Part shown: in pieces, positions 1 through 64,000 of the stretch
How positions within the stretch are numbered: the stretch's first letter is position 1
Layout: each line of letters starts with the position of its first letter
Assembly: GCF_000292915.1 (NCBI RefSeq)
Contig: NC_018514.1
Span: 1,116,001-1,180,000 of the forward strand
From: Burkholderia cepacia GG4
GTDB lineage: Bacteria > Pseudomonadota > Gammaproteobacteria > Burkholderiales > Burkholderiaceae
Direction of reading: 5' to 3'
DNA length: 64,000 bases
The notes under the pieces: model-generated
The model's database searches: none
The model's input: the letters and a program-made list of their open reading frames with translations, nothing else
Told to the model about the DNA's origin: nothing
Translations under genes and position numbers: made by a program

Positions 1-256
1 CGCGGATCAACGCCAGCGCCCGCTGCGCCTTGCCAGCAGGCAACTGGTGATTGCTCGGGCGCCCACGCTTGCCCGACACCAATCCGGCCACGCCGGCTGC
101 GCGATAGCGCAACACGAGCCGCTCAACTTGCCGCACGCTCAAACTCAGCCGGTCGGCTGCCTGACCGGGCTTGAGCCGGCACTCGGCCACTGCCTCAATG
201 ACCTTCAGCCGATCCACTTCACGCATCGTCATGGTGATCGTCCCAGTCGCGTTCAT
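1..256 (-). CDS. ISNCY-type transposase, N-terminal part (cut by window edge)
   Basis: The reading frame begins at 256 and runs off the left edge with 85 codons visible. A purine-rich AGGGAG lies about 8 bases before the ATG; in-frame ATGs at 232 and 226 are alternatives. The first residues, MNATGTITMTMREVDRLKVI, are followed by a helix-turn-helix of the GQAADRLSLSVRQVERLVLRY type and a basic SGKRGRPSNHQ stretch. This matches the DNA-binding head of ISNCY-family transposases common in Burkholderia and Ralstonia. The catalytic part lies outside the window, so intactness cannot be judged. The element sits just beyond the Rhs toxin locus, a usual place for insertion sequences. Family assignment is from remembered sequence character. 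Confidence 0.8.
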   Translation of the reverse strand, partial: MNATGTITMTMREVDRLKVIEAVAECRLKPGQAADRLSLSVRQVERLVLRYRAAGVAGLVSGKRGRPSNHQLPAGKAQRALALIR

Positions 257-350
257 CGCCGGCGCTCCCTGTGAGGTGTCGGCGATCAACCTACAGGCCA
301 AAACACGACATTTTTATTTAGCGGAAACGCGACATCTGAACTTGGGACCT
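257..350. mobile_element. Putative left end of the ISNCY-type element
   Basis: Upstream of the transposase is an AT-richer stretch with two copies of a short motif, ACACGACAT near 304-312 and ACGCGACAT near 327-335, next to TTTTTATTTAGCGGAAA. Such repeated tips are typical of the ends of this IS group. The exact terminal base and any target duplication cannot be fixed because the other end is outside the window. Confidence 0.45.
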
Positions 351-593
351 ACACATAAAATTTCGATAATTCACGTTATGTCAAATGAGGTAAATGAATC
401 GAGCACTTCTTGCCGCAAGCTTCCGGCCCACTCCAGACATCAATATCACGAGCAAGTCGAGTCGCGATTTTGACGTGCTCGGTTAGAATCGGCCTTGACC
501 CAGGAAAGGAACGACCTGCGAATGTGACTGCCGCAAAGCCGTCGTCTGAGCCGCATGGGTCCCTTTCATTGACCAAGACATTGCTCAAGAGAT
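351..593. other. Gene-free stretch between IS end and remnant gene
   Basis: Lower GC than the rest of the window. No reading frame with convincing codon use or a ribosome site was found on either strand. It may be decayed coding sequence or the leader of the remnant at 594. Confidence 0.5.
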
Positions 594-1068
594 ATGCCCG
601 TGAAGCCATTGCACAGGCGCCTGACGTCGCCGGTTCAGTATCCGGGTGGGTTCGCATACCACGTAACACACGGAATCCGACTCCCGTCCATCGCAAAGAA
701 TGGCCTGGTCCCAGGTTACCGCGGTGTCCAGCATGACACCGGCAAGAATTGGTTCAGCCTTGGGGCCGCGAAGGAAAGCGCGTATGGCCATGACATCGTA
801 TCCAGCCATAAGGATCGGTGGTTTGTCCGCGGTCGAAGGCGGCTACTTTCAAGGTGTCGCTGTTCTTCGAGCCCCTGAACACTATCTCCGGAGTCATCTC
901 GGGTACTCCGCTGAATCGGATCGGAGCATCGCTGGCGCTGCGACGGTGCCTGCCGACATGCTCGAGCTATTCGTTGATCAAGCATGGTTGAAACTGCCCA
1001 GTGTCGTATTGCCGCCGATGCCCCTTCAATGGTTTTGGTTTCGCTCGACATTCAGAAAATCTCGTTGA
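594..1068 (+). pseudogene. Frameshifted remnant, ADP-ribosyltransferase-fold-like protein
   Basis: Two overlapping frames together read as one protein. The first, from 594, gives FAYHVTHGIRLPSIAKNGL, then VPGYRG, a W-F-S-L segment and a His-Asp pair. It loses sense after about 830. The second frame, one step different, continues with GGYFQGVAVLRAPEHYL and AATVPADMLELFVD and ends at 1068. The pattern H-x-T-x(6)-SI-x(3)-GL-x-P, then YF, then a late V-P-x-x-x-L segment recalls the RNA 2'-phosphotransferase / ADP-ribosyltransferase fold found in toxins and Tpt1-like proteins, but no family was assigned with certainty. The gene faces the Rhs gene tail to tail. GC is lower than in the T6SS core. 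It could be an old effector or modifying enzyme inactivated by a small indel near 830-845, or a sequencing error. Confidence 0.5.
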
Positions 1069-1146
1069 ACGACCGTTCTGGCATGCGTCCACGAACCAGC
1101 TGGCGCTCGTGAAGACGCCAGATCAGTGGCGTTGAGGTGAAAGTCG

Positions 1147-4100
1147 TCAATGATGGTTGCATTGACCCTGTTCACATTCCGTTATGGCTTCCCATTGCTT
1201 CTTTGAACTGGTTTTAAGGTTTTCCATTTCATTGGCCAAGTGTTCGAAATGCCCGCGATGAATTGTCACTGGCCGAACAAATTTTTTCGCGACAACCATT
1301 GGGAATGTCAGTGAGGCGACATTTCCGATATGCGCCGCCCAGAACATCTCGCTTCTGCAACGCTTGGTGCAGATCGTAACCGGATCGACCCAATTCCCTT
1401 TATCTTTGCTGCGGTAGTCCCCCTCAATATCTTTCAATATGACATCCTGATCCTCCATGTCGAGGATATTGTCAAGAAGTGCGTCCTGCTCCGCATGCCC
1501 GGACGTCCCGCTGCCATAGGTTTGAGGCGTTCCACTGCCCACGACAATTGTCGCGCGTACACCATTGACCCATTCCTCACGCTTGCGCGGGATCTTCTTC
1601 AATCCTGTCGGATCGGTCCATCTAAATATATTTGGCGCGTATTGGTAGGGATTTATTCCGCCGTCCAGGCCGATCGGATCCTGGCTTATGAAGATGCCGG
1701 CGCCAAAATCAAAATATCTGTGCCTGTTATAAGCAAGACCTGACTCCCAGTCAAAAATCTGACCTTGAAGCCTGATCGGTTGCTTGATCAGGTTCGCTTC
1801 AGTACCTGCGGCTTTTCCTAGTGGTCCATAATGCGTCTCCCAGGTCACACGGCCGCAATCGTCATGCATCCGCACGGGCGCCGAGTTTAAATCGTTCTCG
1901 AAGAAAAACACGCGTTTCCCTGAAAGCGCAGGCATTGACGGTATCGGTTCCGAGGCGGGATCTGACGCTCCCGCCGGCACGGAGGTCCTGACTTGCTCTT
2001 CGTTTGTCATCGGGAAAGTGAGGTCGTCTCCCTGCGGACAGCGGGAATATCCGACAGCCAGAGCCTGAAACGTTTCCGGATAGTAGAACCACTCGCGCCC
2101 ACCGCGAAAAACCGTCGCTTCGGTCGTACGACTCTTTTGCAAGCGTGTCGGCCCTGCCGCCGCGCCCGGATTGCGCAGACGCGAGTCTCCTCCGCCGGCG
2201 TCGCAGGCGTATTCGGCAGTCAGCGTATCTGCGTCCCAAAAAAAGTGGGAAATATAGGACGACGTGCTGGCCTTGTCGCAGATGCCTGCCGAGTCCTTCT
2301 TCTCCACGGTGACGTGCGCAGTCTTGCGTACGCGCCGTCGGAATGCGTCGTATGCGTATATGACGTGAATGCTGACGTTGTGGGCCTCCGCACCGGCGAG
2401 CACCGGTCGCAGCGACGTCGTTTCGATCAGTTGCCCGGACGCATCCCATCTCAACGTCAGATCTTGGTCGGCGCCCTGTTTGCGGATCAAGTTGCCCACG
2501 CGGTCAAATGCGTAATAGCAGCCGTCGTACTCACCTTCCCGGATCCATGCGTCAGTCCGATGCCTGTCTCCGTGGCGGACGCTGGTTTTCAGCAGGTCAC
2601 CGGTGGCGTCATAGAGGAAGCGATGAAGCTTGCCTGCCGGATCGAGGTGAGCGGTGAGCTTGCCCACCGGATCGTACTGATAGCGCTCAATACCCAGGCG
2701 CGAGTCGTGCGTTTCCAGCAGTTCGCCGTTTGCATCGTACGAGTATTCCCGGGAGAACAACGGGCCGGTATCGGAAAACAGCGCTTGTCTGGCCAGCGCC
2801 CCCTCCGACGTGTATGACAATTCGCGACGCAATTCGGCACTAAGGTGCTCGACTCGAATTTGACCGAGCGCGTCGCGTTCGAACGTGATCGCCGCCGCGT
2901 CGTCCAGCCGGATCGAACTGACTGCACCGAGCGCGTCATACTCGTAGCGAACCGTGTGAGTGATGATCTCGCGACCGGCGGTCAACCGGGTCCGTCGTTC
3001 GCTGAGACGGCCGATCGCATCATGGATCTTGCTGATCACGAACCGCTCGCCCTGCCTTTCTTCGATGACGCGACCGGCCACGTCGTATTTCAGTTCGACG
3101 CGGCTGTCGGGATTTTCCGCGGTGATCAGATTGCCATTACGATCGTAGGAGAAGATCTCGGTACGGATGCCATCAAGCTGACGTGGATCGGGGACTCGCT
3201 TTCGCAGGATCCGCCCGAGCAAGTCCGTTTCATAGTCGACAGCCTGTCCCAGCGGGTCGATGCTACGACGCACGTCCCCGGTTGCACCGTATTCGTATCG
3301 CAGCGGCTGGCCCCAATAATCCACCTCCTCCACGATCCGTCCCAACGCATCGCGCTTCAGCTGATAAATCTCGCCGCGCTCGTTGACCACGCCGACAAGC
3401 TGCCCCTCGGTGTCGTATCGGTGTTCGACCGCGGTCCCGTCCGGCGCCAGCCATTTCGCAATCTTGCCCAACGGCGAATACTCGAGTTGCGTGACGAGAC
3501 CGCCGGGATCCCGGTACCGAACGAGATTGCCGTCGGCGTCGTAGCTGCAAAAAATTTCCCGTTCACCGGGTTCAATTGCTCGCGTGAGGTTGCCATTGCG
3601 ATCGTATGCATAGGTACTCACCTGCCCCAATGCGTTGACAGTCTCAATACAGTTGCCCCGTGCATCGTGCATATATCGGGTACGTTGGCCAAGCACATCG
3701 ACCACCTCGGCGAGATTGCCATCGCGATCGTAGGCGAAGTGCGTCGTCACACTGCCTGGCTTCGTATGGGCGATCATCTGACCGTGGCGGTTGTATTCGG
3801 AGTAGAAGCTGACTTGCGACGGGAGTGTCCGTTCGAGCAGGTTGCCACATTCATCCCATTTGCAACGCCATTGTCTGCCCCCCGAATCAGTCACCTGCAC
3901 GGGGTGGTGCGTCGCGTCGTACTCCGCGCGGACCACGCTCCCGTCAGGCAGCGTTCTCGCGAGCAGATTGCCGTGGATATCGTATTTCCAGGTTGTGGTA
4001 CGCCCGGCCGGGTCGGTTTCGGTACTTGTCCGTCCCTGTGCGTCATAGCGGTAACTCCACACACCACCCAGTGGATCGATTCTCGCAACGGGCATGTCAC

Positions 4101-5871
4101 GATCGTCGGTTTGAAGCGTCGTCGTGTACCCCAAGGAATCGGTGATCCGCGTTTCGCCATGACCGATGTCATAGGCAAAGTGGTAGTCGAATATGCCGTT
4201 GTCGCCCCACGCGTGATCGACTCGCCAAACCCCGTCTGGATATCGTCGGTGACTGTAGTAAAAGGCGATCCCCCGCGCGTTTGTGTGGCGCGCCATCCGG
4301 TGACTGTCGGCATACGCGAAGCGAAGTGGTTGGCCCATCGCATCGAACGCGGTGATCAGGTTGCCGTACCGATCATGCTCGTAGCGAACCAACGGATGTG
4401 CATGGCCGTCGGCGTCGATGAGCGTCAGCGCGGTCAGCAGGTTTGCGTTGCCGCGAGCCGCGCCTCTTGCCCCCGACTCGCACTCGATGGCGCGCCCGCT
4501 CGCCGCCGCACCCTTGCACTCGATGAGGCGCACGAGACCTTCTTCCGGTCCGCGCTCGAAGACCCACGCATTCCCGTTGAGGTCGGCCATCCGCGTGACC
4601 GGAAGCGTCAAGGTCGCGCCGTCCTCGAGCATGTCCGTTGCTTGTTGCCAGCATGCTGGACCGGCAAACTCATGCTCGATCCCGGCACGCGTGCGCAGGA
4701 CCAGTTGGTCGCCCCGACGGTACAACGCGTGTCCGTGCTGCCAGTCGTGCACGCGAGCCGGCCACCCGCCGGAACCAGGAATTTCGTCGAATGTCGTTGC
4801 GTGATCCGGGAAATAGGCAGCCACCCCTATGCGGCCCGCGTGCCGAATCAATTCGAGACGGATATCGGCGGGTGTTTGCCAGCCCGCGCCAACCGTGCCT
4901 CGTCGTGTGTGCCGGCTCGTGAAATGGCGGCCCCACACCAGTGGCAGACGGCCGGCGACCGTGAAGTCGTGTTGCTGTACAACCACGTCGCCCGTAATGG
5001 CGTCCACCGGCTCCGCATGCAACACCTTGCACCGCAAGAAACCCGACTTCAAATTCAGCTTGTCCGCCAGCGACTTCGCCCACTTCGATCCCTGAAACGC
5101 CTTGAACAGCCCCTTCGCCGCCGCGACCATATTCAGCACCGGCGGCCCCCCCACCATCACCGGCCTGCCTGCCGGAATCGGCAGCATCACCGAGCTCGGC
5201 ATCGACGGATAGGTCCGCTCCGTATGCGCGCTGTTGTGCCCTGGCGGCTCCATGCCGACCGACCAGCAGCTCAACGCCGGCAGCGCCATGAACGACATCG
5301 GATCGTTGTTGGCGAGCACCGTCCTGCTCCCCATAAATGATTCGGCGTCGTCTGATGGAATCGGATCCGGCTCTGGCGGCGGCGCAAACGACTCCCCGAG
5401 CGGGAAATGCAGCCCCGGCACGTGATATGAATGTGTGCCGACCGTGGCCCGCATCAACCCGTTCACGAATATCGGCCGGCCTGCGGCACCGCCCATTCCG
5501 ACGCCCACGCCTATCGCGTTTCCAATGCCGCTCTGGAGCGCCGCCGCTTGCTGCTCGAGTTTCAGTCCCTCGGCGACGATCGCGTTGTCCTGGATATCGG
5601 TGAGCTTTCCGGAAGCGAACGAGGCCGCAGCGTCGAGCTTCTTCACGACATCCGGATGATCCTCGAGATACGTGCCGACCTTCTCCTGCACAAGCGCCAT
5701 CGCGATGCTGCCAACGACGCCCTTCGCCGCCTCGACATACTCCCGCAGATCGAGCATGAATCCGACATGGGGATGCGGCAGAAACACCGGTGTCGGGCTC
5801 GGCGCGACGAGTACCGAATGAACGTCGATTCCAACGACGGGATCCAGGTGCTTGACGGCCAGCAGCCCCAC
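1147..5871 (-). CDS. PAAR-Rhs type VI effector with deaminase-like C-terminal toxin
   Basis: A 1574-residue Rhs protein. I chose the GTG at 5871, just after GGGGAGGG, because a longer frame would overlap the upstream gene and add non-Rhs residues. Residues about 90-230 hold a PAAR-like region (repeated GRP, PPVLNM), then DUF6531 (AVDAITGDVV type, here PVDAITGDVVVQQHDF), then many YD repeats. The core closes with DPIGLDGG, NPYQYAPN and DPTGL near residue 1424. The last 150 residues are the toxin tip. They carry HAE at 1459-1461 and C1501-x3-C1505, a zinc-site layout like that of nucleic-acid or nucleotide deaminases. The tip DNA (1147-1598) has clearly lower GC than the core, as expected for a swapped tip. 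It is loaded on the VgrG spike and probably kills neighbouring bacteria. No immunity gene is seen next to it. Deaminase activity is inferred only. Confidence 0.9.
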   Translation of the reverse strand: MGLLAVKHLDPVVGIDVHSVLVAPSPTPVFLPHPHVGFMLDLREYVEAAKGVVGSIAMALVQEKVGTYLEDHPDVVKKLDAAASFASGKLTDIQDNAIVAEGLKLEQQAAALQSGIGNAIGVGVGMGGAAGRPIFVNGLMRATVGTHSYHVPGLHFPLGESFAPPPEPDPIPSDDAESFMGSRTVLANNDPMSFMALPALSCWSVGMEPPGHNSAHTERTYPSMPSSVMLPIPAGRPVMVGGPPVLNMVAAAKGLFKAFQGSKWAKSLADKLNLKSGFLRCKVLHAEPVDAITGDVVVQQHDFTVAGRLPLVWGRHFTSRHTRRGTVGAGWQTPADIRLELIRHAGRIGVAAYFPDHATTFDEIPGSGGWPARVHDWQHGHALYRRGDQLVLRTRAGIEHEFAGPACWQQATDMLEDGATLTLPVTRMADLNGNAWVFERGPEEGLVRLIECKGAAASGRAIECESGARGAARGNANLLTALTLIDADGHAHPLVRYEHDRYGNLITAFDAMGQPLRFAYADSHRMARHTNARGIAFYYSHRRYPDGVWRVDHAWGDNGIFDYHFAYDIGHGETRITDSLGYTTTLQTDDRDMPVARIDPLGGVWSYRYDAQGRTSTETDPAGRTTTWKYDIHGNLLARTLPDGSVVRAEYDATHHPVQVTDSGGRQWRCKWDECGNLLERTLPSQVSFYSEYNRHGQMIAHTKPGSVTTHFAYDRDGNLAEVVDVLGQRTRYMHDARGNCIETVNALGQVSTYAYDRNGNLTRAIEPGEREIFCSYDADGNLVRYRDPGGLVTQLEYSPLGKIAKWLAPDGTAVEHRYDTEGQLVGVVNERGEIYQLKRDALGRIVEEVDYWGQPLRYEYGATGDVRRSIDPLGQAVDYETDLLGRILRKRVPDPRQLDGIRTEIFSYDRNGNLITAENPDSRVELKYDVAGRVIEERQGERFVISKIHDAIGRLSERRTRLTAGREIITHTVRYEYDALGAVSSIRLDDAAAITFERDALGQIRVEHLSAELRRELSYTSEGALARQALFSDTGPLFSREYSYDANGELLETHDSRLGIERYQYDPVGKLTAHLDPAGKLHRFLYDATGDLLKTSVRHGDRHRTDAWIREGEYDGCYYAFDRVGNLIRKQGADQDLTLRWDASGQLIETTSLRPVLAGAEAHNVSIHVIYAYDAFRRRVRKTAHVTVEKKDSAGICDKASTSSYISHFFWDADTLTAEYACDAGGGDSRLRNPGAAAGPTRLQKSRTTEATVFRGGREWFYYPETFQALAVGYSRCPQGDDLTFPMTNEEQVRTSVPAGASDPASEPIPSMPALSGKRVFFFENDLNSAPVRMHDDCGRVTWETHYGPLGKAAGTEANLIKQPIRLQGQIFDWESGLAYNRHRYFDFGAGIFISQDPIGLDGGINPYQYAPNIFRWTDPTGLKKIPRKREEWVNGVRATIVVGSGTPQTYGSGTSGHAEQDALLDNILDMEDQDVILKDIEGDYRSKDKGNWVDPVTICTKRCRSEMFWAAHIGNVASLTFPMVVAKKFVRPVTIHRGHFEHLANEMENLKTSSKKQWEAITECEQGQCNHH

Positions 5872-5885
5872 GTCGCCCTCCCCGC

Positions 5886-7151
5886 TCAGCGTCCGCCGCG
5901 CAACGCCGCGACTTTCTCGCTGAGCGCATTGCGCCGCCGGTCCATTGCACCGATCTGCGAAGTCATCCACTCGACGACGAGCGGCAGATTACTGTTCGCC
6001 CGCATCGGCTCGTCGATCATCAAGCCTGCATCAAGCGCATTGAATCCGGCCTCCAGCGCATGCTCGCGCGCCCCTGCTCGCTCCCAGCACACGGCGCTCA
6101 TCCGCCACGCCTCGACCGTCATCAGGCCGTCGTTCGCCGCCGCAGTCGACGCCGCCGCACGCTCATAGCAATACGCCGAGTGCGCATAGTCCTTATGGGT
6201 CAAATGCACGCTCGCCTCGCCGAACAATCCGTTCGCAACGAGCTTGTGCCCCGCCGGATGCCCCGCCTCGACTGCGCGCATACCGCTGCTGGCGGCGCGC
6301 TGGTAAGCCTCGATCGCACGCTCCCGATCGCGCCATTTCAGATACGCGGCCCCCGCAATCAGATGCACGACGACACACTGATCGAACCACTGCTCACGCT
6401 CCGCGACCTCGAGTGCCGCCGCGCGCAGTTCCTCCAGCCGGGAAGGATTGCCGCCCTCGATCGTCTCGGTCAGCATCACGAACTGCCGCCGGAATTCGCC
6501 GCTCGAACCGCGCTCGCCCGATTCCGCCAGCAGTTCGCGCGGCACGCTCGCCATCGAATATCGAGCCTGCACGACACGCACCGCGGCCCGATGTCGTTGC
6601 ATCAGCGGCGCGAAAGGCGCAACGTCCGTGCATGGCACGACGAAGCGCACACGCTCGCCCAGGTTCGGCGCCATGGCGACGCTCGACAACACCCCGTCCA
6701 GCCATCGCACCCATGCCACGTCATCCCGCACTTTCACGGGCTTCAGCACGAACACCATCGACGGAAACACATCCGGATGGTGTTGCATCAGGCTGCCGGC
6801 AATCGTGAGCAGATACAGCACCGGATTCTTGCGGTCGTCGTGCGGCGCGTGCCAATCCGCGCACACGCCATGCGCACTGGATGCCTCGCGCCGGCTGTCG
6901 TAGAACGCAATGAGTTCGTCCGTCAGCGCCTTTGCATAACTCGATTGATCGACGAACGGCGCACGCATCGTCCGCACCGCACACGACGTTTCATCCTGAA
7001 CCTGGAAATACAGCCGCACGAGCTGCGCATCCGTCTCGTCGGTCTGCCAGATCATCACGCGCGCATCACGCTCCTGCGCGAAACTCATCCAGTCCGAATG
7101 CGCATCCATGAACCTGCGCTCCACCGGATTGGTCGGCTGCCAGTTCTGCAT
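5886..7151 (-). CDS. TPR-containing protein between VgrG and Rhs, probable effector-loading factor
   Basis: A 421-residue soluble protein without signal peptide or membrane segment. Residues about 60-200 form a mixed alpha/beta region with SMVFVLKPVKVRDDVAW, and residues about 225-400 are helical with TPR-like repeats (AGAAYLKWRDRERAIEAYQRA, then SAYCYERAAA, then AVCWERAGAREHALEAGFNAL). It starts 15 bases after the vgrG stop and ends 15 bases before the Rhs GTG, so all three are surely cotranscribed. Proteins in this position (DUF4123, DUF1795, DUF2169 families) are effector chaperones or adaptors. This one is not obviously in any of those families, so an adaptor role is inference from position and helical repeats. 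Confidence 0.75.
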   Translation of the reverse strand: MQNWQPTNPVERRFMDAHSDWMSFAQERDARVMIWQTDETDAQLVRLYFQVQDETSCAVRTMRAPFVDQSSYAKALTDELIAFYDSRREASSAHGVCADWHAPHDDRKNPVLYLLTIAGSLMQHHPDVFPSMVFVLKPVKVRDDVAWVRWLDGVLSSVAMAPNLGERVRFVVPCTDVAPFAPLMQRHRAAVRVVQARYSMASVPRELLAESGERGSSGEFRRQFVMLTETIEGGNPSRLEELRAAALEVAEREQWFDQCVVVHLIAGAAYLKWRDRERAIEAYQRAASSGMRAVEAGHPAGHKLVANGLFGEASVHLTHKDYAHSAYCYERAAASTAAANDGLMTVEAWRMSAVCWERAGAREHALEAGFNALDAGLMIDEPMRANSNLPLVVEWMTSQIGAMDRRRNALSEKVAALRGGR

Positions 7152-7166
7152 TCGTGCGGCCCTCCG

Positions 7167-9371
7167 TCATGGATTCAGTTTCAGGATCGTGCCTTCGACG
7201 GTGTGCTCGCCCGTCGCCGACGATGTCACCGTCTTGCCGTTCACGCTATGGCTTTCCGTACCGGTCGACGTCACGTTGATGCCCTGGATCGCGATCGTGC
7301 CGTCGCGCTTCATCAGGATGCTCGATGCACCGCACATGAGCATCAGTTGGTCGCCGGCCGCGACGAGCACCTGATGCTGCACGTTCGTCGTGTGGTTCGC
7401 GCCAACGTTGACGGTGTGTTCTCCACCGACCGTGAGCGTATGCGCTTTCGCAATCGTCGACGTCCTCGCACCGATTTCCTCGGTGTGCGACGACGCAACC
7501 AACGTCGTCATGTCCTGCGACGTCGTCTGATACATCTGTCCGACGTTCAGCGTCTTGCCTTCGCCGATGGTTTCGGTCTTGCCTTTCGCGACCGTCTCGC
7601 TGTGCGTACCGCCGATGGTCGCGTCGCGATTGGCGGAGATCGTCACGGTTTCGTTCTGTCCGACCGAACGCGTGCGATTTCCCGCCACCGCATGGGTCTC
7701 GTTCCCGCCGACCTGCGCCACGCGATGCTGGCCGATATTCACCGTCTCGTTCTGCCCCACACTCCGTTGCCGGTTGTGGTTCACCTGCATCGTCTCGTCG
7801 TTGCCGACCGTATGCGTATGGTTGTTACCGACGGAAAGCGAATGATCGAGTTCGGTCTCCGCATCGAAATTCCGCTCCGCATGCATCCACAGCTGCTCGG
7901 CGCCCTTCTTGTCCTCGAACCGGAACGCGTTCGCATGGTCGGTCGTCCCGCCCGGCGACGACCGGGACAGCAGCCCGCTTTGCGTCGCGCTGCCCGGCAA
8001 CCCCCACGGCGGCATCTTTTCGCCGTTGAATACGCGCCCGGTGACGATCGGCTCATCCGGATCGCCGTTCAGGAAATCGACCACGACCTCATCGCCGACC
8101 CGCGGAATCTGCACGCCCCCGAAGCCGCCGCCGGCCCACGGGCTCGACACGCGCACCCAGCACGACGAATCCTGATTGCTCTGCCCATACCGGTCCCAGC
8201 GAAACTGCAGCTTCACGCGCCCGTACTGATCGGTCCAGATCTCCTCGCCGGGCGGCCCGACGACGGTGGCCGTCTGCGGACCGCTGGTCCGCGGCCGCGG
8301 CGTGTCGCGGGGCGACCGGAAAGGCAGGCTCGACGGCTGCACGAGCATTATGGTCCGATGCACGACTGCCTCCGCGCCCTGGTCGCTCGCATACGCGTTC
8401 TCCTGAAAACGGTACCGACACCGCACGATCAGGTACTCGCGATTCTGATCGGCGCGCGGGCAATGCTCGAGCGTGAACACATAACCGGGCGCGACGCCGC
8501 GCACGTCGGTATCGGCGCTCGCACGCTCGTGCTCGGCCTGCTGCTCCTCGAGCCGCACGCGGCTGTAGTGCGCACCGGGCGTATCGTCGCGATACCCGCC
8601 CGGCCATTCGAACGACGCGAAGCTGTCGTGGTCGTGGCCGCGCGGATCGACCTTCTGCGATGAAAGATCGGCGCGCGGCTTCGTATAGTCGTAGTCGGTG
8701 GTCTGATGCTTGCCGACGCTAACCTCCTGCGCGGGCAGCCAGCCGTCGATGTGTTCCTCATCGGCGATCGCGGTTCGATCCGGTGCGATGTACGGGATCG
8801 TTTCGTAACCGGGCAACGCGACGTGCGACGACATCGCGTCGCTCAGCACGAGCGTGTGATGGTCCGCCGCGTGCCTGAAATGGAAATAGATGCCCTCGAA
8901 CTCCATCAGCCGCGTCACGAATGCAGTGTCGGTCTCGTTGTACTGCACGCAGTATTCGCGCGGCACATACGCTTCGGTCAGCTTGTTCTCGATGGGGAAA
9001 CCGTAAGGCGCCAGCACTTCCTGCACGATGTCGGGCACGGTGCGGTTCTGGAAGATCCGGCAGTCGGAGCGGCGCGTCGCGAGCCACAGCCACGGCCGCA
9101 CCACCAGCTCGTAACCGTAGTGCCGCTCCGCTCGCCGGCCGGCGAGCGACGCCCGCGCGACGATCCCGTTCAGGTAGCGCGTCGACAGGTCCTGCTGTTC
9201 GATGCGGACCGTCACGGGCTTGCCGAGCAGGTCCTTCAGCGACAGGCTGTGACTGTCGGCGAGCGCCTCGATCCGGAATTCGAACAACTGGCCGAGTGCC
9301 TCGCAGCCGTCGAGCGTGTGGAACGTCAAGTCGTCGCCGTGCGGGCTGTCGAGTGTGAATACGCGATTCAC
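7167..9371 (-). CDS. vgrG: VgrG spike protein TssI
   Basis: 734 residues with the normal spike layout. The gp27-like base comes first (starting MNRVFTLDSPHGDD, with LFEFRIEALAD), then a gp5 OB-fold near residues 360-470 (FRWDRYG, SCWVRVSSPWAGGGFGG, IPRVGDEVVVDFLNGDPDEP). After that comes the repetitive beta-prism needle (many VG-x-NET-x units, residues about 490-640) and a DUF2345-like tail ending in ILKLNP. No extra C-terminal effector domain is present, so it is a structural spike carrying the separate PAAR-Rhs. The start overlaps the clpV stop by four bases (9368-9371). Confidence 0.97.
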   Translation of the reverse strand: MNRVFTLDSPHGDDLTFHTLDGCEALGQLFEFRIEALADSHSLSLKDLLGKPVTVRIEQQDLSTRYLNGIVARASLAGRRAERHYGYELVVRPWLWLATRRSDCRIFQNRTVPDIVQEVLAPYGFPIENKLTEAYVPREYCVQYNETDTAFVTRLMEFEGIYFHFRHAADHHTLVLSDAMSSHVALPGYETIPYIAPDRTAIADEEHIDGWLPAQEVSVGKHQTTDYDYTKPRADLSSQKVDPRGHDHDSFASFEWPGGYRDDTPGAHYSRVRLEEQQAEHERASADTDVRGVAPGYVFTLEHCPRADQNREYLIVRCRYRFQENAYASDQGAEAVVHRTIMLVQPSSLPFRSPRDTPRPRTSGPQTATVVGPPGEEIWTDQYGRVKLQFRWDRYGQSNQDSSCWVRVSSPWAGGGFGGVQIPRVGDEVVVDFLNGDPDEPIVTGRVFNGEKMPPWGLPGSATQSGLLSRSSPGGTTDHANAFRFEDKKGAEQLWMHAERNFDAETELDHSLSVGNNHTHTVGNDETMQVNHNRQRSVGQNETVNIGQHRVAQVGGNETHAVAGNRTRSVGQNETVTISANRDATIGGTHSETVAKGKTETIGEGKTLNVGQMYQTTSQDMTTLVASSHTEEIGARTSTIAKAHTLTVGGEHTVNVGANHTTNVQHQVLVAAGDQLMLMCGASSILMKRDGTIAIQGINVTSTGTESHSVNGKTVTSSATGEHTVEGTILKLNP

Positions 9372-12034
9372 GTCGTGCTCTCCTCGTCGAACCGGTAAGC
9401 GAATTCGCCGCCGGCCGCACTCACCTCGATTGCCGCCAGTGCGCGACCTTCGAGCGTGGCCTCGAGGATCGCGCGGCCGATCCGCGGCATCACGGTATGC
9501 GTGAGGATTGCGTCGACCATGCGGCCGCCGGATTCGATCGTCCGGCAGCGCTCGACGATCAGCGCGGTCGCCGCGTCGGTGCAGCGCAGCCGGATACCGT
9601 GATGCAGGTCGATCCGTTTCTCGAAGCGCCGCAACTGCAGTTCGACGATGCGCGCGAGCGTCGCATCGGTCAGCGGGTAGTACGGCACGACAGTCAGCCG
9701 GCCGAGCAGCGCGGCCGGGAACACCTCGAGCAGCGGCGCGCGCAGCGCATCGGCGAGCGTCTGCACGTCAGGCAGACGCTCGGGGTCGCGGCACAGCTGC
9801 ATCACGCAATCGGCGCCGACGTTCGAGGTCAGCAGGATCACGGTATGCCGGAAGTCGATGTCGCGCCCTTCGCCATCTTCCATCCAGCCCTTGTCGAACA
9901 CCTGTAAGAAAATCTCGTGCACGTCGCGGTGCGCCTTCTCGATCTCGTCGAGCAGCACGACGCTGTACGGCCGACGCCGCACGGCCTCGGTGAGCACCCC
10001 GCCCTGTCCGTAGCCGACATAGCCGGGCGGCGCACCCTTCAGCGTCGATACCGTGTGCGCCTCCTGGAACTCGCTCATGTTGATCGTGATCGCGTTGCGC
10101 TCGCCGCCGTACAGCGTGTCGGCCAGCGCCAGCGCGGTCTCGGTCTTGCCGACGCCGGACGGCCCGCACAGCAGGAACACGCCGTGCGGCTTGGTCGGGT
10201 CGTCGAGCTTCGCGCGCGCGGTCTGGATGCGTTCGGCGACTAGCTCGACCGCATGTCGCTGGCCGACGACGCGTTCGCCGAGCGTCTCTGCGAGCTTCAG
10301 CACGGCCTGCGTTTCGTCGCGCACCATCCGGCCGAGCGGGATGCCGGTCCAGTCGGCGACGACGGCCGCGACCGCATGCGTGTCGACGGCGGGCAGCACG
10401 AGCGGTGCGTCGCCCTGCAGGTCGGCCAGTGCCTGATGCGCGGCGGCCAGGCGCGCCTGCAGGTCGGCGCGCGCGCCGGCGGAGCGTTCGTGCGTCGGTT
10501 CGTCGTCGAGCAGCGCGGCGCGCGATTCGACGATCGAGGTCAACGCGTCGCGCTCGGTCTGCCAGCGCGTGTCGAGCCGGTCGAGTTCCGCCTGCGTGGC
10601 GGCAACCTCGGCATCGATCGCGTCGCGCCGCGTGCTGTCGCCGCTGCCGAGCGCACACTCGCGCCCGATCCGTTCGCGCTCGACCCGCAGGCCGTCGATG
10701 CGTCGGCGCGCGTCCTCGATCGGCGCAGGCACCGCGTGCTGGCTGACGGCGACGCGCGAGCAGGCGGTGTCGAGCAGGCTGATCGCCTTGTCCGGCAGCT
10801 GCCTCGCGGGGATATACCGGTGCGACAGCGTCACCGCGGCATGCAGCGCGTCGTCGAGCACCAGCACGCGGTGGTGGGCCTCGAGCTTCGCGGCCAGGCC
10901 GCGCAGCATCGTCACCGCGGCGGCCTCGTCGGGCTCGAGCACGTGCACGAGCTGGAAGCGCCGGGTCAGCGCGGGGTCCTTTTCGATGTACTGCTTGTAC
11001 TCAGACCAGGTGGTCGCGCCGATCGTGCGCAGCAGGCCGCGCGCGAGCGCGGGTTTCAGCAGGTTCGCGGCGTCGCCGGTGCCGGCCGCCCCGCCCGCGC
11101 CGACGAGCGTATGCACTTCGTCGACGAACAGGATCGCCGGCCGCTCGGACGACATCGCTTCGTCGATCACGCCGCGCAGCCGGCTCTCGAACTCGCCCTT
11201 CACGCTCGCGCCGGCCTGCAGCAGCCCGATGTCGAGCAGGTACAGCGCGACGTCGCGCAGCGACGGCGGCACGTCGCCGGCGGCGATCCGCAACGCGAAG
11301 CCTTCCGCGACGGCTGTCTTGCCGACGCCGGCCTCACCGACCAGCAGCGGGTTGTTCTGCCGGCGCCGCAGCAGGATGTCGAGGATCTGGCGAATCTCGG
11401 CGTCGCGCCCGACGACGGGATCGATTTCGCCAGCCCGCGCGCGGGCGGTCAGGTCGACGGCAAAGCGCGCCAGAGCCGAGCCTTTCACGGCCGCCGCACC
11501 GCGCATCGCGGCGTCGCCTGAGCCGGCGCCCGCATCAGCGTTCGCGGCCGGTTGCGCCTCGGCTGACCCGTCGACGATCGCTTCGAGTTCGTCGGCCAGC
11601 ACGTCGGGCACGATGTGCTCGAACTCGCGCGCGATCGCATACAGCACGTTGCGCAGTTGCGGCGTCTTCAGGATCGCGAGCAGCAGGACCGCGCCGCGAA
11701 TCCGTGTCGCGTCGTATTTCAAGGTGGCATAGACCCACGCGCGCTCGACCGCGTCATCGATGTGCGCGGACAGGTCCGACACCGATCCCGCGCCGCGCGG
11801 CAGCCGGTCGAGCGCGGCGACGAGCCCGCGCTCGATGGCGGCCTCGTCGATCCCGAAACGGTGCAGCACGCGCTGCAGGTCGCCATCGGGCCGCTGCAGG
11901 ATCTGCTTGAACCAGTGCGCGAGTTCGACGTACGGATTACCGCGCAGCCGGCAGAATCCGGTCGCCTGCTCGAGTGTCTCGTAGAGGAGCGGATTCAGTT
12001 TTCCGAACAGGTTGACGCGGCCGATATCGGACAT
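9368..12034 (-). CDS. clpV: ClpV AAA+ ATPase TssH
   Basis: 888 residues. An N-terminal Clp repeat domain (about 1-160) is followed by two AAA+ modules. The first Walker A is GEAGVGKT at 233-240, with Walker B ILFVDEVHTLVGAG. The second has LLCGPSGVGKTE and Walker B VVLLDEIEKAH. A coiled-coil middle domain lies between. The N-terminal HSKIK-x-like groove and the two ATPase sites identify the T6SS sheath-disassembly ATPase, which strips contracted TssB-TssC tubes in the cytoplasm. It sits 12 bases after tssG. Confidence 0.97.
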   Translation of the reverse strand: MSDIGRVNLFGKLNPLLYETLEQATGFCRLRGNPYVELAHWFKQILQRPDGDLQRVLHRFGIDEAAIERGLVAALDRLPRGAGSVSDLSAHIDDAVERAWVYATLKYDATRIRGAVLLLAILKTPQLRNVLYAIAREFEHIVPDVLADELEAIVDGSAEAQPAANADAGAGSGDAAMRGAAAVKGSALARFAVDLTARARAGEIDPVVGRDAEIRQILDILLRRRQNNPLLVGEAGVGKTAVAEGFALRIAAGDVPPSLRDVALYLLDIGLLQAGASVKGEFESRLRGVIDEAMSSERPAILFVDEVHTLVGAGGAAGTGDAANLLKPALARGLLRTIGATTWSEYKQYIEKDPALTRRFQLVHVLEPDEAAAVTMLRGLAAKLEAHHRVLVLDDALHAAVTLSHRYIPARQLPDKAISLLDTACSRVAVSQHAVPAPIEDARRRIDGLRVERERIGRECALGSGDSTRRDAIDAEVAATQAELDRLDTRWQTERDALTSIVESRAALLDDEPTHERSAGARADLQARLAAAHQALADLQGDAPLVLPAVDTHAVAAVVADWTGIPLGRMVRDETQAVLKLAETLGERVVGQRHAVELVAERIQTARAKLDDPTKPHGVFLLCGPSGVGKTETALALADTLYGGERNAITINMSEFQEAHTVSTLKGAPPGYVGYGQGGVLTEAVRRRPYSVVLLDEIEKAHRDVHEIFLQVFDKGWMEDGEGRDIDFRHTVILLTSNVGADCVMQLCRDPERLPDVQTLADALRAPLLEVFPAALLGRLTVVPYYPLTDATLARIVELQLRRFEKRIDLHHGIRLRCTDAATALIVERCRTIESGGRMVDAILTHTVMPRIGRAILEATLEGRALAAIEVSAAGGEFAYRFDEESTT

Positions 12035-12046
12035 GACGGTTCCCGT

Positions 12047-13156
12047 TTAGGCGGTTTTGCGATGAAGGGCGGCGCCGCTACCCGGCGGACCGCCACGGCG
12101 CGCGTCGTAACGGACGACGAGATCGCGTGCGGGCCCCGCTTCGAGCCGCTGCCCGAGCCACGCGGTGCGGCCGAGGCCCTGCGGCGCGCCAAGCGCGATC
12201 GCCGGCACCGCGTCGGCCGCCAGTTCAAGCCGTACGTCCCAGTCGAACTCGATGCCGACGTATTCGCGCACCCATTGCGCAAGCTGCCGGGCATGCGGAC
12301 CGCCCGGCAGGAAGCGGCGGTACGCGTCGAGCGATAGCGGGCCGAGCACGATCCGGAAGTGCGACTGCGCATCGCGCACCGCGACGCCGAGCGCGACGGC
12401 GCCGACGCGCAAGGTCGGCCGCGTCGCGCGGATCGTGCAGCGCTGCGACCGTTCGATCGCGACCCACTGCGGCACGTGCTCGACGATGCGGGCCTCGACA
12501 CCGAAATGCCGGCGCAGGATCTGCACGAGCCCTTCCGGGTTGCGCGTATGCCGCACGAGATGGCCCGCGTGGAAATAGCGCGCATGCGGCGCGAGCGTGT
12601 CGGCGCCGGCTTGCGCGGCGGGCTTGTCGCCGTGTGCCGCCCGACCGATCAGGCTCGCGACATAGCCGTCGAACCGCGCGCGTTCCGGGCGATCGAGGCT
12701 CACGGTCGGCTGTGCGTCGGCCCATGCACGGTAGAACAGCAGGATCAGCCGGTGGTGGAACAGGTCCGCGAACGCGGCGAAGGTCGGGTCGTCGTGCTGC
12801 GCCGCGCGCTCGTGTGCGTATTCGGTCAAGTGAGTCGGCAGCGGCCCGTTCGGCCCGAACAACCCGAAACCGTGGATCGCGATGCGCGGCCGCGCAGCGC
12901 CACCGTCATCGTCGGATACACGGGCCAGCATCGACGCCGCGAACGCGAGCGACGGCTGCTGCCCGAGCCGCACGGGTTCGTCGCGCGGACGCGCGGCATG
13001 GCCGAGCGGTGCGCGGCCCGGTGACAGCGCGTCGAGCCAGCGCAAAGCCTGAAACAGGTCGTAGCCGTGCGGTGCGGCACGCAGCCGCGCCCACCACGCA
13101 TCGCGGCGTGCGGTTTCGGTAGCCGGCTGAGCGCCGGACGGCGTACCGTGCGTCAT
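12047..13156 (-). CDS. tssG: T6SS baseplate protein TssG
   Basis: 369 residues starting MTHGTPSGAQPATETARR; a longer upstream frame is rejected because it would lie inside tssF. Family features seen are an N-terminal FQALRWL, then IHGFGLFGPNGPLPTHLTEY, then DLFHHRLILLFYRAWADAQP and a late GPLSLDAYRRFLPGG. TssG joins TssE, TssF and TssK in the baseplate wedge. Its ATG overlaps the tssF stop by four bases (ATGA, 13153-13156), typical of coupled translation with TssF, its physical partner. Confidence 0.96.
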   Translation of the reverse strand: MTHGTPSGAQPATETARRDAWWARLRAAPHGYDLFQALRWLDALSPGRAPLGHAARPRDEPVRLGQQPSLAFAASMLARVSDDDGGAARPRIAIHGFGLFGPNGPLPTHLTEYAHERAAQHDDPTFAAFADLFHHRLILLFYRAWADAQPTVSLDRPERARFDGYVASLIGRAAHGDKPAAQAGADTLAPHARYFHAGHLVRHTRNPEGLVQILRRHFGVEARIVEHVPQWVAIERSQRCTIRATRPTLRVGAVALGVAVRDAQSHFRIVLGPLSLDAYRRFLPGGPHARQLAQWVREYVGIEFDWDVRLELAADAVPAIALGAPQGLGRTAWLGQRLEAGPARDLVVRYDARRGGPPGSGAALHRKTA

Positions 13157-15024
13157 ATCGCGGGCCGCCTGCCGATACGCGCCGGCCAGTGCGCGAGCGT
13201 GCCGCGCTGCGTGCTGGTCAGCACGCATTCGGCGAACGCGTTGATCGAGACGTGACGCGCGAAGAACTGTTCGAGCACCGCGCCGAGCAGGAACGGGCTG
13301 TCGCCGGAGAACGCATGGTCGTCCACGGTCACGTCGACCTGCACGCCGCGTCCGAACATCAGCGGCCCGAGCGCCGGCAGCCGCCGGAACACGGGCGAGA
13401 ATGCGACGCGCCGCACGCCGTCGATCTGCCGGCGCATCGCAGCATCGGCCGGATCGGCATGCAGGCCGAGCAGTTCGCGCAGCGCATGCGCGCCTTCGTC
13501 GTCGTCGAGATCGGTCATCGTCTGGCGGGCCAGCCCGAGATGGCGGATCAGCCGCCAGGCCGACTGCGTATCGGCGATCGGCGGACGCGGCCGCGACGGG
13601 CCACGAATCGCGACGATGCGCTCGACGGGCGCCGAGATGCGCAGCGTGAATGTGTTCGCGTCGCCCGGCGGCTGCAGCAGCACGAGATCGCGGTTGGTAC
13701 ACAGCGTGTCGACGGACAGGTAGCGCATCGTCTCGTCGTACGGCGCGCACTGGCTGTCGACCAGCGACACGTAGGTTTCGCTGCCGACGTAGCCAGTGCG
13801 CGTGCCGTTCGCGCGTGCCTGTGCGGACACCAGCCGGGGCTCGCGCCGCACCGTGTAGTACGCACCATAGTTGCCGTCGTCGCGCGCGAACGATGCGTGA
13901 AACGGCCGGAATTCGCGCGACTGGCCGTCGTCGCGCTGCACGCTCGCGAGCCGCTGCACGGCATAGACCTCATGGTCGAGCGGCCGGCTGCGGTCGACGA
14001 CGACATGATGCTCGCGCGCGCCCGGCTGCAACGGAATGCGGTCGCCGCGGCGGGCGAACAGGTTCACGGCCGGCGTGCAGTTCAGTGCCAGATGCCGCGC
14101 ATCGACGGCCGCTTCGAGCGCCGCGTCGGCGCGGTCGAACAGCACGGTCAGCTCGCACTCGTCGCCGGTGGCGCGCGTGAGCGCGGCGCGCAGCCCGCTG
14201 ATGCTGAAGAACAGGAAGCGTGCCGGAAACGCGAAATACTCGCGCAGTAGCCGGTAGCCGTGGAAGCTGCGCCCCTCATCGGGCAGGATCGCCTGCGCCG
14301 GATCGAAACCCTCGTGGACGATTGCGTCGGCGTCGAGCGTGTGCAGCCAGCGCGGCGCCTGCCCCGGATCGTGGCACACGACGCCGAGCGCATGCGCGGC
14401 GATCAGTTCGAGCAGGTGCAGCGCGTCGCGCTCGGGGCCCGCGAGATGAAAGGTCAGGCGCTCGAGCGGCAGTTGCGAGAGTTTGGCACCGCCGCGTGCC
14501 TTCAGCCGGATGCGCAGCGCCCCGCGCACGTCCTGGCGCGCCGGCACGACCCCGCGCGGCAGCCACGACGGCGCACCGGTGACGGTCGCCTCGGTCAGTT
14601 CGAGCGGCCACAGCGTCAGGTCGTGCGCGGTGCGGAATTCGCACGCGGTCTGCTCGGACGCGGCCGGCCGCGCGCGCAACGCGGTGCCAGCCGGCAGCCG
14701 CCAGCCCTGTGCGAGGCTGCCCTCGTTCAGCATCGGCGCGAACCGCACGATCGCCATCGACGGCAACGGCGCGAGATAGCCCGGATACACGGCATCGAGC
14801 AGCGCCTGCGTGAAGCGCGGAAACTCGGCATCCATCTTCAGCTGCACGCGCGCGGTGAGGAAGCTGAAGCCTTCGAGCAGCCGTTCGACGTACGGATCGG
14901 GTGGCCCCGATTCGTGCAGCCGCAGCCGCGCGGCGACCTTCGGGAACTGCTGCGCGAATTCGCCGCCGAGCTCGCGCAGATACGCGAGTTCGCGGTTGTA
15001 GTAGTCGAGCAGGCGCGTATCCAT
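13153..15024 (-). CDS. tssF: T6SS baseplate protein TssF
   Basis: 623 residues from the ATG at 15024, giving the usual TssF opening MDTRLLDYYNRELAYLRELG. It continues with EFAQQFPKVAARL, DPYVERLLEGFSFLTAR and PGYLAPLPSMAI, all family signatures. The C-terminal half has AFSPVFRR and a late VSINAFAECVL. Cytoplasmic baseplate wedge subunit that pairs with TssG. It starts 4 bases after the tssE stop. A frame extending to 15432 exists but lies within tssE and is not used. Confidence 0.97.
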   Translation of the reverse strand: MDTRLLDYYNRELAYLRELGGEFAQQFPKVAARLRLHESGPPDPYVERLLEGFSFLTARVQLKMDAEFPRFTQALLDAVYPGYLAPLPSMAIVRFAPMLNEGSLAQGWRLPAGTALRARPAASEQTACEFRTAHDLTLWPLELTEATVTGAPSWLPRGVVPARQDVRGALRIRLKARGGAKLSQLPLERLTFHLAGPERDALHLLELIAAHALGVVCHDPGQAPRWLHTLDADAIVHEGFDPAQAILPDEGRSFHGYRLLREYFAFPARFLFFSISGLRAALTRATGDECELTVLFDRADAALEAAVDARHLALNCTPAVNLFARRGDRIPLQPGAREHHVVVDRSRPLDHEVYAVQRLASVQRDDGQSREFRPFHASFARDDGNYGAYYTVRREPRLVSAQARANGTRTGYVGSETYVSLVDSQCAPYDETMRYLSVDTLCTNRDLVLLQPPGDANTFTLRISAPVERIVAIRGPSRPRPPIADTQSAWRLIRHLGLARQTMTDLDDDEGAHALRELLGLHADPADAAMRRQIDGVRRVAFSPVFRRLPALGPLMFGRGVQVDVTVDDHAFSGDSPFLLGAVLEQFFARHVSINAFAECVLTSTQRGTLAHWPARIGRRPAI

Positions 15025-15028
15025 CGTG

Positions 15029-15583
15029 TCAGCTCCCCGCCCTCGACTGCAGCGACATCGCGCCCGTCTCCAGGTCGAGATCGGAGCGCAGCACGAATTC
15101 GACCGGATGCGGGATCGACCACAGCGTGCCGCGGATCTCGAACAGCAGCACGTTGTGACGCCGTTCGCCGGCGCGACCGCCCGGCGCATCGGCGATGCTG
15201 CGCACCTCGACGCTGTCGGGCGCGATGCGCGGCTCGAAGCGAACGATCGCGTCGCGAATCGACGCCTCGACCGACATTCGTTCGACGCCCGACATCGGCT
15301 TGCCGACGAGCGGCCGCATCCCGTAGTTGAGCACCGACGCCTGCGCATGCGCGAACGCCGCCCAGTCGACGAAGCCGTCCTCGGCGTTGCGCGTGTTGAG
15401 CAGCCACGCGAGATCGCGCAGCACGGCTGCACGCAGGCGCTCGGCGCCGATCCATTGCGCGCCGGGCAGGTCGGTCGTGCGCCGCGGCGCGTCGTCGGTC
15501 AGCCGGTCGAGCAGCGCGGGCTGCAGCCGGTCGCGCATGCCGCCATGCCGGCCATCGCGGGTGTCCGGGTCGTCCATCGTCAT
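15029..15583 (-). CDS. tssE: T6SS baseplate gp25-like protein TssE
   Basis: 184 residues with the gp25/lysozyme-like fold of the phage baseplate. Visible signatures are LRAAVLRDLAWLLNTR, VLNYGMRPLVGK and an acidic IRDAIVRFEPRI stretch, with SDLDLETGAMSL near the C-terminus. No lysozyme activity is expected. The first ATG at 15583 has a GGCGGA six bases before it; the ATG at 15577 is an alternative. It lies 10 bases downstream of hcp. Confidence 0.94.
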   Translation of the reverse strand: MTMDDPDTRDGRHGGMRDRLQPALLDRLTDDAPRRTTDLPGAQWIGAERLRAAVLRDLAWLLNTRNAEDGFVDWAAFAHAQASVLNYGMRPLVGKPMSGVERMSVEASIRDAIVRFEPRIAPDSVEVRSIADAPGGRAGERRHNVLLFEIRGTLWSIPHPVEFVLRSDLDLETGAMSLQSRAGS

Positions 15584-15593
15584 CGGTCCGCCG

Positions 15594-16085
15594 TCACATC
15601 TCGGTGTTTTCCTTGATGTTCCAGCCGACCGACACCTCGGCGCCCTTGCCGCCGTTGTCGTTCTGCTGCCAGTATTGCTTCTTCACCTTCGCGGCCTGGA
15701 AGCCGTAGTGCATCATCAGCCGGTCGGCCGCGTCGCCGGGATCGATGCCCGCGACCTGCGCGGACGTGACGAGCACTTCCTGCAGCGTGACCCGCATGAA
15801 CTCGACCTGCGAGCCGCCGGTCTTGCACGCGGAGATCTCGACCTTCGGCAAGTGCTTGCCGCTCGCGCAGTTCTTGACGATCGCGGGCGCCCCCTTGTCC
15901 ATGTACGCGGCCACGACGAGATCGTTGAAGCTCGCCTTGCCCGCGTTGCCGCCGCTGCCGCTCGCCATCGCGCCCGGCTGGCTCGCGCCCCACGTGAACG
16001 ATTCGATGTCGGTCCAGCCCTTGTGCTGCGCGTCCGCCGATTCGCCGGTCACGCCGTCCACCTTCATAAACATTGCCACGCCCAT
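15594..16085 (-). CDS. hcp: Hcp tube protein TssD
   Basis: 163 residues beginning MGVAMFMKVDGVTGESAD, with the Hcp pattern GWTDIESFTWGASQ, SFNDLVVAAYMDKGAP and a late VSVGWNIKENTEM. Hcp hexamers stack into the inner tube and are secreted; the protein is also a chaperone for small effectors. A GGAG lies 8 bases before the ATG. The 71-base gap to tssC is the longest inside the distal part of the operon, room for an extra promoter or processing site, since hcp is usually the most strongly expressed gene. Confidence 0.97.
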   Translation of the reverse strand: MGVAMFMKVDGVTGESADAQHKGWTDIESFTWGASQPGAMASGSGGNAGKASFNDLVVAAYMDKGAPAIVKNCASGKHLPKVEISACKTGGSQVEFMRVTLQEVLVTSAQVAGIDPGDAADRLMMHYGFQAAKVKKQYWQQNDNGGKGAEVSVGWNIKENTEM

Positions 16086-16156
16086 TGCCGTCTCCGTTTC
16101 AGTGCGAAATCAGGTTGAATGCCGGGTTGAGTGCCGTATCGAATGGCGCTTGCCGC

Positions 16157-17665
16157 TCACTCGTTCGCCGCCTTCGCGGACGGCAGCCGCGAGATGAGCC
16201 GCAGCGATACGGTGAGCCCTTCGAGCTGGTAGTGCGGCCTCAGGAAGAATTTCGACGTGTAGTAGCCGGGGTTGTCCTCGACCTCGTCGACCACCACCTG
16301 GGCAGCCGCCAGCGGCTTGCGCGCCTTGGTTTCCTGCGACGAGTTCACGGGGTCACCGTCGACGTAGTTCATGATCCAGTCGTTCAGCCAGCGCTCCATG
16401 TCGTCGCGCTCGCGGAACGAGCCGATCTTGTCGCGCACGATGCATTTCAGGTAGTGCGCGAACCGACAGCACGCGAACAGGTAAGGCAGGCGGCCGGACA
16501 GCCGCGCGTTCGCGGTCGCGTCGGGGTCGTGATACTCGGCCGGCTGGTACAGCGACTGCGCACCGATGAACGCCGCGAAGTCCGAGTTCTTCCGGTGCAC
16601 GAACGGCATGAAGCCGTTTTTCGCGAGCTCGGCCTCGCGGCGGTCGCTGATCGCGATCTCGGTCGGGCATTTCTGGTCGACGCCGCCGTCGTCGGTCGGG
16701 AACGTGTGACTCGGCAGCCCTTCGACCGCTCCGCCCGACTCGACGCCGCGGATCGACGAGCACCAGCCGTACTGCTTGAACGAGCGGTTGATGTTGGCGG
16801 CCATCGCGTAAGCGGAATTCGCCCACGTGTAGCGGTCGTGATTCGCGGCGTCGGTGTCTTCCTCGAAGTCGAATTCGTCGACCGGATTGGTGCGCGCGCC
16901 GTACGGCAGCCGCGCGAGAAAACGCGGCATCGCGAGGCCGACGTAGCGCGAATCCTCCGACTGCCGCAGGCTGCGCCACGCCGCGTATTCGGTGTTCTGG
17001 AAGATCTTCGTGAGGTCGCGCGGATTCGACAGCTCCTGCCACGAATCCATCTGCATCAGCTCCGGCGACGCGCCCGCAATGAACGGCGCGTGCGCAGCCG
17101 CCGCGATCTTCGACAGCTCGCCGAGCATCTCGACGTCCGGCGGGCTGTGATTGAAGTAGAAGTCGCCGACGAGGCAGCCGAACGGCTCGCCGCCGAACTG
17201 CCCGTACTCCTCCTCGTAGATCTTGCGGAACAGCGGGCTCTGATCCCACGCGACGCCCTTGTAGCGCTTGAGCATCCGCGCGACCTCGTGGCGCGACGCC
17301 GGCAACGCCTTGATCTTCAGCAGCTCGTCGGTCTCGGTGTGCGTGACAAGGTAATGCAGGCCGCGCCATGCGCCTTCGAGCGTCTGGAAGTCGTCGTGAT
17401 GCAGGATCTGGTTGATCTGCTCGGACAGCTTGCGGTCGATCTCCGCGATGATCTGCTTCACGCTGCCGTATGCGTCGGTCGTCATGCCGACCGTATGTTC
17501 GAGCGCCTGCTGCGCGAGCGTGCGCACCGCGCGCTCGACCGACTCGCGCGCCTCGGCGGTCTTCGGCTTGAACTCCTTCTGCAGCAGCGCGGCGAACTCG
17601 CCGTGCGCGGCGGCCGGCAGCGCGGCGTCGCGTGCGTCGGCGCGGGACTGGGCGGGGTCATTCAT
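16157..17665 (-). CDS. tssC: T6SS contractile sheath large subunit TssC
   Basis: 502 residues from the ATG at 17665 (MNDPAQSRADARD); an upstream in-frame ATG at 17689 falls well inside tssB. Signature blocks: AWRGLHYLVTHTETDELLKI, WDQSPLFRKIYEEEYGQFGG, PFGCLVGDFYFNHSP, RFLARLPYG, ANINRSFKQYGWCSSIRG. It polymerises with TssB into the contractile sheath. The ATG overlaps the tssB stop by eight bases, so translation of the two sheath partners is coupled. Confidence 0.97.
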   Translation of the reverse strand: MNDPAQSRADARDAALPAAAHGEFAALLQKEFKPKTAEARESVERAVRTLAQQALEHTVGMTTDAYGSVKQIIAEIDRKLSEQINQILHHDDFQTLEGAWRGLHYLVTHTETDELLKIKALPASRHEVARMLKRYKGVAWDQSPLFRKIYEEEYGQFGGEPFGCLVGDFYFNHSPPDVEMLGELSKIAAAAHAPFIAGASPELMQMDSWQELSNPRDLTKIFQNTEYAAWRSLRQSEDSRYVGLAMPRFLARLPYGARTNPVDEFDFEEDTDAANHDRYTWANSAYAMAANINRSFKQYGWCSSIRGVESGGAVEGLPSHTFPTDDGGVDQKCPTEIAISDRREAELAKNGFMPFVHRKNSDFAAFIGAQSLYQPAEYHDPDATANARLSGRLPYLFACCRFAHYLKCIVRDKIGSFRERDDMERWLNDWIMNYVDGDPVNSSQETKARKPLAAAQVVVDEVEDNPGYYTSKFFLRPHYQLEGLTVSLRLISRLPSAKAANE

Positions 17666-18197
17666 CGCGGGCCTCCGGTTCGGTCGCATCGGCGCGCGGT
17701 TCGCGCACCAGCATCTTCAGCAGGTCGGGATCGTTGATCGCGCGCTCGATCAGCTGTTCGGCGCCATGCTTGCCGTCCATGTAGGACAGCAGGTTCGACA
17801 GCTCAGTGCGCGCGTCCAGCAGCCGGCGCAGCGCGTCGACGTTGCGCGCGATCGCCGCCGGCGAGAAATCGTCGATCTGCTCGAACGTCACGTCGACGCT
17901 GAGCATCCCTTCGCCCGTCAGCGTGTTCGGCACCTGGAATGCGACGCGCGGCGCGACCGATTTCATCCGCTCGTCGAAGTTGTCGACGTCGATCTCGAGG
18001 AACTTGCGCTCGGGCAAATCCGGCAGCGGCTCGGCGCGCTTGCCCGCTAGGTCCGCGATGACGCCCATCACGAACGGCAGCTGCACCTTGCGCTCGGCGC
18101 CGTAGGTCTCGACGTCGTACTCGATCTGCACGCGCGGCGCCCGATTGCGCGCGATGAACTTCTGTCCGCTGCCCGCCGCCTTGGTTCTGTCCGTCAT
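17658..18197 (-). CDS. tssB: T6SS contractile sheath small subunit TssB
   Basis: 179 residues starting MTDRTKAAGSGQKFIARNRA, with a good AAGGAGTGG site about 7 bases before the ATG. TssB signatures: RVQIEYDVETYGAERKVQLP, FVMGVIADLAG, RKFLEIDVDNFDERMK and a late LLSYMDGKHGAE. It has the usual length. It forms the sheath heterodimer with TssC. A 60-base gap separates it from tssA, so it could have a second entry point for transcription. Confidence 0.97.
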   Translation of the reverse strand: MTDRTKAAGSGQKFIARNRAPRVQIEYDVETYGAERKVQLPFVMGVIADLAGKRAEPLPDLPERKFLEIDVDNFDERMKSVAPRVAFQVPNTLTGEGMLSVDVTFEQIDDFSPAAIARNVDALRRLLDARTELSNLLSYMDGKHGAEQLIERAINDPDLLKMLVREPRADATEPEARDE

Positions 18198-18257
18198 CGT
18201 CCACTCCTTCACATCGATCAGATTGCGCTGCACGTCGCCGCCGCGCGGCGGCCCGCC

Positions 18258-19388
18258 TCATTCGCTTCGCTCGCCGCTCAGCAGGTCCAGCTTCGCCAGG
18301 CTCTCCGGGGCGAGATCCCGGATGATTTCGTAGAAGTCGAGCGCGAGCAGCCGCTGCGCGCGCCGCAACAGCAGCGGCGCCGGATGACTCGGCTCGTGTA
18401 GTTCGAAATACCGGCACATCTTGTCGAGGCCGAGCCGCACGTCGTCGCGGCTCGTGACCTCAGCATCGCGCCATGCGTGCCCGTTCGGCACAACGGCCGG
18501 CGCAGGGACGGCTTGCGCGGCGCCGGACGCAGCCGGCGTTGCCGGAATCGAACCGTCCGGTGGGGCCGGCTGCGCCGCCGGTGCGGGCTCCGGAACCGGC
18601 ACTTCGCACACGATGCGTTGCAACGCTTTCTCCGTGTCGCTCGCATCGGGCGCCCATTCGCTGCCGAGCCGGTCCGTCACGTGCGCACGGATCGCGTCCA
18701 GCGCGTGCAGCGCGGCGCGCACCGCCTCGATCGGCACGCGGCCGTCGTCACGCGCACTCGACAGTGCCGCGACCAGGCCGTCGCGGCTGCCTGCTGCCGG
18801 GCCACCCGCTTCGTCGCGGCCGTCGAGCGCGCGTTCGGCATCGCGCACGCTCGGGCCGCCATCGAACAGCGGCTGGCGCCGTGCCGCACGCGCACACTCG
18901 TGCGCACCGGCGACATCGGCGAGCGCGTTCATCCGCCGTGTCGGGTCCGGCTCGCCGTCGGCGTCGAGGCGAGGATGAAGGTCGTCCCAGCCGCGCTCGA
19001 GCAGGCCCGCGACGACCGCGAGCGCGTCCGCGTAGCCGGGAATGCCGTGCTGTTCGGTCCAGCTGCGCGCGAGATACGCGACGACGCGCAGGTCCTTCGT
19101 ACGCTCGGTCAGCGCGAGCGCGAGGCGCTCGACCGCGCGCCAGTCGGGTGTTTCGGCCGGGATCACGGTGTCGCCGTACTGCTGCTCGGCGCGCGGCGTC
19201 GCCCGCTCCTGAAGCTGCAGGAAGTCGGCGTCGTATTCGAGGTTCGCGCCGCACGGCGTGCCGGGCGCGACGTCCGCGAGCAGCCGGCCGATCAGGTCGG
19301 CGCGCGGCGACGCCACCGGCAGGCCGGGTGACGGCGAGGACAACGCGGCGGCGGCCAGCGCCGCCTGGCTGACGTCATTCGAATGCAT
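18258..19388 (-). CDS. tssA: T6SS assembly protein TssA
   Basis: 376 residues. An ImpA N-terminal domain covers about 30-140 (APGTPCGANLEYDADFLQL, TPDWRAVERLALALTERTKD, AYLARSWTEQHGIPGYADAL). An alanine/proline linker covers about 260-310, and a C-terminal domain has CRYFELHEPSHPAPLLLRRAQ and DFYEIIRDLAPESL. The conserved EPSHPAPLLLRRA end is typical of the TssA class that primes tail-tube growth at the baseplate. It overlaps the end of the kinase gene by 14 bases. Confidence 0.94.
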   Translation of the reverse strand: MHSNDVSQAALAAAALSSPSPGLPVASPRADLIGRLLADVAPGTPCGANLEYDADFLQLQERATPRAEQQYGDTVIPAETPDWRAVERLALALTERTKDLRVVAYLARSWTEQHGIPGYADALAVVAGLLERGWDDLHPRLDADGEPDPTRRMNALADVAGAHECARAARRQPLFDGGPSVRDAERALDGRDEAGGPAAGSRDGLVAALSSARDDGRVPIEAVRAALHALDAIRAHVTDRLGSEWAPDASDTEKALQRIVCEVPVPEPAPAAQPAPPDGSIPATPAASGAAQAVPAPAVVPNGHAWRDAEVTSRDDVRLGLDKMCRYFELHEPSHPAPLLLRRAQRLLALDFYEIIRDLAPESLAKLDLLSGERSE

Positions 19389-21735
19389 AGTCGATGCTGA
19401 CCGGTTTGCTGCCGAAGTCGATCGCCACGGTGCGGTGCAACGGCGGCAGCGAGCCGTTGCGGATCTCGATCTGATAGACGCCCGGTGTCAGCGACACCGA
19501 GCGCAGCGGCGGGCTCGCGCCGCGCCGTGCGCCGTTCACGTACACATCGCCCCACGGGCGCACGTTGAAGCGCACCTGGACGGTTTCCTGCTTCGGCGGG
19601 CGCTGCTCGGCAGCCGGCGCGTTGACCGCGGCGACGGCCATGTCGGCGTCGGACGGCGACGGCGGTGCCGGTACGGGCGTGTGTGTGGTCGACGGCGATG
19701 CAGCGGCCTCTGACGGCGGCACGTTGACGACGCGCTCCGACGCGTCGAGGCTGCCGGCCGGCGCGATGGCCGAGCTCGAGCCGGCTTGCGACGACGTGGC
19801 GCCTGCAACGTCCGTGGCGGTCGTCGCGACCTGCGGCGCGGTGACGGTGGCCTCGACGGCGGGCGCGCTGGCTGGCGCGGCGGCCAGCGATGGCGGCGGC
19901 ACCTGCGCGGACGATCCGGCCGGCAGGCTCGACGGCGGCACGACGATCGGCGTCGGGCCATGCTGCGCGAGCGTAGCCTCCGGTGCGCTGGCCGAGGACG
20001 CCATGCCGGCCTGCGGCTGGCTTGCGCCGGTTTCCGATTCGCCGGCGACTCGCGCGGGTCGCGACAGATAGGTCGTGGCAATGCCGATAACGATCAACGC
20101 AGCCAGTGCGCCACCCACGTAGGTCTGCGTGCGCCGGTTGCCCGCCGTGATCAACGACGGGCGGCGCGGGGTGCGGGCCGAAGGTGATGCGCCCGGCGAG
20201 GACGTCGACGTGGAGGTACCACCAGCACCAGCACCAGCACCAGCACCAGCAATCGGCCCTGCCGTTCCGGTCAGGTTCCCGATACCCGTCGCGCCCCGCT
20301 GTCCGATGTCGGCCCCAGCGCTTGCCGATCGGATGGTGGCATCGTCATCCGCTTCGGTCTTCGACGCTGACGGCTCATCCTGCGACGCGTCCTTGGCGCG
20401 ATCCACATCACCTTCGAGTCCATCGGACCGGCCGGTTTTCGCGGATGGCGGCGACGCGTGCGACGCAGACGCCCCGGATGACGCCGCCGCTCCAGCGCCC
20501 GCGATCGCGGCACCTCCCACCGCCGCCTTCGACGCCGTAGACGCGCTGACTTCGGGCCCGTCGCCAGACACCGCGGATGAGGCGGACAGCGTATCCGGTG
20601 GGCTCGACCGGCTTTCCGGCCGTTCAGGCTCCGACGACCGCACATCCGGTGTTGCCTCGCCGGACGCCGTCCCGCCTGCACCGACCGACGCCGCAGCAGA
20701 AGCACCAGCATCCGCCTTCCCTTCCCCACCGCCCCCCGCCTCGGTCGCCGGCGCCGCGACGACCGAGCCATACCCGCCCCCCGTCCGCTCGACCTCCCGC
20801 AACCCGAGTTCCGCCGCGAACGCCGCGACCGACTCCGGCCGATCCGGGATCCGCAACTGCAGCGCGTGATCGATTGCCGCCAGGAACGCCGGGCTGTACA
20901 CCTCACCGGCCGGCCACTCGCGCGACGCAAGCGGCCGGTACGTGTCCTGGATGCTGCGCACGACGGCCGCCGGCGGCAATTCGCCCGTGATCAACGCGTG
21001 CATCACCGCGCCGAGCGCATAGAGATCCGTCCACGGCCCCTGGCTGAACGCGGGGTCGTCGGTGTACTGCTCGATCGGTGCGTAGCCGGGCTTGATCATC
21101 ATCGCGCCGTCGTCGACGAGATCGCCGATCCGTTTGCGCGCCGCGCCGAAGTCGAGCAGGATCGCGCTGCCGTTCGGGCGGATCAGCACGTTGTCGAGCG
21201 CGACGTCGCGATGGAAGCACTGCGCGCGATGCAGCGTATCGAGCGCGCCGAGCAGCGCGCCGACGATGTTGCGCAATTGCGTCTCGCTCATCCGCGTACC
21301 GCCGTCGAGCAGTTGCTTGAGCGTGCGCCCTTCGTAGAACGGCATCACCATGTACGCGGTGCCGTGGCTCTCCCAGAAATGCAGCACCTTGACGAGCCCC
21401 GGATGATCGAATTGCGCGAGCAGGCGCGCCTCGTTGAGGAACGCGCCGCGTCCCGCGTCGAACGCCTGCGCGAACCGCTCGGAGCGCAGCGACACCGTGT
21501 AGTCGCCGCCGCGCGTCGCGAGCATCGACGGCATGTATTCCTTGATCGCGACCGCGCGCCGCAACGTGCGGTCGAACGCGCGATAGACGATGCCGAAACC
21601 GCCGATCCCCAGCACCTCGTCGAGCTGCAGCTCGCCCAGGCGATGACCGAGCGGCAGCGGCCGCACCGTGAATTCGGGCGGGTCGCCACGGGTCGCCGTG
21701 TCGTGCTCGTTGTCTCTCGATAAAGGGTCCTTCAT
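19375..21735 (-). CDS. PpkA-like serine/threonine protein kinase of the T6SS
   Basis: 786 residues from the ATG at 21735, preceded by GCGAGGTAGAC. The cytoplasmic kinase domain (about 35-310) has all catalytic parts: glycine loop GIGGFG at 43-48, Lys65, HRD at 175-177 with Asn182, and DFG at 195-197. A 250-residue low-complexity Ala/Ser/Pro linker follows, then one membrane span (VGGALAALIVIGIATTYL, about 555-575), a second periplasmic linker, and a C-terminal PEGA-like domain (RPWGDVYVNGARRG). In the best-studied systems PpkA phosphorylates an FHA protein to activate T6SS firing, with TagF acting as repressor. Both partners are encoded here; the opposing phosphatase is not. Confidence 0.92.
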   Translation of the reverse strand: MKDPLSRDNEHDTATRGDPPEFTVRPLPLGHRLGELQLDEVLGIGGFGIVYRAFDRTLRRAVAIKEYMPSMLATRGGDYTVSLRSERFAQAFDAGRGAFLNEARLLAQFDHPGLVKVLHFWESHGTAYMVMPFYEGRTLKQLLDGGTRMSETQLRNIVGALLGALDTLHRAQCFHRDVALDNVLIRPNGSAILLDFGAARKRIGDLVDDGAMMIKPGYAPIEQYTDDPAFSQGPWTDLYALGAVMHALITGELPPAAVVRSIQDTYRPLASREWPAGEVYSPAFLAAIDHALQLRIPDRPESVAAFAAELGLREVERTGGGYGSVVAAPATEAGGGGEGKADAGASAAASVGAGGTASGEATPDVRSSEPERPESRSSPPDTLSASSAVSGDGPEVSASTASKAAVGGAAIAGAGAAASSGASASHASPPSAKTGRSDGLEGDVDRAKDASQDEPSASKTEADDDATIRSASAGADIGQRGATGIGNLTGTAGPIAGAGAGAGAGGTSTSTSSPGASPSARTPRRPSLITAGNRRTQTYVGGALAALIVIGIATTYLSRPARVAGESETGASQPQAGMASSASAPEATLAQHGPTPIVVPPSSLPAGSSAQVPPPSLAAAPASAPAVEATVTAPQVATTATDVAGATSSQAGSSSAIAPAGSLDASERVVNVPPSEAAASPSTTHTPVPAPPSPSDADMAVAAVNAPAAEQRPPKQETVQVRFNVRPWGDVYVNGARRGASPPLRSVSLTPGVYQIEIRNGSLPPLHRTVAIDFGSKPVSIDYAFE
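20221..20250. repeat. Hexanucleotide repeat ACCAGC x5 in kinase linker
   Basis: Five perfect copies of ACCAGC on the plus strand, coding for an Ala-Gly run on the minus strand. The unit is a multiple of three, so slippage would alter linker length without breaking the frame. Confidence 0.9.
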
Positions 21736-21801
21736 GTCTACCTCGCGATACCGCCTCCGTGTGGCCCGCGTTGCCCGCCGCCGACCGCTAGCCACTAGCC
21801 A

Positions 21802-22497
21802 CTAGCCGCCGCCGAACAGCGTCAGGAACAGCGCGTTGTCGGGTGTGCCCGTATGCGCATGGGTGCGCAGCGGCGATCCGTCGGCACGATTGGTCCACCA
21901 GAAGCTTGTCCCGCCGTGCGGATCGAAATAGCCGGACAGCCCGGGCCACGCCGCGAGCGCCGGCCGCTCCGGCAGCGTCGCCGGCCTTCCGTCGACGACC
22001 TCCGCCGGCGGCTCGGCGCCCGGCGCGAGCCGCACGCGGTCGAGCGTCTGCTCGAGATCGACCGGCGCGCGCGCATGCCGGATCGCATCGAGCAGCGCAT
22101 GGCCGATCTGCCAGTAGAACGGGTCCGCGGCGTCCGGCAGCCCGTTCCAGTAATCGGCCGCCGGCATCGGCAGCGTGGCGATCACCGGGTAATAACGCCC
22201 GACGCGGTCGCAGCTCGGCGCGAGACAGCCCGGCTGCACGCACGACGCACCGGCGCCCGCCGGGATCAGGAAATTCCAGACCGGCGCGACGGTGTAGTGG
22301 CGCGCGATCTCGTCCGCGCCGCGCTGGCGCATCGCGGCCATCCCCTGCTGGAGCCAGCGTTCCCACCAAAGTACGAGCGCATGCGGCAGCCGGCTGTTCA
22401 CGAAGTCGCCGGCGCCGGGAATCTTCCCGTACCAGGCCGGGGCGTCGCCATCGGCGCGCGCGCGCAGCGGGATGCGACTCATTGCTTCGGAGGGCAT
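21802..22497 (-). CDS. tagF: T6SS-associated protein TagF
   Basis: 231 residues when started at 22497, where GGAG stands 8 bases before the ATG. The ATG at 22482 (MSRIPLRARADG), which overlaps the tssM stop as ATGA, gives 226 residues and is also possible. Family signatures: WYGKIPGAGDFVNSRLP, a WERWLQQGM stretch, VWNFLIPAG, RVGRYYPVIATLP and SFWWTNRADGSP. TagF is a post-translational repressor of T6SS assembly that acts with the FHA protein. No C-terminal PppA-type phosphatase domain is fused, unlike in some species. A 7-base tandem repeat (CTAGCCA type) runs across the stop codon. Confidence 0.92.
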   Translation of the reverse strand: MPSEAMSRIPLRARADGDAPAWYGKIPGAGDFVNSRLPHALVLWWERWLQQGMAAMRQRGADEIARHYTVAPVWNFLIPAGAGASCVQPGCLAPSCDRVGRYYPVIATLPMPAADYWNGLPDAADPFYWQIGHALLDAIRHARAPVDLEQTLDRVRLAPGAEPPAEVVDGRPATLPERPALAAWPGLSGYFDPHGGTSFWWTNRADGSPLRTHAHTGTPDNALFLTLFGGG

Positions 22498-25400
22498 GTA
22501 AAGGACTCCATCTGGGGCAGCCTGAACGGGTTGCGGACACTGCCCGCATTCACCTGCAGCACGAGCGGTTTGCCGTCGACCGTGAAGCGCGCGAGCATCC
22601 GGTCCGAGCCGCGCCCGGCCGACACCGCCGCGCGGTCGAACAGCCGGTGCAGCGCCCACGGCCCATCGGTCGTAAAGCCGTCGGTCGCGCCGGCCGGCCC
22701 CGCCACCTGCAGCCGCACCTGGTTGCTGCCGCGCGGGCCCGGCCAGTCCACCGCGCTCTGCACGAGCGGGCCGTGCGCATAGCGGACGACCTGGCCGTCG
22801 ACGTCGAGCACCATCTCCGGGATCGACGGGTCCATCTCGAGCGTCTGGATCTGCACCTTCAACTGCGCCGTGCGCGCACCGCCGCCGAAATAGACGTCGC
22901 GGATCACGGCGGCCTTCTCGAACGACGCGAGCATCGCGGCCGCCGCCGGATCGGCATCCGCATTGCGGTTCGCGAAGCGCCACGGGTGCGACGTCGTATC
23001 GACGATCGACTGCAGGTTCTTCTGGAAGAAATCGTCCATCAGCCCGCCCGGCGCGAACATCTGCGCAAAATCCGCCGGTGCGACGTCACGCGCCGAGCCG
23101 CGCGCGAACGGATAGCGGCCCGCGATCGCCTGCCGGCAGAAATCCCCGACGTTCGCGCCGGCCCGCTGTGCGACGCTGCGTTGCTCGACGGTCGCGACGC
23201 TGCCGTTCGCGACGTTCGACAGGTCGTCGAGCACTTCGCGGAACGGCGTGGGCAGCCGCCCGGCCTGCGCGCGCAGCCGCGCGGGCGCATCGGACGGCGG
23301 CGCTTGCGCGCCGCTGCGCAGCGCGTCGTCGGTGGCCGTCAGGTACGTATAGAGCGCGTCGATCGACTTCAGCACCGCGTCGAACGCCTGGGCCTGGTCG
23401 CCGCTGCCCGGCGCGAACGCGCGCAGCCCGGCGAAGTGGCTGTCGACCACCTGCTCGGGGCTCGCGGGTACCGCCGCGGACGGATTCGCGTCGCTCGCGC
23501 CCTGCCCCGCGAAGATCTGCGACAACGAACTGCGCGCCTCGTCGACCTTGTCCTGGGCGCGCGACGCGAGATGGCGCGCGCCGCCCGGCGCATTGCCGAG
23601 CGCCGTGTCGCGCGCGAGCGCAACCATCAACCGGGTGAGCGGCGAATCCGCCGAAGACAGCGCACGCGCAACCTGGATGCTCTGTGCGAGCGTCGCCGTG
23701 CGCTGCAGCTTGAGGTCGGCGAGATAGTCGTCCCAGATCTTCAGGTAGTCGTTCAGGTACAACTGGCGGATGTCGCGCGCCCACGCGGCGGCGTCGTTCG
23801 GCCCGGGAATCTCGGACAGCCCGAGGTTCAGCACCCACACCTCCTCGCGCCCGTACGCGTCGACCTCGCCGGCCAGGCGCGGCGAGAACACGTTGCGATA
23901 GCCGTTGCGCGTGTAGAGGCCCGGCACGCCTTCCGACAACGGCTTGCCACTCTGGCGGCGGAATACCAGCGACGCATCCGGGCCCACCGCGCGCGCGACG
24001 CCGAAGTCGAACGCCGAGGTCGCCGGCCGCAGCGTATGCGTGAGCTGGCGATACAGCCGCTGCGAGAACGGCACCTGGCGCAGCCGGTCGCGCACGTCGG
24101 CCACGAGCCGCTCGTTCATCGGATACGGCGACACCGCCACCCGGTTGCCGAACAGTGCGGCGAGATGCGCACGCAGCGCCGAGCGTTCGGCCGGCGAGAA
24201 ATCGGGCGGCAACGCGCGCTCCATTTCCAGATCGACGACGGCCTGCACGAACGCCGGATCGTAGTGCGCGCTGTCGTACAGCATCAGGTAGGCCTTCAGC
24301 GCCGCATACGCGTATTCGGTTTCGTCGGGCCGCGCGTCGCGCAGCGCGGCCTCCATCCGGCGCGCGGCGAGCGGCAGCAGCACGTCGTCGAGCGCGCGCC
24401 GGTACACGGCGTCGACGGCCTCGTCGATCTTCTCGCCCTGGAACAGCCCCCAGCGGTACGCGAGCGGCGGATGCGACCGGTCGACACCGCCGGCATTCGC
24501 GAGCCCGCCGAGCGCGTCGAGCACCGGCAGCAGCCGTGCGATGTCGGCCGCATCCGAGAATTTCGCGCCGGCGATCTGCGTATCGACGGCGGGCACGCGC
24601 TGTGCGATCCGGTCGAGATACGCGCGATTGTTCGAGTAGCTGCGCAGCCATGCGGCCAGCACGGCCACGCTCACGACCGCGAGCAGCACATAGCCGGTGA
24701 TCTGCAGCACGCGCCGCTTCTGATGCCAGCGCAGGTCGCTGCCGGCGAGCGCGGCCTCGCGGAAGATGTGCTCCTGCAGCAGCGACTTCAGGAAGAAGCT
24801 GCGCCCGCTCGAGCCGACCTGCGCGACCGGCGGCACGCCCTCGATCTTCAGGAAGCGCTTGATGCCGCTCATCACGCGGTCGAACGCGGTGCCCTCCTGC
24901 GTGCCGCTCGTCAGGTACACGCCGCGCAGCATCGGCATCGGCTCGAAGCTCGACACGGAAAACACTTCGGCGACGAACTGGCCGAGCAGGTCCTGCAGGT
25001 CGGCGACCTGCTGCGGCAGCAGGTACGCCATCTCGCGCTGGCGCGCGTCGGTCTGCGCGGCGAGCAGTTCGGGAAGCCCGTCGTTCAGCCGCTGGTGCAG
25101 CAGCCGGTATTCGCGGTCGAACGCGGCACGCAGATCGAAGCCCGGCGCCTCGCACTGCGCGAGCGGGAACGTGAAACCCCACACCTGCGCGCATTCCGCG
25201 CGGCCGAAAGCGCCGAAATACTCGGCGAAGCCGGCCAGCAGGTCGGCCTTCGTCACGAGCAGGTAGACGGGAAAACGGATGCCGAGCTGGGCGCGCAATT
25301 CGAGCAGCCGCTTGCGCAGCACCATCGCATGCTGCGTACGCTCGGCTTCCGACGCACCGACCAGATCGGCAACGCTGATCGTCAGCATCGCGCCGTTCAG

Positions 25401-26108
25401 CGGCTGGCGCGTCCGGTACTTCTTCAGCAATTCGACGAAGCCCTTCCACTCGGCTTCGTCGAGCGCGCGGTTACCTTCGTGGGTCGTATAGCGGCCGGCC
25501 GTGTCGATCAGCACTGCGTCGTTCGTGAACCACCAGTCGCAGTGCCGGGTGCCGCCGACGCCGCGAATCGCCGCGCGGCCGAACTGCTCGGCGAGCGGAA
25601 AACTGAGCCCGGAATTGACGAGCGCGGTCGTCTTGCCCGAACCCGGCGCACCGATGAACACATACCACGGGAGCTGGTACAGATACTGGCGCGACATCCG
25701 GTCGAACCAGTGCGCGAGGCCGCTGCGCGCGGTCTCGGCTTGCCCGAAGCGGACTTTCTTCAGCAGCGTCGCGGCCTCGTCGAAGCGGCTGCGCAGTTCG
25801 TCGAGCTGCGCCTTCGCCGGATCGTCGGCGGTGGCCGGCCCGGGTGCGGCTGCGCGCAACTGGTTCAGCAACTGCGCGTTGAGGCGGCTCGCGTGCCAGC
25901 TTCGCCATGCCACGCGCGCGCCCCACGCGACGAACAGGACCGCGATCGTCCCGCCGCGCGCCCAGCCGCTCTCGAGCGGCCGGACCTCGGCGAACGCGAA
26001 CAGCGGGCCGGCGAGCCACACGAAGCACGCCAGCAGGACGAGACCGGCGAAGGTCCAGATCTCCCGCGACGGCAACGGCCGGACCAAACGCGCGACAGCC
26101 TGGTTCAT
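22479..26108 (-). CDS. tssM: T6SS inner-membrane protein TssM (IcmF)
   Basis: 1209 residues from the ATG at 26108. Two membrane spans lie near 18-38 and 53-68, with a third near 430-450. A cytoplasmic P-loop domain between them has Walker A GAPGSGKT at 153-160. The long periplasmic part contains the IcmF-related block (YTRNGYRNVFSPRL) and a C-terminal TssM beta domain that contacts TssJ. TssM with TssL and TssJ makes the trans-envelope complex. One base separates the start from the tssL stop. Confidence 0.97.
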   Translation of the reverse strand: MNQAVARLVRPLPSREIWTFAGLVLLACFVWLAGPLFAFAEVRPLESGWARGGTIAVLFVAWGARVAWRSWHASRLNAQLLNQLRAAAPGPATADDPAKAQLDELRSRFDEAATLLKKVRFGQAETARSGLAHWFDRMSRQYLYQLPWYVFIGAPGSGKTTALVNSGLSFPLAEQFGRAAIRGVGGTRHCDWWFTNDAVLIDTAGRYTTHEGNRALDEAEWKGFVELLKKYRTRQPLNGAMLTISVADLVGASEAERTQHAMVLRKRLLELRAQLGIRFPVYLLVTKADLLAGFAEYFGAFGRAECAQVWGFTFPLAQCEAPGFDLRAAFDREYRLLHQRLNDGLPELLAAQTDARQREMAYLLPQQVADLQDLLGQFVAEVFSVSSFEPMPMLRGVYLTSGTQEGTAFDRVMSGIKRFLKIEGVPPVAQVGSSGRSFFLKSLLQEHIFREAALAGSDLRWHQKRRVLQITGYVLLAVVSVAVLAAWLRSYSNNRAYLDRIAQRVPAVDTQIAGAKFSDAADIARLLPVLDALGGLANAGGVDRSHPPLAYRWGLFQGEKIDEAVDAVYRRALDDVLLPLAARRMEAALRDARPDETEYAYAALKAYLMLYDSAHYDPAFVQAVVDLEMERALPPDFSPAERSALRAHLAALFGNRVAVSPYPMNERLVADVRDRLRQVPFSQRLYRQLTHTLRPATSAFDFGVARAVGPDASLVFRRQSGKPLSEGVPGLYTRNGYRNVFSPRLAGEVDAYGREEVWVLNLGLSEIPGPNDAAAWARDIRQLYLNDYLKIWDDYLADLKLQRTATLAQSIQVARALSSADSPLTRLMVALARDTALGNAPGGARHLASRAQDKVDEARSSLSQIFAGQGASDANPSAAVPASPEQVVDSHFAGLRAFAPGSGDQAQAFDAVLKSIDALYTYLTATDDALRSGAQAPPSDAPARLRAQAGRLPTPFREVLDDLSNVANGSVATVEQRSVAQRAGANVGDFCRQAIAGRYPFARGSARDVAPADFAQMFAPGGLMDDFFQKNLQSIVDTTSHPWRFANRNADADPAAAAMLASFEKAAVIRDVYFGGGARTAQLKVQIQTLEMDPSIPEMVLDVDGQVVRYAHGPLVQSAVDWPGPRGSNQVRLQVAGPAGATDGFTTDGPWALHRLFDRAAVSAGRGSDRMLARFTVDGKPLVLQVNAGSVRNPFRLPQMESFTCPPKQ

Positions 26109-26109
26109 G

Positions 26110-27429
26110 TCAGTTGGCCCCCTGCGTCGCGCCGGCTGCGGCGTTGCCGGGTGCCGGCAGCAGCGTGATCTCGACACGCCGGTTCAGCGCGCGGTTCGTG
26201 GGCGAGTCGTTCGGCGCGACCGGGTCGAGCGTGCCGCGCCCTTCCGCCGCGAGCCGCTCCGGATGACCGAGCCGCGCGGCGATCATGCTGCGCACGGCCT
26301 CCGCCCGTTCGCGCGACAGGTCCCAGTTCGACGCGAAACGCGCCGTATGCACGGGCGTATCGTCGGTATAGCCGGTCACGCGCACGTTGCCGGGCACCTG
26401 GTTCAGTGCATCCGCGACGCGCGCGAGCACCGGCGTGTAACGGTCGATCACCGACGTCGAGCCGGACTTGAACAGCCCGTCGCCGCGCAGCACGATCACG
26501 CTGCGATCGGCGTCGTCGCGCACCGACACCAGGCCGGCGGCGATTTGCGGCGCAAGGAACTGCGCGATGCGCGGCACCGGCGCCGGGCGCGGCGGCGCCT
26601 GCGCGGGCTGCAGTTTCGGCACGTGCAGCGCGTCGATCGATGTGAACAGCTGGTCCGAATGCCCGGCGAGCGCGATGCGCAGCCCGACGAACACGCCGAA
26701 GCCGATCAGCAGCGCGAGCGCCACGCAGACCCACAGCGGCACGACGAAACGGCGCGCGACGTCGCGCGAGACGACGTCGCGCCAGTGCGGCGACAGCGCG
26801 GGATCGAATTCGCCACGCACCGAGCGGATTGTCTGCGCGAGCTGGCGGCGCAGCGCATCGAGTTGCGCGTGGCCGTTGTCGAGCACGCGATAACGGCCCT
26901 CGAACCCGAGCGCGAGACAGAAATACAGCAGCTCCAGCAGGTCGAGATGCTGGCGCGGTTGCTGCGACAGGCGCTCGAGCAGGTGGAAGAACTTCTCGCC
27001 GCCCCAGGTTTCGTTGTGGAACGACACGAGCAGGCTGTGCGACGACCACACGCTGCCGCCCCACGGGGTCAGCGCGGCCGCTTCGTCGAGCGCCGTGCAC
27101 AGGCCGTAGCGCGCGCCGATGATCGCCTCCGACGGCACGCCGGCCTCCTGCGCGCGTGCCTCGAACTGGCGGATCTCGACGACGAGATGCTCGCGCAGCC
27201 ACGCCGGATTCGGATGATGGACGGTCGAGCGGATCTGCGGCACGAGGTTGAGCAGCGGGTTCGCGGCCGCGACGAGCGGGTTCGTGCCGCTCGCGGCCCA
27301 GCGACCGGGCCGCGGCTGCGTGGCTGTCGGCCCGGCGGCACCGGACGCTGCCGCCGGATGCATGCCGCCCGGATTCGGCGGCACGAATCCGCCGGCGCCG
27401 GCAGAAATCGAATCGGAGGAAGAATTCAT
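26110..27429 (-). CDS. tssL: T6SS inner-membrane protein TssL (DotU) with OmpA-like domain
   Basis: 439 residues. A proline-rich N-terminus is followed by a DotU domain (about 50-225: NPLLNLVPQIRST, YGLCTALDEAA, HNETWGGEKFFHLLERL, LELLYFCLALGFEGRYRV). One membrane span lies near 230-258. A periplasmic OmpA-like peptidoglycan-binding domain ends the protein (VTGYTDDTPVHTARFASNWD, LSRERAEAVRSM, SPTNRALNRRVEITLLP). This is the extended TssL form that can anchor the complex to the cell wall by itself. Confidence 0.96.
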   Translation of the reverse strand: MNSSSDSISAGAGGFVPPNPGGMHPAAASGAAGPTATQPRPGRWAASGTNPLVAAANPLLNLVPQIRSTVHHPNPAWLREHLVVEIRQFEARAQEAGVPSEAIIGARYGLCTALDEAAALTPWGGSVWSSHSLLVSFHNETWGGEKFFHLLERLSQQPRQHLDLLELLYFCLALGFEGRYRVLDNGHAQLDALRRQLAQTIRSVRGEFDPALSPHWRDVVSRDVARRFVVPLWVCVALALLIGFGVFVGLRIALAGHSDQLFTSIDALHVPKLQPAQAPPRPAPVPRIAQFLAPQIAAGLVSVRDDADRSVIVLRGDGLFKSGSTSVIDRYTPVLARVADALNQVPGNVRVTGYTDDTPVHTARFASNWDLSRERAEAVRSMIAARLGHPERLAAEGRGTLDPVAPNDSPTNRALNRRVEITLLPAPGNAAAGATQGAN

Positions 27430-27444
27430 CGCGCTGCCCCTCCG

Positions 27445-28833
27445 TCACCCGCGTATCGCCCAGAACTCCATCGAGAGCCCCGGGAATTCGCCTGCGAAAT
27501 GAAATGCGAGACCGCCGGAGCGCGCCAGCTGCTTCCACAGGTCACTGCCCTTGTCGATCTCGAAGTACGTATGGCCCGCGTGATACGGGATCTGCCGCGG
27601 CGCGACCGGCAACTGGCGCATCGTGATGCCCGGCAGCTGCAGCTGCACCAGGTCACGGATCCGCTCGACCGGGCCGAGTTTCGCCTGCGCGGGAAACCGC
27701 GTGCGCAGGCTGTCGGCCGGCACGTCCGCGCGCACCGCGAGCACGAAGCCGGCCGTGTCGCGCAGCGCGGGATCGGCGAGCGTCGCGACCCGGATGCCGT
27801 TGCCCGCGTCGCGCAACTCGATCTGGATCGCGTTTTGCTCCAGCACCGTCGACAGCGACCGGCGCAACTCCGTCATCAGTTCGGCGAAGCTCGTGCGCAG
27901 GTCGTCGTGCACGTAGACCGCGAGCGACTGCGGGCGCCGGCCCGCCGCCGTGAACGTGCTGAGATCGCACGCGAGCTTCAGCCAGTCGCGGAACAGCGCC
28001 TCCGGATGGGTCGCGACGTCCTGCTGCGCATGCCAGGTCAGCGCCAGATAGCGGTTCACGAGCTGCAGCAGCAGGAAGTCAGCGACTTCCGACACACCGC
28101 CGCGCCCCGGTTCCGACAATCGTTCGGCAAGCGCGTCGCTGCGCTGCGTGAGCAGTCCGTGCAGCTCGCGCGTGTACGCCAGCAGCGCGGCATCGCGCTG
28201 TGCGACCAGGCGTGGCGGAATATAGCCGCCGTCGACGAGCAGCCGCGCATCGGTGCGCCGCTCGACGATCCGCGCGACGCCGAGCGCATGCCAGTCACCG
28301 GTCAGCTGGGTGTCGAGCATCAGCCTGACGTTCAGGCGTCCCGTCTGCAGCAATGCCGGGCCGAGCGCGACCGCGTTCGCATCGGCCACTTCGTACTCGC
28401 GCACGACGTAGCGCGCGACGTCCACGTTGCCGTTGCCGCGACCGTTGCCGCCTGCGTCGAACGACATCTCCTCGCCGCCGCCGCGCCACAGCGGCAGCGC
28501 GAGCACGACGAGCTGGTCCTTCGCATCGGTCGGCACGTCGAGCGGCTCGGGCAGATCGTCGGGATGCGACAGGTCGAACGGCGTGCCGTCGCGCATCACG
28601 CCCGCCGCCGCGCGCAGCGCGACCTTGCCGAGCGCGAGCTGCTCGCGGTCGAGTTCGAGCGTGTCGAAGCCCCAGTAGAACCCTTGCAGTGGCAGGCAGC
28701 GCAGCGCGACGTAGCGTTCCCAGTGCCGTTCGAGCTGCTGGAAATGCTGCGGCCGCAGGAACATTCCTTCGGTCCACACCACGCGCTGGCGCAGTGCGGC
28801 GACCGGTGTCGCGGACATCGTCGGTTCCGTCAT
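27445..28833 (-). CDS. tssK: T6SS baseplate adaptor TssK
   Basis: 462 residues from the ATG at 28833, which overlaps the tssJ stop as ATGA. Signatures: VVWTEGMFLRPQHFQQLERH at the start, GFDTLELDREQLALGKVAL, and a C-terminal receptor-like domain with YFEIDKGSDLWKQLARSGGL and HFAGEFPGLSMEFWAIRG. TssK links the baseplate to the TssL-TssM membrane complex and is related to phage receptor-binding proteins. Confidence 0.96.
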   Translation of the reverse strand: MTEPTMSATPVAALRQRVVWTEGMFLRPQHFQQLERHWERYVALRCLPLQGFYWGFDTLELDREQLALGKVALRAAAGVMRDGTPFDLSHPDDLPEPLDVPTDAKDQLVVLALPLWRGGGEEMSFDAGGNGRGNGNVDVARYVVREYEVADANAVALGPALLQTGRLNVRLMLDTQLTGDWHALGVARIVERRTDARLLVDGGYIPPRLVAQRDAALLAYTRELHGLLTQRSDALAERLSEPGRGGVSEVADFLLLQLVNRYLALTWHAQQDVATHPEALFRDWLKLACDLSTFTAAGRRPQSLAVYVHDDLRTSFAELMTELRRSLSTVLEQNAIQIELRDAGNGIRVATLADPALRDTAGFVLAVRADVPADSLRTRFPAQAKLGPVERIRDLVQLQLPGITMRQLPVAPRQIPYHAGHTYFEIDKGSDLWKQLARSGGLAFHFAGEFPGLSMEFWAIRG

Positions 28834-29345
28834 GGGCGCCCCCGCGCGTCGTTCAGCGCGAGACCGCCGTTCCTGACCGCGATCGACAGCTTCAGCTCGC
28901 CGGGCGACGTCTGCCAGAACTTGTAGAGATTGAGCGGTTTCGCGCGCGGCAACGGCACCGTCAGGCGCCAGCGATTCTTTTCGAGCATGCGGTACTCGGC
29001 GACCACGCCGATCGCACCGGCCTCGACATTGCCGCTGTAGTGCAGCGTGCGCGACTCGCCGGGCCGCAGGATCATGCGGTCGGTGCCGAGCAGGTCCGCG
29101 CCGAGGACGTTCCCGGGCTTGTCCTGGAGCGAGAAGAAGTCCGCGCCATCGAACGTCGACGCCGCGCGAAGCTGGAACACCTTCAGCACGATCGGCGCAG
29201 GCTTGCGGTTGACGTCGAGGTTGACGTCCGGCGCAACGTCGACCGTGATCGCATACGGCACCGCGGCCGCACGCTCGGTCGCGCCGCATCCGGGCAACAG
29301 CAATACACACCCCAATACGATGAACCCGCTCGACCGCCATCGCAT
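28830..29345 (-). CDS. tssJ: T6SS outer-membrane lipoprotein TssJ
   Basis: 171 residues with a lipoprotein signal peptide: charged MRWRSSG, hydrophobic FIVLGCVLLL, lipobox LPGC with Cys20. TssJ features are PAPIVLKVFQLRAASTFDGA, LGADLLGTDRMILRPGES and a late LKLSIAVRNGGLAL. It anchors TssM at the outer membrane. It is the first gene of the long leftward operon; a 631-base divergent region lies upstream. Confidence 0.95.
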   Translation of the reverse strand: MRWRSSGFIVLGCVLLLPGCGATERAAAVPYAITVDVAPDVNLDVNRKPAPIVLKVFQLRAASTFDGADFFSLQDKPGNVLGADLLGTDRMILRPGESRTLHYSGNVEAGAIGVVAEYRMLEKNRWRLTVPLPRAKPLNLYKFWQTSPGELKLSIAVRNGGLALNDARGRP

Positions 29346-29976
29346 ATTTCACCCTCGCAGCCCAATAATCCCCCCGCCGATTTCCTCACGCGAAATCGGA
29401 GCTCCGGATTAAAAAGGGACAATTAATTGACCGGTAATTATGTGACTCGCATACCCTTCCGCTGAAATTACATCCGGCAATTTATTCTTGTAAAAAGCCG
29501 GGTCAAATCGCCAATTGCATGCCGCGATCCAAATTGGGGAAGTGACGGGAAATTGAATTTATTTAGGTCATTTCGAGAAGACGTGTTAATCCGACCGGCT
29601 CGCGGTGGCAGCCCGGTTCTATTGCAGGGACACTTGCCGAACGGACGTGCAACGCAAGCTGGCCGGCCGCCGGCGGTTGGAGGTTCGCGCCCCGTGGGTC
29701 GTGCCAGGCTGTTTGCGTGGCACGAACGGACGGCCCGTTTTTCCGGCCATTGACGAGCCCCGGCCAAACAACTGACGAATCCCAAAAGCACAGCGAACTA
29801 TAGAAGTGATTTTATGGATTAACAAGTCAAAAACCCGGAATTGATTTGAGCGCTAACTCGAACGCAATTTGGCAAATGAAACAAAACGTAACGACGGCAT
29901 CGATCGGCATGATTGGCACTAGAATCCAACAGCGCTTGTGCGTCACCTTCCAATTACGCAAATTCTTCATTTCGGA
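29346..29976. other. Divergent control region of the T6SS locus
   Basis: A 631-base stretch without a credible gene, markedly richer in A and T than its surroundings, between leftward tssJ and the rightward lipoprotein gene. It should hold the main promoters for both arms. No clean sigma-54 -24/-12 pair was found on either strand. Confidence 0.7.
29479..29506 (-). promoter_or_regulatory. Candidate sigma-70 promoter for the tssJ operon
   Basis: Reading leftward, TTGACC (29506-29501) and TAAATT (29484-29479) are separated by 16 bases, about 135 bases before tssJ. The fit is moderate and not verified. Confidence 0.35.
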
Positions 29977-30363
29977 ATGAAAGCCCGGTCATCGATCGCG
30001 ATTCTTCTCGGCGCCTTGTGGCTGGGAATCGGCGGGTGCAGCACGTCTCCGACGCAGTCGGCGGCGCGCGCCGCGGTCGACAGCGCGCGCGCGGCGTATG
30101 GCGCCGGCGACTACGGCCGCACGATCGCGATCCTGAGCCGCGCGAAGGAGATCGACGGAGCCGACACCGACACGCAGGTTGCCTCACACAAACTGCTCGC
30201 GTTCAGCTACTGCGTGACGAACCGCATCGCGCAGTGCCGCGCCGAGTTCTCGAAGATTCTCGACCTCAACCCGCGCTTCGACTTGTCCCCTGCCGAGAAG
30301 GGGCATCCGATCTGGGGGCCCGCGTTCGAGTTCGCGCGCCGCAGACATGCGTCGTCATCCTGA
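29977..30363 (+). CDS. T6SS-associated lipoprotein, TssQ/TagX-like position
   Basis: 128 residues from the ATG at 29977; a GTG at 29938 would add 13 residues before the signal peptide. MKARSSIAILLGALWLGIGG leads to lipobox Cys21. The mature part has a TPR-like helical pair (AAYGAGDYGRTIAILSRAKE, then CRAEFSKILDLNPRFDLSPA) and ends near HPIWGPAFEFARR. The motif LNPRFDLSPAEKGHPIWGPAF is shared by small T6SS lipoproteins encoded beside FHA genes. Its exact role is not known; a place in the outer membrane near TssJ is inferred. It is followed 48 bases later by the FHA gene. Confidence 0.75.
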   Translation: MKARSSIAILLGALWLGIGGCSTSPTQSAARAAVDSARAAYGAGDYGRTIAILSRAKEIDGADTDTQVASHKLLAFSYCVTNRIAQCRAEFSKILDLNPRFDLSPAEKGHPIWGPAFEFARRRHASSS

Positions 30364-30411
30364 ACGAACCGGTTTCCCGGCGAGCGCTTCATCCACCGAG
30401 CAACGTATGAC

Positions 30412-31839
30412 ATGCAACTGATCGTGATCGAACATGCCGGCGAGCCGGTCGGAAACGACTCCTACGACGCTGTCGTGTTCCACCCGCCCGGCGGCACCAT
30501 CGGCCGGGCGACCGACAATCATCTCGTGCTGCGCGACGACACCCGGCAGATTTCGCGGCTGCAGGCCCTGCTGCAGGTTGGCGACGACGCGTGCCTGCTG
30601 AAGAACCTGAGCAGCGTGTCGACGATCGAGGTGAACCGCGAGCCGGTCGGCTATGCGCAGGAGCGCCCGCTCCATAGCGGCGACATCATCCGCATCGGGC
30701 CGTACGTGCTGCGGGCCGAACGTGACGACGGAACCGGCGCGCCGGTCGTCGACATGACCTCCGATTCCGGCGCAAGCGCCGACCTGCGGTGCGGCCCGGC
30801 GGCTGCCGCGCGGTCTCACGGCGAGACGAAAGGCGCCGGCAACCGGCTGTGGGGGCTGCTGCAGAATCGCTTCGTCCCGCGCGGCAAGGAGTCGGGCGTC
30901 GACGTTCGGTCGGGCCCGGCACGCACGGCGGCGCCGCAGCCGGCGAGCCGCGCTGCGACGGCCGCGCCCTCCGCGCCATCGCAGCGCGACCTGAATCAGC
31001 TGTCGATCGATCCGCTCGACCTGTTCGCGCAGTCGTCGTCCGATCTCGGCGTATCGGGTTCGCCTTCATCCGACGAACGCAGCGGCGCTGCCGAGCGCGC
31101 CGCGCCGTCCGCGACGCAGGCCGACCACGCGCCCGAGTGGACGCAGCACGTGCGCGTGCAACCGGCGGCCGGGCGCGCCGATACCCGGCCGGCCGACGAG
31201 CCGGCGCCGCAGGCGGCCCGCGCGCCGGCACCGCCGACCCCTGATGAATTACTGACCGCGTTCTTCGAAGGCGCGGGGCTCGATACGGCCGCCGCATCGC
31301 ATCAGTGGTCGGCCGAACAGCTATACATCGCCGGGCAATTGCTGGCGCTGTTCGCGAACGGCACGGTCGAGCTGCTGTCGTCGCGCAGCATCCTGAAGCG
31401 GGAGGTGAAGGCGCACATGACGATGCTGCTCGATCGCGAGAACAACCCGCTGAAGCTGCTGCCGGACGGTGGCGCCGTGCTGCGCCAGATGTTCGGACTG
31501 CCGCTGCCAGGCTTCATGTCGCCGCAGAGCGCGGTCAGCGACGCGTTCCAGGATCTGCACGCGCACCAGATCGGCATGGTCGCCGGCATGCGCGCCGCGC
31601 TGATGGACCTGCTGACGCGCTTTTCGCCGCAACGGCTGCGCGAGCGCGACGATGCGATGCGCTGGTACGAGAAGCGCGTGCCCGCGCTCTACAAGGCGAG
31701 GATGTGGGATCGTTATGCCGCGACCCATCGCGACACGGTGTTCGCGATCGAAGACGATTTCGCGTCGGTGTTCGGCAAGGCATTTCTTGCGGCGTACGAC
31801 GCGGAAGTGGAAAGCTATCGCGGCAGCAGCCGGCATTGA
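30412..31839 (+). CDS. tagH: T6SS FHA-domain protein TagH
   Basis: 475 residues. An N-terminal FHA domain (about 1-105) contains GTIGRATDNHLVLRD with Gly31-Arg32, then QISRLQALLQV and the STIEVN strand. The usual SxxH motif reads S-R-L-Q here. A long low-complexity linker follows (about 110-280), then the TagH C-terminal domain (ELLTAFFEGAGLD, FMSPQSAVSDAFQDLHAHQI, WYEKRVPALYKARMWDRYAA). FHA binds phosphothreonine; in the known pathway the T6SS kinase phosphorylates this protein to license assembly. Its gene runs opposite to the main operon. Confidence 0.92.
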   Translation: MQLIVIEHAGEPVGNDSYDAVVFHPPGGTIGRATDNHLVLRDDTRQISRLQALLQVGDDACLLKNLSSVSTIEVNREPVGYAQERPLHSGDIIRIGPYVLRAERDDGTGAPVVDMTSDSGASADLRCGPAAAARSHGETKGAGNRLWGLLQNRFVPRGKESGVDVRSGPARTAAPQPASRAATAAPSAPSQRDLNQLSIDPLDLFAQSSSDLGVSGSPSSDERSGAAERAAPSATQADHAPEWTQHVRVQPAAGRADTRPADEPAPQAARAPAPPTPDELLTAFFEGAGLDTAAASHQWSAEQLYIAGQLLALFANGTVELLSSRSILKREVKAHMTMLLDRENNPLKLLPDGGAVLRQMFGLPLPGFMSPQSAVSDAFQDLHAHQIGMVAGMRAALMDLLTRFSPQRLRERDDAMRWYEKRVPALYKARMWDRYAATHRDTVFAIEDDFASVFGKAFLAAYDAEVESYRGSSRH

Positions 31840-32063
31840 GCGGCGGGGGCCGCGTGTGCCGTAGCTCGACGCAGGAAGGCGTGTCGCACGTTCGCTACCG
31901 TGCGTCGTGTGCCCATGCTCGATTGGAGCGACCGTCATTGCCGGGCGTGGTTGAACCGATCGACGCAGGCATCTCCGGATCGCCTGGATTTCAGGGACGA
32001 CGCATCACGACACCGCACGATGCCGGCGCCGCCATACCGCTACCAAACGAAACGGAAAAAACA

Positions 32064-32086
32064 GGGCCGGGCAGAACGCCCGGCCC
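32064..32086 (-). terminator. Intrinsic terminator of the aldehyde dehydrogenase gene
   Basis: A perfect 9-bp stem GGGCCGGGC / GCCCGGCCC with a 5-base loop. On the minus strand it is followed by TGTTTTTTCCGTTT, a good U-tract. It lies 53 bases after the stop at 32139, and also blocks readthrough toward tagH. Confidence 0.85.
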
Positions 32087-32138
32087 GTAACAACACGCGT
32101 GCCGCGCAAACGGCGGCATGCACGCGGTCGATCCTGCG

Positions 32139-35064
<2,926 letters not shown>

Positions 35065-35079
35065 GGTTCGTTCCTCCCC

Positions 35080-37299
35080 TCAGGCCGTCTTCAGCTGGCT
35101 GCCGACCGGCAGCTTGCGCAGCCGCGTGCCGGTCGCCGCGAAGATCGCGTTCGACAGTGCCGCCGCGGTCGCGGCGGTGCCCGGTTCGCCGATCCCGCCC
35201 GGCGCTTCGCCGCTTTTGACGAGGTGAACCTCGATCGGCGGCGTCTCGTTGATGCGCATCATCCGGTAGTCCGTGAAGTTGCTCTGCACAACGCGGCCGT
35301 CCTCGATCGTGATCTCGCCATACAGCGCACCCGTGATCCCGAAGATGATGCCGCCCTGCACCTGCGCGTCGATCGTGCTCGGATTCACGGCCATCCCGCA
35401 GTCGACCGCGCACACGGCGCGCTTGACCTGCACCTCGCCGTCTTCCACCGCGACGTCGATGACGATCGAGAAGAAGCTGCCGAACGCGTGCATCACCGAT
35501 ACGCCGCGCCCTTGCCCCTTCGGCAGCGGCGAGCCCCACCCGGCCGCCTTGGTCGCGACGTCCAGCACGTTGCGCGCCCGCGGCGTCTTGTCGAGCAGCG
35601 CACGGCGATACTGGACGGGATCGATCCTGGCCTGCGCGGCGAGCTCGTCGATGAAGCTCTCGACCACGAACGTGCCGCGCGTCGCCCCGACGCCGCGCCA
35701 GAACGCCGTCGGCACGTGGCGCGGTTCCTGGCGCACGTAGTCGACGAGCTGGTTCGGCAGGTCGTACGGCAGCTCGGCCGACACCTCGACCGCATCGGGA
35801 TCGATGCCGTTCTGGAAGGCGGGCGGCGCAAAGCGCGCCATGATCGACGAGCCGACGATCCGGTGCTGCCATGCTACGGGCTTGCCGTTCGCGTCGAGGC
35901 CGGCCGAGATCTTGTCGTAGTAGTACGGGCGATACATGTCGTGCTGGATGTCTTCCTCGCGCGTCCACATGACCTTCACCGGCGCGTTCACCTGCCTGCC
36001 GACCTTCACCGCTTGCGCCGCCATGTCCGCCTCGAGGCGCCGGCCGAAGCCGCCGCCGAGCAGGTGGTTGTGCACGACGATCCGCTCGGGCGGGAAAGCC
36101 GTGATCCGTTGCACGATGTCGCGCACGCGCGTCGGCACCTGCGTGCCGAGCCAGACTTCGCAACCGTCGGGGCGCACGTGCACCGTGCAGTTCACGGGTT
36201 CCATCGTCGCGTGCGCGAGGAACGGTTGTTCGTAGACGGCGTCGACGCGCGTCTTCGCGCTCGCGAACGCCTTGCCGACGTCGCCGTCCTTGCGCGCGAC
36301 GGCGCCCTTGCCGTTCGCGGCGGCGTGCGCGAGATCGGCGACGATGTCCTTCGTCGACACCTTCGCGTTCGCGCCTTCGTTCCATTTGACGACGAGCGCC
36401 GACGCGCCGCGCTTCGCGGCCCACGTGTGATCGCCGACCACCGCGACCGCGTTGTCGACGCGCACCACCTGGCGCACGCCGGGAATCTTCTTCGCGGCCG
36501 TATCGTCGACGCTCGCGACCGTGCCGCCGAACACCGGGCTGTTTACGATCACCGCGTACAGCATGCCGGGCACGCGCACGTCGAGCCCGAACTGCGCGGT
36601 GCCGTCGACCTTTTCCGGCGAATCGAGGCGCTTCACCGGCTTGCCGACCAGCTTGAAATCAGCCGGCTTCTTCAGTGCGACGTCCTTCGGCACCGGCAGC
36701 TTCGCGGCAGCATCGGCGAGCTGCCCGTACGACGCGCGCCGGCCGCTCGGCGGGTGCTGCACTTCGCCGTTTTCGGCCCGGCACGTGGCCGGATCGACGT
36801 TCCATTGCTTCGCGGCCGCCGACACCAGCAGCGTCCGCGCGATCGCGCCGGCCCGGCGCATCGGCTCCCACGCGTAGCGCACCGACGTCGAGCCGCCCGT
36901 CAGCTGTCCGCCGAGCAGTGGATCGAAAAACAGCTTCTCGTTCGGCGGCGCATGGTTGAGCGTCACGCTCGACAGCGGCACCTCGAGTTCCTCGGCGATC
37001 AACATCGGCAGCGCCGTGTAGACACCCTGCCCCATCTCCGCCTTCGGCATCACCAGCGTGACCTTGCCGCTGCGGTCGATCTGCACGAACGCGTTCGGCG
37101 CGAATACGCCGGCGCGCGCGCTTTCGTTCGCATCGCCGCCGATCACCGTGCGCCGTGCGTCATCGCCGGCGGCCGGCATGCTGAAGCCGAGCAGCAAGCC
37201 GCCGCCCGCGGCTGCGCCGAGCGACACGCCGAACCGGAGGAACGAACGGCGCGACACGCCTGCGCCGGCCCGACCTGCTTCGATCAGTCCTCGCGACAT
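35080..37299 (-). CDS. Molybdopterin-binding aldehyde oxidase large subunit, Tat-exported
   Basis: 739 residues. A twin-arginine signal (SRRSFLRFGVSLGAAAGGGL, residues 16-35) sends it folded to the periplasm. Xanthine-oxidase-family features: MGQGVYTALPMLIAEEL, LLGGGFGRR, WRGVGATRG, and a late GGIGEPGTAATAAAL with the catalytic Glu region. This is the IorB / isoquinoline-1-oxidoreductase-like type, split from its 2Fe-2S partner and lacking a FAD subunit. Substrates in this group are aldehydes or N-heterocycles; none can be chosen from sequence alone. Confidence 0.93.
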   Translation of the reverse strand: MSRGLIEAGRAGAGVSRRSFLRFGVSLGAAAGGGLLLGFSMPAAGDDARRTVIGGDANESARAGVFAPNAFVQIDRSGKVTLVMPKAEMGQGVYTALPMLIAEELEVPLSSVTLNHAPPNEKLFFDPLLGGQLTGGSTSVRYAWEPMRRAGAIARTLLVSAAAKQWNVDPATCRAENGEVQHPPSGRRASYGQLADAAAKLPVPKDVALKKPADFKLVGKPVKRLDSPEKVDGTAQFGLDVRVPGMLYAVIVNSPVFGGTVASVDDTAAKKIPGVRQVVRVDNAVAVVGDHTWAAKRGASALVVKWNEGANAKVSTKDIVADLAHAAANGKGAVARKDGDVGKAFASAKTRVDAVYEQPFLAHATMEPVNCTVHVRPDGCEVWLGTQVPTRVRDIVQRITAFPPERIVVHNHLLGGGFGRRLEADMAAQAVKVGRQVNAPVKVMWTREEDIQHDMYRPYYYDKISAGLDANGKPVAWQHRIVGSSIMARFAPPAFQNGIDPDAVEVSAELPYDLPNQLVDYVRQEPRHVPTAFWRGVGATRGTFVVESFIDELAAQARIDPVQYRRALLDKTPRARNVLDVATKAAGWGSPLPKGQGRGVSVMHAFGSFFSIVIDVAVEDGEVQVKRAVCAVDCGMAVNPSTIDAQVQGGIIFGITGALYGEITIEDGRVVQSNFTDYRMMRINETPPIEVHLVKSGEAPGGIGEPGTAATAAALSNAIFAATGTRLRKLPVGSQLKTA

Positions 37300-37336
37300 G
37301 TCAGCCTCCGCAGAGCCGCCTCAATGAGGCTGACCG

Positions 37337-37373
37337 CCCCCACGGGGGGCAGCGAACAAAGTGAGCGTGGGGG
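37337..37373. repeat. REP-like intergenic hairpin in the oxidase operon
   Basis: Inverted arms CCCCCAC (37337-37343) and GTGGGGG (37367-37373) flank GGGGGGCAGCGAACAAAGTG and a short tail. This resembles a GC-rich intergenic hairpin remembered from many Burkholderia gaps. It sits between the 2Fe-2S and Moco genes and could tune their transcript ratio. Confidence 0.6.
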
Positions 37374-37383
37374 TTGTTTCATC

Positions 37384-37839
37384 TCAGCCTCCCTTCGCGG
37401 CGTGCTTGACCGCCGCGCGAATCCGGTTGTAGGTGCCGCAGCGGCAGATGTTGCCGGCCATTGCCGCGTCGATGTCGGCGTCGCTCGGGTGCGGGTTCGA
37501 GGCGATCAGCGCGGTGGCCGCCATCACTTGCCCCGACTGGCAGTAGCCGCACTGGACGACGTCGAGTTCGCGCCAGGCTTCCTGAACCTTCTGGCCGGCC
37601 GGCGTCGCGCCGACGGCCTCGATCGTCGTGATCTTGCGGCCCGCGACGGCCGCGACCGGCAGCACGCACGAGCGCGCGGCCACGCCGTCGAGATGCACGG
37701 TGCACGCGCCGCATTGCGCGATCCCGCAGCCGAACTTCGTGCCGGTCAGGCCGACGACGTCGCGCAGGACCCACAGCAGGGGCATGTCGTCGGGAGCGTC
37801 GACCGTGCGGTTCTCGCCGTTGATATTGAGGGTGACCAT
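37384..37839 (-). CDS. (2Fe-2S)-binding subunit of the molybdenum oxidase
   Basis: 151 residues. The plant-type cluster cysteines are Cys38, 43, 46 and 58 ([17 protein letters not shown]). The second, alpha-helical cluster uses Cys97, 100, 132 and 134 ([21 protein letters not shown]). No signal peptide is present, so it must travel to the periplasm with the Tat-exported large subunit. It is the first gene of the oxidase operon. Confidence 0.95.
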
Positions 37840-37971
37840 TCAGCCTCCGGGGCCGGTGTATTGGGGAAGCAGCGCGACCGGCGCGCCGTGTTGTCATCGC
37901 CGCCGCGCGATGCGCAGCGGCTGCCGCACGGCCCGGGTGGGGGCGAGCCGTGACGGTGGTAAAGCGCGGGC

Positions 37972-38271
37972 TTATTCGGCCGCGTCGATGCCCGACAGCA
38001 CCTTGATGACCGGCGGTGCAGCGAACCAGTCGGCCGACTTGATGCCGAACGCGGTGAAGTACGGGCTGGCGAGGTGTGCGTCGAACGCGGCCTGGTCGTC
38101 GTAGATTTCGAACAGGTGCAGCGCCGACGAGCCGTCCTGCTCGCGGAACAGGTCGTAGCGGCGGTTGCCGGGTTCGGCGCGGGATGCCGCCACCATGCTC
38201 CGCAATTCGGCCTCGACGGCCTGCGCGTGTTCGGGTTTCGGAAACACCGAGGCCATCACATAAAGCGCCAT
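37972..38271 (-). CDS. Antibiotic biosynthesis monooxygenase (ABM) family protein
   Basis: 99 residues from the ATG at 38271, with AAGGAG 9 bases upstream; an earlier ATG at 38319 lacks a ribosome site. MALYVMASVFPKPEHAQAVE, ELRSMVAASRAEPGN-RRYDLF and FEIYDDQAAFDAHLASPYF show the ferredoxin-like ABM fold. Members include small quinol monooxygenases and YgiN-like proteins. It follows the oxidoreductase gene by 79 bases, so both probably respond to the TetR regulator and handle quinones or other electrophiles; that function is inferred. Confidence 0.85.
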   Translation of the reverse strand: MALYVMASVFPKPEHAQAVEAELRSMVAASRAEPGNRRYDLFREQDGSSALHLFEIYDDQAAFDAHLASPYFTAFGIKSADWFAAPPVIKVLSGIDAAE

Positions 38272-38350
38272 GTCTTCACTCCTTTCGAAACGGGAAATGA
38301 GGCTGCCGGCCCGCGCCACAGGACGCGGGCCGGCAGCCGGTTTGCTCGCG

Positions 38351-39394
38351 TCAGGCCAGTACGTCCGGGCCCACGCGTACGACGACCTTGCCGAAATTCT
38401 TGCCGGCGAGCAAGCCGATCAGCGCAGTCGGCGCGTCGGCCAGATCGGGGATCACATCCTCGAGCGCCTTCACCTTGCCTTGCGCGACCCACTCGCTCAT
38501 TTCCGCCAGAAACGGCGCGTAACCAGTTGCATAGTGATCGAGAATGATGAAACCCTGCATCCGGATGCGCTTGCGCAGGATCGTCGCCATCAGCAGCGGC
38601 AGGCGATCGGGGCCGGCCGGCAGCGCGGTGTCGTTGTAGTGCGCGATCAGCCCGCACACCGGCACGCGCGCATGCTCGTTGAGCAGCGGCCACACCGCAT
38701 CGAACACGGCGCCGCCGACGTTCTCGAAGTAGACGTCGATGCCGTTCGGGCAGGCTTCCTTCAGCTTGACGGCAAACTGCGGATCGCGGTGATCGACGCA
38801 GGCGTCGAAGCCGAGCGTGTCTTGCACGTACGCGACCTTGTCGGCGCCACCCGCGACGCCGACCACCCGGCAGCCCTTCAGCTTCGCGATCTGGCCGACC
38901 ACCGCGCCGACCGCCCCGCTCGCGGCGGCTACGACCACGGTTTCGCCGGCCTTCGGCTCGCCGATCTTCAGTAGTCCGGTGTACGCGGTGAACCCCGGCA
39001 TGCCGAGCACGCCGAGCGCATGCGATGGATGCGCGAAATCGCGGCCGAGCGGAATGAGATCGCTGCCGTCGGACAGCGAATAGTCCTGCCAGCCGCCGCC
39101 CGCGACGACCAGGTCGCCCTCGCGATACGCGGGCAGGTTCGACGTCACGACGCGGCTGACGGTGCCGCCGACCATCACGTCGCCGAGCGCGACCGGCGGC
39201 GCATACGACGGCGTGTCGCTCATCCGGCCGCGCATGTACGGATCGAGCGACAGCCACACGGTGCGTAACAGCACCTGGCCGGCACCGGGCACCGGCACGT
39301 CGCCGGTTTCGGTACGAAAATCGTTCGGGGTGGGCGCGCCGACCGGGCGCGCGTTCAGGATGACTCTGTGGTTTGCTGCCTTGCTTTGCGGCAT
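38351..39394 (-). CDS. NADP-dependent oxidoreductase (quinone/alkenal reductase type)
   Basis: 347 residues from the ATG at 39394, with GGAGG 7 bases before it. It belongs to the zinc-free medium-chain reductase group of leukotriene B4 12-hydroxydehydrogenase, CurA and YncB: SLDPYMRGRM, LGMPGFTAYTGLL, the NADP-binding VVAAASGAVGAVVGQIAKLKG and FENVGG. Such enzymes reduce activated C=C bonds of enals and enones. Its promoter region carries a palindrome also present before the tetR gene. A DNA stretch of 228 bases separates it from tetR, with a terminator between. Confidence 0.9.
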   Translation of the reverse strand: MPQSKAANHRVILNARPVGAPTPNDFRTETGDVPVPGAGQVLLRTVWLSLDPYMRGRMSDTPSYAPPVALGDVMVGGTVSRVVTSNLPAYREGDLVVAGGGWQDYSLSDGSDLIPLGRDFAHPSHALGVLGMPGFTAYTGLLKIGEPKAGETVVVAAASGAVGAVVGQIAKLKGCRVVGVAGGADKVAYVQDTLGFDACVDHRDPQFAVKLKEACPNGIDVYFENVGGAVFDAVWPLLNEHARVPVCGLIAHYNDTALPAGPDRLPLLMATILRKRIRMQGFIILDHYATGYAPFLAEMSEWVAQGKVKALEDVIPDLADAPTALIGLLAGKNFGKVVVRVGPDVLA

Positions 39395-39566
39395 GGGAAC
39401 CTCCGTCAACAGGGACAAACGTGCAACGAGCACGATCGGATCAATGCGGAACAACCGTGATACGGATGCCTGCGGGATGCCTGCGGCCGTGCCGGCGGAC
39501 CGGCCGCTGCAGCCGCGGGCGCGCGGGTAAAGCAATCGGACTTCGGCAATCGGACTTCGGCAAAAG

Positions 39567-39581
39567 TAGACCAGTCGTCTA
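39567..39581. promoter_or_regulatory. Palindromic operator before the oxidoreductase gene
   Basis: TAGACCAGTCGTCTA, arms TAGAC/GTCTA. It differs by one central base from the palindrome in front of tetR at 40265. It lies between the tetR terminator and the oxidoreductase start. The arms resemble the NemR box described in E. coli. Confidence 0.8.
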
Positions 39582-39591
39582 GCGCTCACAT

Positions 39592-39617
39592 AAAAACAAG
39601 GCGCGCCTGCGCGCGCC
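39592..39617 (-). terminator. Intrinsic terminator of the tetR gene
   Basis: A 7-bp stem GGCGCGC / GCGCGCC with a CTGC loop at 39600-39617. On the minus strand it is followed by TTGTTTTTATG. It ends the tetR transcript 5 bases after the gene and separates it from the oxidoreductase promoter. Confidence 0.75.
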
Positions 39618-39621
39618 CGGG

Positions 39622-40242
39622 TTACAGCTGCGCTCCGTCTGGCGCGACGGGCGGCAGGTTCAGCATCCGCAGCGTTTCGAGCATCGCGCGTTCGAGCGGT
39701 TTGCGGTTGCGGTGAATCTTCTCCAGCAGCGTTGCGCCAAGCCACAGCTCGTAAAGGATCGCCGCCGTGTGCGCCGGATCGGCGACGCCGCGCAGCGAAC
39801 CGTCGGCCAGCCCGGCCTCGATGCCGCCCGCGAGCCGCTCGATGATCTGGCTGGTGCCGCGCCGCAGGACCGCGCGCATCGCCTCCGACAGGTCGGAGAC
39901 TTCCGCGCCGAGCTTCACCGCGAGGCACTTGCCTTCCGGATCGTCCGCGCATTGCGTGTGCAGCCAGTTGCCCCAGTACGTCATCAGGCGCTGCGCGCCC
40001 GTGCCGGCCTGATGCTTGAGCAGCTTGTCGAGATGTTCGAGATAGCCTTCGAAATACGATTCGAGCAGGGCTTCGCCGAACGCCTCCTTCGAGCCGAAAT
40101 AATGGTAGAACGAGCCCTTCGGGATGCCCGCCGCGGCGAGAATCTCGTTCAGACCGACCGCCGAAAACCCCTTGTGGAGCATGATCGGCTTCGCGATATT
40201 CAGGATGTGCTGGCGAACTTCCGCGCCTGAAGATGCATTCAT
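39622..40242 (-). CDS. TetR/AcrR family transcriptional regulator
   Basis: 206 residues from the ATG at 40242 (MNASSGAEVRQHILNIAKPI); an ATG at 40260 adds six residues. The N-terminal helix-turn-helix reads LNEILAAAGIPKGSFYHYFG, then SKEAFGEALLESYFE. The C-terminal half has DDPEGKCLAVKLGAEVSDLS, like the NemR/AcuR/YxaF type with a cysteine able to sense electrophiles. A 15-bp palindrome stands 23 bases before the start and again before the downstream oxidoreductase gene, so it most likely represses both. Confidence 0.92.
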   Translation of the reverse strand: MNASSGAEVRQHILNIAKPIMLHKGFSAVGLNEILAAAGIPKGSFYHYFGSKEAFGEALLESYFEGYLEHLDKLLKHQAGTGAQRLMTYWGNWLHTQCADDPEGKCLAVKLGAEVSDLSEAMRAVLRRGTSQIIERLAGGIEAGLADGSLRGVADPAHTAAILYELWLGATLLEKIHRNRKPLERAMLETLRMLNLPPVAPDGAQL

Positions 40243-40264
40243 GATGGCGTATCTTAGCAACGAT

Positions 40265-40279
40265 TAGACCGGTCGTCTA
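40265..40279. promoter_or_regulatory. Palindromic autoregulatory operator of tetR
   Basis: TAGACCGGTCGTCTA, same arms as the site at 39567. Its nearness to the tetR start (23 bases) suggests autorepression. Confidence 0.8.
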
Positions 40280-40365
40280 GTAACGTCGAGCCGGCAAGTT
40301 GAGCGGCACTTTACCTGAATCGCGCCGCGTCGCGGGCACGTTGTCGTCGCTGCGTGGCGCCCGCG

Positions 40366-41376
40366 TCACGCAGGCTTCGGAATGCGCTTCCTGGCAACCG
40401 GCTTCGCCGCGCGCAGGCCGCCGCCGGCCGGTCGACCCGGTGTCCTGCGCACGGGTGCGCGCGACGCACGCTCGGTACGCAACGCGTCGAGCTCGCCGAC
40501 ATACGCGGCATTGGCCGCGCGGGCGCCGTCGAGCTGGCCTTCGAGCATCCCGCAGCGATGCTGCGTGTCGGCCAGTTGCGCTTGTAGTGCCGCGAGATCC
40601 TTGCGGTGCTGCGCGTCGCGCTGCTCGGCACGCGCGGTGGTCGTGTCGAGTTCCTTCTGCAGCCGCGTAGCGGCAAGCCGTTCGCGGTCGATTTCCTGAA
40701 GCGCCCGCTTTTCCGATGCGCGCAAGCGCTCCTCGGCCCGGCCAGCGTCGTCGCGCAGCCGGTCGAGTTGTGACGAGAAATCGGCGCGGGCCTGCGCCAG
40801 CGCACGGTCGGCGTCCGCATTGTCGGCCTTCAGCCGCTCGACGTCGGCTTCCAGCGCGCGGCGCGATGCCGCGTCCGCCGCCCTCGCCTGCTCGAGCTCC
40901 TGGATACGCACCTGTGCGGCCAGCAACGCGACCGTGCGTTGCTCGAGCGCGGTTTCTGTCCGGGACAGTTCGGCTTGCAGTGCGACGACTTCTGCTTTCG
41001 CCGCGGCGCGCTCGGCTTCGACTTCCGCACGCAGCGCATCGAGGGCGGTGGCGGCGTCGGTGCTCGACCTGCTCCACAACGCGGCAACCAGCTCACCCGC
41101 GGCGGCCTGCAGATCGGCCGGCAAATCCGGATGCTCGATGCGAACGCGGCTCTTCTCCCGCAACTCGGCCCAGAACTCGCCGAGCACGGCCGTCGGCGTG
41201 CTCATGCTCCCCTTGCGTACCAGCTGGTACAGGCGGTTTGCGGTGGGCGTGATGCCGAAACGGAAGAACATCAATGCGCAGACTTCGCGGTACAGCTCGC
41301 GGGTTTTCGGGAAGTCGACCTTGAGGCGATCGATTTCGGCGATCAGGCGGGGTTCGTCGGCGGCAAGGTCGGACAT
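40366..41376 (-). CDS. KfrA-like DNA-binding coiled-coil protein
   Basis: 336 residues. The N-terminal domain (about 10-110) has LKVDFPKTRELYREVCALMF, GITPTANRLYQLVRKGSMST and FWAELREKSRVRIEHPDLP, the KfrA_N DNA-binding type. Residues about 112-290 form one long coiled coil rich in Ala, Glu, Arg and Gln heptads. The basic tail has RTPGRPAGG and ends KPVARKRIPKPA. KfrA proteins are plasmid regulators that also help partition; here the gene stands alone among chromosomal metabolic genes. Short palindromes in its promoter fit autorepression. Confidence 0.88.
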   Translation of the reverse strand: MSDLAADEPRLIAEIDRLKVDFPKTRELYREVCALMFFRFGITPTANRLYQLVRKGSMSTPTAVLGEFWAELREKSRVRIEHPDLPADLQAAAGELVAALWSRSSTDAATALDALRAEVEAERAAAKAEVVALQAELSRTETALEQRTVALLAAQVRIQELEQARAADAASRRALEADVERLKADNADADRALAQARADFSSQLDRLRDDAGRAEERLRASEKRALQEIDRERLAATRLQKELDTTTARAEQRDAQHRKDLAALQAQLADTQHRCGMLEGQLDGARAANAAYVGELDALRTERASRAPVRRTPGRPAGGGLRAAKPVARKRIPKPA

Positions 41377-41750
41377 GGTGGATTGGGTCGAGAATTTTCG
41401 TTAATAATATAACGTAAACCGTTAAATATCCAATTCATCATTGCGTCAAATTTGACATTATTTCTATAATGTTGAGATTCGACGCGCGAGCTTCGTCATT
41501 TCCGAATGCGACGCGCGTCCTCGCCTTTCCCGCCGGCGTATTGCATCCGCTCATCCCGGCCAACCGGGAAATTCCGAACGCGTCCCCTCCCGATCGGCAC
41601 CCGCCCTCCCACCGCTTGCTACTCGATCCCGAATCGCCCCACCCGATAAGCATCCGTTAAGAATCCAACCGGCATAGTGGCGCCCAGTCCTCGACCGAGG
41701 TCCCTGACAAGCGCCGCTCCGCATGACGGCGCCTCTTCAAGGAGCGATCC
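41377..41750. other. AT-rich divergent promoter region of the kfrA-like and COG4705 genes
   Basis: A 374-base region. Its left third is AT-rich with palindromes TAACG-TAAAC-CGTTA (41410-41424) and GTCAAATTTGAC (41445-41456). Leftward TTGACG-N17-TTTAAC overlaps the second palindrome. Rightward TATAAT (41465-41470) is preceded by TTGCGT at 18 bases, overlapping the same site. The right two thirds are GC-rich leader; GCGCCG / CGGCGC arms lie near 41711-41732. Confidence 0.6.
41445..41456. promoter_or_regulatory. 12-bp palindrome, candidate KfrA-like operator
   Basis: GTCAAATTTGAC, perfect, covering the likely -35 of the leftward kfrA-like promoter and lying within the rightward promoter. Confidence 0.6.
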
Positions 41751-42521
41751 GTGAATCCGCGCCCGCCCGCCGTATCGACGTCCATGCTGAACAAGGTGCC
41801 CGCCGTCACGGCGGTCTTCTGGATCATCAAGATCCTGTCGACGACCGTCGGTGAAACCGGCGCCGACTATCTCGCCGTCCGCGCCGGCCTCGGCGTGCCG
41901 GTCACCGACACGTTGATGGCCTTGCTGCTCGTCTGCGCGCTCGTGTTCCAGTTCCGGGCCAAGACCTGCGTGCCGTGGCTGTACTGGCTCAACGTGGTGC
42001 TGGTCAGCATCGTCGGCACGCAGATCACCGACGCGCTGACCGACGGGCTGGGCGTCAGCCTGTACGCAAGCACCGCCTGCTTCGCCGTCGCGCTCGCGAC
42101 CTTGTTCGCAGCCTGGTATCGCAGCGAGCGGACCTTGTCGATCGAGACGATCGTCACGACGCGCCGCGAAGCGTTCTACTGGGCCGCGATCCTGCTGACG
42201 TTCGCGCTGGGCACGGCCGCCGGCGATCTGGCCACCGAAGCACTCGGCCTCGGGTTCCGGCTCGGCATCGTTTCGTTCGGCGCGGCGATCGCGCTGGTGG
42301 CCGTCTCGATGCGAATCGGTGTGAATCGTGTGCTCGCGTTCTGGCTCGCCTACATCCTCACGCGCCCGCTCGGTGCGTCGCTCGGTGATTTCCTGTCCCA
42401 GGCCCGCGAATACGGCGGCATCGGGCTGGGCGCGGCGACGACGAGCGCGGTGTTCCTGACGTCGATCGTCCTGCTGGTCGCCTGCACGACGCTCGCCAAC
42501 CGACCAGCGCGCGTTCGGTGA
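41751..42521 (+). CDS. COG4705-type integral membrane protein
   Basis: 256 residues with about seven to eight hydrophobic segments. It starts with GTG, well supported by AAGGAGCGATCC. Four related turns share a small-residue/Asp motif: STTVGETGADYLAV, IVGTQITDALTDGL, ALGTAAGDLATEALG and RPLGASLGDFLSQ. These suggest internal duplication and a polar substrate path. The family is conserved but its function is not well established; transport is inference. It is followed 57 bases later by an exported protein. Confidence 0.85.
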   Translation: MNPRPPAVSTSMLNKVPAVTAVFWIIKILSTTVGETGADYLAVRAGLGVPVTDTLMALLLVCALVFQFRAKTCVPWLYWLNVVLVSIVGTQITDALTDGLGVSLYASTACFAVALATLFAAWYRSERTLSIETIVTTRREAFYWAAILLTFALGTAAGDLATEALGLGFRLGIVSFGAAIALVAVSMRIGVNRVLAFWLAYILTRPLGASLGDFLSQAREYGGIGLGAATTSAVFLTSIVLLVACTTLANRPARVR

Positions 42522-42578
42522 GCGCCGCGTTGCCTTGCCCCGTTGCACACCTCCGTCCCGCTACCCAAAGGAAATGAA

Positions 42579-42950
42579 ATGCACGCTCGAAAACTGATCC
42601 TCGTCGCCGTCGTCGCGGCACTCTCCGCAGGCCCCGTCTCGACGATGCTCATCTCGCCCGCGTACGCGGCAACCGTCGCGAAGCTGGGCGACCTGTCCGC
42701 GTTCCGCAGCATCGTGACCGATACCCGGAAGCTCGTCGACGCAGGCAATCTCGCCGGCGCGAAAACCCGCATCAAGGATCTCGAGACGAAATGGGACGAC
42801 GCGGAGCCGTCGCTGAAACCGCGCTCGGCGGCTGACTGGCATGTGATCGACAAGGCAATCGACCGGGCGCTTGCCGCGTTGCGCGCCGACAAGCCCGACG
42901 CCGCGGCCTGCCGTCAATCGCTGGACGAGCTGCTCGCGCTGCTCAAATAA
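42579..42950 (+). CDS. Small exported protein, partner of the COG4705 protein
   Basis: 123 residues with a Sec signal peptide ([20 protein letters not shown], cleavage likely after AYA near 31). AAAGGAAATGAA precedes the ATG. The mature part is helical and charged ([60 protein letters not shown]). No cysteines or lipobox for anchoring. Unknown family; small proteins of this kind often follow COG4705 genes, so a periplasmic accessory role is likely. Confidence 0.8.
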
Positions 42951-43051
42951 ATGGCCAGGCAATGGGCGCGCGATCATGTCGAGCGTCCGGTGTCGGCGCA
43001 CGTCGGCGCATTCGCGTATCGCCGATACGCACCATCGGCTGCGCACGAAAC

Positions 43052-43082
43052 AAAAGAGGCTCGCACCGCGCGAGCCTCTTGT
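43052..43082. terminator. Bidirectional intrinsic terminator
   Basis: An 11-bp stem AAGAGGCTCGC / GCGAGCCTCTT with a 5-base loop (43054-43080). The minus strand has TTTTGTTTCG after the stem, the plus strand TTGTTC. It serves the rightward small gene ending at 42950 and the leftward luxR-type gene ending at 43228. Confidence 0.85.
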
Positions 43083-43227
43083 TCATGATGCCGTGATCGC
43101 CGTCACGCACACGTCGACCGCATTCGATGTATCGCCAGACGAATGCGCTCGATATCGATGCGGCGGCACCATTTACCAACCCAAGTCAGCCCCTAACGCT
43201 TGACGAAGGACATAGGCCCCCCCCCGA

Positions 43228-44418
43228 TCAGCCCAGCGGCACCACGCTCCCGAGCAGGATTCGCACGAGCGTCGCCTGGCGCGTCACGCCCGTCTTCGAG
43301 AAGATCGCCCGCAGGTGCGTGCGCGCCGTGTTCTTGCTGATCCCGGACTCCTCCGCCGCCTCCTCGAGCGTCAGCCCGTTCGTCAGCAGCAGCGCGAGCG
43401 ACGTCTCGGCGGGCGTCAGGTCGAACAGCTTGCGGATGATTTCCTGTGCGCCCTGCGGCTTGCGGTCGGGATCGCGCAGGAACAACGTGACGGCCGGTCG
43501 GCGCTTGTTGTCCTCCGACCAGTCGGACAGCAGCACGGTGCGCACCAGCAGCCCGAGGCGCGGCTTGTCGAAGCCGCGCGTGATCGGCATCGCCTCGACG
43601 ATCGCCGCGGCCGTGCCATGGTGCCCCATCACCGCGTGGCGGATCAGCCGCTTGAGCGTGCGGTTCTCCTGCGCATCGGTCGCCTCGATCGTGCCGCGCG
43701 CAATCGTCAGACCGTTGTTCTGCTTCAGGATCTCGTCGGCGACGCTGTTCATGTCGATGAGGGTACCGTTCTCGTCGAGCGTGATCGTGCCGATCTGCAT
43801 CCGGTTGATCGCGTTCGCGTAGATCGACCGTTCGACCTCGGCCGTGTCGAGCCGCGAATGCAGCTCGACCGCACGCTTCAGGTGCGGCAGCAGCAGCGCG
43901 CAGATCGCCTTGTCGCGTGCGGAGAACTGCTTCGACGCATGGTTGCGGCACACGCGGAACCGGCACTCGACGCCCGACGACGTGCGCAGGTCCGCGCCCA
44001 GGATGTAGCGCACGTCCTGCGGCTTCAGGAACTGCTTGTACAGTTCGCTCGACAGCCAGCCCGTATCGCCGAACACGTCGTCGACCGTGACCACCCGATC
44101 GGCCGGCAGGCCGACGAACGGGTCGAGCGAATAGTAGTAGTTGTTGTACGACGCCTCGCCGTCGCCCGGCACGACCGGGCCGAATTCCGACGCATGGACG
44201 GACAGCGGCGCGCGACGGTCGCTCGCGGCCGCGCGCAGGATCAGCGTCACATAGTTGGCCTGCAGCAGCCGGCGAACCAGTTCGAGCGCGCCCGCCCACG
44301 GCGGCGTTTCCATCGGTCCCTGGTAGATGCGCGCCATCAGCTCGCTGAAATCAGCGACGCCGATGTCGGCCTCCTCGCTCGTTGACTGGCTCTCTTGCGG
44401 GGCCCATCTCGTCTCCAT
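43228..44418 (-). CDS. LuxR-type helix-turn-helix transcriptional regulator
   Basis: 396 residues from ATG 44418, with GGATGGAG upstream; an ATG at 44463 would add 15 residues. A large N-terminal sensing region (about 20-310, with SYNNYYYSLDPFVGLPADRV and a PAS-like ANAINRMQIGTITLDENG) is followed by a C-terminal LuxR domain: FDLTPAETSLALLLTNGLTL, EEAAEESGISKNTARTHLRA, IFSKTGVTRQATLVRIL. No autoinducer-binding domain is recognised, so it is not a clear quorum receptor. It is divergent from the hydrolase/ribB-like operon and has a perfect palindrome in front of it. Confidence 0.88.
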   Translation of the reverse strand: METRWAPQESQSTSEEADIGVADFSELMARIYQGPMETPPWAGALELVRRLLQANYVTLILRAAASDRRAPLSVHASEFGPVVPGDGEASYNNYYYSLDPFVGLPADRVVTVDDVFGDTGWLSSELYKQFLKPQDVRYILGADLRTSSGVECRFRVCRNHASKQFSARDKAICALLLPHLKRAVELHSRLDTAEVERSIYANAINRMQIGTITLDENGTLIDMNSVADEILKQNNGLTIARGTIEATDAQENRTLKRLIRHAVMGHHGTAAAIVEAMPITRGFDKPRLGLLVRTVLLSDWSEDNKRRPAVTLFLRDPDRKPQGAQEIIRKLFDLTPAETSLALLLTNGLTLEEAAEESGISKNTARTHLRAIFSKTGVTRQATLVRILLGSVVPLG

Positions 44419-44475
44419 CAGCACGCTCCATCCTCCATGCAACTTGTGTTCGGTGCGAGTCATCGCGCCGCCATG

Positions 44476-44493
44476 ATTAAGACGCGTCTTAAT
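44476..44493. promoter_or_regulatory. 18-bp perfect palindrome upstream of the luxR-type gene
   Basis: ATTAAGACGCGTCTTAAT, within the 280-base divergent region between the regulator and the hydrolase gene. A likely binding site for the regulator itself. The rest of that region shows no gene. Confidence 0.7.
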
Positions 44494-44698
44494 TCCGGCG
44501 TCATCGGGACATTCACTGAATGATGAGCTTTGGCCATCCGGGCGCGCGAACCATCGTCCAATCGGATGATGTGGCGCCCTGCCCGCTGCGCTGGAATGCC
44601 CGTCAGGCCGTGCCGGCAAGCGTCCGGCGCGGACTCAGGGAAAACCGCGACACGGGTTTACCTGATTCAGACCGCATCCGATTCAGACAGGAGTTCCA

Positions 44699-45637
44699 AT
44701 GCCACTCGACCCTCAGGCGCAGGCGCTGCTCGCCGCGCTCGCCCAAGCGCCCGCGCTCGATTTCGATCAGCTGACCGTTCCCGCCTACCGGGCGATCGTC
44801 GCCGCGGGCGGCGCCTTCGCGCCCGGCGACGCGATCGCCGCCGAAGAAGACTGGCAGATCCCCGCAGCGGGTCGTCAGTTATCCGCACGACTGTATCGAC
44901 CGGCCGCCGACGGGCCGTTGCCGCTGACCGTGTTCTTTCACGGCGGCGGCTTCGTCGCGTGCGGGATCGACTCGCACGCGAACCTGTGCCGCAGCCTCGC
45001 CAGGCGGGCGCGCACGCTCGTGCTGTCAGTCGATTACCGGCTCGCGCCCGAAGCGCGCTTCCCGGCGGCCGCGCACGACGCATGCGACGCCGTGCGCTGG
45101 GCCGCGGCCAGTGCGCGCGATCTCGGCGCGCGTGCCGGTGCGATCGCCGTGGCCGGCGACAGCGCGGGCGGCAACCTGGCCGCGGTCGCCGCGCTGCAGT
45201 TGCGCGGTTCGGGCATCGCGATCGCGCACCAGTTGCTGCTGTATCCGGTCGTCGATTGCGCGACCGAGCATCCGTCGTACGAATCGCTCGGCGACGGCTA
45301 TTTCCTGACGGCGGACGCGATGCGCTGGTTCAAGCGCCAGTATTTCGACGACGGCGCCGATCGCGCATCGCCGCTCGCGAGCCCGCTCGCCGTCCAGGAC
45401 CTGTCGGGCGTGGCGCCGGCCACCATCGTCAGTGCGGAATTCGACCCGCTGCGCGACGAGGCCGAAGCGTTTGCGCTGCGTCTCGCGCAAGCTGGCACGC
45501 CGGTGTCGCTCGTGCGCTGGCCGGGCCAGCTGCACGGCTTCGCGAGCATGCTCGGCGCGGTCGACGCGGCTGACCGCGTGCTGACTTTCGGCGCCGATGC
45601 GCTGCGCCACGCGTTCGACACGGCGGAGGCGCGATGA
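44699..45637 (+). CDS. Alpha/beta hydrolase, hormone-sensitive-lipase family
   Basis: 312 residues. The oxyanion motif HGGG is at 81-84 and the nucleophile Ser155 is in GDSAGG. The acid lies in SAEFDPLRDE and the His in GQLHGF near the C-terminus, so the triad is complete. AGGAG precedes the ATG by 6 bases. No signal peptide; a cytoplasmic esterase for short-chain esters is expected. It overlaps the following ribB-like gene by four bases (ATGA), an unusual pairing. Confidence 0.92.
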   Translation: MPLDPQAQALLAALAQAPALDFDQLTVPAYRAIVAAGGAFAPGDAIAAEEDWQIPAAGRQLSARLYRPAADGPLPLTVFFHGGGFVACGIDSHANLCRSLARRARTLVLSVDYRLAPEARFPAAAHDACDAVRWAAASARDLGARAGAIAVAGDSAGGNLAAVAALQLRGSGIAIAHQLLLYPVVDCATEHPSYESLGDGYFLTADAMRWFKRQYFDDGADRASPLASPLAVQDLSGVAPATIVSAEFDPLRDEAEAFALRLAQAGTPVSLVRWPGQLHGFASMLGAVDAADRVLTFGADALRHAFDTAEAR

Positions 45638-46758
45638 CGCTCGCCAGTACGCTGGAAATCGTCGACGAACTCCGCGCGGGACGGATGGTGCTGCTCGTCG
45701 ACGAAGAGGATCGCGAAAACGAAGGCGATCTCGTGATCGCGGCCGATCACGTGACGCCCGAAGCGATCAACTTCATGGCGCGCTTCGGGCGCGGGCTGAT
45801 CTGCCTGACGCTGACCGCCGAGCGCTGCGAGCATCTGCGCCTGCCGCCGATGGCCGATCACAACGGCACGCCGTTCGGTACCGCGTTCACCGTCAGCATC
45901 GAGGCGGCCGAAGGCGTGACGACCGGCATTTCGGCGGCCGATCGCGCTCGGACCATCCGTGCGGCGGTCCGTGCAGGCGCGCGCCCCGACGATCTCGTGC
46001 AGCCCGGCCACGTGTTTCCGATCGCCGCGCGCCCGGGCGGCGTGCTGGTACGCGCGGGGCACACCGAGGCCGGCTGCGATCTCGCGGCGCTCGCCGGGCT
46101 CACGCCCGCGTCGGTGATCTGCGAGGTGATGAACGACGACGGCACGATGGCGCGGCTGCCCGAGCTGAAGGCATTCGCCGCGCATCACGGGCTGAAGATC
46201 GGCACGATCGCGGACCTGATCCATTACCGCCGCGAGCACGAATCGCTCGTCGAACGCGTCGGCGAACGGCCCCTGCACACGCCGTGGGGCCGGTTCCGCG
46301 CGATCGAGTATCGCGACACCGTGCACGGCGCGCCGCATCTCGCGCTGGTACGCGGCGAGCCCGATCCGGCGACGCCCGTGCTGACGCGCGTGCACGAATG
46401 CCATTCGCTGCTCGACCTGCTCGACGCGGAGCCATCCGCGCATTCGTGGCCGCTGCACGCGGCGCTGCAGCGGATCGATGCGGCCGGCTGTGGTGTCGCG
46501 GTGCTGCTCGACTGCGACATGCGCGGCGACGCGATGCGGATGCCGGCCGGCCATGCGCGCCGCGACGGCCGCGTGACGGGGATCGGGTCGCAGATCCTGC
46601 GCGAGCTCGGCGTGCGCCGGCTGAACGTGCTGTCGAGCCCGTTCCGGCTGCCGGCGCTGTCGGGGCACGACCTGGAGATCATGGCGTTCATCCCGCTCGG
46701 CGACGACGACCCGGAAAGCGCGCGCGCCGCGCAGGCGAGCCCACTGCGGGCCGCATGA
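45634..46758 (+). CDS. RibB (DHBP synthase) with degenerate GTP cyclohydrolase II-like domain
   Basis: 374 residues. The N-terminal DHBP synthase domain is intact: VDEEDRENEGDLVIAA, FGRGLICLTL, TTGISAADRA and RAGHTEAGCDLAALAGL. It converts ribulose 5-phosphate to the four-carbon unit of riboflavin. The C-terminal half has the GCH2 fold order (GRFRAIEYRD, TRVHECHSLLDLLDA, GIGSQILRELGVRRLNVLSS) but lacks the zinc cysteines of RibA, so it should not hydrolyse GTP. This resembles RibBX described in Shewanella. Separated from the main rib genes and coupled to a hydrolase, it may supply flavin for a special purpose. Confidence 0.88.
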   Translation: MTLASTLEIVDELRAGRMVLLVDEEDRENEGDLVIAADHVTPEAINFMARFGRGLICLTLTAERCEHLRLPPMADHNGTPFGTAFTVSIEAAEGVTTGISAADRARTIRAAVRAGARPDDLVQPGHVFPIAARPGGVLVRAGHTEAGCDLAALAGLTPASVICEVMNDDGTMARLPELKAFAAHHGLKIGTIADLIHYRREHESLVERVGERPLHTPWGRFRAIEYRDTVHGAPHLALVRGEPDPATPVLTRVHECHSLLDLLDAEPSAHSWPLHAALQRIDAAGCGVAVLLDCDMRGDAMRMPAGHARRDGRVTGIGSQILRELGVRRLNVLSSPFRLPALSGHDLEIMAFIPLGDDDPESARAAQASPLRAA

Positions 46759-46841
46759 GGTCCGGCTGACCGACGGCGCGGCGCACGCGTCCTTGCGCCG
46801 GCCTGCGCGTTTCCGCCTGACAGGCTATCGTTTGTTTTTAT

Positions 46842-46895
46842 AGAATACAGTCTTGGGTTTGTATTTTGTCGATACATACTATAGACTGTATTTCT
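46842..46895. promoter_or_regulatory. Inverted repeats in the hipBA promoter
   Basis: AGAATACAGTCT (46842-46853) and AGACTGTATTTCT (46883-46895) are inverted copies in an AT-rich island. An additional short TGTATTTTGTCGATACAT-like palindrome lies between them. A fitting operator for HipB autorepression. Confidence 0.65.
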
Positions 46896-46933
46896 CGATT
46901 ACAAGCGATCGCCTGTCATTTCGCGGAGAGCCC

Positions 46934-47341
46934 ATGGCATTCCCTGTCCAGACCTTGAGCCAGTTGCGCCCGATCCTCGTCGGCTTCCGGAAGTCGGCGG
47001 GGCTGACGCAGGCTCAGCTCGCCGCACGTCTCGGCGTCACGCAGCAGTCGTACGCGCAACTCGAAGCCAATCCGTCCGCGGTCAGCATCGACCGGCTCTT
47101 CAAGGTGCTGAACGTGCTCGGTGTCCGCCTGACGCTCGAGCCGGGCACGCCGGACGACGCCTCGCTGCCAGACGTCGCCGCACCTGTTTCGACCAGGCGC
47201 GTGCCGGCCACGCGCCGGCGCGCGCCCGCTACGCCGGCCAGCTCGCCGCCCGCGGCGAAGGCCCCGTCGGCCGTCGCGCGGAAACAGCCTGCCGCGCCCC
47301 ACCCCGGCAAGCCTCGGGGCACCAAGCGGGAGGACTGGTGA
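46934..47341 (+). CDS. hipB: HipB-type antitoxin, XRE-family regulator
   Basis: 135 residues from the ATG at 46934, with GCGGAGAG upstream. An N-terminal XRE helix-turn-helix covers about 8-65 (LRPILVGFRKSAGLTQAQLA, RLGVTQQSYAQLEANPSAVS). The second half (about 80-135) is an unusual disordered tail rich in Ala, Pro, Arg and Lys. It should bind its own promoter and hold HipA inactive. Its stop overlaps the hipA GTG. Confidence 0.9.
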   Translation: MAFPVQTLSQLRPILVGFRKSAGLTQAQLAARLGVTQQSYAQLEANPSAVSIDRLFKVLNVLGVRLTLEPGTPDDASLPDVAAPVSTRRVPATRRRAPATPASSPPAAKAPSAVARKQPAAPHPGKPRGTKREDW

Positions 47342-48678
47342 CGATGGCCCGCCGCCCCCGCCACGACCGCCTCGACCTGTGGATGAACGGCATCCCGGTC
47401 GGATACTGGGAAGTCCGGCGCGGCGTCGAACGCCTCGTCTACCTGCCGGCGTGGATCGACGATCCGCAGGGGCGTCCGCTGTCGCTGTCCCTGCCGTTCA
47501 CGCCCGGCAACCAGCCGCACCAGGGCGCGATCGTCGCCGACTACTTCGACAACCTGCTGCCCGACAGCCAGCCGATCCGCCGTCGCATCGCGCAGCGCTA
47601 CCGGCTCGGGTCGACGGCGCCATTCGAGCTGCTCGCGTCGATCGGCCGCGATTGCGTGGGTGCGCTGCAGCTGCTGCCGCCCGACGAAACGCCGGTCGAC
47701 CTGGAAGCCATCGACGGCACCGCGCTCGACGATGCAGCGGTGGCCGACGTGCTGCGTCACGCGACCGCCGCGCCGCTGCCCGGCCATGCGGAGCCCGACG
47801 GCGAGTTGCGCCTGTCGATCGCCGGCGCGCAGGAAAAGACCGCGCTGCTGCGCCGCGGCAACCGCTGGCTGCTGCCGTCGGGCAGCACGCCGACCACGCA
47901 TATCTTCAAGCTGCCGCTGGGGCGCGTCGGGAACATGCAGGCCGACATGCGGACGTCGGTCGAGAATGAGTGGCTGTGCGCGCAGATCGTCGCCGCGTAC
48001 GGCCTGCCGGTCGCGGCGTGCGACATCGGCCGGTTCGACGACCAGAAGACGCTGATCGTCGAGCGCTTCGACCGCCGGCCTTCCCGCGACGGCACGTGGC
48101 TCCTGCGGCTGCCGCAGGAGGACATGTGCCAGGCGACCGGCACGCCGTCGGGCGCGAAATACGAATCCGACGGCGGCCCCGGCATCGCGACGATCATGGC
48201 CATCCTCGCGAATTCCGCCGACGCCGTGCAGGACCGGATGAACTTCTTCGTCACGCAGCTCGTGTTCTGGGTGCTCGCGGCCATCGACGGCCACGCGAAG
48301 AATTTCAGCATCGCGCACCTGCCGGGCAACACGTATCGCAGCACGCCGCTGTACGACGTGCTGTCCGCGCATCCGATCATCGGTACGCGACGCAACCAGC
48401 TGCCGCCGCGGCGCGCACGGCTCGCGATGGCCGTGTGCGGGAAGAATCGCCATTACGTGATCGGCGACATCCAGCCGCGTCACTGGATCGCGCAGGGCAG
48501 CCGCGTCGGCCTGACCGAAGACAACGTGCGCGCGGCGATGGCCGCCGTGGCGGCACGCACCGAACCGGTGATCACCGACGTCGCGTCGCGCATTCCGGCG
48601 GATTTCCCGGCGGACGTGGCCGATGCGATCTTCGACGGGATGCGCCGCCAGGCCCGCAAGCTGGGCGCGGCCGAATAG
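47338..48678 (+). CDS. hipA: HipA-type serine/threonine kinase toxin
   Basis: 446 residues if started at the GTG at 47338, which overlaps the hipB stop as GTGA and follows GGGAGG. The ATG at 47344 is a second choice. Family blocks: FDNLLPDSQPIRRRIAQRY, SIAGAQEKTALL, VENEWLCAQIVAAYGLPVA and the catalytic AIDGHAKNFSI with Asp and Asn of the active site. HipA kinases phosphorylate aminoacyl-tRNA synthetases and cause persistence or growth arrest. The target of this one cannot be read from sequence. Confidence 0.94.
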   Translation: MTMARRPRHDRLDLWMNGIPVGYWEVRRGVERLVYLPAWIDDPQGRPLSLSLPFTPGNQPHQGAIVADYFDNLLPDSQPIRRRIAQRYRLGSTAPFELLASIGRDCVGALQLLPPDETPVDLEAIDGTALDDAAVADVLRHATAAPLPGHAEPDGELRLSIAGAQEKTALLRRGNRWLLPSGSTPTTHIFKLPLGRVGNMQADMRTSVENEWLCAQIVAAYGLPVAACDIGRFDDQKTLIVERFDRRPSRDGTWLLRLPQEDMCQATGTPSGAKYESDGGPGIATIMAILANSADAVQDRMNFFVTQLVFWVLAAIDGHAKNFSIAHLPGNTYRSTPLYDVLSAHPIIGTRRNQLPPRRARLAMAVCGKNRHYVIGDIQPRHWIAQGSRVGLTEDNVRAAMAAVAARTEPVITDVASRIPADFPADVADAIFDGMRRQARKLGAAE

Positions 48679-48782
48679 GCGACGGGCTCGCGGCCATCGG
48701 AGCGGGTCATCCACGCGGACGATGCGGCCCCGCGCCGACTCCGCACAATGGTCGCCGTACCCATTTCCGACGCCTGCCCGAC

Positions 48783-50018
48783 ATGGAACCCGCCGCCCTC
48801 GATACCGCGTTCAGCCCGCTGCAGATCGGCCCGCTGACGCTGCGCAACCGCCTGATCAAGTCCGCAACCAACGAAGGGATGACGCCGAACGGCGTGCCGT
48901 CGCGTGCGCTCGTCGGGTTTCATGAGCGCATCGCCGCAGGCGGCGCCGCGCTGACGACCGTCGCGTACTGCGCGGTCAGCGACGATGGCCGCACCTTCGT
49001 CGACCAGGCGCAGCTCGATGCACCGACGGTCCGGCAATTTCGTGCGCTCACCGACGCGGTCCATCGCCACGGCGCGGCGGCGTCCGCGCAGATCACGCAC
49101 GGCGGCTGCTTCACGTTCCTGCCGTCGCTGTCGACGAAACGGCCGTTGAGCGCATCGGGCGGTTTCAACAAGGTCGGCGTGATGAGCGGCCGCTTTCTGA
49201 AGCAGGCGATGACGCGCGACCAGATGACCGTCATCGCCGACGAATTCGCACGTGCGGCACGCCATGCGCACGACGCGGGCTTCGACGCGGTCGAGATCCA
49301 CATGGGGCACGGCTATCTGCTGAGCCAGTTCCTGTCGCCGCTGTACAACCGCCGCCGCGACGCGTACGGCGGCGATGCGGCGCGCCGCGCGGCGTTCCCC
49401 GTCGAGGTGCTGCGCCGCGTGCTCGACGCGGTCGGCCGCGATCTCGCCGTGATCTGCAAGATCGGCGTGACCGAAGGCGTGCGCGGCGGCGGGACCGCCG
49501 ACGACGCGTGCGAGATCGCGCGGCGGCTCGAAGCCGAGGGCGCGCACCTGCTCGTGCTGAGCGGCGGGATGAATGTCGAATCGGTGTGGCAGCTGTTCGG
49601 CAGCCCGCTGCCCGGCGATGCGCGTGCGAACGCCGACAACGCGATCGTGCGCACCGCGATGGCGTTGCAGAAGCTCACCGAGCCGAAGATGGGCGCGTTT
49701 CGCGAGATGTATTTCCTCGAGCATTCGAAGAAAGTGCGTGCGGCCGTCCGGATGCCGCTCGCCTATCTCGGCGGCGTGCGTTCGCGCGAGAACGTCGCCC
49801 TGGCGATGCGCGAAGGGTTCGACGCGGTGGCGCTCGCTCGCGCGCTCGTGTTCGAGCCGGGCTTCGTGAACGGGCTGCGCGACGGCCGGCTCGCGCAGTC
49901 GGGCTGCACGTCGTGCAACCGCTGCGTCGTGTCGATGTACACCCCGGGCGGCACCGCTTGCGTGCTCAAGGAGCCGAACGACCCGGCGCCGAACCGCATG
50001 CCGGCCGTGGGCATGTGA
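48783..50018 (+). CDS. NADH:flavin oxidoreductase (Old Yellow Enzyme type) with 4Fe-4S motif
   Basis: 411 residues. FMN-binding barrel features: FSPLQIGPLTLRNRLIKSAT, ASAQITHGG, VEIHMGHGYLLSQFLSPLYN, RRRDAYGG, and PLAYLGGVRS. Near the C-terminus CTSCNRC plus a cysteine after PGGTAC keeps the C-x2-C-x2-C-x(n)-C cluster motif of 2,4-dienoyl-CoA reductase, yet the FAD/NADPH domains of that enzyme are missing. It therefore needs a separate electron donor or uses NADH directly. It stands as a single gene. Confidence 0.9.
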   Translation: MEPAALDTAFSPLQIGPLTLRNRLIKSATNEGMTPNGVPSRALVGFHERIAAGGAALTTVAYCAVSDDGRTFVDQAQLDAPTVRQFRALTDAVHRHGAAASAQITHGGCFTFLPSLSTKRPLSASGGFNKVGVMSGRFLKQAMTRDQMTVIADEFARAARHAHDAGFDAVEIHMGHGYLLSQFLSPLYNRRRDAYGGDAARRAAFPVEVLRRVLDAVGRDLAVICKIGVTEGVRGGGTADDACEIARRLEAEGAHLLVLSGGMNVESVWQLFGSPLPGDARANADNAIVRTAMALQKLTEPKMGAFREMYFLEHSKKVRAAVRMPLAYLGGVRSRENVALAMREGFDAVALARALVFEPGFVNGLRDGRLAQSGCTSCNRCVVSMYTPGGTACVLKEPNDPAPNRMPAVGM

Positions 50019-50059
50019 CGGGCGGCGCCTGAGCGCGACGCAGTCGCTGCGGCTGTCGC

Positions 50060-51187
50060 TCAGCCGGCGTCGCGGGCGCGGGCGAGCGCCGCGAGATTCC
50101 CTTCACCGAACCCGTGGTGCCCCTGGCGCTGCACGATCTCGAAGAAGATCTCGCCGGGCCGGCGCTTGACGAAAGTCTGGAAGAACAGGCGCGGCACGCC
50201 GTCGCTGCCGATCTCGCCGTCGACCAGCACCGCGCGGCGGCGCAGCGCGTCGAGATCGACGCCGTGCCCCGGCAGCCGCGCGTCGACCTCGTCGTAATAG
50301 CGTGCGGGTGGCTCGATGAATTCAACGCCGTTCGCGCGCAGCGCATCGACGCTCGCCAGGATGTCGTCGGTCGCGAGCGCGACGTGCTGCACGCCTTCGC
50401 CCGGATGGTCCGGCAGATATGCGTGCATCAGCTCGGTGCGTCGCGTGCCTTCCTCGTAGACCGGAATCCGCACCGCGCCGCACGGCGACACCATCACGCG
50501 CGATTCTTCCGACACATGCCAGTGCGCGTCGATCTCGTGGATTTCGCGGAAGTGCAGCAGGTCGTGGTAGAAGTCGAGCCACTCGCGCATGCGCCCCGCG
50601 CCGACCGTCTGCGTGAAGTGATCCACCTGCTGCAGGCCCGTGCCCACGCAATCGAGGTCGGCATGCGCGGTCGCGATGTCGATCGGCCGGAAATCGATGT
50701 CGAAGATCGAGATGTCGCCGACGCCGCCGCGCTGGCCGCCCCGCCCGCGCCAACGGTCGACGAAATACAGGTGCGAATCGCCGATGCCCTGGATCGCGGG
50801 GATCTTCAACTCGCCGACGCCGATCCGCTCACCCTCGAATGCCCACGCGCCGAGCTCGATCGCACGTTCGAACGCGCGCCGCGCGCTGGCCACGCGCAGG
50901 CCGATCGCGCAGACGCCCATCCCGTATTCCTCCGCATAGCGTGCAGCGAACGATTCGGGCTCGGCGTTGATCAGGAACTGCATCTGCCCTTGCCGGTACA
51001 GCGTGACGTTCTTGCTGACGTGGCGGGCGATCGCCTTGAACCCGAGCTGCTCGAAGCGTTGCGCCAGCGCGTCCGGCACCGGTGCCGCGAACTCCACGAA
51101 TTCGAGGCCGGCCATCCCGAGCGGATTGTCGGCCGGATCGGCGACGGGCGGCGTATCGCTGGACAGGGGGTGGGAATTGCCGGGCAT
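50060..51187 (-). CDS. hpd: 4-hydroxyphenylpyruvate dioxygenase
   Basis: 375 residues from the ATG at 51187, with GGAGACTGG upstream. The three iron ligands are visible: His190 (QQVDHFTQ), His268 (GVQHVALATDD) and Glu350 (IFFEIVQRQGHHGFGEGN). Two VOC domains are present. It turns 4-hydroxyphenylpyruvate into homogentisate, the second step of tyrosine breakdown and a source of pyomelanin. Homogentisate dioxygenase is not in this window. It is divergent from an MFS transporter, with paired IclR-type motifs between them. Confidence 0.95.
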   Translation of the reverse strand: MPGNSHPLSSDTPPVADPADNPLGMAGLEFVEFAAPVPDALAQRFEQLGFKAIARHVSKNVTLYRQGQMQFLINAEPESFAARYAEEYGMGVCAIGLRVASARRAFERAIELGAWAFEGERIGVGELKIPAIQGIGDSHLYFVDRWRGRGGQRGGVGDISIFDIDFRPIDIATAHADLDCVGTGLQQVDHFTQTVGAGRMREWLDFYHDLLHFREIHEIDAHWHVSEESRVMVSPCGAVRIPVYEEGTRRTELMHAYLPDHPGEGVQHVALATDDILASVDALRANGVEFIEPPARYYDEVDARLPGHGVDLDALRRRAVLVDGEIGSDGVPRLFFQTFVKRRPGEIFFEIVQRQGHHGFGEGNLAALARARDAG

Positions 51188-51544
51188 TCCAGTCTCCGGG
51201 GGCATGCGGTCGATGGGGATGGCGCCCGGCGCGTGCGGCACGCCCGGCCGATGCGACGGCCGGACATCCACCCGGATCGGGCGAGGTTTTGATGGTCCAG
51301 ATTTTAACCAAATCGTTCACGGCGGCACACCCTGGCCGAACGGGATATTCGTGCATCGCCTAGTGCAAACCCGGGAAGCGTTCGATAATCGCACACATTC
51401 GAACGATAATCGCGCACTTTGACCGATCGGCCAATTGCCGTCGTGCGGCGCGCGCCCTATTCTCCGTTCACCCATCGACTTCAATGCAGCATCGGACGCG
51501 GCGCCGCCACGATTCCACGATGCGCCGTGCCAGGAGACTTCGCC
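51188..51544. other. Divergent promoter region hpd / MFS transporter
   Basis: 357 bases without a gene. It contains the paired repeat at 51383-51416. No terminator is seen. Promoter boxes are not clear enough to call. Confidence 0.6.
51383..51416. promoter_or_regulatory. Paired CGATAATCGCNCA sites, candidate IclR operators
   Basis: CGATAATCGCACA at 51383-51395 and CGATAATCGCGCA at 51404-51416, 21 bases apart start to start, i.e. two helix turns. The same 13-mer is found before the iclR gene at 55368. Confidence 0.75.
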
Positions 51545-52852
51545 ATGACCCCAACCTTCGACACCCTCGACGCCGCCGCCGGCGCCCGTGCGCGCAGCCA
51601 GGCCCGCAAGGCCGCGGTCGGCAGCTTCGTCGGCGCCGTCGTCGACTGGTACGACTTCCTGCTGTACGGGATCGTCGCCGCGCTCGTATTCAATTCCGAG
51701 TTCTTCCCCAAAATCAGCCCGACGATGGGCACGCTCGCGGCCTTCGCGACCTTCGGCGTCGGCTTCCTGTTCCGGCCGCTCGGCGGCATCGTGTTCGGCC
51801 ATTACGGCGACCGGCTCGGCCGCAAGCGGATGCTGGTGCTGACCGTGATGCTGATGGGGCTGTCGACCGTCGCGATCGGCCTGCTGCCGGGCTTCGCGAC
51901 GATCGGCTGGTGGGCGCCCGTGCTGCTGGTGCTGATGCGGGCGATCCAGGGCTTCGCGGTCGGCGGCGAATGGGGCGGCGCGGCGCTGATGGCCGTCGAG
52001 AGCGCACCTAAACAGAAGAAGGCGTTCTACAGCAGCGGCGTGCAGGTCGGCTACGGCGTCGGGCTCGTGCTGGCCACGGGGATCGTGTCGATCCTGAGCC
52101 ATACGCTCGGCGAGGCCGCGTTCAAGTCGTGGGGCTGGCGCCTGCCGTTCGTGTTCAGCATCGTGCTGGTGCTGATCGGGCTGTGGGTCCGCAAGAGCAT
52201 GGACGAGTCGCAGGAATTCGTCGAGAAGGTCGAGCATGGCAACCGCAAGCTGCGCCTGCCGGTGCTGGAAGCACTGACGCGCCATCCGAAGGCGTTCCTG
52301 CTGATCGTTGCGCTGCGGCTCGCCGAGCTGTTCACGATGTATATCGTCACCGCGTTCGCGCTCAGCTATTCGACGTCGAACCTCGGCCTGTCGCGCGACG
52401 TGTTCCTGAACATCGGCCTGCTGGTCGGCGCGGTGAGCTGCGTGACGATCCCGTGCTTCGCGTGGCTGGCGGACCGCTTCGGCCTGCGCCGCATCTACCT
52501 GATCGGCGCGCTGATCGGCCTCGTGTCCGCAGTGCCGTTCTTCATCGCGCTCGAGTCGCGGTCGATCGTGTGGATCGTGGTCTTCTCGATCCTGCTCGCG
52601 AATGCCGCGCACGACATGGTCGTGAGCGTCCAGCAGCCACTCTTCACCGAGCTGTTCGGCGCCGAATACCGCTATAGCGGCGCGGGCGTCGGCTACCAGT
52701 TCGCGAGCGTCGTCGGCGGCGGGTTCACGCCGTTCATCGCGGTGGCGCTGGTCAGCATGGCCGGCGGCTCGTGGCACCTCGTCGCCGGTTATCTCGCGGT
52801 CGGCTGCCTGATCTCGCTGGTCGTCGCCGCGCGGATGCGGGCAGCGCAATGA
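51545..52852 (+). CDS. MFS transporter, metabolite:H+ symporter (ShiA-like) family
   Basis: 435 residues with twelve hydrophobic spans. It starts like other MHS-family members with GSFVGAVVDWYDFLLYGIVA, then RPLGGIVFGHYGDRLGRKRM, the family signature loop, and QGFAVGGEWGGAALMAVE. ShiA, proline/betaine and alpha-ketoglutarate carriers share these motifs. Being divergent from hpd suggests import of an aromatic acid such as 4-hydroxyphenylpyruvate or shikimate; that is inferred from neighbourhood only. Confidence 0.92.
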   Translation: MTPTFDTLDAAAGARARSQARKAAVGSFVGAVVDWYDFLLYGIVAALVFNSEFFPKISPTMGTLAAFATFGVGFLFRPLGGIVFGHYGDRLGRKRMLVLTVMLMGLSTVAIGLLPGFATIGWWAPVLLVLMRAIQGFAVGGEWGGAALMAVESAPKQKKAFYSSGVQVGYGVGLVLATGIVSILSHTLGEAAFKSWGWRLPFVFSIVLVLIGLWVRKSMDESQEFVEKVEHGNRKLRLPVLEALTRHPKAFLLIVALRLAELFTMYIVTAFALSYSTSNLGLSRDVFLNIGLLVGAVSCVTIPCFAWLADRFGLRRIYLIGALIGLVSAVPFFIALESRSIVWIVVFSILLANAAHDMVVSVQQPLFTELFGAEYRYSGAGVGYQFASVVGGGFTPFIAVALVSMAGGSWHLVAGYLAVGCLISLVVAARMRAAQ

Positions 52853-53065
52853 CGCGATGAGCGCGAGGCCGGCGCGCACGCCGCGGCCGGCCATTTTCGC
52901 AACGGCTGCCCTCCTCGGTCAGCCGGACCGGCCCCGCCCCCGCTCAACGTCAAACACCGTCAATCCCGAGCGCAGAAGCCCTTTTTCCCCTCTGAACATT
53001 CCACGCCGCCCGCCGACCAATGGCATCATATGGGCCTACGTCAGTCACCGATACGCCCCCATATC

Positions 53066-54367
53066 ATGTCGAATCTCATCGTCCACGGCGGCACCCCGCT
53101 GCGCGGGGACATCAAGCCGTCCGCGAACAAGAACGCCGTCCTGCCGATCCTGTGCGCCACCCTGTTGACCGATCAGCCGCTGCGCCTCGTCGGCGTGCCG
53201 GACATCACCGACGTGCGCAAGATCCTCGACATCTTCCGCACGCTCGGCAGCGACGTGTCGGTCGACTTCGCAACGGGCATTCTCGAACTCCACCATCGCA
53301 ACACGAAATTCGATCCTGCCGTCCACCGGCTGCCCGAAGCGATGCGCTCGTCGATCATGCTGATTCCGCCGCTGCTCGCACGCTTCGGTGTCGCGCGCCT
53401 CGAGAACGACGTGAAGGGCTGCACGCTGGGCGTGCGCGAAATCGATCCGCACGTCGAAGTGTTCGAGCGCTTCGGCGCGCACATCCAGCGCACGCCGGAT
53501 TCGCTGATCGTCCGTGCCGATGGCCCGCTGACGGCCAACGATCACTGGCTCGACTACGCGTCGGTGACGACCACCGAGAACTTCGCGCTGTGCGCGACGG
53601 TAGCGAGCGGCACGTCCACGCTGATGAACGCGGCATCCGAGCCGCACGTGCAGGAGTTCTGCCAGTTCCTCGCGATGATCGGCGTCGCGATCGAGGGCAT
53701 CGGCACGTCGCGCCTCTGCGTGACCGGCGGCGCGCGCCTCGGCGGCGGCGAATTCCGCTTCGCCGAGGATTTCCATGAAATCGCGACGTTCCTTGCGCTG
53801 GGCGCGATCACGGGCGGCGACATCACGGTGCGCAATTCGTCGCCGGAGCATTTCCCGCTGATCGACCGCACGTTCGCGAAGTTCGGCGTGACCGTCACGC
53901 ACCGCGACGGCTGGTCCCGCGCGGAACGCGATGGCCCGCTGCGCGTGCGCCGGCCGTTCACGCAGAACATCCTGACCAAGGTCGAAGCCGCACCGTGGCC
54001 GTACCTGCCGGTCGACCTGCTGCCGATCTTCATCGCGCTCGGCGTGCGCGCGGAAGGCAGCGCGATGTTCTGGAACAAGGTCTACGACGGCGCGCTCGGC
54101 TGGTCCGGCGAGCTGTCGAAATTCGGCGCGCACGTGCTGCTGTCCGATCCGCACCGGTTGATCACGTTCGGCGGGCTGCAACTGACACCGGCACGCGTCG
54201 AAAGCCCGTACATCATCCGCGTCGCGATCGCGCTGCTGATGGTGGCCGCGAGCATCGAAGGCCGCTCGGAAATCATGAACGCGCTGCCGATCCGCCGCGC
54301 GCATCCGCATTTCGTCGAAAACCTGCGTTCGGTCGGCGCGAACGTCGAGTGGACGACCGGCGAGTAA
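53066..54367 (+). CDS. MurA-like UDP-GlcNAc enolpyruvyl transferase paralogue
   Basis: 433 residues from the ATG at 53066; no strong ribosome site was seen and an ATG at 53030 would extend it. EPSP/MurA fold with SANKNAVLP (Lys-Asn pair), PEAMRSSIMLIPPLLARFG, the Cys loop KGCTLGVREID and WPYLPVDLLPIF, matching active-site Lys, Arg, Cys and Asp of MurA. Other MurA blocks differ: the ENRF motif reads FWNKVYDG, and the DRGY motif region reads IRRAHPHF. It is thus a diverged paralogue; the housekeeping murA is expected elsewhere. Its substrate may not be UDP-GlcNAc. Confidence 0.88.
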   Translation: MSNLIVHGGTPLRGDIKPSANKNAVLPILCATLLTDQPLRLVGVPDITDVRKILDIFRTLGSDVSVDFATGILELHHRNTKFDPAVHRLPEAMRSSIMLIPPLLARFGVARLENDVKGCTLGVREIDPHVEVFERFGAHIQRTPDSLIVRADGPLTANDHWLDYASVTTTENFALCATVASGTSTLMNAASEPHVQEFCQFLAMIGVAIEGIGTSRLCVTGGARLGGGEFRFAEDFHEIATFLALGAITGGDITVRNSSPEHFPLIDRTFAKFGVTVTHRDGWSRAERDGPLRVRRPFTQNILTKVEAAPWPYLPVDLLPIFIALGVRAEGSAMFWNKVYDGALGWSGELSKFGAHVLLSDPHRLITFGGLQLTPARVESPYIIRVAIALLMVAASIEGRSEIMNALPIRRAHPHFVENLRSVGANVEWTTGE

Positions 54368-54375
54368 CGGTCTTC

Positions 54376-54410
54376 CGGATGCGGCGCGCGTAACGTTCGC
54401 GCCGCATCCG
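54376..54410 (+). terminator. Hairpin terminator after the MurA-like gene
   Basis: A perfect 13-bp stem, CGGATGCGGCGCG paired with CGCGCCGCATCCG, with a 9-base loop, 8 bases after the stop. The following CTCTCCCGCTTTT is only partly U-rich. The next 210 bases contain no gene. Confidence 0.7.
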
Positions 54411-54621
54411 ACTCTCCCGCTTTTCACGTTCGATCGGCGGCGGCGACGCGCGCCGGTCCGTCTTCAGCCATCGGCCGCGGTCCGGCTCGTATCGGCCTCT
54501 GCCCTCGCCTTCATTCCCCTTCCACGCCGTCGACATTGTCCACGCCCATGTGGTCGAGGCGCTTACACACCGCCGGCACGCTTGCGCGATTGCTCAGCAG
54601 CGTGTCCCGCCTCATCGGCGC

Positions 54622-55035
54622 TCAGATAAATGGATTTCGCAACACTGGACCGCCCTCCACGCGCAAGCCGTCGTGCATGGCCTCGGTGTACAAGTATTCG
54701 CAACCCTCGATCGAAGCAGTTGCCACGATGCAGGCATCGTAGAAGGACAAGCCGTGCCGCTCCGCCAACCTTCGCGCCAGATCATGTGTGTCGACCGTGA
54801 TCGGCACGACTTCGCACAAACGCCGGATCGGCTCCAAAAACTGCCCCACGTCGCTCCACGGCATCCGCAATTTGCGGCTGCAAACGCTGGCAACTTCGTT
54901 CAGTACCTGGACGCTAATGGTCGGCCGCTGAAGGAACAGCGCCTCCGAACGGTTGGCCTTGGTTTCGTCCTCGGACAGCAGATAAAGCACGACATTGCTG
55001 TCGACGAACGATTTCGCCGACTCAATCACGCTCAT
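54622..55035 (-). CDS. VapC-type PIN-domain toxin
   Basis: 137 residues. PIN nuclease motifs: KSFVDSNVVLYLLSEDE (first Asp), LNEVASVCSRK (Glu) and LSFYDACIVATASIEGC (third and fourth acidic positions), ending EGGPVLRNPF. PIN toxins of this type cut tRNA or rRNA. Its start overlaps the antitoxin gene by 14 bases, the usual layout. Confidence 0.93.
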   Translation of the reverse strand: MSVIESAKSFVDSNVVLYLLSEDETKANRSEALFLQRPTISVQVLNEVASVCSRKLRMPWSDVGQFLEPIRRLCEVVPITVDTHDLARRLAERHGLSFYDACIVATASIEGCEYLYTEAMHDGLRVEGGPVLRNPFI

Positions 55036-55255
55036 TTGCGTCGTCTCGGCTGAACTTGAAATCGGCGGGCAGCTTGCCCCTGAAACGCCTCAGCCGCTGC
55101 AGCAACTCGTCGGGGCGCGGCTTGCGACTTACCGCGAAAACGCGAGGGGCGTCGACCACAATTTCGATATCGTCCCCTTCTCGGAGCTCCAGTGCATCGA
55201 CCACGCTGGCTGGAAGGCGGACCGCCAAGCTATTGCCCCACTTTGCAACCTGCAT
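55022..55255 (-). CDS. AbrB/MazE-type antitoxin of the VapBC pair
   Basis: 77 residues from the ATG at 55255, which has GGAGG 5 bases before it; an upstream ATG at 55267 has no such site. SpoVT-AbrB domain: MQVAKWGNSLAVRLPASVVD, ALELREGDDIEIVVDAPRV. A toxin-binding tail follows (ELLQRLRRFRGKLPADFKF). It should repress its own promoter; an AT-rich GTGATGTATATCC lies at the start. Confidence 0.92.
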   Translation of the reverse strand: MQVAKWGNSLAVRLPASVVDALELREGDDIEIVVDAPRVFAVSRKPRPDELLQRLRRFRGKLPADFKFSRDDANERD

Positions 55256-55367
55256 ATGAACCTCCATGGATATACATCACTTAGTGTTTATCTTCGGTGC
55301 TATCCCGCAAAGCTGGCCCAACGGCTAGCTCACGACCTCGGCACGTCGTGTTGCCTGCCGAATCGCG

Positions 55368-55380
55368 CGATAATCGCCCA
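55368..55380. promoter_or_regulatory. CGATAATCGCCCA motif before iclR, candidate operator
   Basis: Third copy of the 13-mer seen twice in the hpd/MFS region, 42 bases before the iclR ATG. Suggests autoregulation plus control of hpd and the transporter. Confidence 0.7.
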
Positions 55381-55422
55381 TTCCCGCGCGAATACCGCGC
55401 ACCCACTGCTGCGCCACCGACG

Positions 55423-56193
55423 ATGAAAAAGCCCGACCTCGACCGACGCGACTGGATTGCCGGCCTCGAAAAAGGCCTGATGATCCTCGAGGCGTTCGAC
55501 AGCCAGCACGCGCGGATGACGCCCACCCAGGCCGCCGCCCGCACCGGCCTCACGCGCACGGCCGCACGGCGCTACCTGCTGACGCTCGAATCGCTCGGCT
55601 ACGTGTACACCGACGGCAAGCTGTACGGCCTCACGCCGCGCGTGTTGCGGGTCGGCTGGTCGTACTTCGATTCCGCGCGCCTGCCGCGCACGGTCCAGCC
55701 CTATCTGCAGCAACTGAGCGCGTCGCTGAACGAATCGGCCTACGTCAGCGTGCTCGACGGCTGGGAACTCGTGTTCATCGCACGCAACGGCGTGTCGCGC
55801 GTGATGACGACGGGCTTCGTGCTGGGCGCACGCGTGCCGGCGCCGCTGACGTCGCCCGGTGTCGTGCTGCTCGCGCATCACCCGGACCGCGAGGCCGTCC
55901 GCGCGTGGCTCGACGATACCGAGCTCGCGCCATTCACGCCGCACACGATCACCAACAAGCCGCGCCTGCTCGAACAGGTCGACCACGCGCGCGACGCCGG
56001 TTTCGCGGTGATCGAACAGCAACTGCAGGTCGGCGTGCGCGGCATCGCGGTGCCGCTGAAGAACCGTCATGGCGAAGTCGTCGCCGCGTTGAGCACGAAC
56101 ATGCCGATCGGCACGGAGACGACGGACGCGGCCGTGCGCCGCGTGCTGCCGCATCTGCAGGAAACCGCGCTCGCGATGCTCAACGTGCTGTAG
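55423..56193 (+). CDS. IclR-family transcriptional regulator
   Basis: 256 residues from ATG 55423 (MKKPDLDRRDWIAGLEKGLM). The winged helix covers about 10-75 (ILEAFDSQHARMTPTQAAAR, TGLTRTAARRYLLTLESLGY). The effector domain has PYLQQLSASLNESAYVSVLD, GARVPAPLTSPGVVLLAH and GVRGIAVPLKNRHGEVVAAL. It resembles the PcaR/PobR branch that controls aromatic acid breakdown. The shared 13-mer motif points to hpd and the MFS carrier as targets. Confidence 0.93.
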   Translation: MKKPDLDRRDWIAGLEKGLMILEAFDSQHARMTPTQAAARTGLTRTAARRYLLTLESLGYVYTDGKLYGLTPRVLRVGWSYFDSARLPRTVQPYLQQLSASLNESAYVSVLDGWELVFIARNGVSRVMTTGFVLGARVPAPLTSPGVVLLAHHPDREAVRAWLDDTELAPFTPHTITNKPRLLEQVDHARDAGFAVIEQQLQVGVRGIAVPLKNRHGEVVAALSTNMPIGTETTDAAVRRVLPHLQETALAMLNVL

Positions 56194-56247
56194 CGCTGCG
56201 CACACACGCGTCATGCCCTCGCCGGCAGCCCGTCCGGCACGTCGCCA

Positions 56248-58548
56248 TCACCCGATCCGCCACCACCTCGGCAGCAGATCGCGCACTTCCCGCCGCCGGT
56301 AACGATCGTCGATCAGATGCACGACGCCCTCGTCGTGTTCGGTGCGAATCACCCGCCCGGCCGCCTGCACGACCTTCTGCAAGCCCGGATACAGATACAT
56401 GTAGTCGTACCCGTTGCCGAAGCGCACGTCCATCGCGCGCCGCATCTGCTCGTTGACGTCGTTGACCTGCGGCAGCCCGAGCGTCGCGATGAACGCGCCG
56501 ATCAGCCGCTCGCCGACCAGGTCCACGCCCTCCGAGAACGCACCACCCAGCACCGCGAAGCCGACACCGCGCCCGCCCGCGTCGAAGCGTGCGAGAAAGG
56601 CATCGCGCTCGCTTTCGGCCATGCCGGGGGCCTGTGCCCACACCGGCACGTCCGGATGGCGCGTCTGCATCAGCGCGACGACGCGTCCGAGATAATCGAA
56701 GCTGCTGAGAAAACCGAGGTAGTTGCCGGGTCGCGTCGCGTACTGCGCGGCGATCAGGTCCGCGATCGGTTCGAGCGAGCGATCGCGGTCGCGCCAGCGC
56801 GTCGATACGTGGCTCGCGACGCGCACGGTCAGCTGCTCGGCACGGAACGGCCCGTCGACGTCGAGCCAGCCCGTATCGCCTGGCAGCCCCAGCGTGTCGC
56901 GATAGAAATGGAACGGGCTCAGCGTGCCGGAAAACAGCACGGTCGCGCGCGCGGCTTCGTAGCGCGGCGCGAGAAAGCCGGCTGGAATCACGTTGCGCAC
57001 GCACAGCGTCGACTGGATACGGCGCCGGCGGCCGGCCGGCGCGACGCCGTCGAGCCCCGACTGGCGCGGCAGCGGCTCGCCGTGCAGCGTCGCATCGAAG
57101 ATCGACGCGCTGTCGAATGCGTCGGCGAGCACGCCGAACTGGATCGCCTCGAAATGAAAGCGCAGCAGCGCGTCGCCGTTCGCGCGCGGTGCATCGGTCA
57201 GGTGTTCGCCGATCGCCGCGACCAGGTTCTGCACGGCCGACACGATCGGGCCCGGAATCTCCGGGTAGGCCGCGTAGCGCTCGGCCTGCGCTCGATTGAC
57301 CGTGCCCCACGCGCGCGCGAGCCGGTCGAACGCCTTGCGCAACGCCGCCGGCGCGGCCTCGCGCGCGGCGGCGAATGCGAACGGGTCGAGCGATGCGCTG
57401 TACATCTTGCGCGCGCGATCGAGCAGGTTGTGCGCCTCGTCGACGAGCACGCCGACGCGCCACTGATTCTGCTGCGCGAGCGTGTGCAGCATCGCGCTGC
57501 CGTCGTAGTAGTAGTTGTAGTCGCCGATCACCATGTCGGACCAGCGCGCGAGTTCCTGTGCGAGGTAGTACGGGCAGACGTCGTGCGCGAGCGCGGCCGT
57601 ACGGACGGTCTCCCGATCGAGCAGCCCGGCGCCGATCGCCGCGTCGCGCGCGGCCGGCAGCCGGTCGTAGAAGCCTTGCGCGAGCGGGCACGATTCGCCG
57701 TGACACGCGCTGTCCGGATGCTCGCACGCCTTGTCGCGCGCGACGAGCTCCAGCACGCGCAGCGGCAGCGCCGGCGTGCCGGCGCCGAGCGTGGTGGCCG
57801 CTTCGAGCGCGAGCGCGCGTCCGGGCGTCTTCGCGGTCAGGAAGAACACATGATCGAGCTCGCCCTCGCCGCACGCCTTCAGCAGCGGGAAGACCGTGCC
57901 GAGCGTCTTGCCGATGCCGGTCGGCGCCTGCGCCATCAGGCAGCGCTCGTCGCGCGCCGCCCGATACACGGAAACCGCCAGCTCGCGCTGCCCGCTGCGG
58001 AACTGCCCGTGCGGAAACGTCAGCGCACGCAGCGCGGCGTCGCGGGCCGTGCGATGTGCGGTCTCGCGCTCGGCCCAGCCGACGAAGCATGCGCACTGTT
58101 CGGCGAAGAATGCGGCGAGCGCGCTCGCGCCCAGCGTTTCCGTCAGCACGGTCTCGCGCTCGGACACGATGTCGAAGTACACGAGCGCGACGTCGATTTC
58201 CGTGAGGGCGCGCGCGTCGCACATCAGATGTGCATAGATCTTCGCCTGCGCCCAGTGCAGCGCGCGGTGATTGGCCGGCATCGCGTCGAGGCTGCCGCGA
58301 TAGGTCTTGATTTCCTCGAGCCGGTTCGCGACCGGATCGTAGCCGTCGGCGCGCCCGCGCACGGTGAGCGTGCCCCACGTGCCGGTCAGCGCGATCTCGG
58401 TCTCGTAGCGCGCGCCGCGATTCGAGGTAACGGCGCCGTGGCCCGCGATGCCTTCGAGCGCGGTCGGCGCGGGCGTGAAACGCAGGTCGAGATCGCCGCG
58501 TCGCGCGGTGAACTCGCACATCGCCCGCACCGCGACGACATAGCTCAT
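56248..58548 (-). CDS. XPD/DinG-type Fe-S DNA helicase with N-terminal PD-(D/E)XK nuclease domain
   Basis: 766 residues from the ATG at 58548, which overlaps the preceding gene by four bases. Residues 1-170 look like a RecB/Cas4-type nuclease: Asp68 in GRADGYD, Glu79-Ile-Lys81 in LEEIKT and Gln101-x3-Tyr105 in WAQAKIYAHL. The helicase has Walker A APTGIGKT near 208-215, four cluster cysteines (275, 282, 287, 325) as in XPD/FANCJ, and VDEAHNL near 369-375. Helicase C-terminal blocks include FSGTLSPF, GAFSEGVDL and QAAGRVIRTEHDEGVVHLID. It should unwind and cut DNA repair intermediates. It is operonic with a FAN1-like nuclease under a LexA-type box. The organisation is reminiscent of Dna2-like nuclease-helicase fusions. 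Confidence 0.92.
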   Translation of the reverse strand: MSYVVAVRAMCEFTARRGDLDLRFTPAPTALEGIAGHGAVTSNRGARYETEIALTGTWGTLTVRGRADGYDPVANRLEEIKTYRGSLDAMPANHRALHWAQAKIYAHLMCDARALTEIDVALVYFDIVSERETVLTETLGASALAAFFAEQCACFVGWAERETAHRTARDAALRALTFPHGQFRSGQRELAVSVYRAARDERCLMAQAPTGIGKTLGTVFPLLKACGEGELDHVFFLTAKTPGRALALEAATTLGAGTPALPLRVLELVARDKACEHPDSACHGESCPLAQGFYDRLPAARDAAIGAGLLDRETVRTAALAHDVCPYYLAQELARWSDMVIGDYNYYYDGSAMLHTLAQQNQWRVGVLVDEAHNLLDRARKMYSASLDPFAFAAAREAAPAALRKAFDRLARAWGTVNRAQAERYAAYPEIPGPIVSAVQNLVAAIGEHLTDAPRANGDALLRFHFEAIQFGVLADAFDSASIFDATLHGEPLPRQSGLDGVAPAGRRRRIQSTLCVRNVIPAGFLAPRYEAARATVLFSGTLSPFHFYRDTLGLPGDTGWLDVDGPFRAEQLTVRVASHVSTRWRDRDRSLEPIADLIAAQYATRPGNYLGFLSSFDYLGRVVALMQTRHPDVPVWAQAPGMAESERDAFLARFDAGGRGVGFAVLGGAFSEGVDLVGERLIGAFIATLGLPQVNDVNEQMRRAMDVRFGNGYDYMYLYPGLQKVVQAAGRVIRTEHDEGVVHLIDDRYRRREVRDLLPRWWRIG

Positions 58549-60239
58549 GCGGACAGCCCCGCCGCTTCGGCCTGCTCGACGTTCGCGCCTGCCCATTCGA
58601 CATCGACCACGCGCACCGGAATGCCGTGCGCGACGCAATACGCGAGCCAGCGCGTCTGGTTGTCCTGCAGCCGGTCGCCGGGGCCCTTCACCTCGATCAG
58701 CTCGTAGCGACGCTCGCCGGGCCAGAACCGGACGAGATCGGGCAGCCCCGAGCGGTTGCTGCGAATATCCGCGAGCAGGCGCGTGAACCACAGCCGCAGA
58801 TGCTCGGCCGGCAGGCATGCCAGCGCCTCGTCGAGCAGTTCGTCGGTCAGCACGCCCCAGAACACGAACGGCGACTGCAGCCCCGCCTTCGTCGCGTAGT
58901 GGCGGCGGATCGTGTCGCGATACGCGCCCGAGTCGAGTTGCGCGAAACAGGCAGCGAACGCATCCGTGCGGCGTAGCGCGAAATCGGGCGCGTGCAGGTC
59001 GGCCGGGCCGCGCTGGAACGGGTGAAAGAACGCGCCGGGCACGGCCGCGAACACGGGCTCCCAGCACAGCAGTCCGAACAGCGAATTGATCAGCGTGTTC
59101 TCGACGTAATGAACCGGCGCGCCGGGCTGCGCAAGATGGTCGCGCACGGCGAATTCGACGCTGACGAACGCTGCGGGCCGCACGAGCACGAGCGTTTCGC
59201 GCGGCACGCCTGGCGCGGCGGTGGCACGTTCGACTCGCTGCCCGAGACGGCGCTGCAAGCGCGGCAGCATCCGCTCGACGCGCTGACGCTCCTCGTCGCT
59301 TTCGAAGCCGCCGCGCGCATCGAGTGCCAGCGCGAGCGCGTCGTCGTCGCGTCCACCGCGCTCGAGCACGCGAATACGCCGATGACGGCTGCCCGGCCAC
59401 GCGCTGCGCGCATACGCGTCGAGCGCGGCGGCCCAGTCGGCGCGGCGCTCGCAGGTCTGCCCGAGCGTGAACAGCAGCTTCGCGCGGCGCGTCGCGAGCC
59501 ACGGCTGCGCGCAGCCCACCGCGTCGATCGCGCGCAGCAGTTCGTCGAACGGCAGGTCGTCCGGCCATGCGTCCAGCGCTTCGCGGCAGGTCTGCAGCGC
59601 AAGATACGCATCGACGTCGGCGCGCTGCTGGAACGCGCGCGACGACGGCGCGAACGGCACGCTTTCGTACTGGAACACGCCGAGATCGGCGAGCACGAAT
59701 TCGCTCCAGTCCTGATGGAGATTGCCGAAGAACATCAGCCGCAGCCGGTCGCATAGCGCGCCAACCGTCACGCGCAGCACGCGATCGCCGGCCTGCTCGC
59801 CCCATGCGTCGAGCGCTTGCGCAACGTCGTGTGCGGGCCGCAACCGTTCGAGCCATTCGGGCTTGCGCTCGCCGGCGTGCGCGGCGAGCGACGGGAACAT
59901 AGTCAGCAGGTCGGCCTTGGTCGACAGCGCGAACAGCTCGTCGAGCGTGAGCGCGGGCGCCTGATCGACCCAGCCGAGTTCGACGAGCGGCGCGGCCGCG
60001 TCGAGCGTGCCGCCGATTTCGTCGTACACGAGCTTGCTCGCGCGGAAATCGCACCCGTTGCGCATCAGCATCCGCACGAGCAACGCGCGCGCCGCCTGCG
60101 GCAGCCGCGCGAAATCCCGCAAAAATGCGTGTTCGCGCTCGTCGAGCAGGTCGTCGTAACGCTCGCCGAGCCAGGCTAGCGCACGTTCGAAATTGGTCAG
60201 GTAGTAAAACGCCGGGGGCGTCGGCGATGCAGGCGTCAC
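58545..60239 (-). CDS. FAN1-like VRR-NUC domain nuclease
   Basis: 564 residues. The N-terminal part has FAN1-like helical features (RDFARLPQAARALLVRMLMR, RLRPAHDVAQALDAWGEQ) and a TPR-like middle (ALDAYARSAWPGSRHRRIRV). The C-terminal VRR-NUC domain carries the catalytic set: Asp501 in SGLPDLVRF, Glu516 and Lys518 in ELIEVKGPGDRL, and Gln528 in DNQTRWL. FAN1 unhooks interstrand crosslinks by cutting flaps in steps of about three bases; the bacterial homologue from Pseudomonas acts on similar DNA. A perfect LexA-type box precedes it by 12 bases. Confidence 0.93.
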   Translation of the reverse strand: MTPASPTPPAFYYLTNFERALAWLGERYDDLLDEREHAFLRDFARLPQAARALLVRMLMRNGCDFRASKLVYDEIGGTLDAAAPLVELGWVDQAPALTLDELFALSTKADLLTMFPSLAAHAGERKPEWLERLRPAHDVAQALDAWGEQAGDRVLRVTVGALCDRLRLMFFGNLHQDWSEFVLADLGVFQYESVPFAPSSRAFQQRADVDAYLALQTCREALDAWPDDLPFDELLRAIDAVGCAQPWLATRRAKLLFTLGQTCERRADWAAALDAYARSAWPGSRHRRIRVLERGGRDDDALALALDARGGFESDEERQRVERMLPRLQRRLGQRVERATAAPGVPRETLVLVRPAAFVSVEFAVRDHLAQPGAPVHYVENTLINSLFGLLCWEPVFAAVPGAFFHPFQRGPADLHAPDFALRRTDAFAACFAQLDSGAYRDTIRRHYATKAGLQSPFVFWGVLTDELLDEALACLPAEHLRLWFTRLLADIRSNRSGLPDLVRFWPGERRYELIEVKGPGDRLQDNQTRWLAYCVAHGIPVRVVDVEWAGANVEQAEAAGLSA

Positions 60240-60251
60240 GAGAATCGATCA

Positions 60252-60267
60252 CTGTACGTTTGTACAG
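60252..60267 (-). promoter_or_regulatory. LexA (SOS) box of the FAN1-like/helicase operon
   Basis: CTGTACGTTTGTACAG on the plus strand, CTGTACAAACGTACAG toward the operon: a perfect CTGT-N8-ACAG. It begins 12 bases before the FAN1-like ATG. A TATGAT-like -10 lies just upstream (60274-60279), so bound LexA would block transcription start. Confidence 0.8.
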
Positions 60268-60340
60268 GTTCGAATCATATCAAATGTGCCGAGAAATGCC
60301 GCACGCGGCAGCGCCGGCCGGTAGGCCGCACCGGCCCCGA

Positions 60341-61219
60341 TCAGAACTGATAATTCACCGACATGTCGAACACGCCGTTCGTCGTCTGCTGCGTGATCGG
60401 GCTGCGCGCCGCGCGGCCGACGAGCTGTTCGATCGCACCGTCCATCGTCACGAACCAGTGCTTGTTGACGAACCAGACCATCGTCACGCCGGCGCCGAAC
60501 GACTTCATCCCCGCGCCCGACGAATAGGTCGGCAACCCGGAACGCGCGGACGCACCCGGGTTCACGCCGAACCAGCTGTTCATGTAGCGCGAATCGGCGA
60601 ACGATACCGTCGGGCCGGCGAACCAGAAGAAGTTCTCGTTGCTGCCCGGCAGCGGCATGTAGGCGGAGAAGTCGCCGACCCAGCCGTTCGAGCCGCCGAT
60701 GCTGCGCCGGACATCCGCGCGCAGCACGAGCGGGAAATCCTTCGAGATCACGTAATCGGCCGCGAGCTTCATCACCGGCGCGGCGTTGATGTTGTCGACG
60801 CCGTTCAGGTGGCCGAGATCGTCGGCCGAGCGGCGCCCGAGGTCATAGCCGACCGACATGCTCACACGCCAGTTCGGCCCGCGCAGCACGTTCGCGCCGA
60901 GCCCCTCGCCCGTCGACAAGAAGAACAGGTCGCGATAGCGCAGGTCGAAATTCGGGCCACCCATCACGCGATAGCGATCCGAGCCCGCATAGCGCGGCTG
61001 CAGCGTCATCGCGGCGCCGACGCTGACCTGCCACGTGGGGACGGTCGGATTGAACAGCTTCTGCAGTGGCACACCCGCCGAGTATTGCCATTCGCCGAGC
61101 GGCGAAGGCGTCTGGGCCGACGCGTCGCGTGCGCCGGCCGCCGCCAACGCGGCGAAGGCCGACAGGCCGGATACGAACCGGCGTGTGCCGGGTGACAGCA
61201 ACGGGCGAGCAACGGTCAT
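60341..61219 (-). CDS. MipA/OmpV family outer membrane protein
   Basis: 292 residues from the ATG at 61219, with ACGGAGACC upstream. A signal peptide (MTVARPLLSPGTRRFVSGLS, cleavage near ASA-Q at 35-36) is followed by an amphipathic beta-strand pattern with alternating hydrophobic residues (GAAMTLQPRYAGSDRYRVMG, GPNFDLRYRDLFFLSTGEGL), ending GVFDMSVNYQF. The terminal Phe is an outer-membrane insertion signal. MipA scaffolds murein enzymes in E. coli, but many relatives are of unknown role, some involved in antibiotic uptake. Confidence 0.93.
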   Translation of the reverse strand: MTVARPLLSPGTRRFVSGLSAFAALAAAGARDASAQTPSPLGEWQYSAGVPLQKLFNPTVPTWQVSVGAAMTLQPRYAGSDRYRVMGGPNFDLRYRDLFFLSTGEGLGANVLRGPNWRVSMSVGYDLGRRSADDLGHLNGVDNINAAPVMKLAADYVISKDFPLVLRADVRRSIGGSNGWVGDFSAYMPLPGSNENFFWFAGPTVSFADSRYMNSWFGVNPGASARSGLPTYSSGAGMKSFGAGVTMVWFVNKHWFVTMDGAIEQLVGRAARSPITQQTTNGVFDMSVNYQF

Positions 61220-61425
61220 CAAGGCGGTCTCCGTCGGTTGCGCGAAACGAACCTGAGGGAAAGCGCGTCGCGTCGGTTCGACTGCCACGGCAGGCAGTCG
61301 ACGTCGCGAACGTAGCGTGCGCTGAATTAGTGAACATCCTACGCGACACGCGCGAAGCCGCAAAGCGCCCGTTGAGCACGGGCACTTTGCCGGATTCCGG
61401 CACGAGACGACGAATGGTTGCGGAA

Positions 61426-61737
61426 TCAGAAACGCTCGATGTGATAGTCGCCGGCGAGTGCGGCCGGACTGCGCGTCGACATCATGCGCGAGAAGCCGTC
61501 CGCGAGCCGCCCGAGCGCAAGCTGCTTCTGGCTTGCGTCCCAGTGCGTGTAGGTGTCGTATGCGGAGTCGTCGAACGACACGGTGACGGCGACCGGGCGG
61601 CCGCTGGCGCGAAAGCCGATATGCAGCACGCCGCCCGGCAACTCCTCGATGTGATAGCGCAACGAACGCGATTCGAAATAGCGGCCCAGCACCTGAGCGA
61701 TCGCGCGCTTGTCCGGCGATTGCACGTGAATGTCCAT
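61426..61737 (-). CDS. Hypothetical small cytoplasmic protein
   Basis: 103 residues from ATG 61737 with a strong AGGAGG site. MDIHVQSPDKRAIAQVLGRY, FESRSLRYHIEELPGGVLHI and VTVSFDDSAYDTYTHWDASQ make a mixed alpha/beta protein without signal or membrane segment. No family recognised. It heads the small-protein cluster and is read in a different frame from the proline-rich gene that runs into it. Confidence 0.7.
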   Translation of the reverse strand: MDIHVQSPDKRAIAQVLGRYFESRSLRYHIEELPGGVLHIGFRASGRPVAVTVSFDDSAYDTYTHWDASQKQLALGRLADGFSRMMSTRSPAALAGDYHIERF

Positions 61738-61952
61738 GATGGTCCTCCTGTCAGTAATCGCGCGGCCGACTGCGTTTCGCTGCACCCGCCCGGCTTCCGC
61801 ATCCGGATCGGCGGCGGCTGCAACGGCGGATCACCCCGGGGCGGGCCCGGTGGCACGGGCGGATCGACCGGATCGTCGTGCTCGGGCAGGGTCGGGTCGG
61901 GATCGACGTCGGGGGTCGGTTCGGGGCGGTGCAGGATGGATCGGGGGTTCAT
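61482..61952 (-). CDS. Proline/aspartate-rich protein, reading frame running into next gene
   Basis: A 156-codon frame from the ATG at 61952, with CTGGAGCGAC upstream. The first 55 residues are a credible disordered protein (MNPRSILHRPEPTPDVDPDP, then PVDPPVPPGPP, then PLQPPPIRMRKPGG) like short Pro/Asp-rich proteins of Burkholderia that normally end near here. The rest lies over the next gene in another frame and has no sense of its own, so a stop has probably been lost or a frameshift occurred near 61785. Confidence 0.5.
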   Translation of the reverse strand: MNPRSILHRPEPTPDVDPDPTLPEHDDPVDPPVPPGPPRGDPPLQPPPIRMRKPGGCSETQSAARLLTGGPSWTFTCNRRTSARSLRCWAAISNRVRCAITSRSCRAACCISAFAPAAARSPSPCRSTTPHTTPTRTGTQARSSLRSGGSRTASRA

Positions 61953-62713
<761 letters not shown>

Positions 62714-62779
62714 CGGCGGCATCCGGGTCAGCGATACGCGGCAGCGTAGCGCCGGGCCGGCGAAAACCGGAGTCAACTG

Positions 62780-62899
62780 ATGAAACGCATGGAACGTGCA
62801 TGGCACGAAGTCAGCGGCGCTGTCGGCGTCGCGGCGCTGGCCGCGATCGAGAGCGCGCTGGTCCTGGCAATCGTCGTGATGACGGGCGTCGGCCACTGA
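62780..62899 (+). CDS. Small single-span membrane protein, 39 residues
   Basis: MKRMERAWHEVSGAVGVAAL, then AAIESALVLAIVVMTGVGH. One hydrophobic span from about residue 12 to 38 follows a charged N-terminus. CCGGAGTCAACTG precedes the ATG. It lies 66 bases after the previous small gene in the same direction. Unknown role; a stress-type small membrane protein is possible. Confidence 0.6.
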   Translation: MKRMERAWHEVSGAVGVAALAAIESALVLAIVVMTGVGH

Positions 62900-63055
62900 C
62901 CGTCGCTTGCGGCCCCGCCCCGGCTGCCGCCGTGGAGGATGTACAAAACGGCTGGCAAATTTCTCCGTGGCCCGGCCGCGTCAGGCCCGATGTGTGCCGA
63001 CCGAACGCGGCACGCGTCCTGCTCCCGGATCGTCTCGCTCACGAAGGAGGCGTTC

Positions 63056-63487
63056 ATGTATCGCGTCAACGAGATCATGTCGCGCGACGTGGTGTGCGTC
63101 GCGCCGACCGACACGATTCGCCATGCGGCCGCATTGATGCAGCGCTTCGACATCGGCGTGCTGCCGGTCTGCGACGGCACCGAACTCGTCGCGATCGTGA
63201 CGGACCGCGACCTTGCGGTGCGCGCACTGTCGCACGGGCATTCCCCCGACACCCCGGTCAAGGCGGTCGCCTCCGCGCCCGTGCAGTGGTGCGTGGAGGA
63301 CGACGGTGTCGGCGATGTGCAGCAGCGGATGGCCGACGTGCAGTTGCACCGGATGCCGGTGCTCGACGGCACGCGGCAGATCGTCGGCATCGTATCGCTG
63401 GGCGACATCGCGACACGCGCAGGCGGCCCGGCACGCGACGAGCTGGCCAATACGCTCGAGGACGTATCGTTGCCGCGCCGCCGCTGA
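63056..63487 (+). CDS. CBS-domain protein
   Basis: 143 residues from the ATG at 63056 with GAAGGAGG seven bases upstream. Two CBS motifs: MYRVNEIMSRDVVCVAPTDT to VAIVTDRDLAVRA (1-60), and VQWCVEDDGVGDVQQRMADV to IVGIVSLGDIATRA (75-125). CBS pairs bind adenosine nucleotides and act as energy sensors. In Burkholderia such stand-alone proteins accompany low-oxygen and stress genes. Confidence 0.9.
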   Translation: MYRVNEIMSRDVVCVAPTDTIRHAAALMQRFDIGVLPVCDGTELVAIVTDRDLAVRALSHGHSPDTPVKAVASAPVQWCVEDDGVGDVQQRMADVQLHRMPVLDGTRQIVGIVSLGDIATRAGGPARDELANTLEDVSLPRRR

Positions 63488-63568
63488 CTTACCCCCTCAC
63501 CAGTGCGCTCGCGCGTCGCGTCGTATGCGCCGCGCCGCTTCGACCAGGAACTTGCGATGACAACGTAC

Positions 63569-63600
63569 CGACCATGCGCGCATGCATACGCGCATGGTCG
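63569..63600. promoter_or_regulatory. 12-bp perfect inverted repeat over the PRC-barrel start
   Basis: CGACCATGCGCG (63569-63580) and CGCGCATGGTCG (63589-63600) with an 8-base loop CATGCATA. Both candidate ATGs of the following gene (63582 and 63594) lie inside. In RNA this would hide them in a stem-loop; in DNA it could be an operator. Confidence 0.7.
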
Positions 63601-64000
63601 GCGACGGCGGCCGCTCGGCCGGCGGGCCGGGGCCCGGCGTGATGGCCGCCCGCACGCTGGAAGGCGAACCCGTGCTGACGTTAGACGGCGACGCTATCGG
63701 CAAGGTCACCCACGTCATGCTCGACGTCCGCTCCGGCCGGATCGCGTACGCGGTCGTGGCGTCGAGCGGTTTTCCGGGACTCGATGACCAGCTGCTCGCG
63801 GTGCCGTGGAACGTGCTGACGCTCGATGTCGAGCGCCGCTGCTTCGTGCTGCCGGTGCCGACCGGGCATGTGCGCGCGGCGCCGGGTTTCGAGAACGATC
63901 GCTGGCCTGTGATAGCGGATCCCGCATGGGCCGAGGCGCTGCACGCGTACTACGGCTCGTCGCCGTACTGGCTGATCGAGGAAGGCGAAACGGCGTTCGA
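63582..64000 (+). CDS. PRC-barrel domain protein (cut by window edge)
   Basis: About 139 codons are visible and the frame is open at the right edge. ATGs at 63582, 63594 and 63642 are possible; homologues known to me keep the GPGPGVMAA stretch, so one of the first two is preferred. PRC-barrel features: EPVLTLDGDAIGKVTHVMLD, SGRIAYAVVASSGFPG and LLAVPWNVLTLDVERRCFVL, then APGFENDRWP. These are soluble stress-related proteins of unclear role. It probably ends shortly beyond the edge. Confidence 0.88.
   Translation, partial: MHTRMVGDGGRSAGGPGPGVMAARTLEGEPVLTLDGDAIGKVTHVMLDVRSGRIAYAVVASSGFPGLDDQLLAVPWNVLTLDVERRCFVLPVPTGHVRAAPGFENDRWPVIADPAWAEALHAYYGSSPYWLIEEGETAF

Follow-up and report, generated by a model that had tools for sequence, protein, structure and literature searches.

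Bacterial FAN1 is known from structures and from activity in the test tube, and the enzyme of Pseudomonas aeruginosa, PaFAN1, unhooks crosslinks; to our knowledge, no cellular role of bacterial FAN1 is known. PaFAN1 is the product of PA1865 (PDB 4r89 and 5y7g, the identity of 4r89 coming by way of citations in PMC12796719), and a sentence of that paper, with the works it cites, describes its unhooking of interstrand crosslinks. The available part of PMC12796719 also gives PA1865 and PA1866 as UV-C-responsive genes that belong to none of the three known damage regulons, and PA1044-PA1045 as LexA-regulated, with PA1045 being DinG and PA1044 a hypothetical protein. In the beta-Proteobacteria, putative LexA sites were predicted in 2012 upstream of genes called 'Helicase c2' (PMC3323433, seen in part), which is the source name for close relatives of the helicase described here (B. 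vietnamiensis, Burkholderia sp. lig30). The text of that paper has no word starting with VRR or nuclease, and its available part does not give which 'Helicase c2' gene is meant. An SOS operon joining FAN1 and a helicase was not named in the open-access literature searched, supplements lying outside that search.

The locus analyzed here lies in a 64,000-nucleotide stretch of the Burkholderia cepacia GG4 genome (the window), and it is likely to be a two-gene DNA-repair operon that LexA represses and DNA damage opens, with crosslinks or blocked or branched forks as the likely substrates (Table 1). The sequence-only reading had placed a VRR-NUC (FAN1-like) gene behind a perfect box and had claimed a 4-base overlap that couples it translationally to a helicase of the XPD/DinG family, and both claims were confirmed. 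On the minus strand the box, CTGTACAAACGTACAG at 60267..60252, is followed by 12 bases and then the FAN1 GTG at 60239, and the two genes meet in an ATGA in which the helicase ATG lies at 58548 and the fan1 stop ends at 58545. The helicase stop codon ends at 56248. A mechanically called ORF, 56248..60252, is a mere open frame that continues through FAN1.

Table 1. Features of the locus, in positions of the window.
Feature	Position	Strand	Description
fan1	58545..60239	minus	HTH + SAP + VRR-NUC nuclease, 564 aa, GTG start
EndoDinG-type nuclease-helicase gene	56248..58548	minus	766 aa, ATG start
Putative LexA (SOS) box CTGT-N8-ACAG	60252..60267		exact; conserved; same form as lexA boxes
Probable extended -10 element TTTGATATGAT	60274..60284	minus	sequence and consensus of relatives; role inferred

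The fan1 product carries FAN1_HTH, FANC_SAP and VRR_NUC in that order, each above its Pfam cut-off, and it matches PaFAN1 (4r89) with 618 bits across residues 3-549, which is near full length. In the alignment its nuclease residues D501, E516 and K518 correspond to D507, E522 and K524 of PaFAN1, which we take to be the catalytic residues of that enzyme. Going by this close kinship, the nuclease would cut 5' flaps and unhook crosslinks, and the proposed role of the operon in crosslink repair rests on the same kinship.

The second product has the DEAD_2 and Helicase_C_2 domains (Pfam), a four-cysteine (CCCC) Fe-S motif and the XPD helicase core, and its N-terminus is a Cas4/RecB-like PD-(D/E)XK nuclease domain with the residues H, E, D, E and K; few rows of the VIA-align table for the EndoDinG-type protein cover residues 1-169, and two truncated helicases were left out of the helicase alignment. 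This architecture fits the EndoDinG subgroup, and both endonuclease and 5'-3' helicase activity are predicted. The analogy to FANCJ and XPD drawn earlier applies to the core of the helicase; in addition, this protein bears a nuclease domain of its own, which fits EndoDinG, and we know of no Cas4-like domain in FANCJ. Out of 7997 scored proteins, the 120 matches listed range from 707 to 793 aa, and none of them is a FAN1-helicase fusion. The genome's other Helicase_C_2 gene was considered as the SOS-boxed one and rejected, having no exact box; its best candidate is a one-mismatch CCGT-N8-ACAG at 134 nt before the open frame, a distance counted from the frame and not from a start codon. The helicase also matches the PADLOC typeIV_DinG profile (374.8 bits), which raises the idea that the operon serves in phage or plasmid defence, with a helicase related to type IV CRISPR DinG and both proteins destroying incoming DNA. 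PADLOC found no match on 5 neighboring ORFs, and the defence reading, which has nothing beyond the helicase-profile match, was rejected as improbable.

The case for control by LexA depends on conservation rather than on counts. The window holds one exact CTGT-N8-ACAG against 0.23 expected, with at least one in 22 of 100 shuffled windows, and the genome holds 24 against 25 for the reversed control. Because of that equality the box alone is no better than chance, and the counting of exact boxes was ruled out as proof. Such counts would suit a chance match or the operator of another repressor, but we regard this as very improbable, since the stricter form CTGTA-N6-TACAG occurs 10 times in the genome against 1 in the control and since the box is conserved, with permuted half-sites failing to reproduce it, and since from class to class its type tends to match that of the box at lexA in the same genome. 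The lexA gene of this genome itself has two exact CTGT-N8-ACAG boxes upstream. Immediately upstream of the box, 45 divergent relatives share the consensus TTTGnTATsAT, which would be an extended -10 element, and no -35/-10 pair passed a scan for a sigma-70 promoter with both hexamers.

The sequence-only reading had staked its claim on the box being conserved in relatives with the operon and had asked for conservation of the gene pair, and both were found. The FAN1 and helicase genes are adjacent in 80/80 Burkholderia-group loci, 73 of which carry the exact box, compared with 0 or 1 for 11 permuted half-sites; three of the loci lacking it hold IS1595-like DNA within the box. The helicase starts with ATGA in 74/80 loci and GTGA in 6/80, and the FAN1 stop falls inside the overlap in 79/80. 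Across the 45 divergent loci the conservation of the box spacer was 0.93, compared with 0.63 and 0.53 in the flanks, and the spacer is conserved even though MipA, the upstream neighbor, is found in just 27/80 loci. A genus that holds a close relative of PaFAN1 (g208) has CTGT-N8-ACAG or CTGT-N8-CCAG in 25/25 genomes, and the lexA boxes of the 3 genomes tested are of the CCAG form. One genome with a FAN1 close to PaFAN1 (G580) has an exact box at the FAN1 gene, followed by the same kind of helicase. The LexA regulon of PMC3323433 (seen in part) was delimited by a box within -300..+50 of the start that is kept in at least three species; the FAN1 box lies in that interval and is kept in that many species, the score threshold of that study not being applied. 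Conservation across species thus raises the box far above chance.

Across the phylum, 60 FAN1 loci were surveyed with starts placed by the HTH match and boxes sought within 200 nt upstream; 27 had a canonical box, 5 an alpha box and 28 neither, although one of the 28 has just 21 nt of upstream DNA. In the 36 loci of helicase-bearing families, CTGT-N8-(A/C)CAG was found in 22, and none of 11 permuted half-sites occurred there. In inferred alphaproteobacteria the FAN1 box is GAAC-N7-GAAC in 5/5 loci, with no occurrence of 11 permutations, and lexA carries the same form in 4/4 of those genomes. Distal control windows gave 0/58 for any pattern; of 240 in-gene windows, none held a canonical form, 2 held the alpha form and 1 held CTGG-N8-(A/C)CAG. 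These data suggest that across classes the type of the FAN1 box tends to follow that of the genome's own lexA box. The 28 loci with neither box tell against the LexA reading, as does the finding that FAN1 has no box in 6/17 genomes with a canonical box at lexA, that Vibrionaceae-like FAN1 (f179) has neither box nor helicase in 6/6, and that no box was seen at one Vibrio FAN1 locus.

How far the two proteins depend on each other is a separate matter. Both could be LexA-regulated repair genes that act separately, with the operon linking them for shared induction only, FAN1 acting on flaps and crosslinks and EndoDinG on blocked forks, R-loops and recombination ends. This is a serious alternative, but its chances seem to us clearly short of even. 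The helicase is also found where FAN1 is missing, so joint action is not a necessity. In Cupriavidus sp. EM10, C. campinensis and Caballeronia, the record with the helicase holds no FAN1 and the helicase has an exact box, and lone helicases in Listeria and Paenibacillus have an exact Gram-positive box; for the Listeria gene, presumably lmo0157, no support as a published LexA target was found in the literature searched. Likewise, a genome in which the pair is split (G423) has an exact box upstream of each half, and FAN1 without the helicase keeps its alpha boxes. The lone or split helicases are not uniformly boxed, as among 10 in the Burkholderiales (G399 and G552 left out) the best site has two or more mismatches in 5 and a single mismatch in 1. 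Separate action sits less well with the conserved 4-base overlap and with the strong co-occurrence of the genes, the helicase being present in 36/55 FAN1 genomes of the phylum, compared with 7/343 without FAN1, and in 11/11 in the Burkholderiales (three FAN1_HTH matches under the Pfam cut-off left out). Divergence of the two proteins is also correlated (Mantel r 0.929, 41 pairs; G423, G227 and family f53 dropped and eight chosen loci added), though shared ancestry alone could produce this. At the other extreme, FAN1 and the Cas4-XPD nuclease-helicase might form one physical crosslink-unhooking machine, a counterpart of the FAN1/FANCJ Fanconi branch placed under LexA in several lineages by each one's own operator; we propose this tentatively, its chances being a little under even. 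Where the helicase is absent, FAN1 may be fused to RNase_T, and the SOS box is often still there; all 4/4 long FAN1 proteins scanned carry the RNase_T exonuclease-domain fusion.

The LexA-controlled repair operon that we favor would work as follows. LexA would sit on the box, which overlaps the presumed transcription start just past the extended -10 element, until RecA triggers its cleavage, and FAN1 and the EndoDinG nuclease-helicase would then be made jointly from one coupled message. FAN1 would cut near 5' flaps and unhook interstrand crosslinks, while the XPD-type motor would move 5' to 3' and open the DNA and the Cas4-like domain would trim it, probably on interstrand crosslinks or on blocked or branched forks. 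A conserved SOS operon would show in what setting bacterial FAN1 works, with which partner and induced by what, and it may account for the unexplained response of P. aeruginosa PA1865 and PA1866 to UV-C. Being small and deletable, the locus would also serve as a model for how a FAN1-type nuclease and an XPD/FANCJ-type helicase repair crosslinks, an easily tested bacterial parallel to the human process.

Human FAN1 is matched in its VRR-NUC region at 7e-22 to 4e-20, and human FANCJ and XPD have the XPD-family core in common with the 766-aa protein, but the human genes are not known to form an operon or to be under SOS control. For PA1865, the available part of PMC12796719 mentions no operon partner or LexA box, unlike the locus here. 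PA1044-PA1045 resembles what is proposed here in being a LexA-controlled pair that includes a DinG helicase, but the same part of that paper gives PA1865, and not this pair, as the FAN1-type gene. EndoDinG as described in the available part of PMC11981726 (Bdellovibrio type; PDB 9kqh, Finegoldia magna) has the same N-terminal nuclease, Fe-S site and XPD core, and the text of that paper has zero words starting with VRR or FAN1. Unlike the EndoDinG described there, the gene here is coupled to FAN1 and stands behind an SOS box.

The CTGT-N8-ACAG box before fan1 is, on its own, no better than chance, because the window should hold 0.23 exact matches by chance, at least one match turned up in 22 of 100 shuffles, and the 24 exact matches genome-wide equal in effect the 25 of a reversed control. 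The stricter form CTGTA-N6-TACAG was found 10 times in the genome vs once for its control. Two exact boxes lie upstream of lexA in this genome, and recA and a radical-SAM gene are likewise preceded by boxes. Strict LexA-type boxes also stand before a DUF2471 gene and about 350 bases 5' of a Rep3-type replication initiator gene; a second gene behind such a strict box has a DUF2471 match slightly below the cut-off (24.3 of 25 bits).

The sequence-only reading had taken the FAN1-helicase pair and its box for an SOS-controlled operon, and the conservation expected of such an operon was borne out in the Burkholderia group. A single scan returned 286 related stretches, and among the best 80 of these the helicase adjoins FAN1 in all 80, its start being ATGA in 74 and GTGA in 6, with the FAN1 stop inside the start overlap in 79. 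An exact box was found within 250 nt upstream in 73/80, vs 0 or 1 for 11 permuted half-site controls. Of the seven loci without one, L042 has no upstream DNA, L046 keeps only the right half of the box, and no such box was found in the upstream DNA searched at L071 and L078. At L056 the box is interrupted by an IS1595-family element whose flanks show an intact pre-insertion box, and the contigs of L082 and L086 start at the same point, abutting the box, in DNA similar to this element. The L086 piece is about 77% identical, so this operator was probably hit two or more times. In 45 divergent loci with an exact box, conservation reached 0.93 in the spacer but 0.63 and 0.53 in the two flanks. Directly before the box stands TTTGnTATsAT, a motif of the extended -10 type. 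The upstream neighbor is variable, with MipA found in 27/80 loci. The window itself, on the second large contig, also holds an EPSP-synthase-family gene near an IclR regulator.

Features and their positions in the window or fetched loci
Stretch	Positions	Feature
Window	53030-54367	EPSP-synthase-family protein gene
L056	2917-3975	IS1595-family element, perfect 21-bp inverted ends, within the FAN1 LexA-type box
L228	1582-1959	DUF2471-type gene
L226	1589-1993	gene with DUF2471 match below the cut-off
L229	1560-1575	strict LexA-type box 5' of Rep3-type gene
L172	957-3116	FAN1-RNase_T fusion (domain scan)
L171	992-3157	FAN1-RNase_T fusion (domain scan)
L182	1010-3301	FAN1-RNase_T fusion (domain scan)
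L190	999-3158	FAN1-RNase_T fusion (domain scan)

FAN1_HTH was found in 7/185 genomes of the class and 55/398 of the phylum; in the latter set the helicase occurs in 43 (E 1e-60), and 36 genomes hold the two together (p 3e-30 by Fisher's test, which takes no account of relatedness). Among 200 Burkholderiales genomes the helicase is present in 11/11 with FAN1 above the cut-off (three weaker matches left out) vs 7/189 others. Divergence of the two proteins is correlated across 41 chosen pairs (Mantel r 0.929, 0/2000 permutations), and between families only r was 0.785. Helicases apart from FAN1 can also be boxed. All three examined helicases with no FAN1 match on their record (Cupriavidus sp. EM10, C. 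campinensis and Caballeronia) have the exact box, as do three (G423, G429, G501) of the 10 lone or split Burkholderiales helicases examined out of 12. Of the remainder, G890 shows CTGG-N8-CCAG and G921 a box with a single mismatch, and the best box in the other five has two or more mismatches. In G423, where the genes are split, an exact box precedes each half. The two Bacillota helicases, from Listeria and Paenibacillus, both carry an exact GAAC-N4-GTTC box (two examined of five matches); the helicase search also matched three times in Legionella.

Across the phylum, 60 FAN1 loci from 59 genomes, the window's own left out, were compared. The helicase follows FAN1 in ten families (G423 excepted), and in ten further families no helicase was found within the fetched stretch. 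Within 200 nt upstream of FAN1, the canonical CTGT-N8-(A/C)CAG stands at 27 loci and GAAC-N7-GAAC at 5; the remaining 28, among them L187 with just 21 nt of upstream DNA, lack both. Distal control windows gave 0/58 for any pattern; 240 in-gene windows gave 0 canonical, 2 alpha-type and 1 CTGG-form match. In 36 loci of nine helicase-bearing families the canonical form was present in 22 vs 0 for 11 permuted half-sites, and in family f140 it was present in 4/6, with CTGTATA-N5-TACAC in the other 2. The alpha-type boxes occupy 5/5 loci of families f203 and f206, which appear to be alphaproteobacterial because of their lexA box and of the alpha-type FAN1 box in Bradyrhizobium japonicum (L236). Another locus, L262, also has this box, the sixth to do so. 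One f203 genome, G213, has two FAN1 loci (L172 and L173), each with an alpha-type LexA-like box.

Box type was compared with each genome's own lexA promoter in 30 genomes. Where lexA has an ACAG or CCAG box (n=17), FAN1 is boxed likewise in 11 and not in six (G529, G349, G450, G247, G263, G255); in nine non-alpha genomes without such a lexA box, FAN1 has one in 2. GAAC-N7-GAAC occurs at both genes in 4/4 alpha-type genomes and at neither gene in the other 26. In family f178, FAN1 is unboxed in 7/8 loci and lexA in 6/7 promoters.

Of about a dozen long FAN1 proteins four were scanned, and all four end in a fused RNase_T exonuclease domain; no helicase was found in the surroundings of these four. 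The alpha box is present at both alpha-type fusions, and exact CTGT-N8-ACAG lies at about -38 in L190 and about -141 in L182.

The sequence shows the order and overlap of the two genes, their domains, catalytic-type motifs that are conserved, and a box, conserved as well, in the form seen at lexA. In the model proposed here, LexA would repress the pair at the transcription start, the SOS response would induce it, and FAN1 and the helicase may jointly process crosslinks or forks. PMC3323433 probably anticipated that LexA regulates the helicase, because it predicted LexA sites upstream of 'Helicase c2' genes in beta-proteobacteria, and close relatives of this helicase carry that name. No earlier report of the FAN1 pairing, the operator-type switch or the PA1865 link was found in the literature searched.

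The nearest known case is Pseudomonas aeruginosa PA1865 (FAN1), which, in the relevant passages of PMC12796719, is up with UV-C and ciprofloxacin and down with hydrogen peroxide; PA1866 is listed beside it there, and the paper assigns neither gene to any of the known regulons (LexA, Prt and Alp). The ACAG or CCAG form is present in 25/25 genomes of g208, a genus that includes a close relative of PaFAN1. The FAN1 of genome G580 aligns with PaFAN1 (PDB 4r89) over 558 residues, the first 53 being shared, and its gene start carries CTGTATGCATGAACAG. If translation really begins at residue 1 of 4r89, codons 1-4 coincide with the final 12 bases of the G580 box, so that the protein sequence of PaFAN1 would fit the presence of this box in P. 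aeruginosa as well. The aligned helicase region of G580 starts 13 nt past the FAN1 stop, and by this gene order PA1866 would be the helicase.
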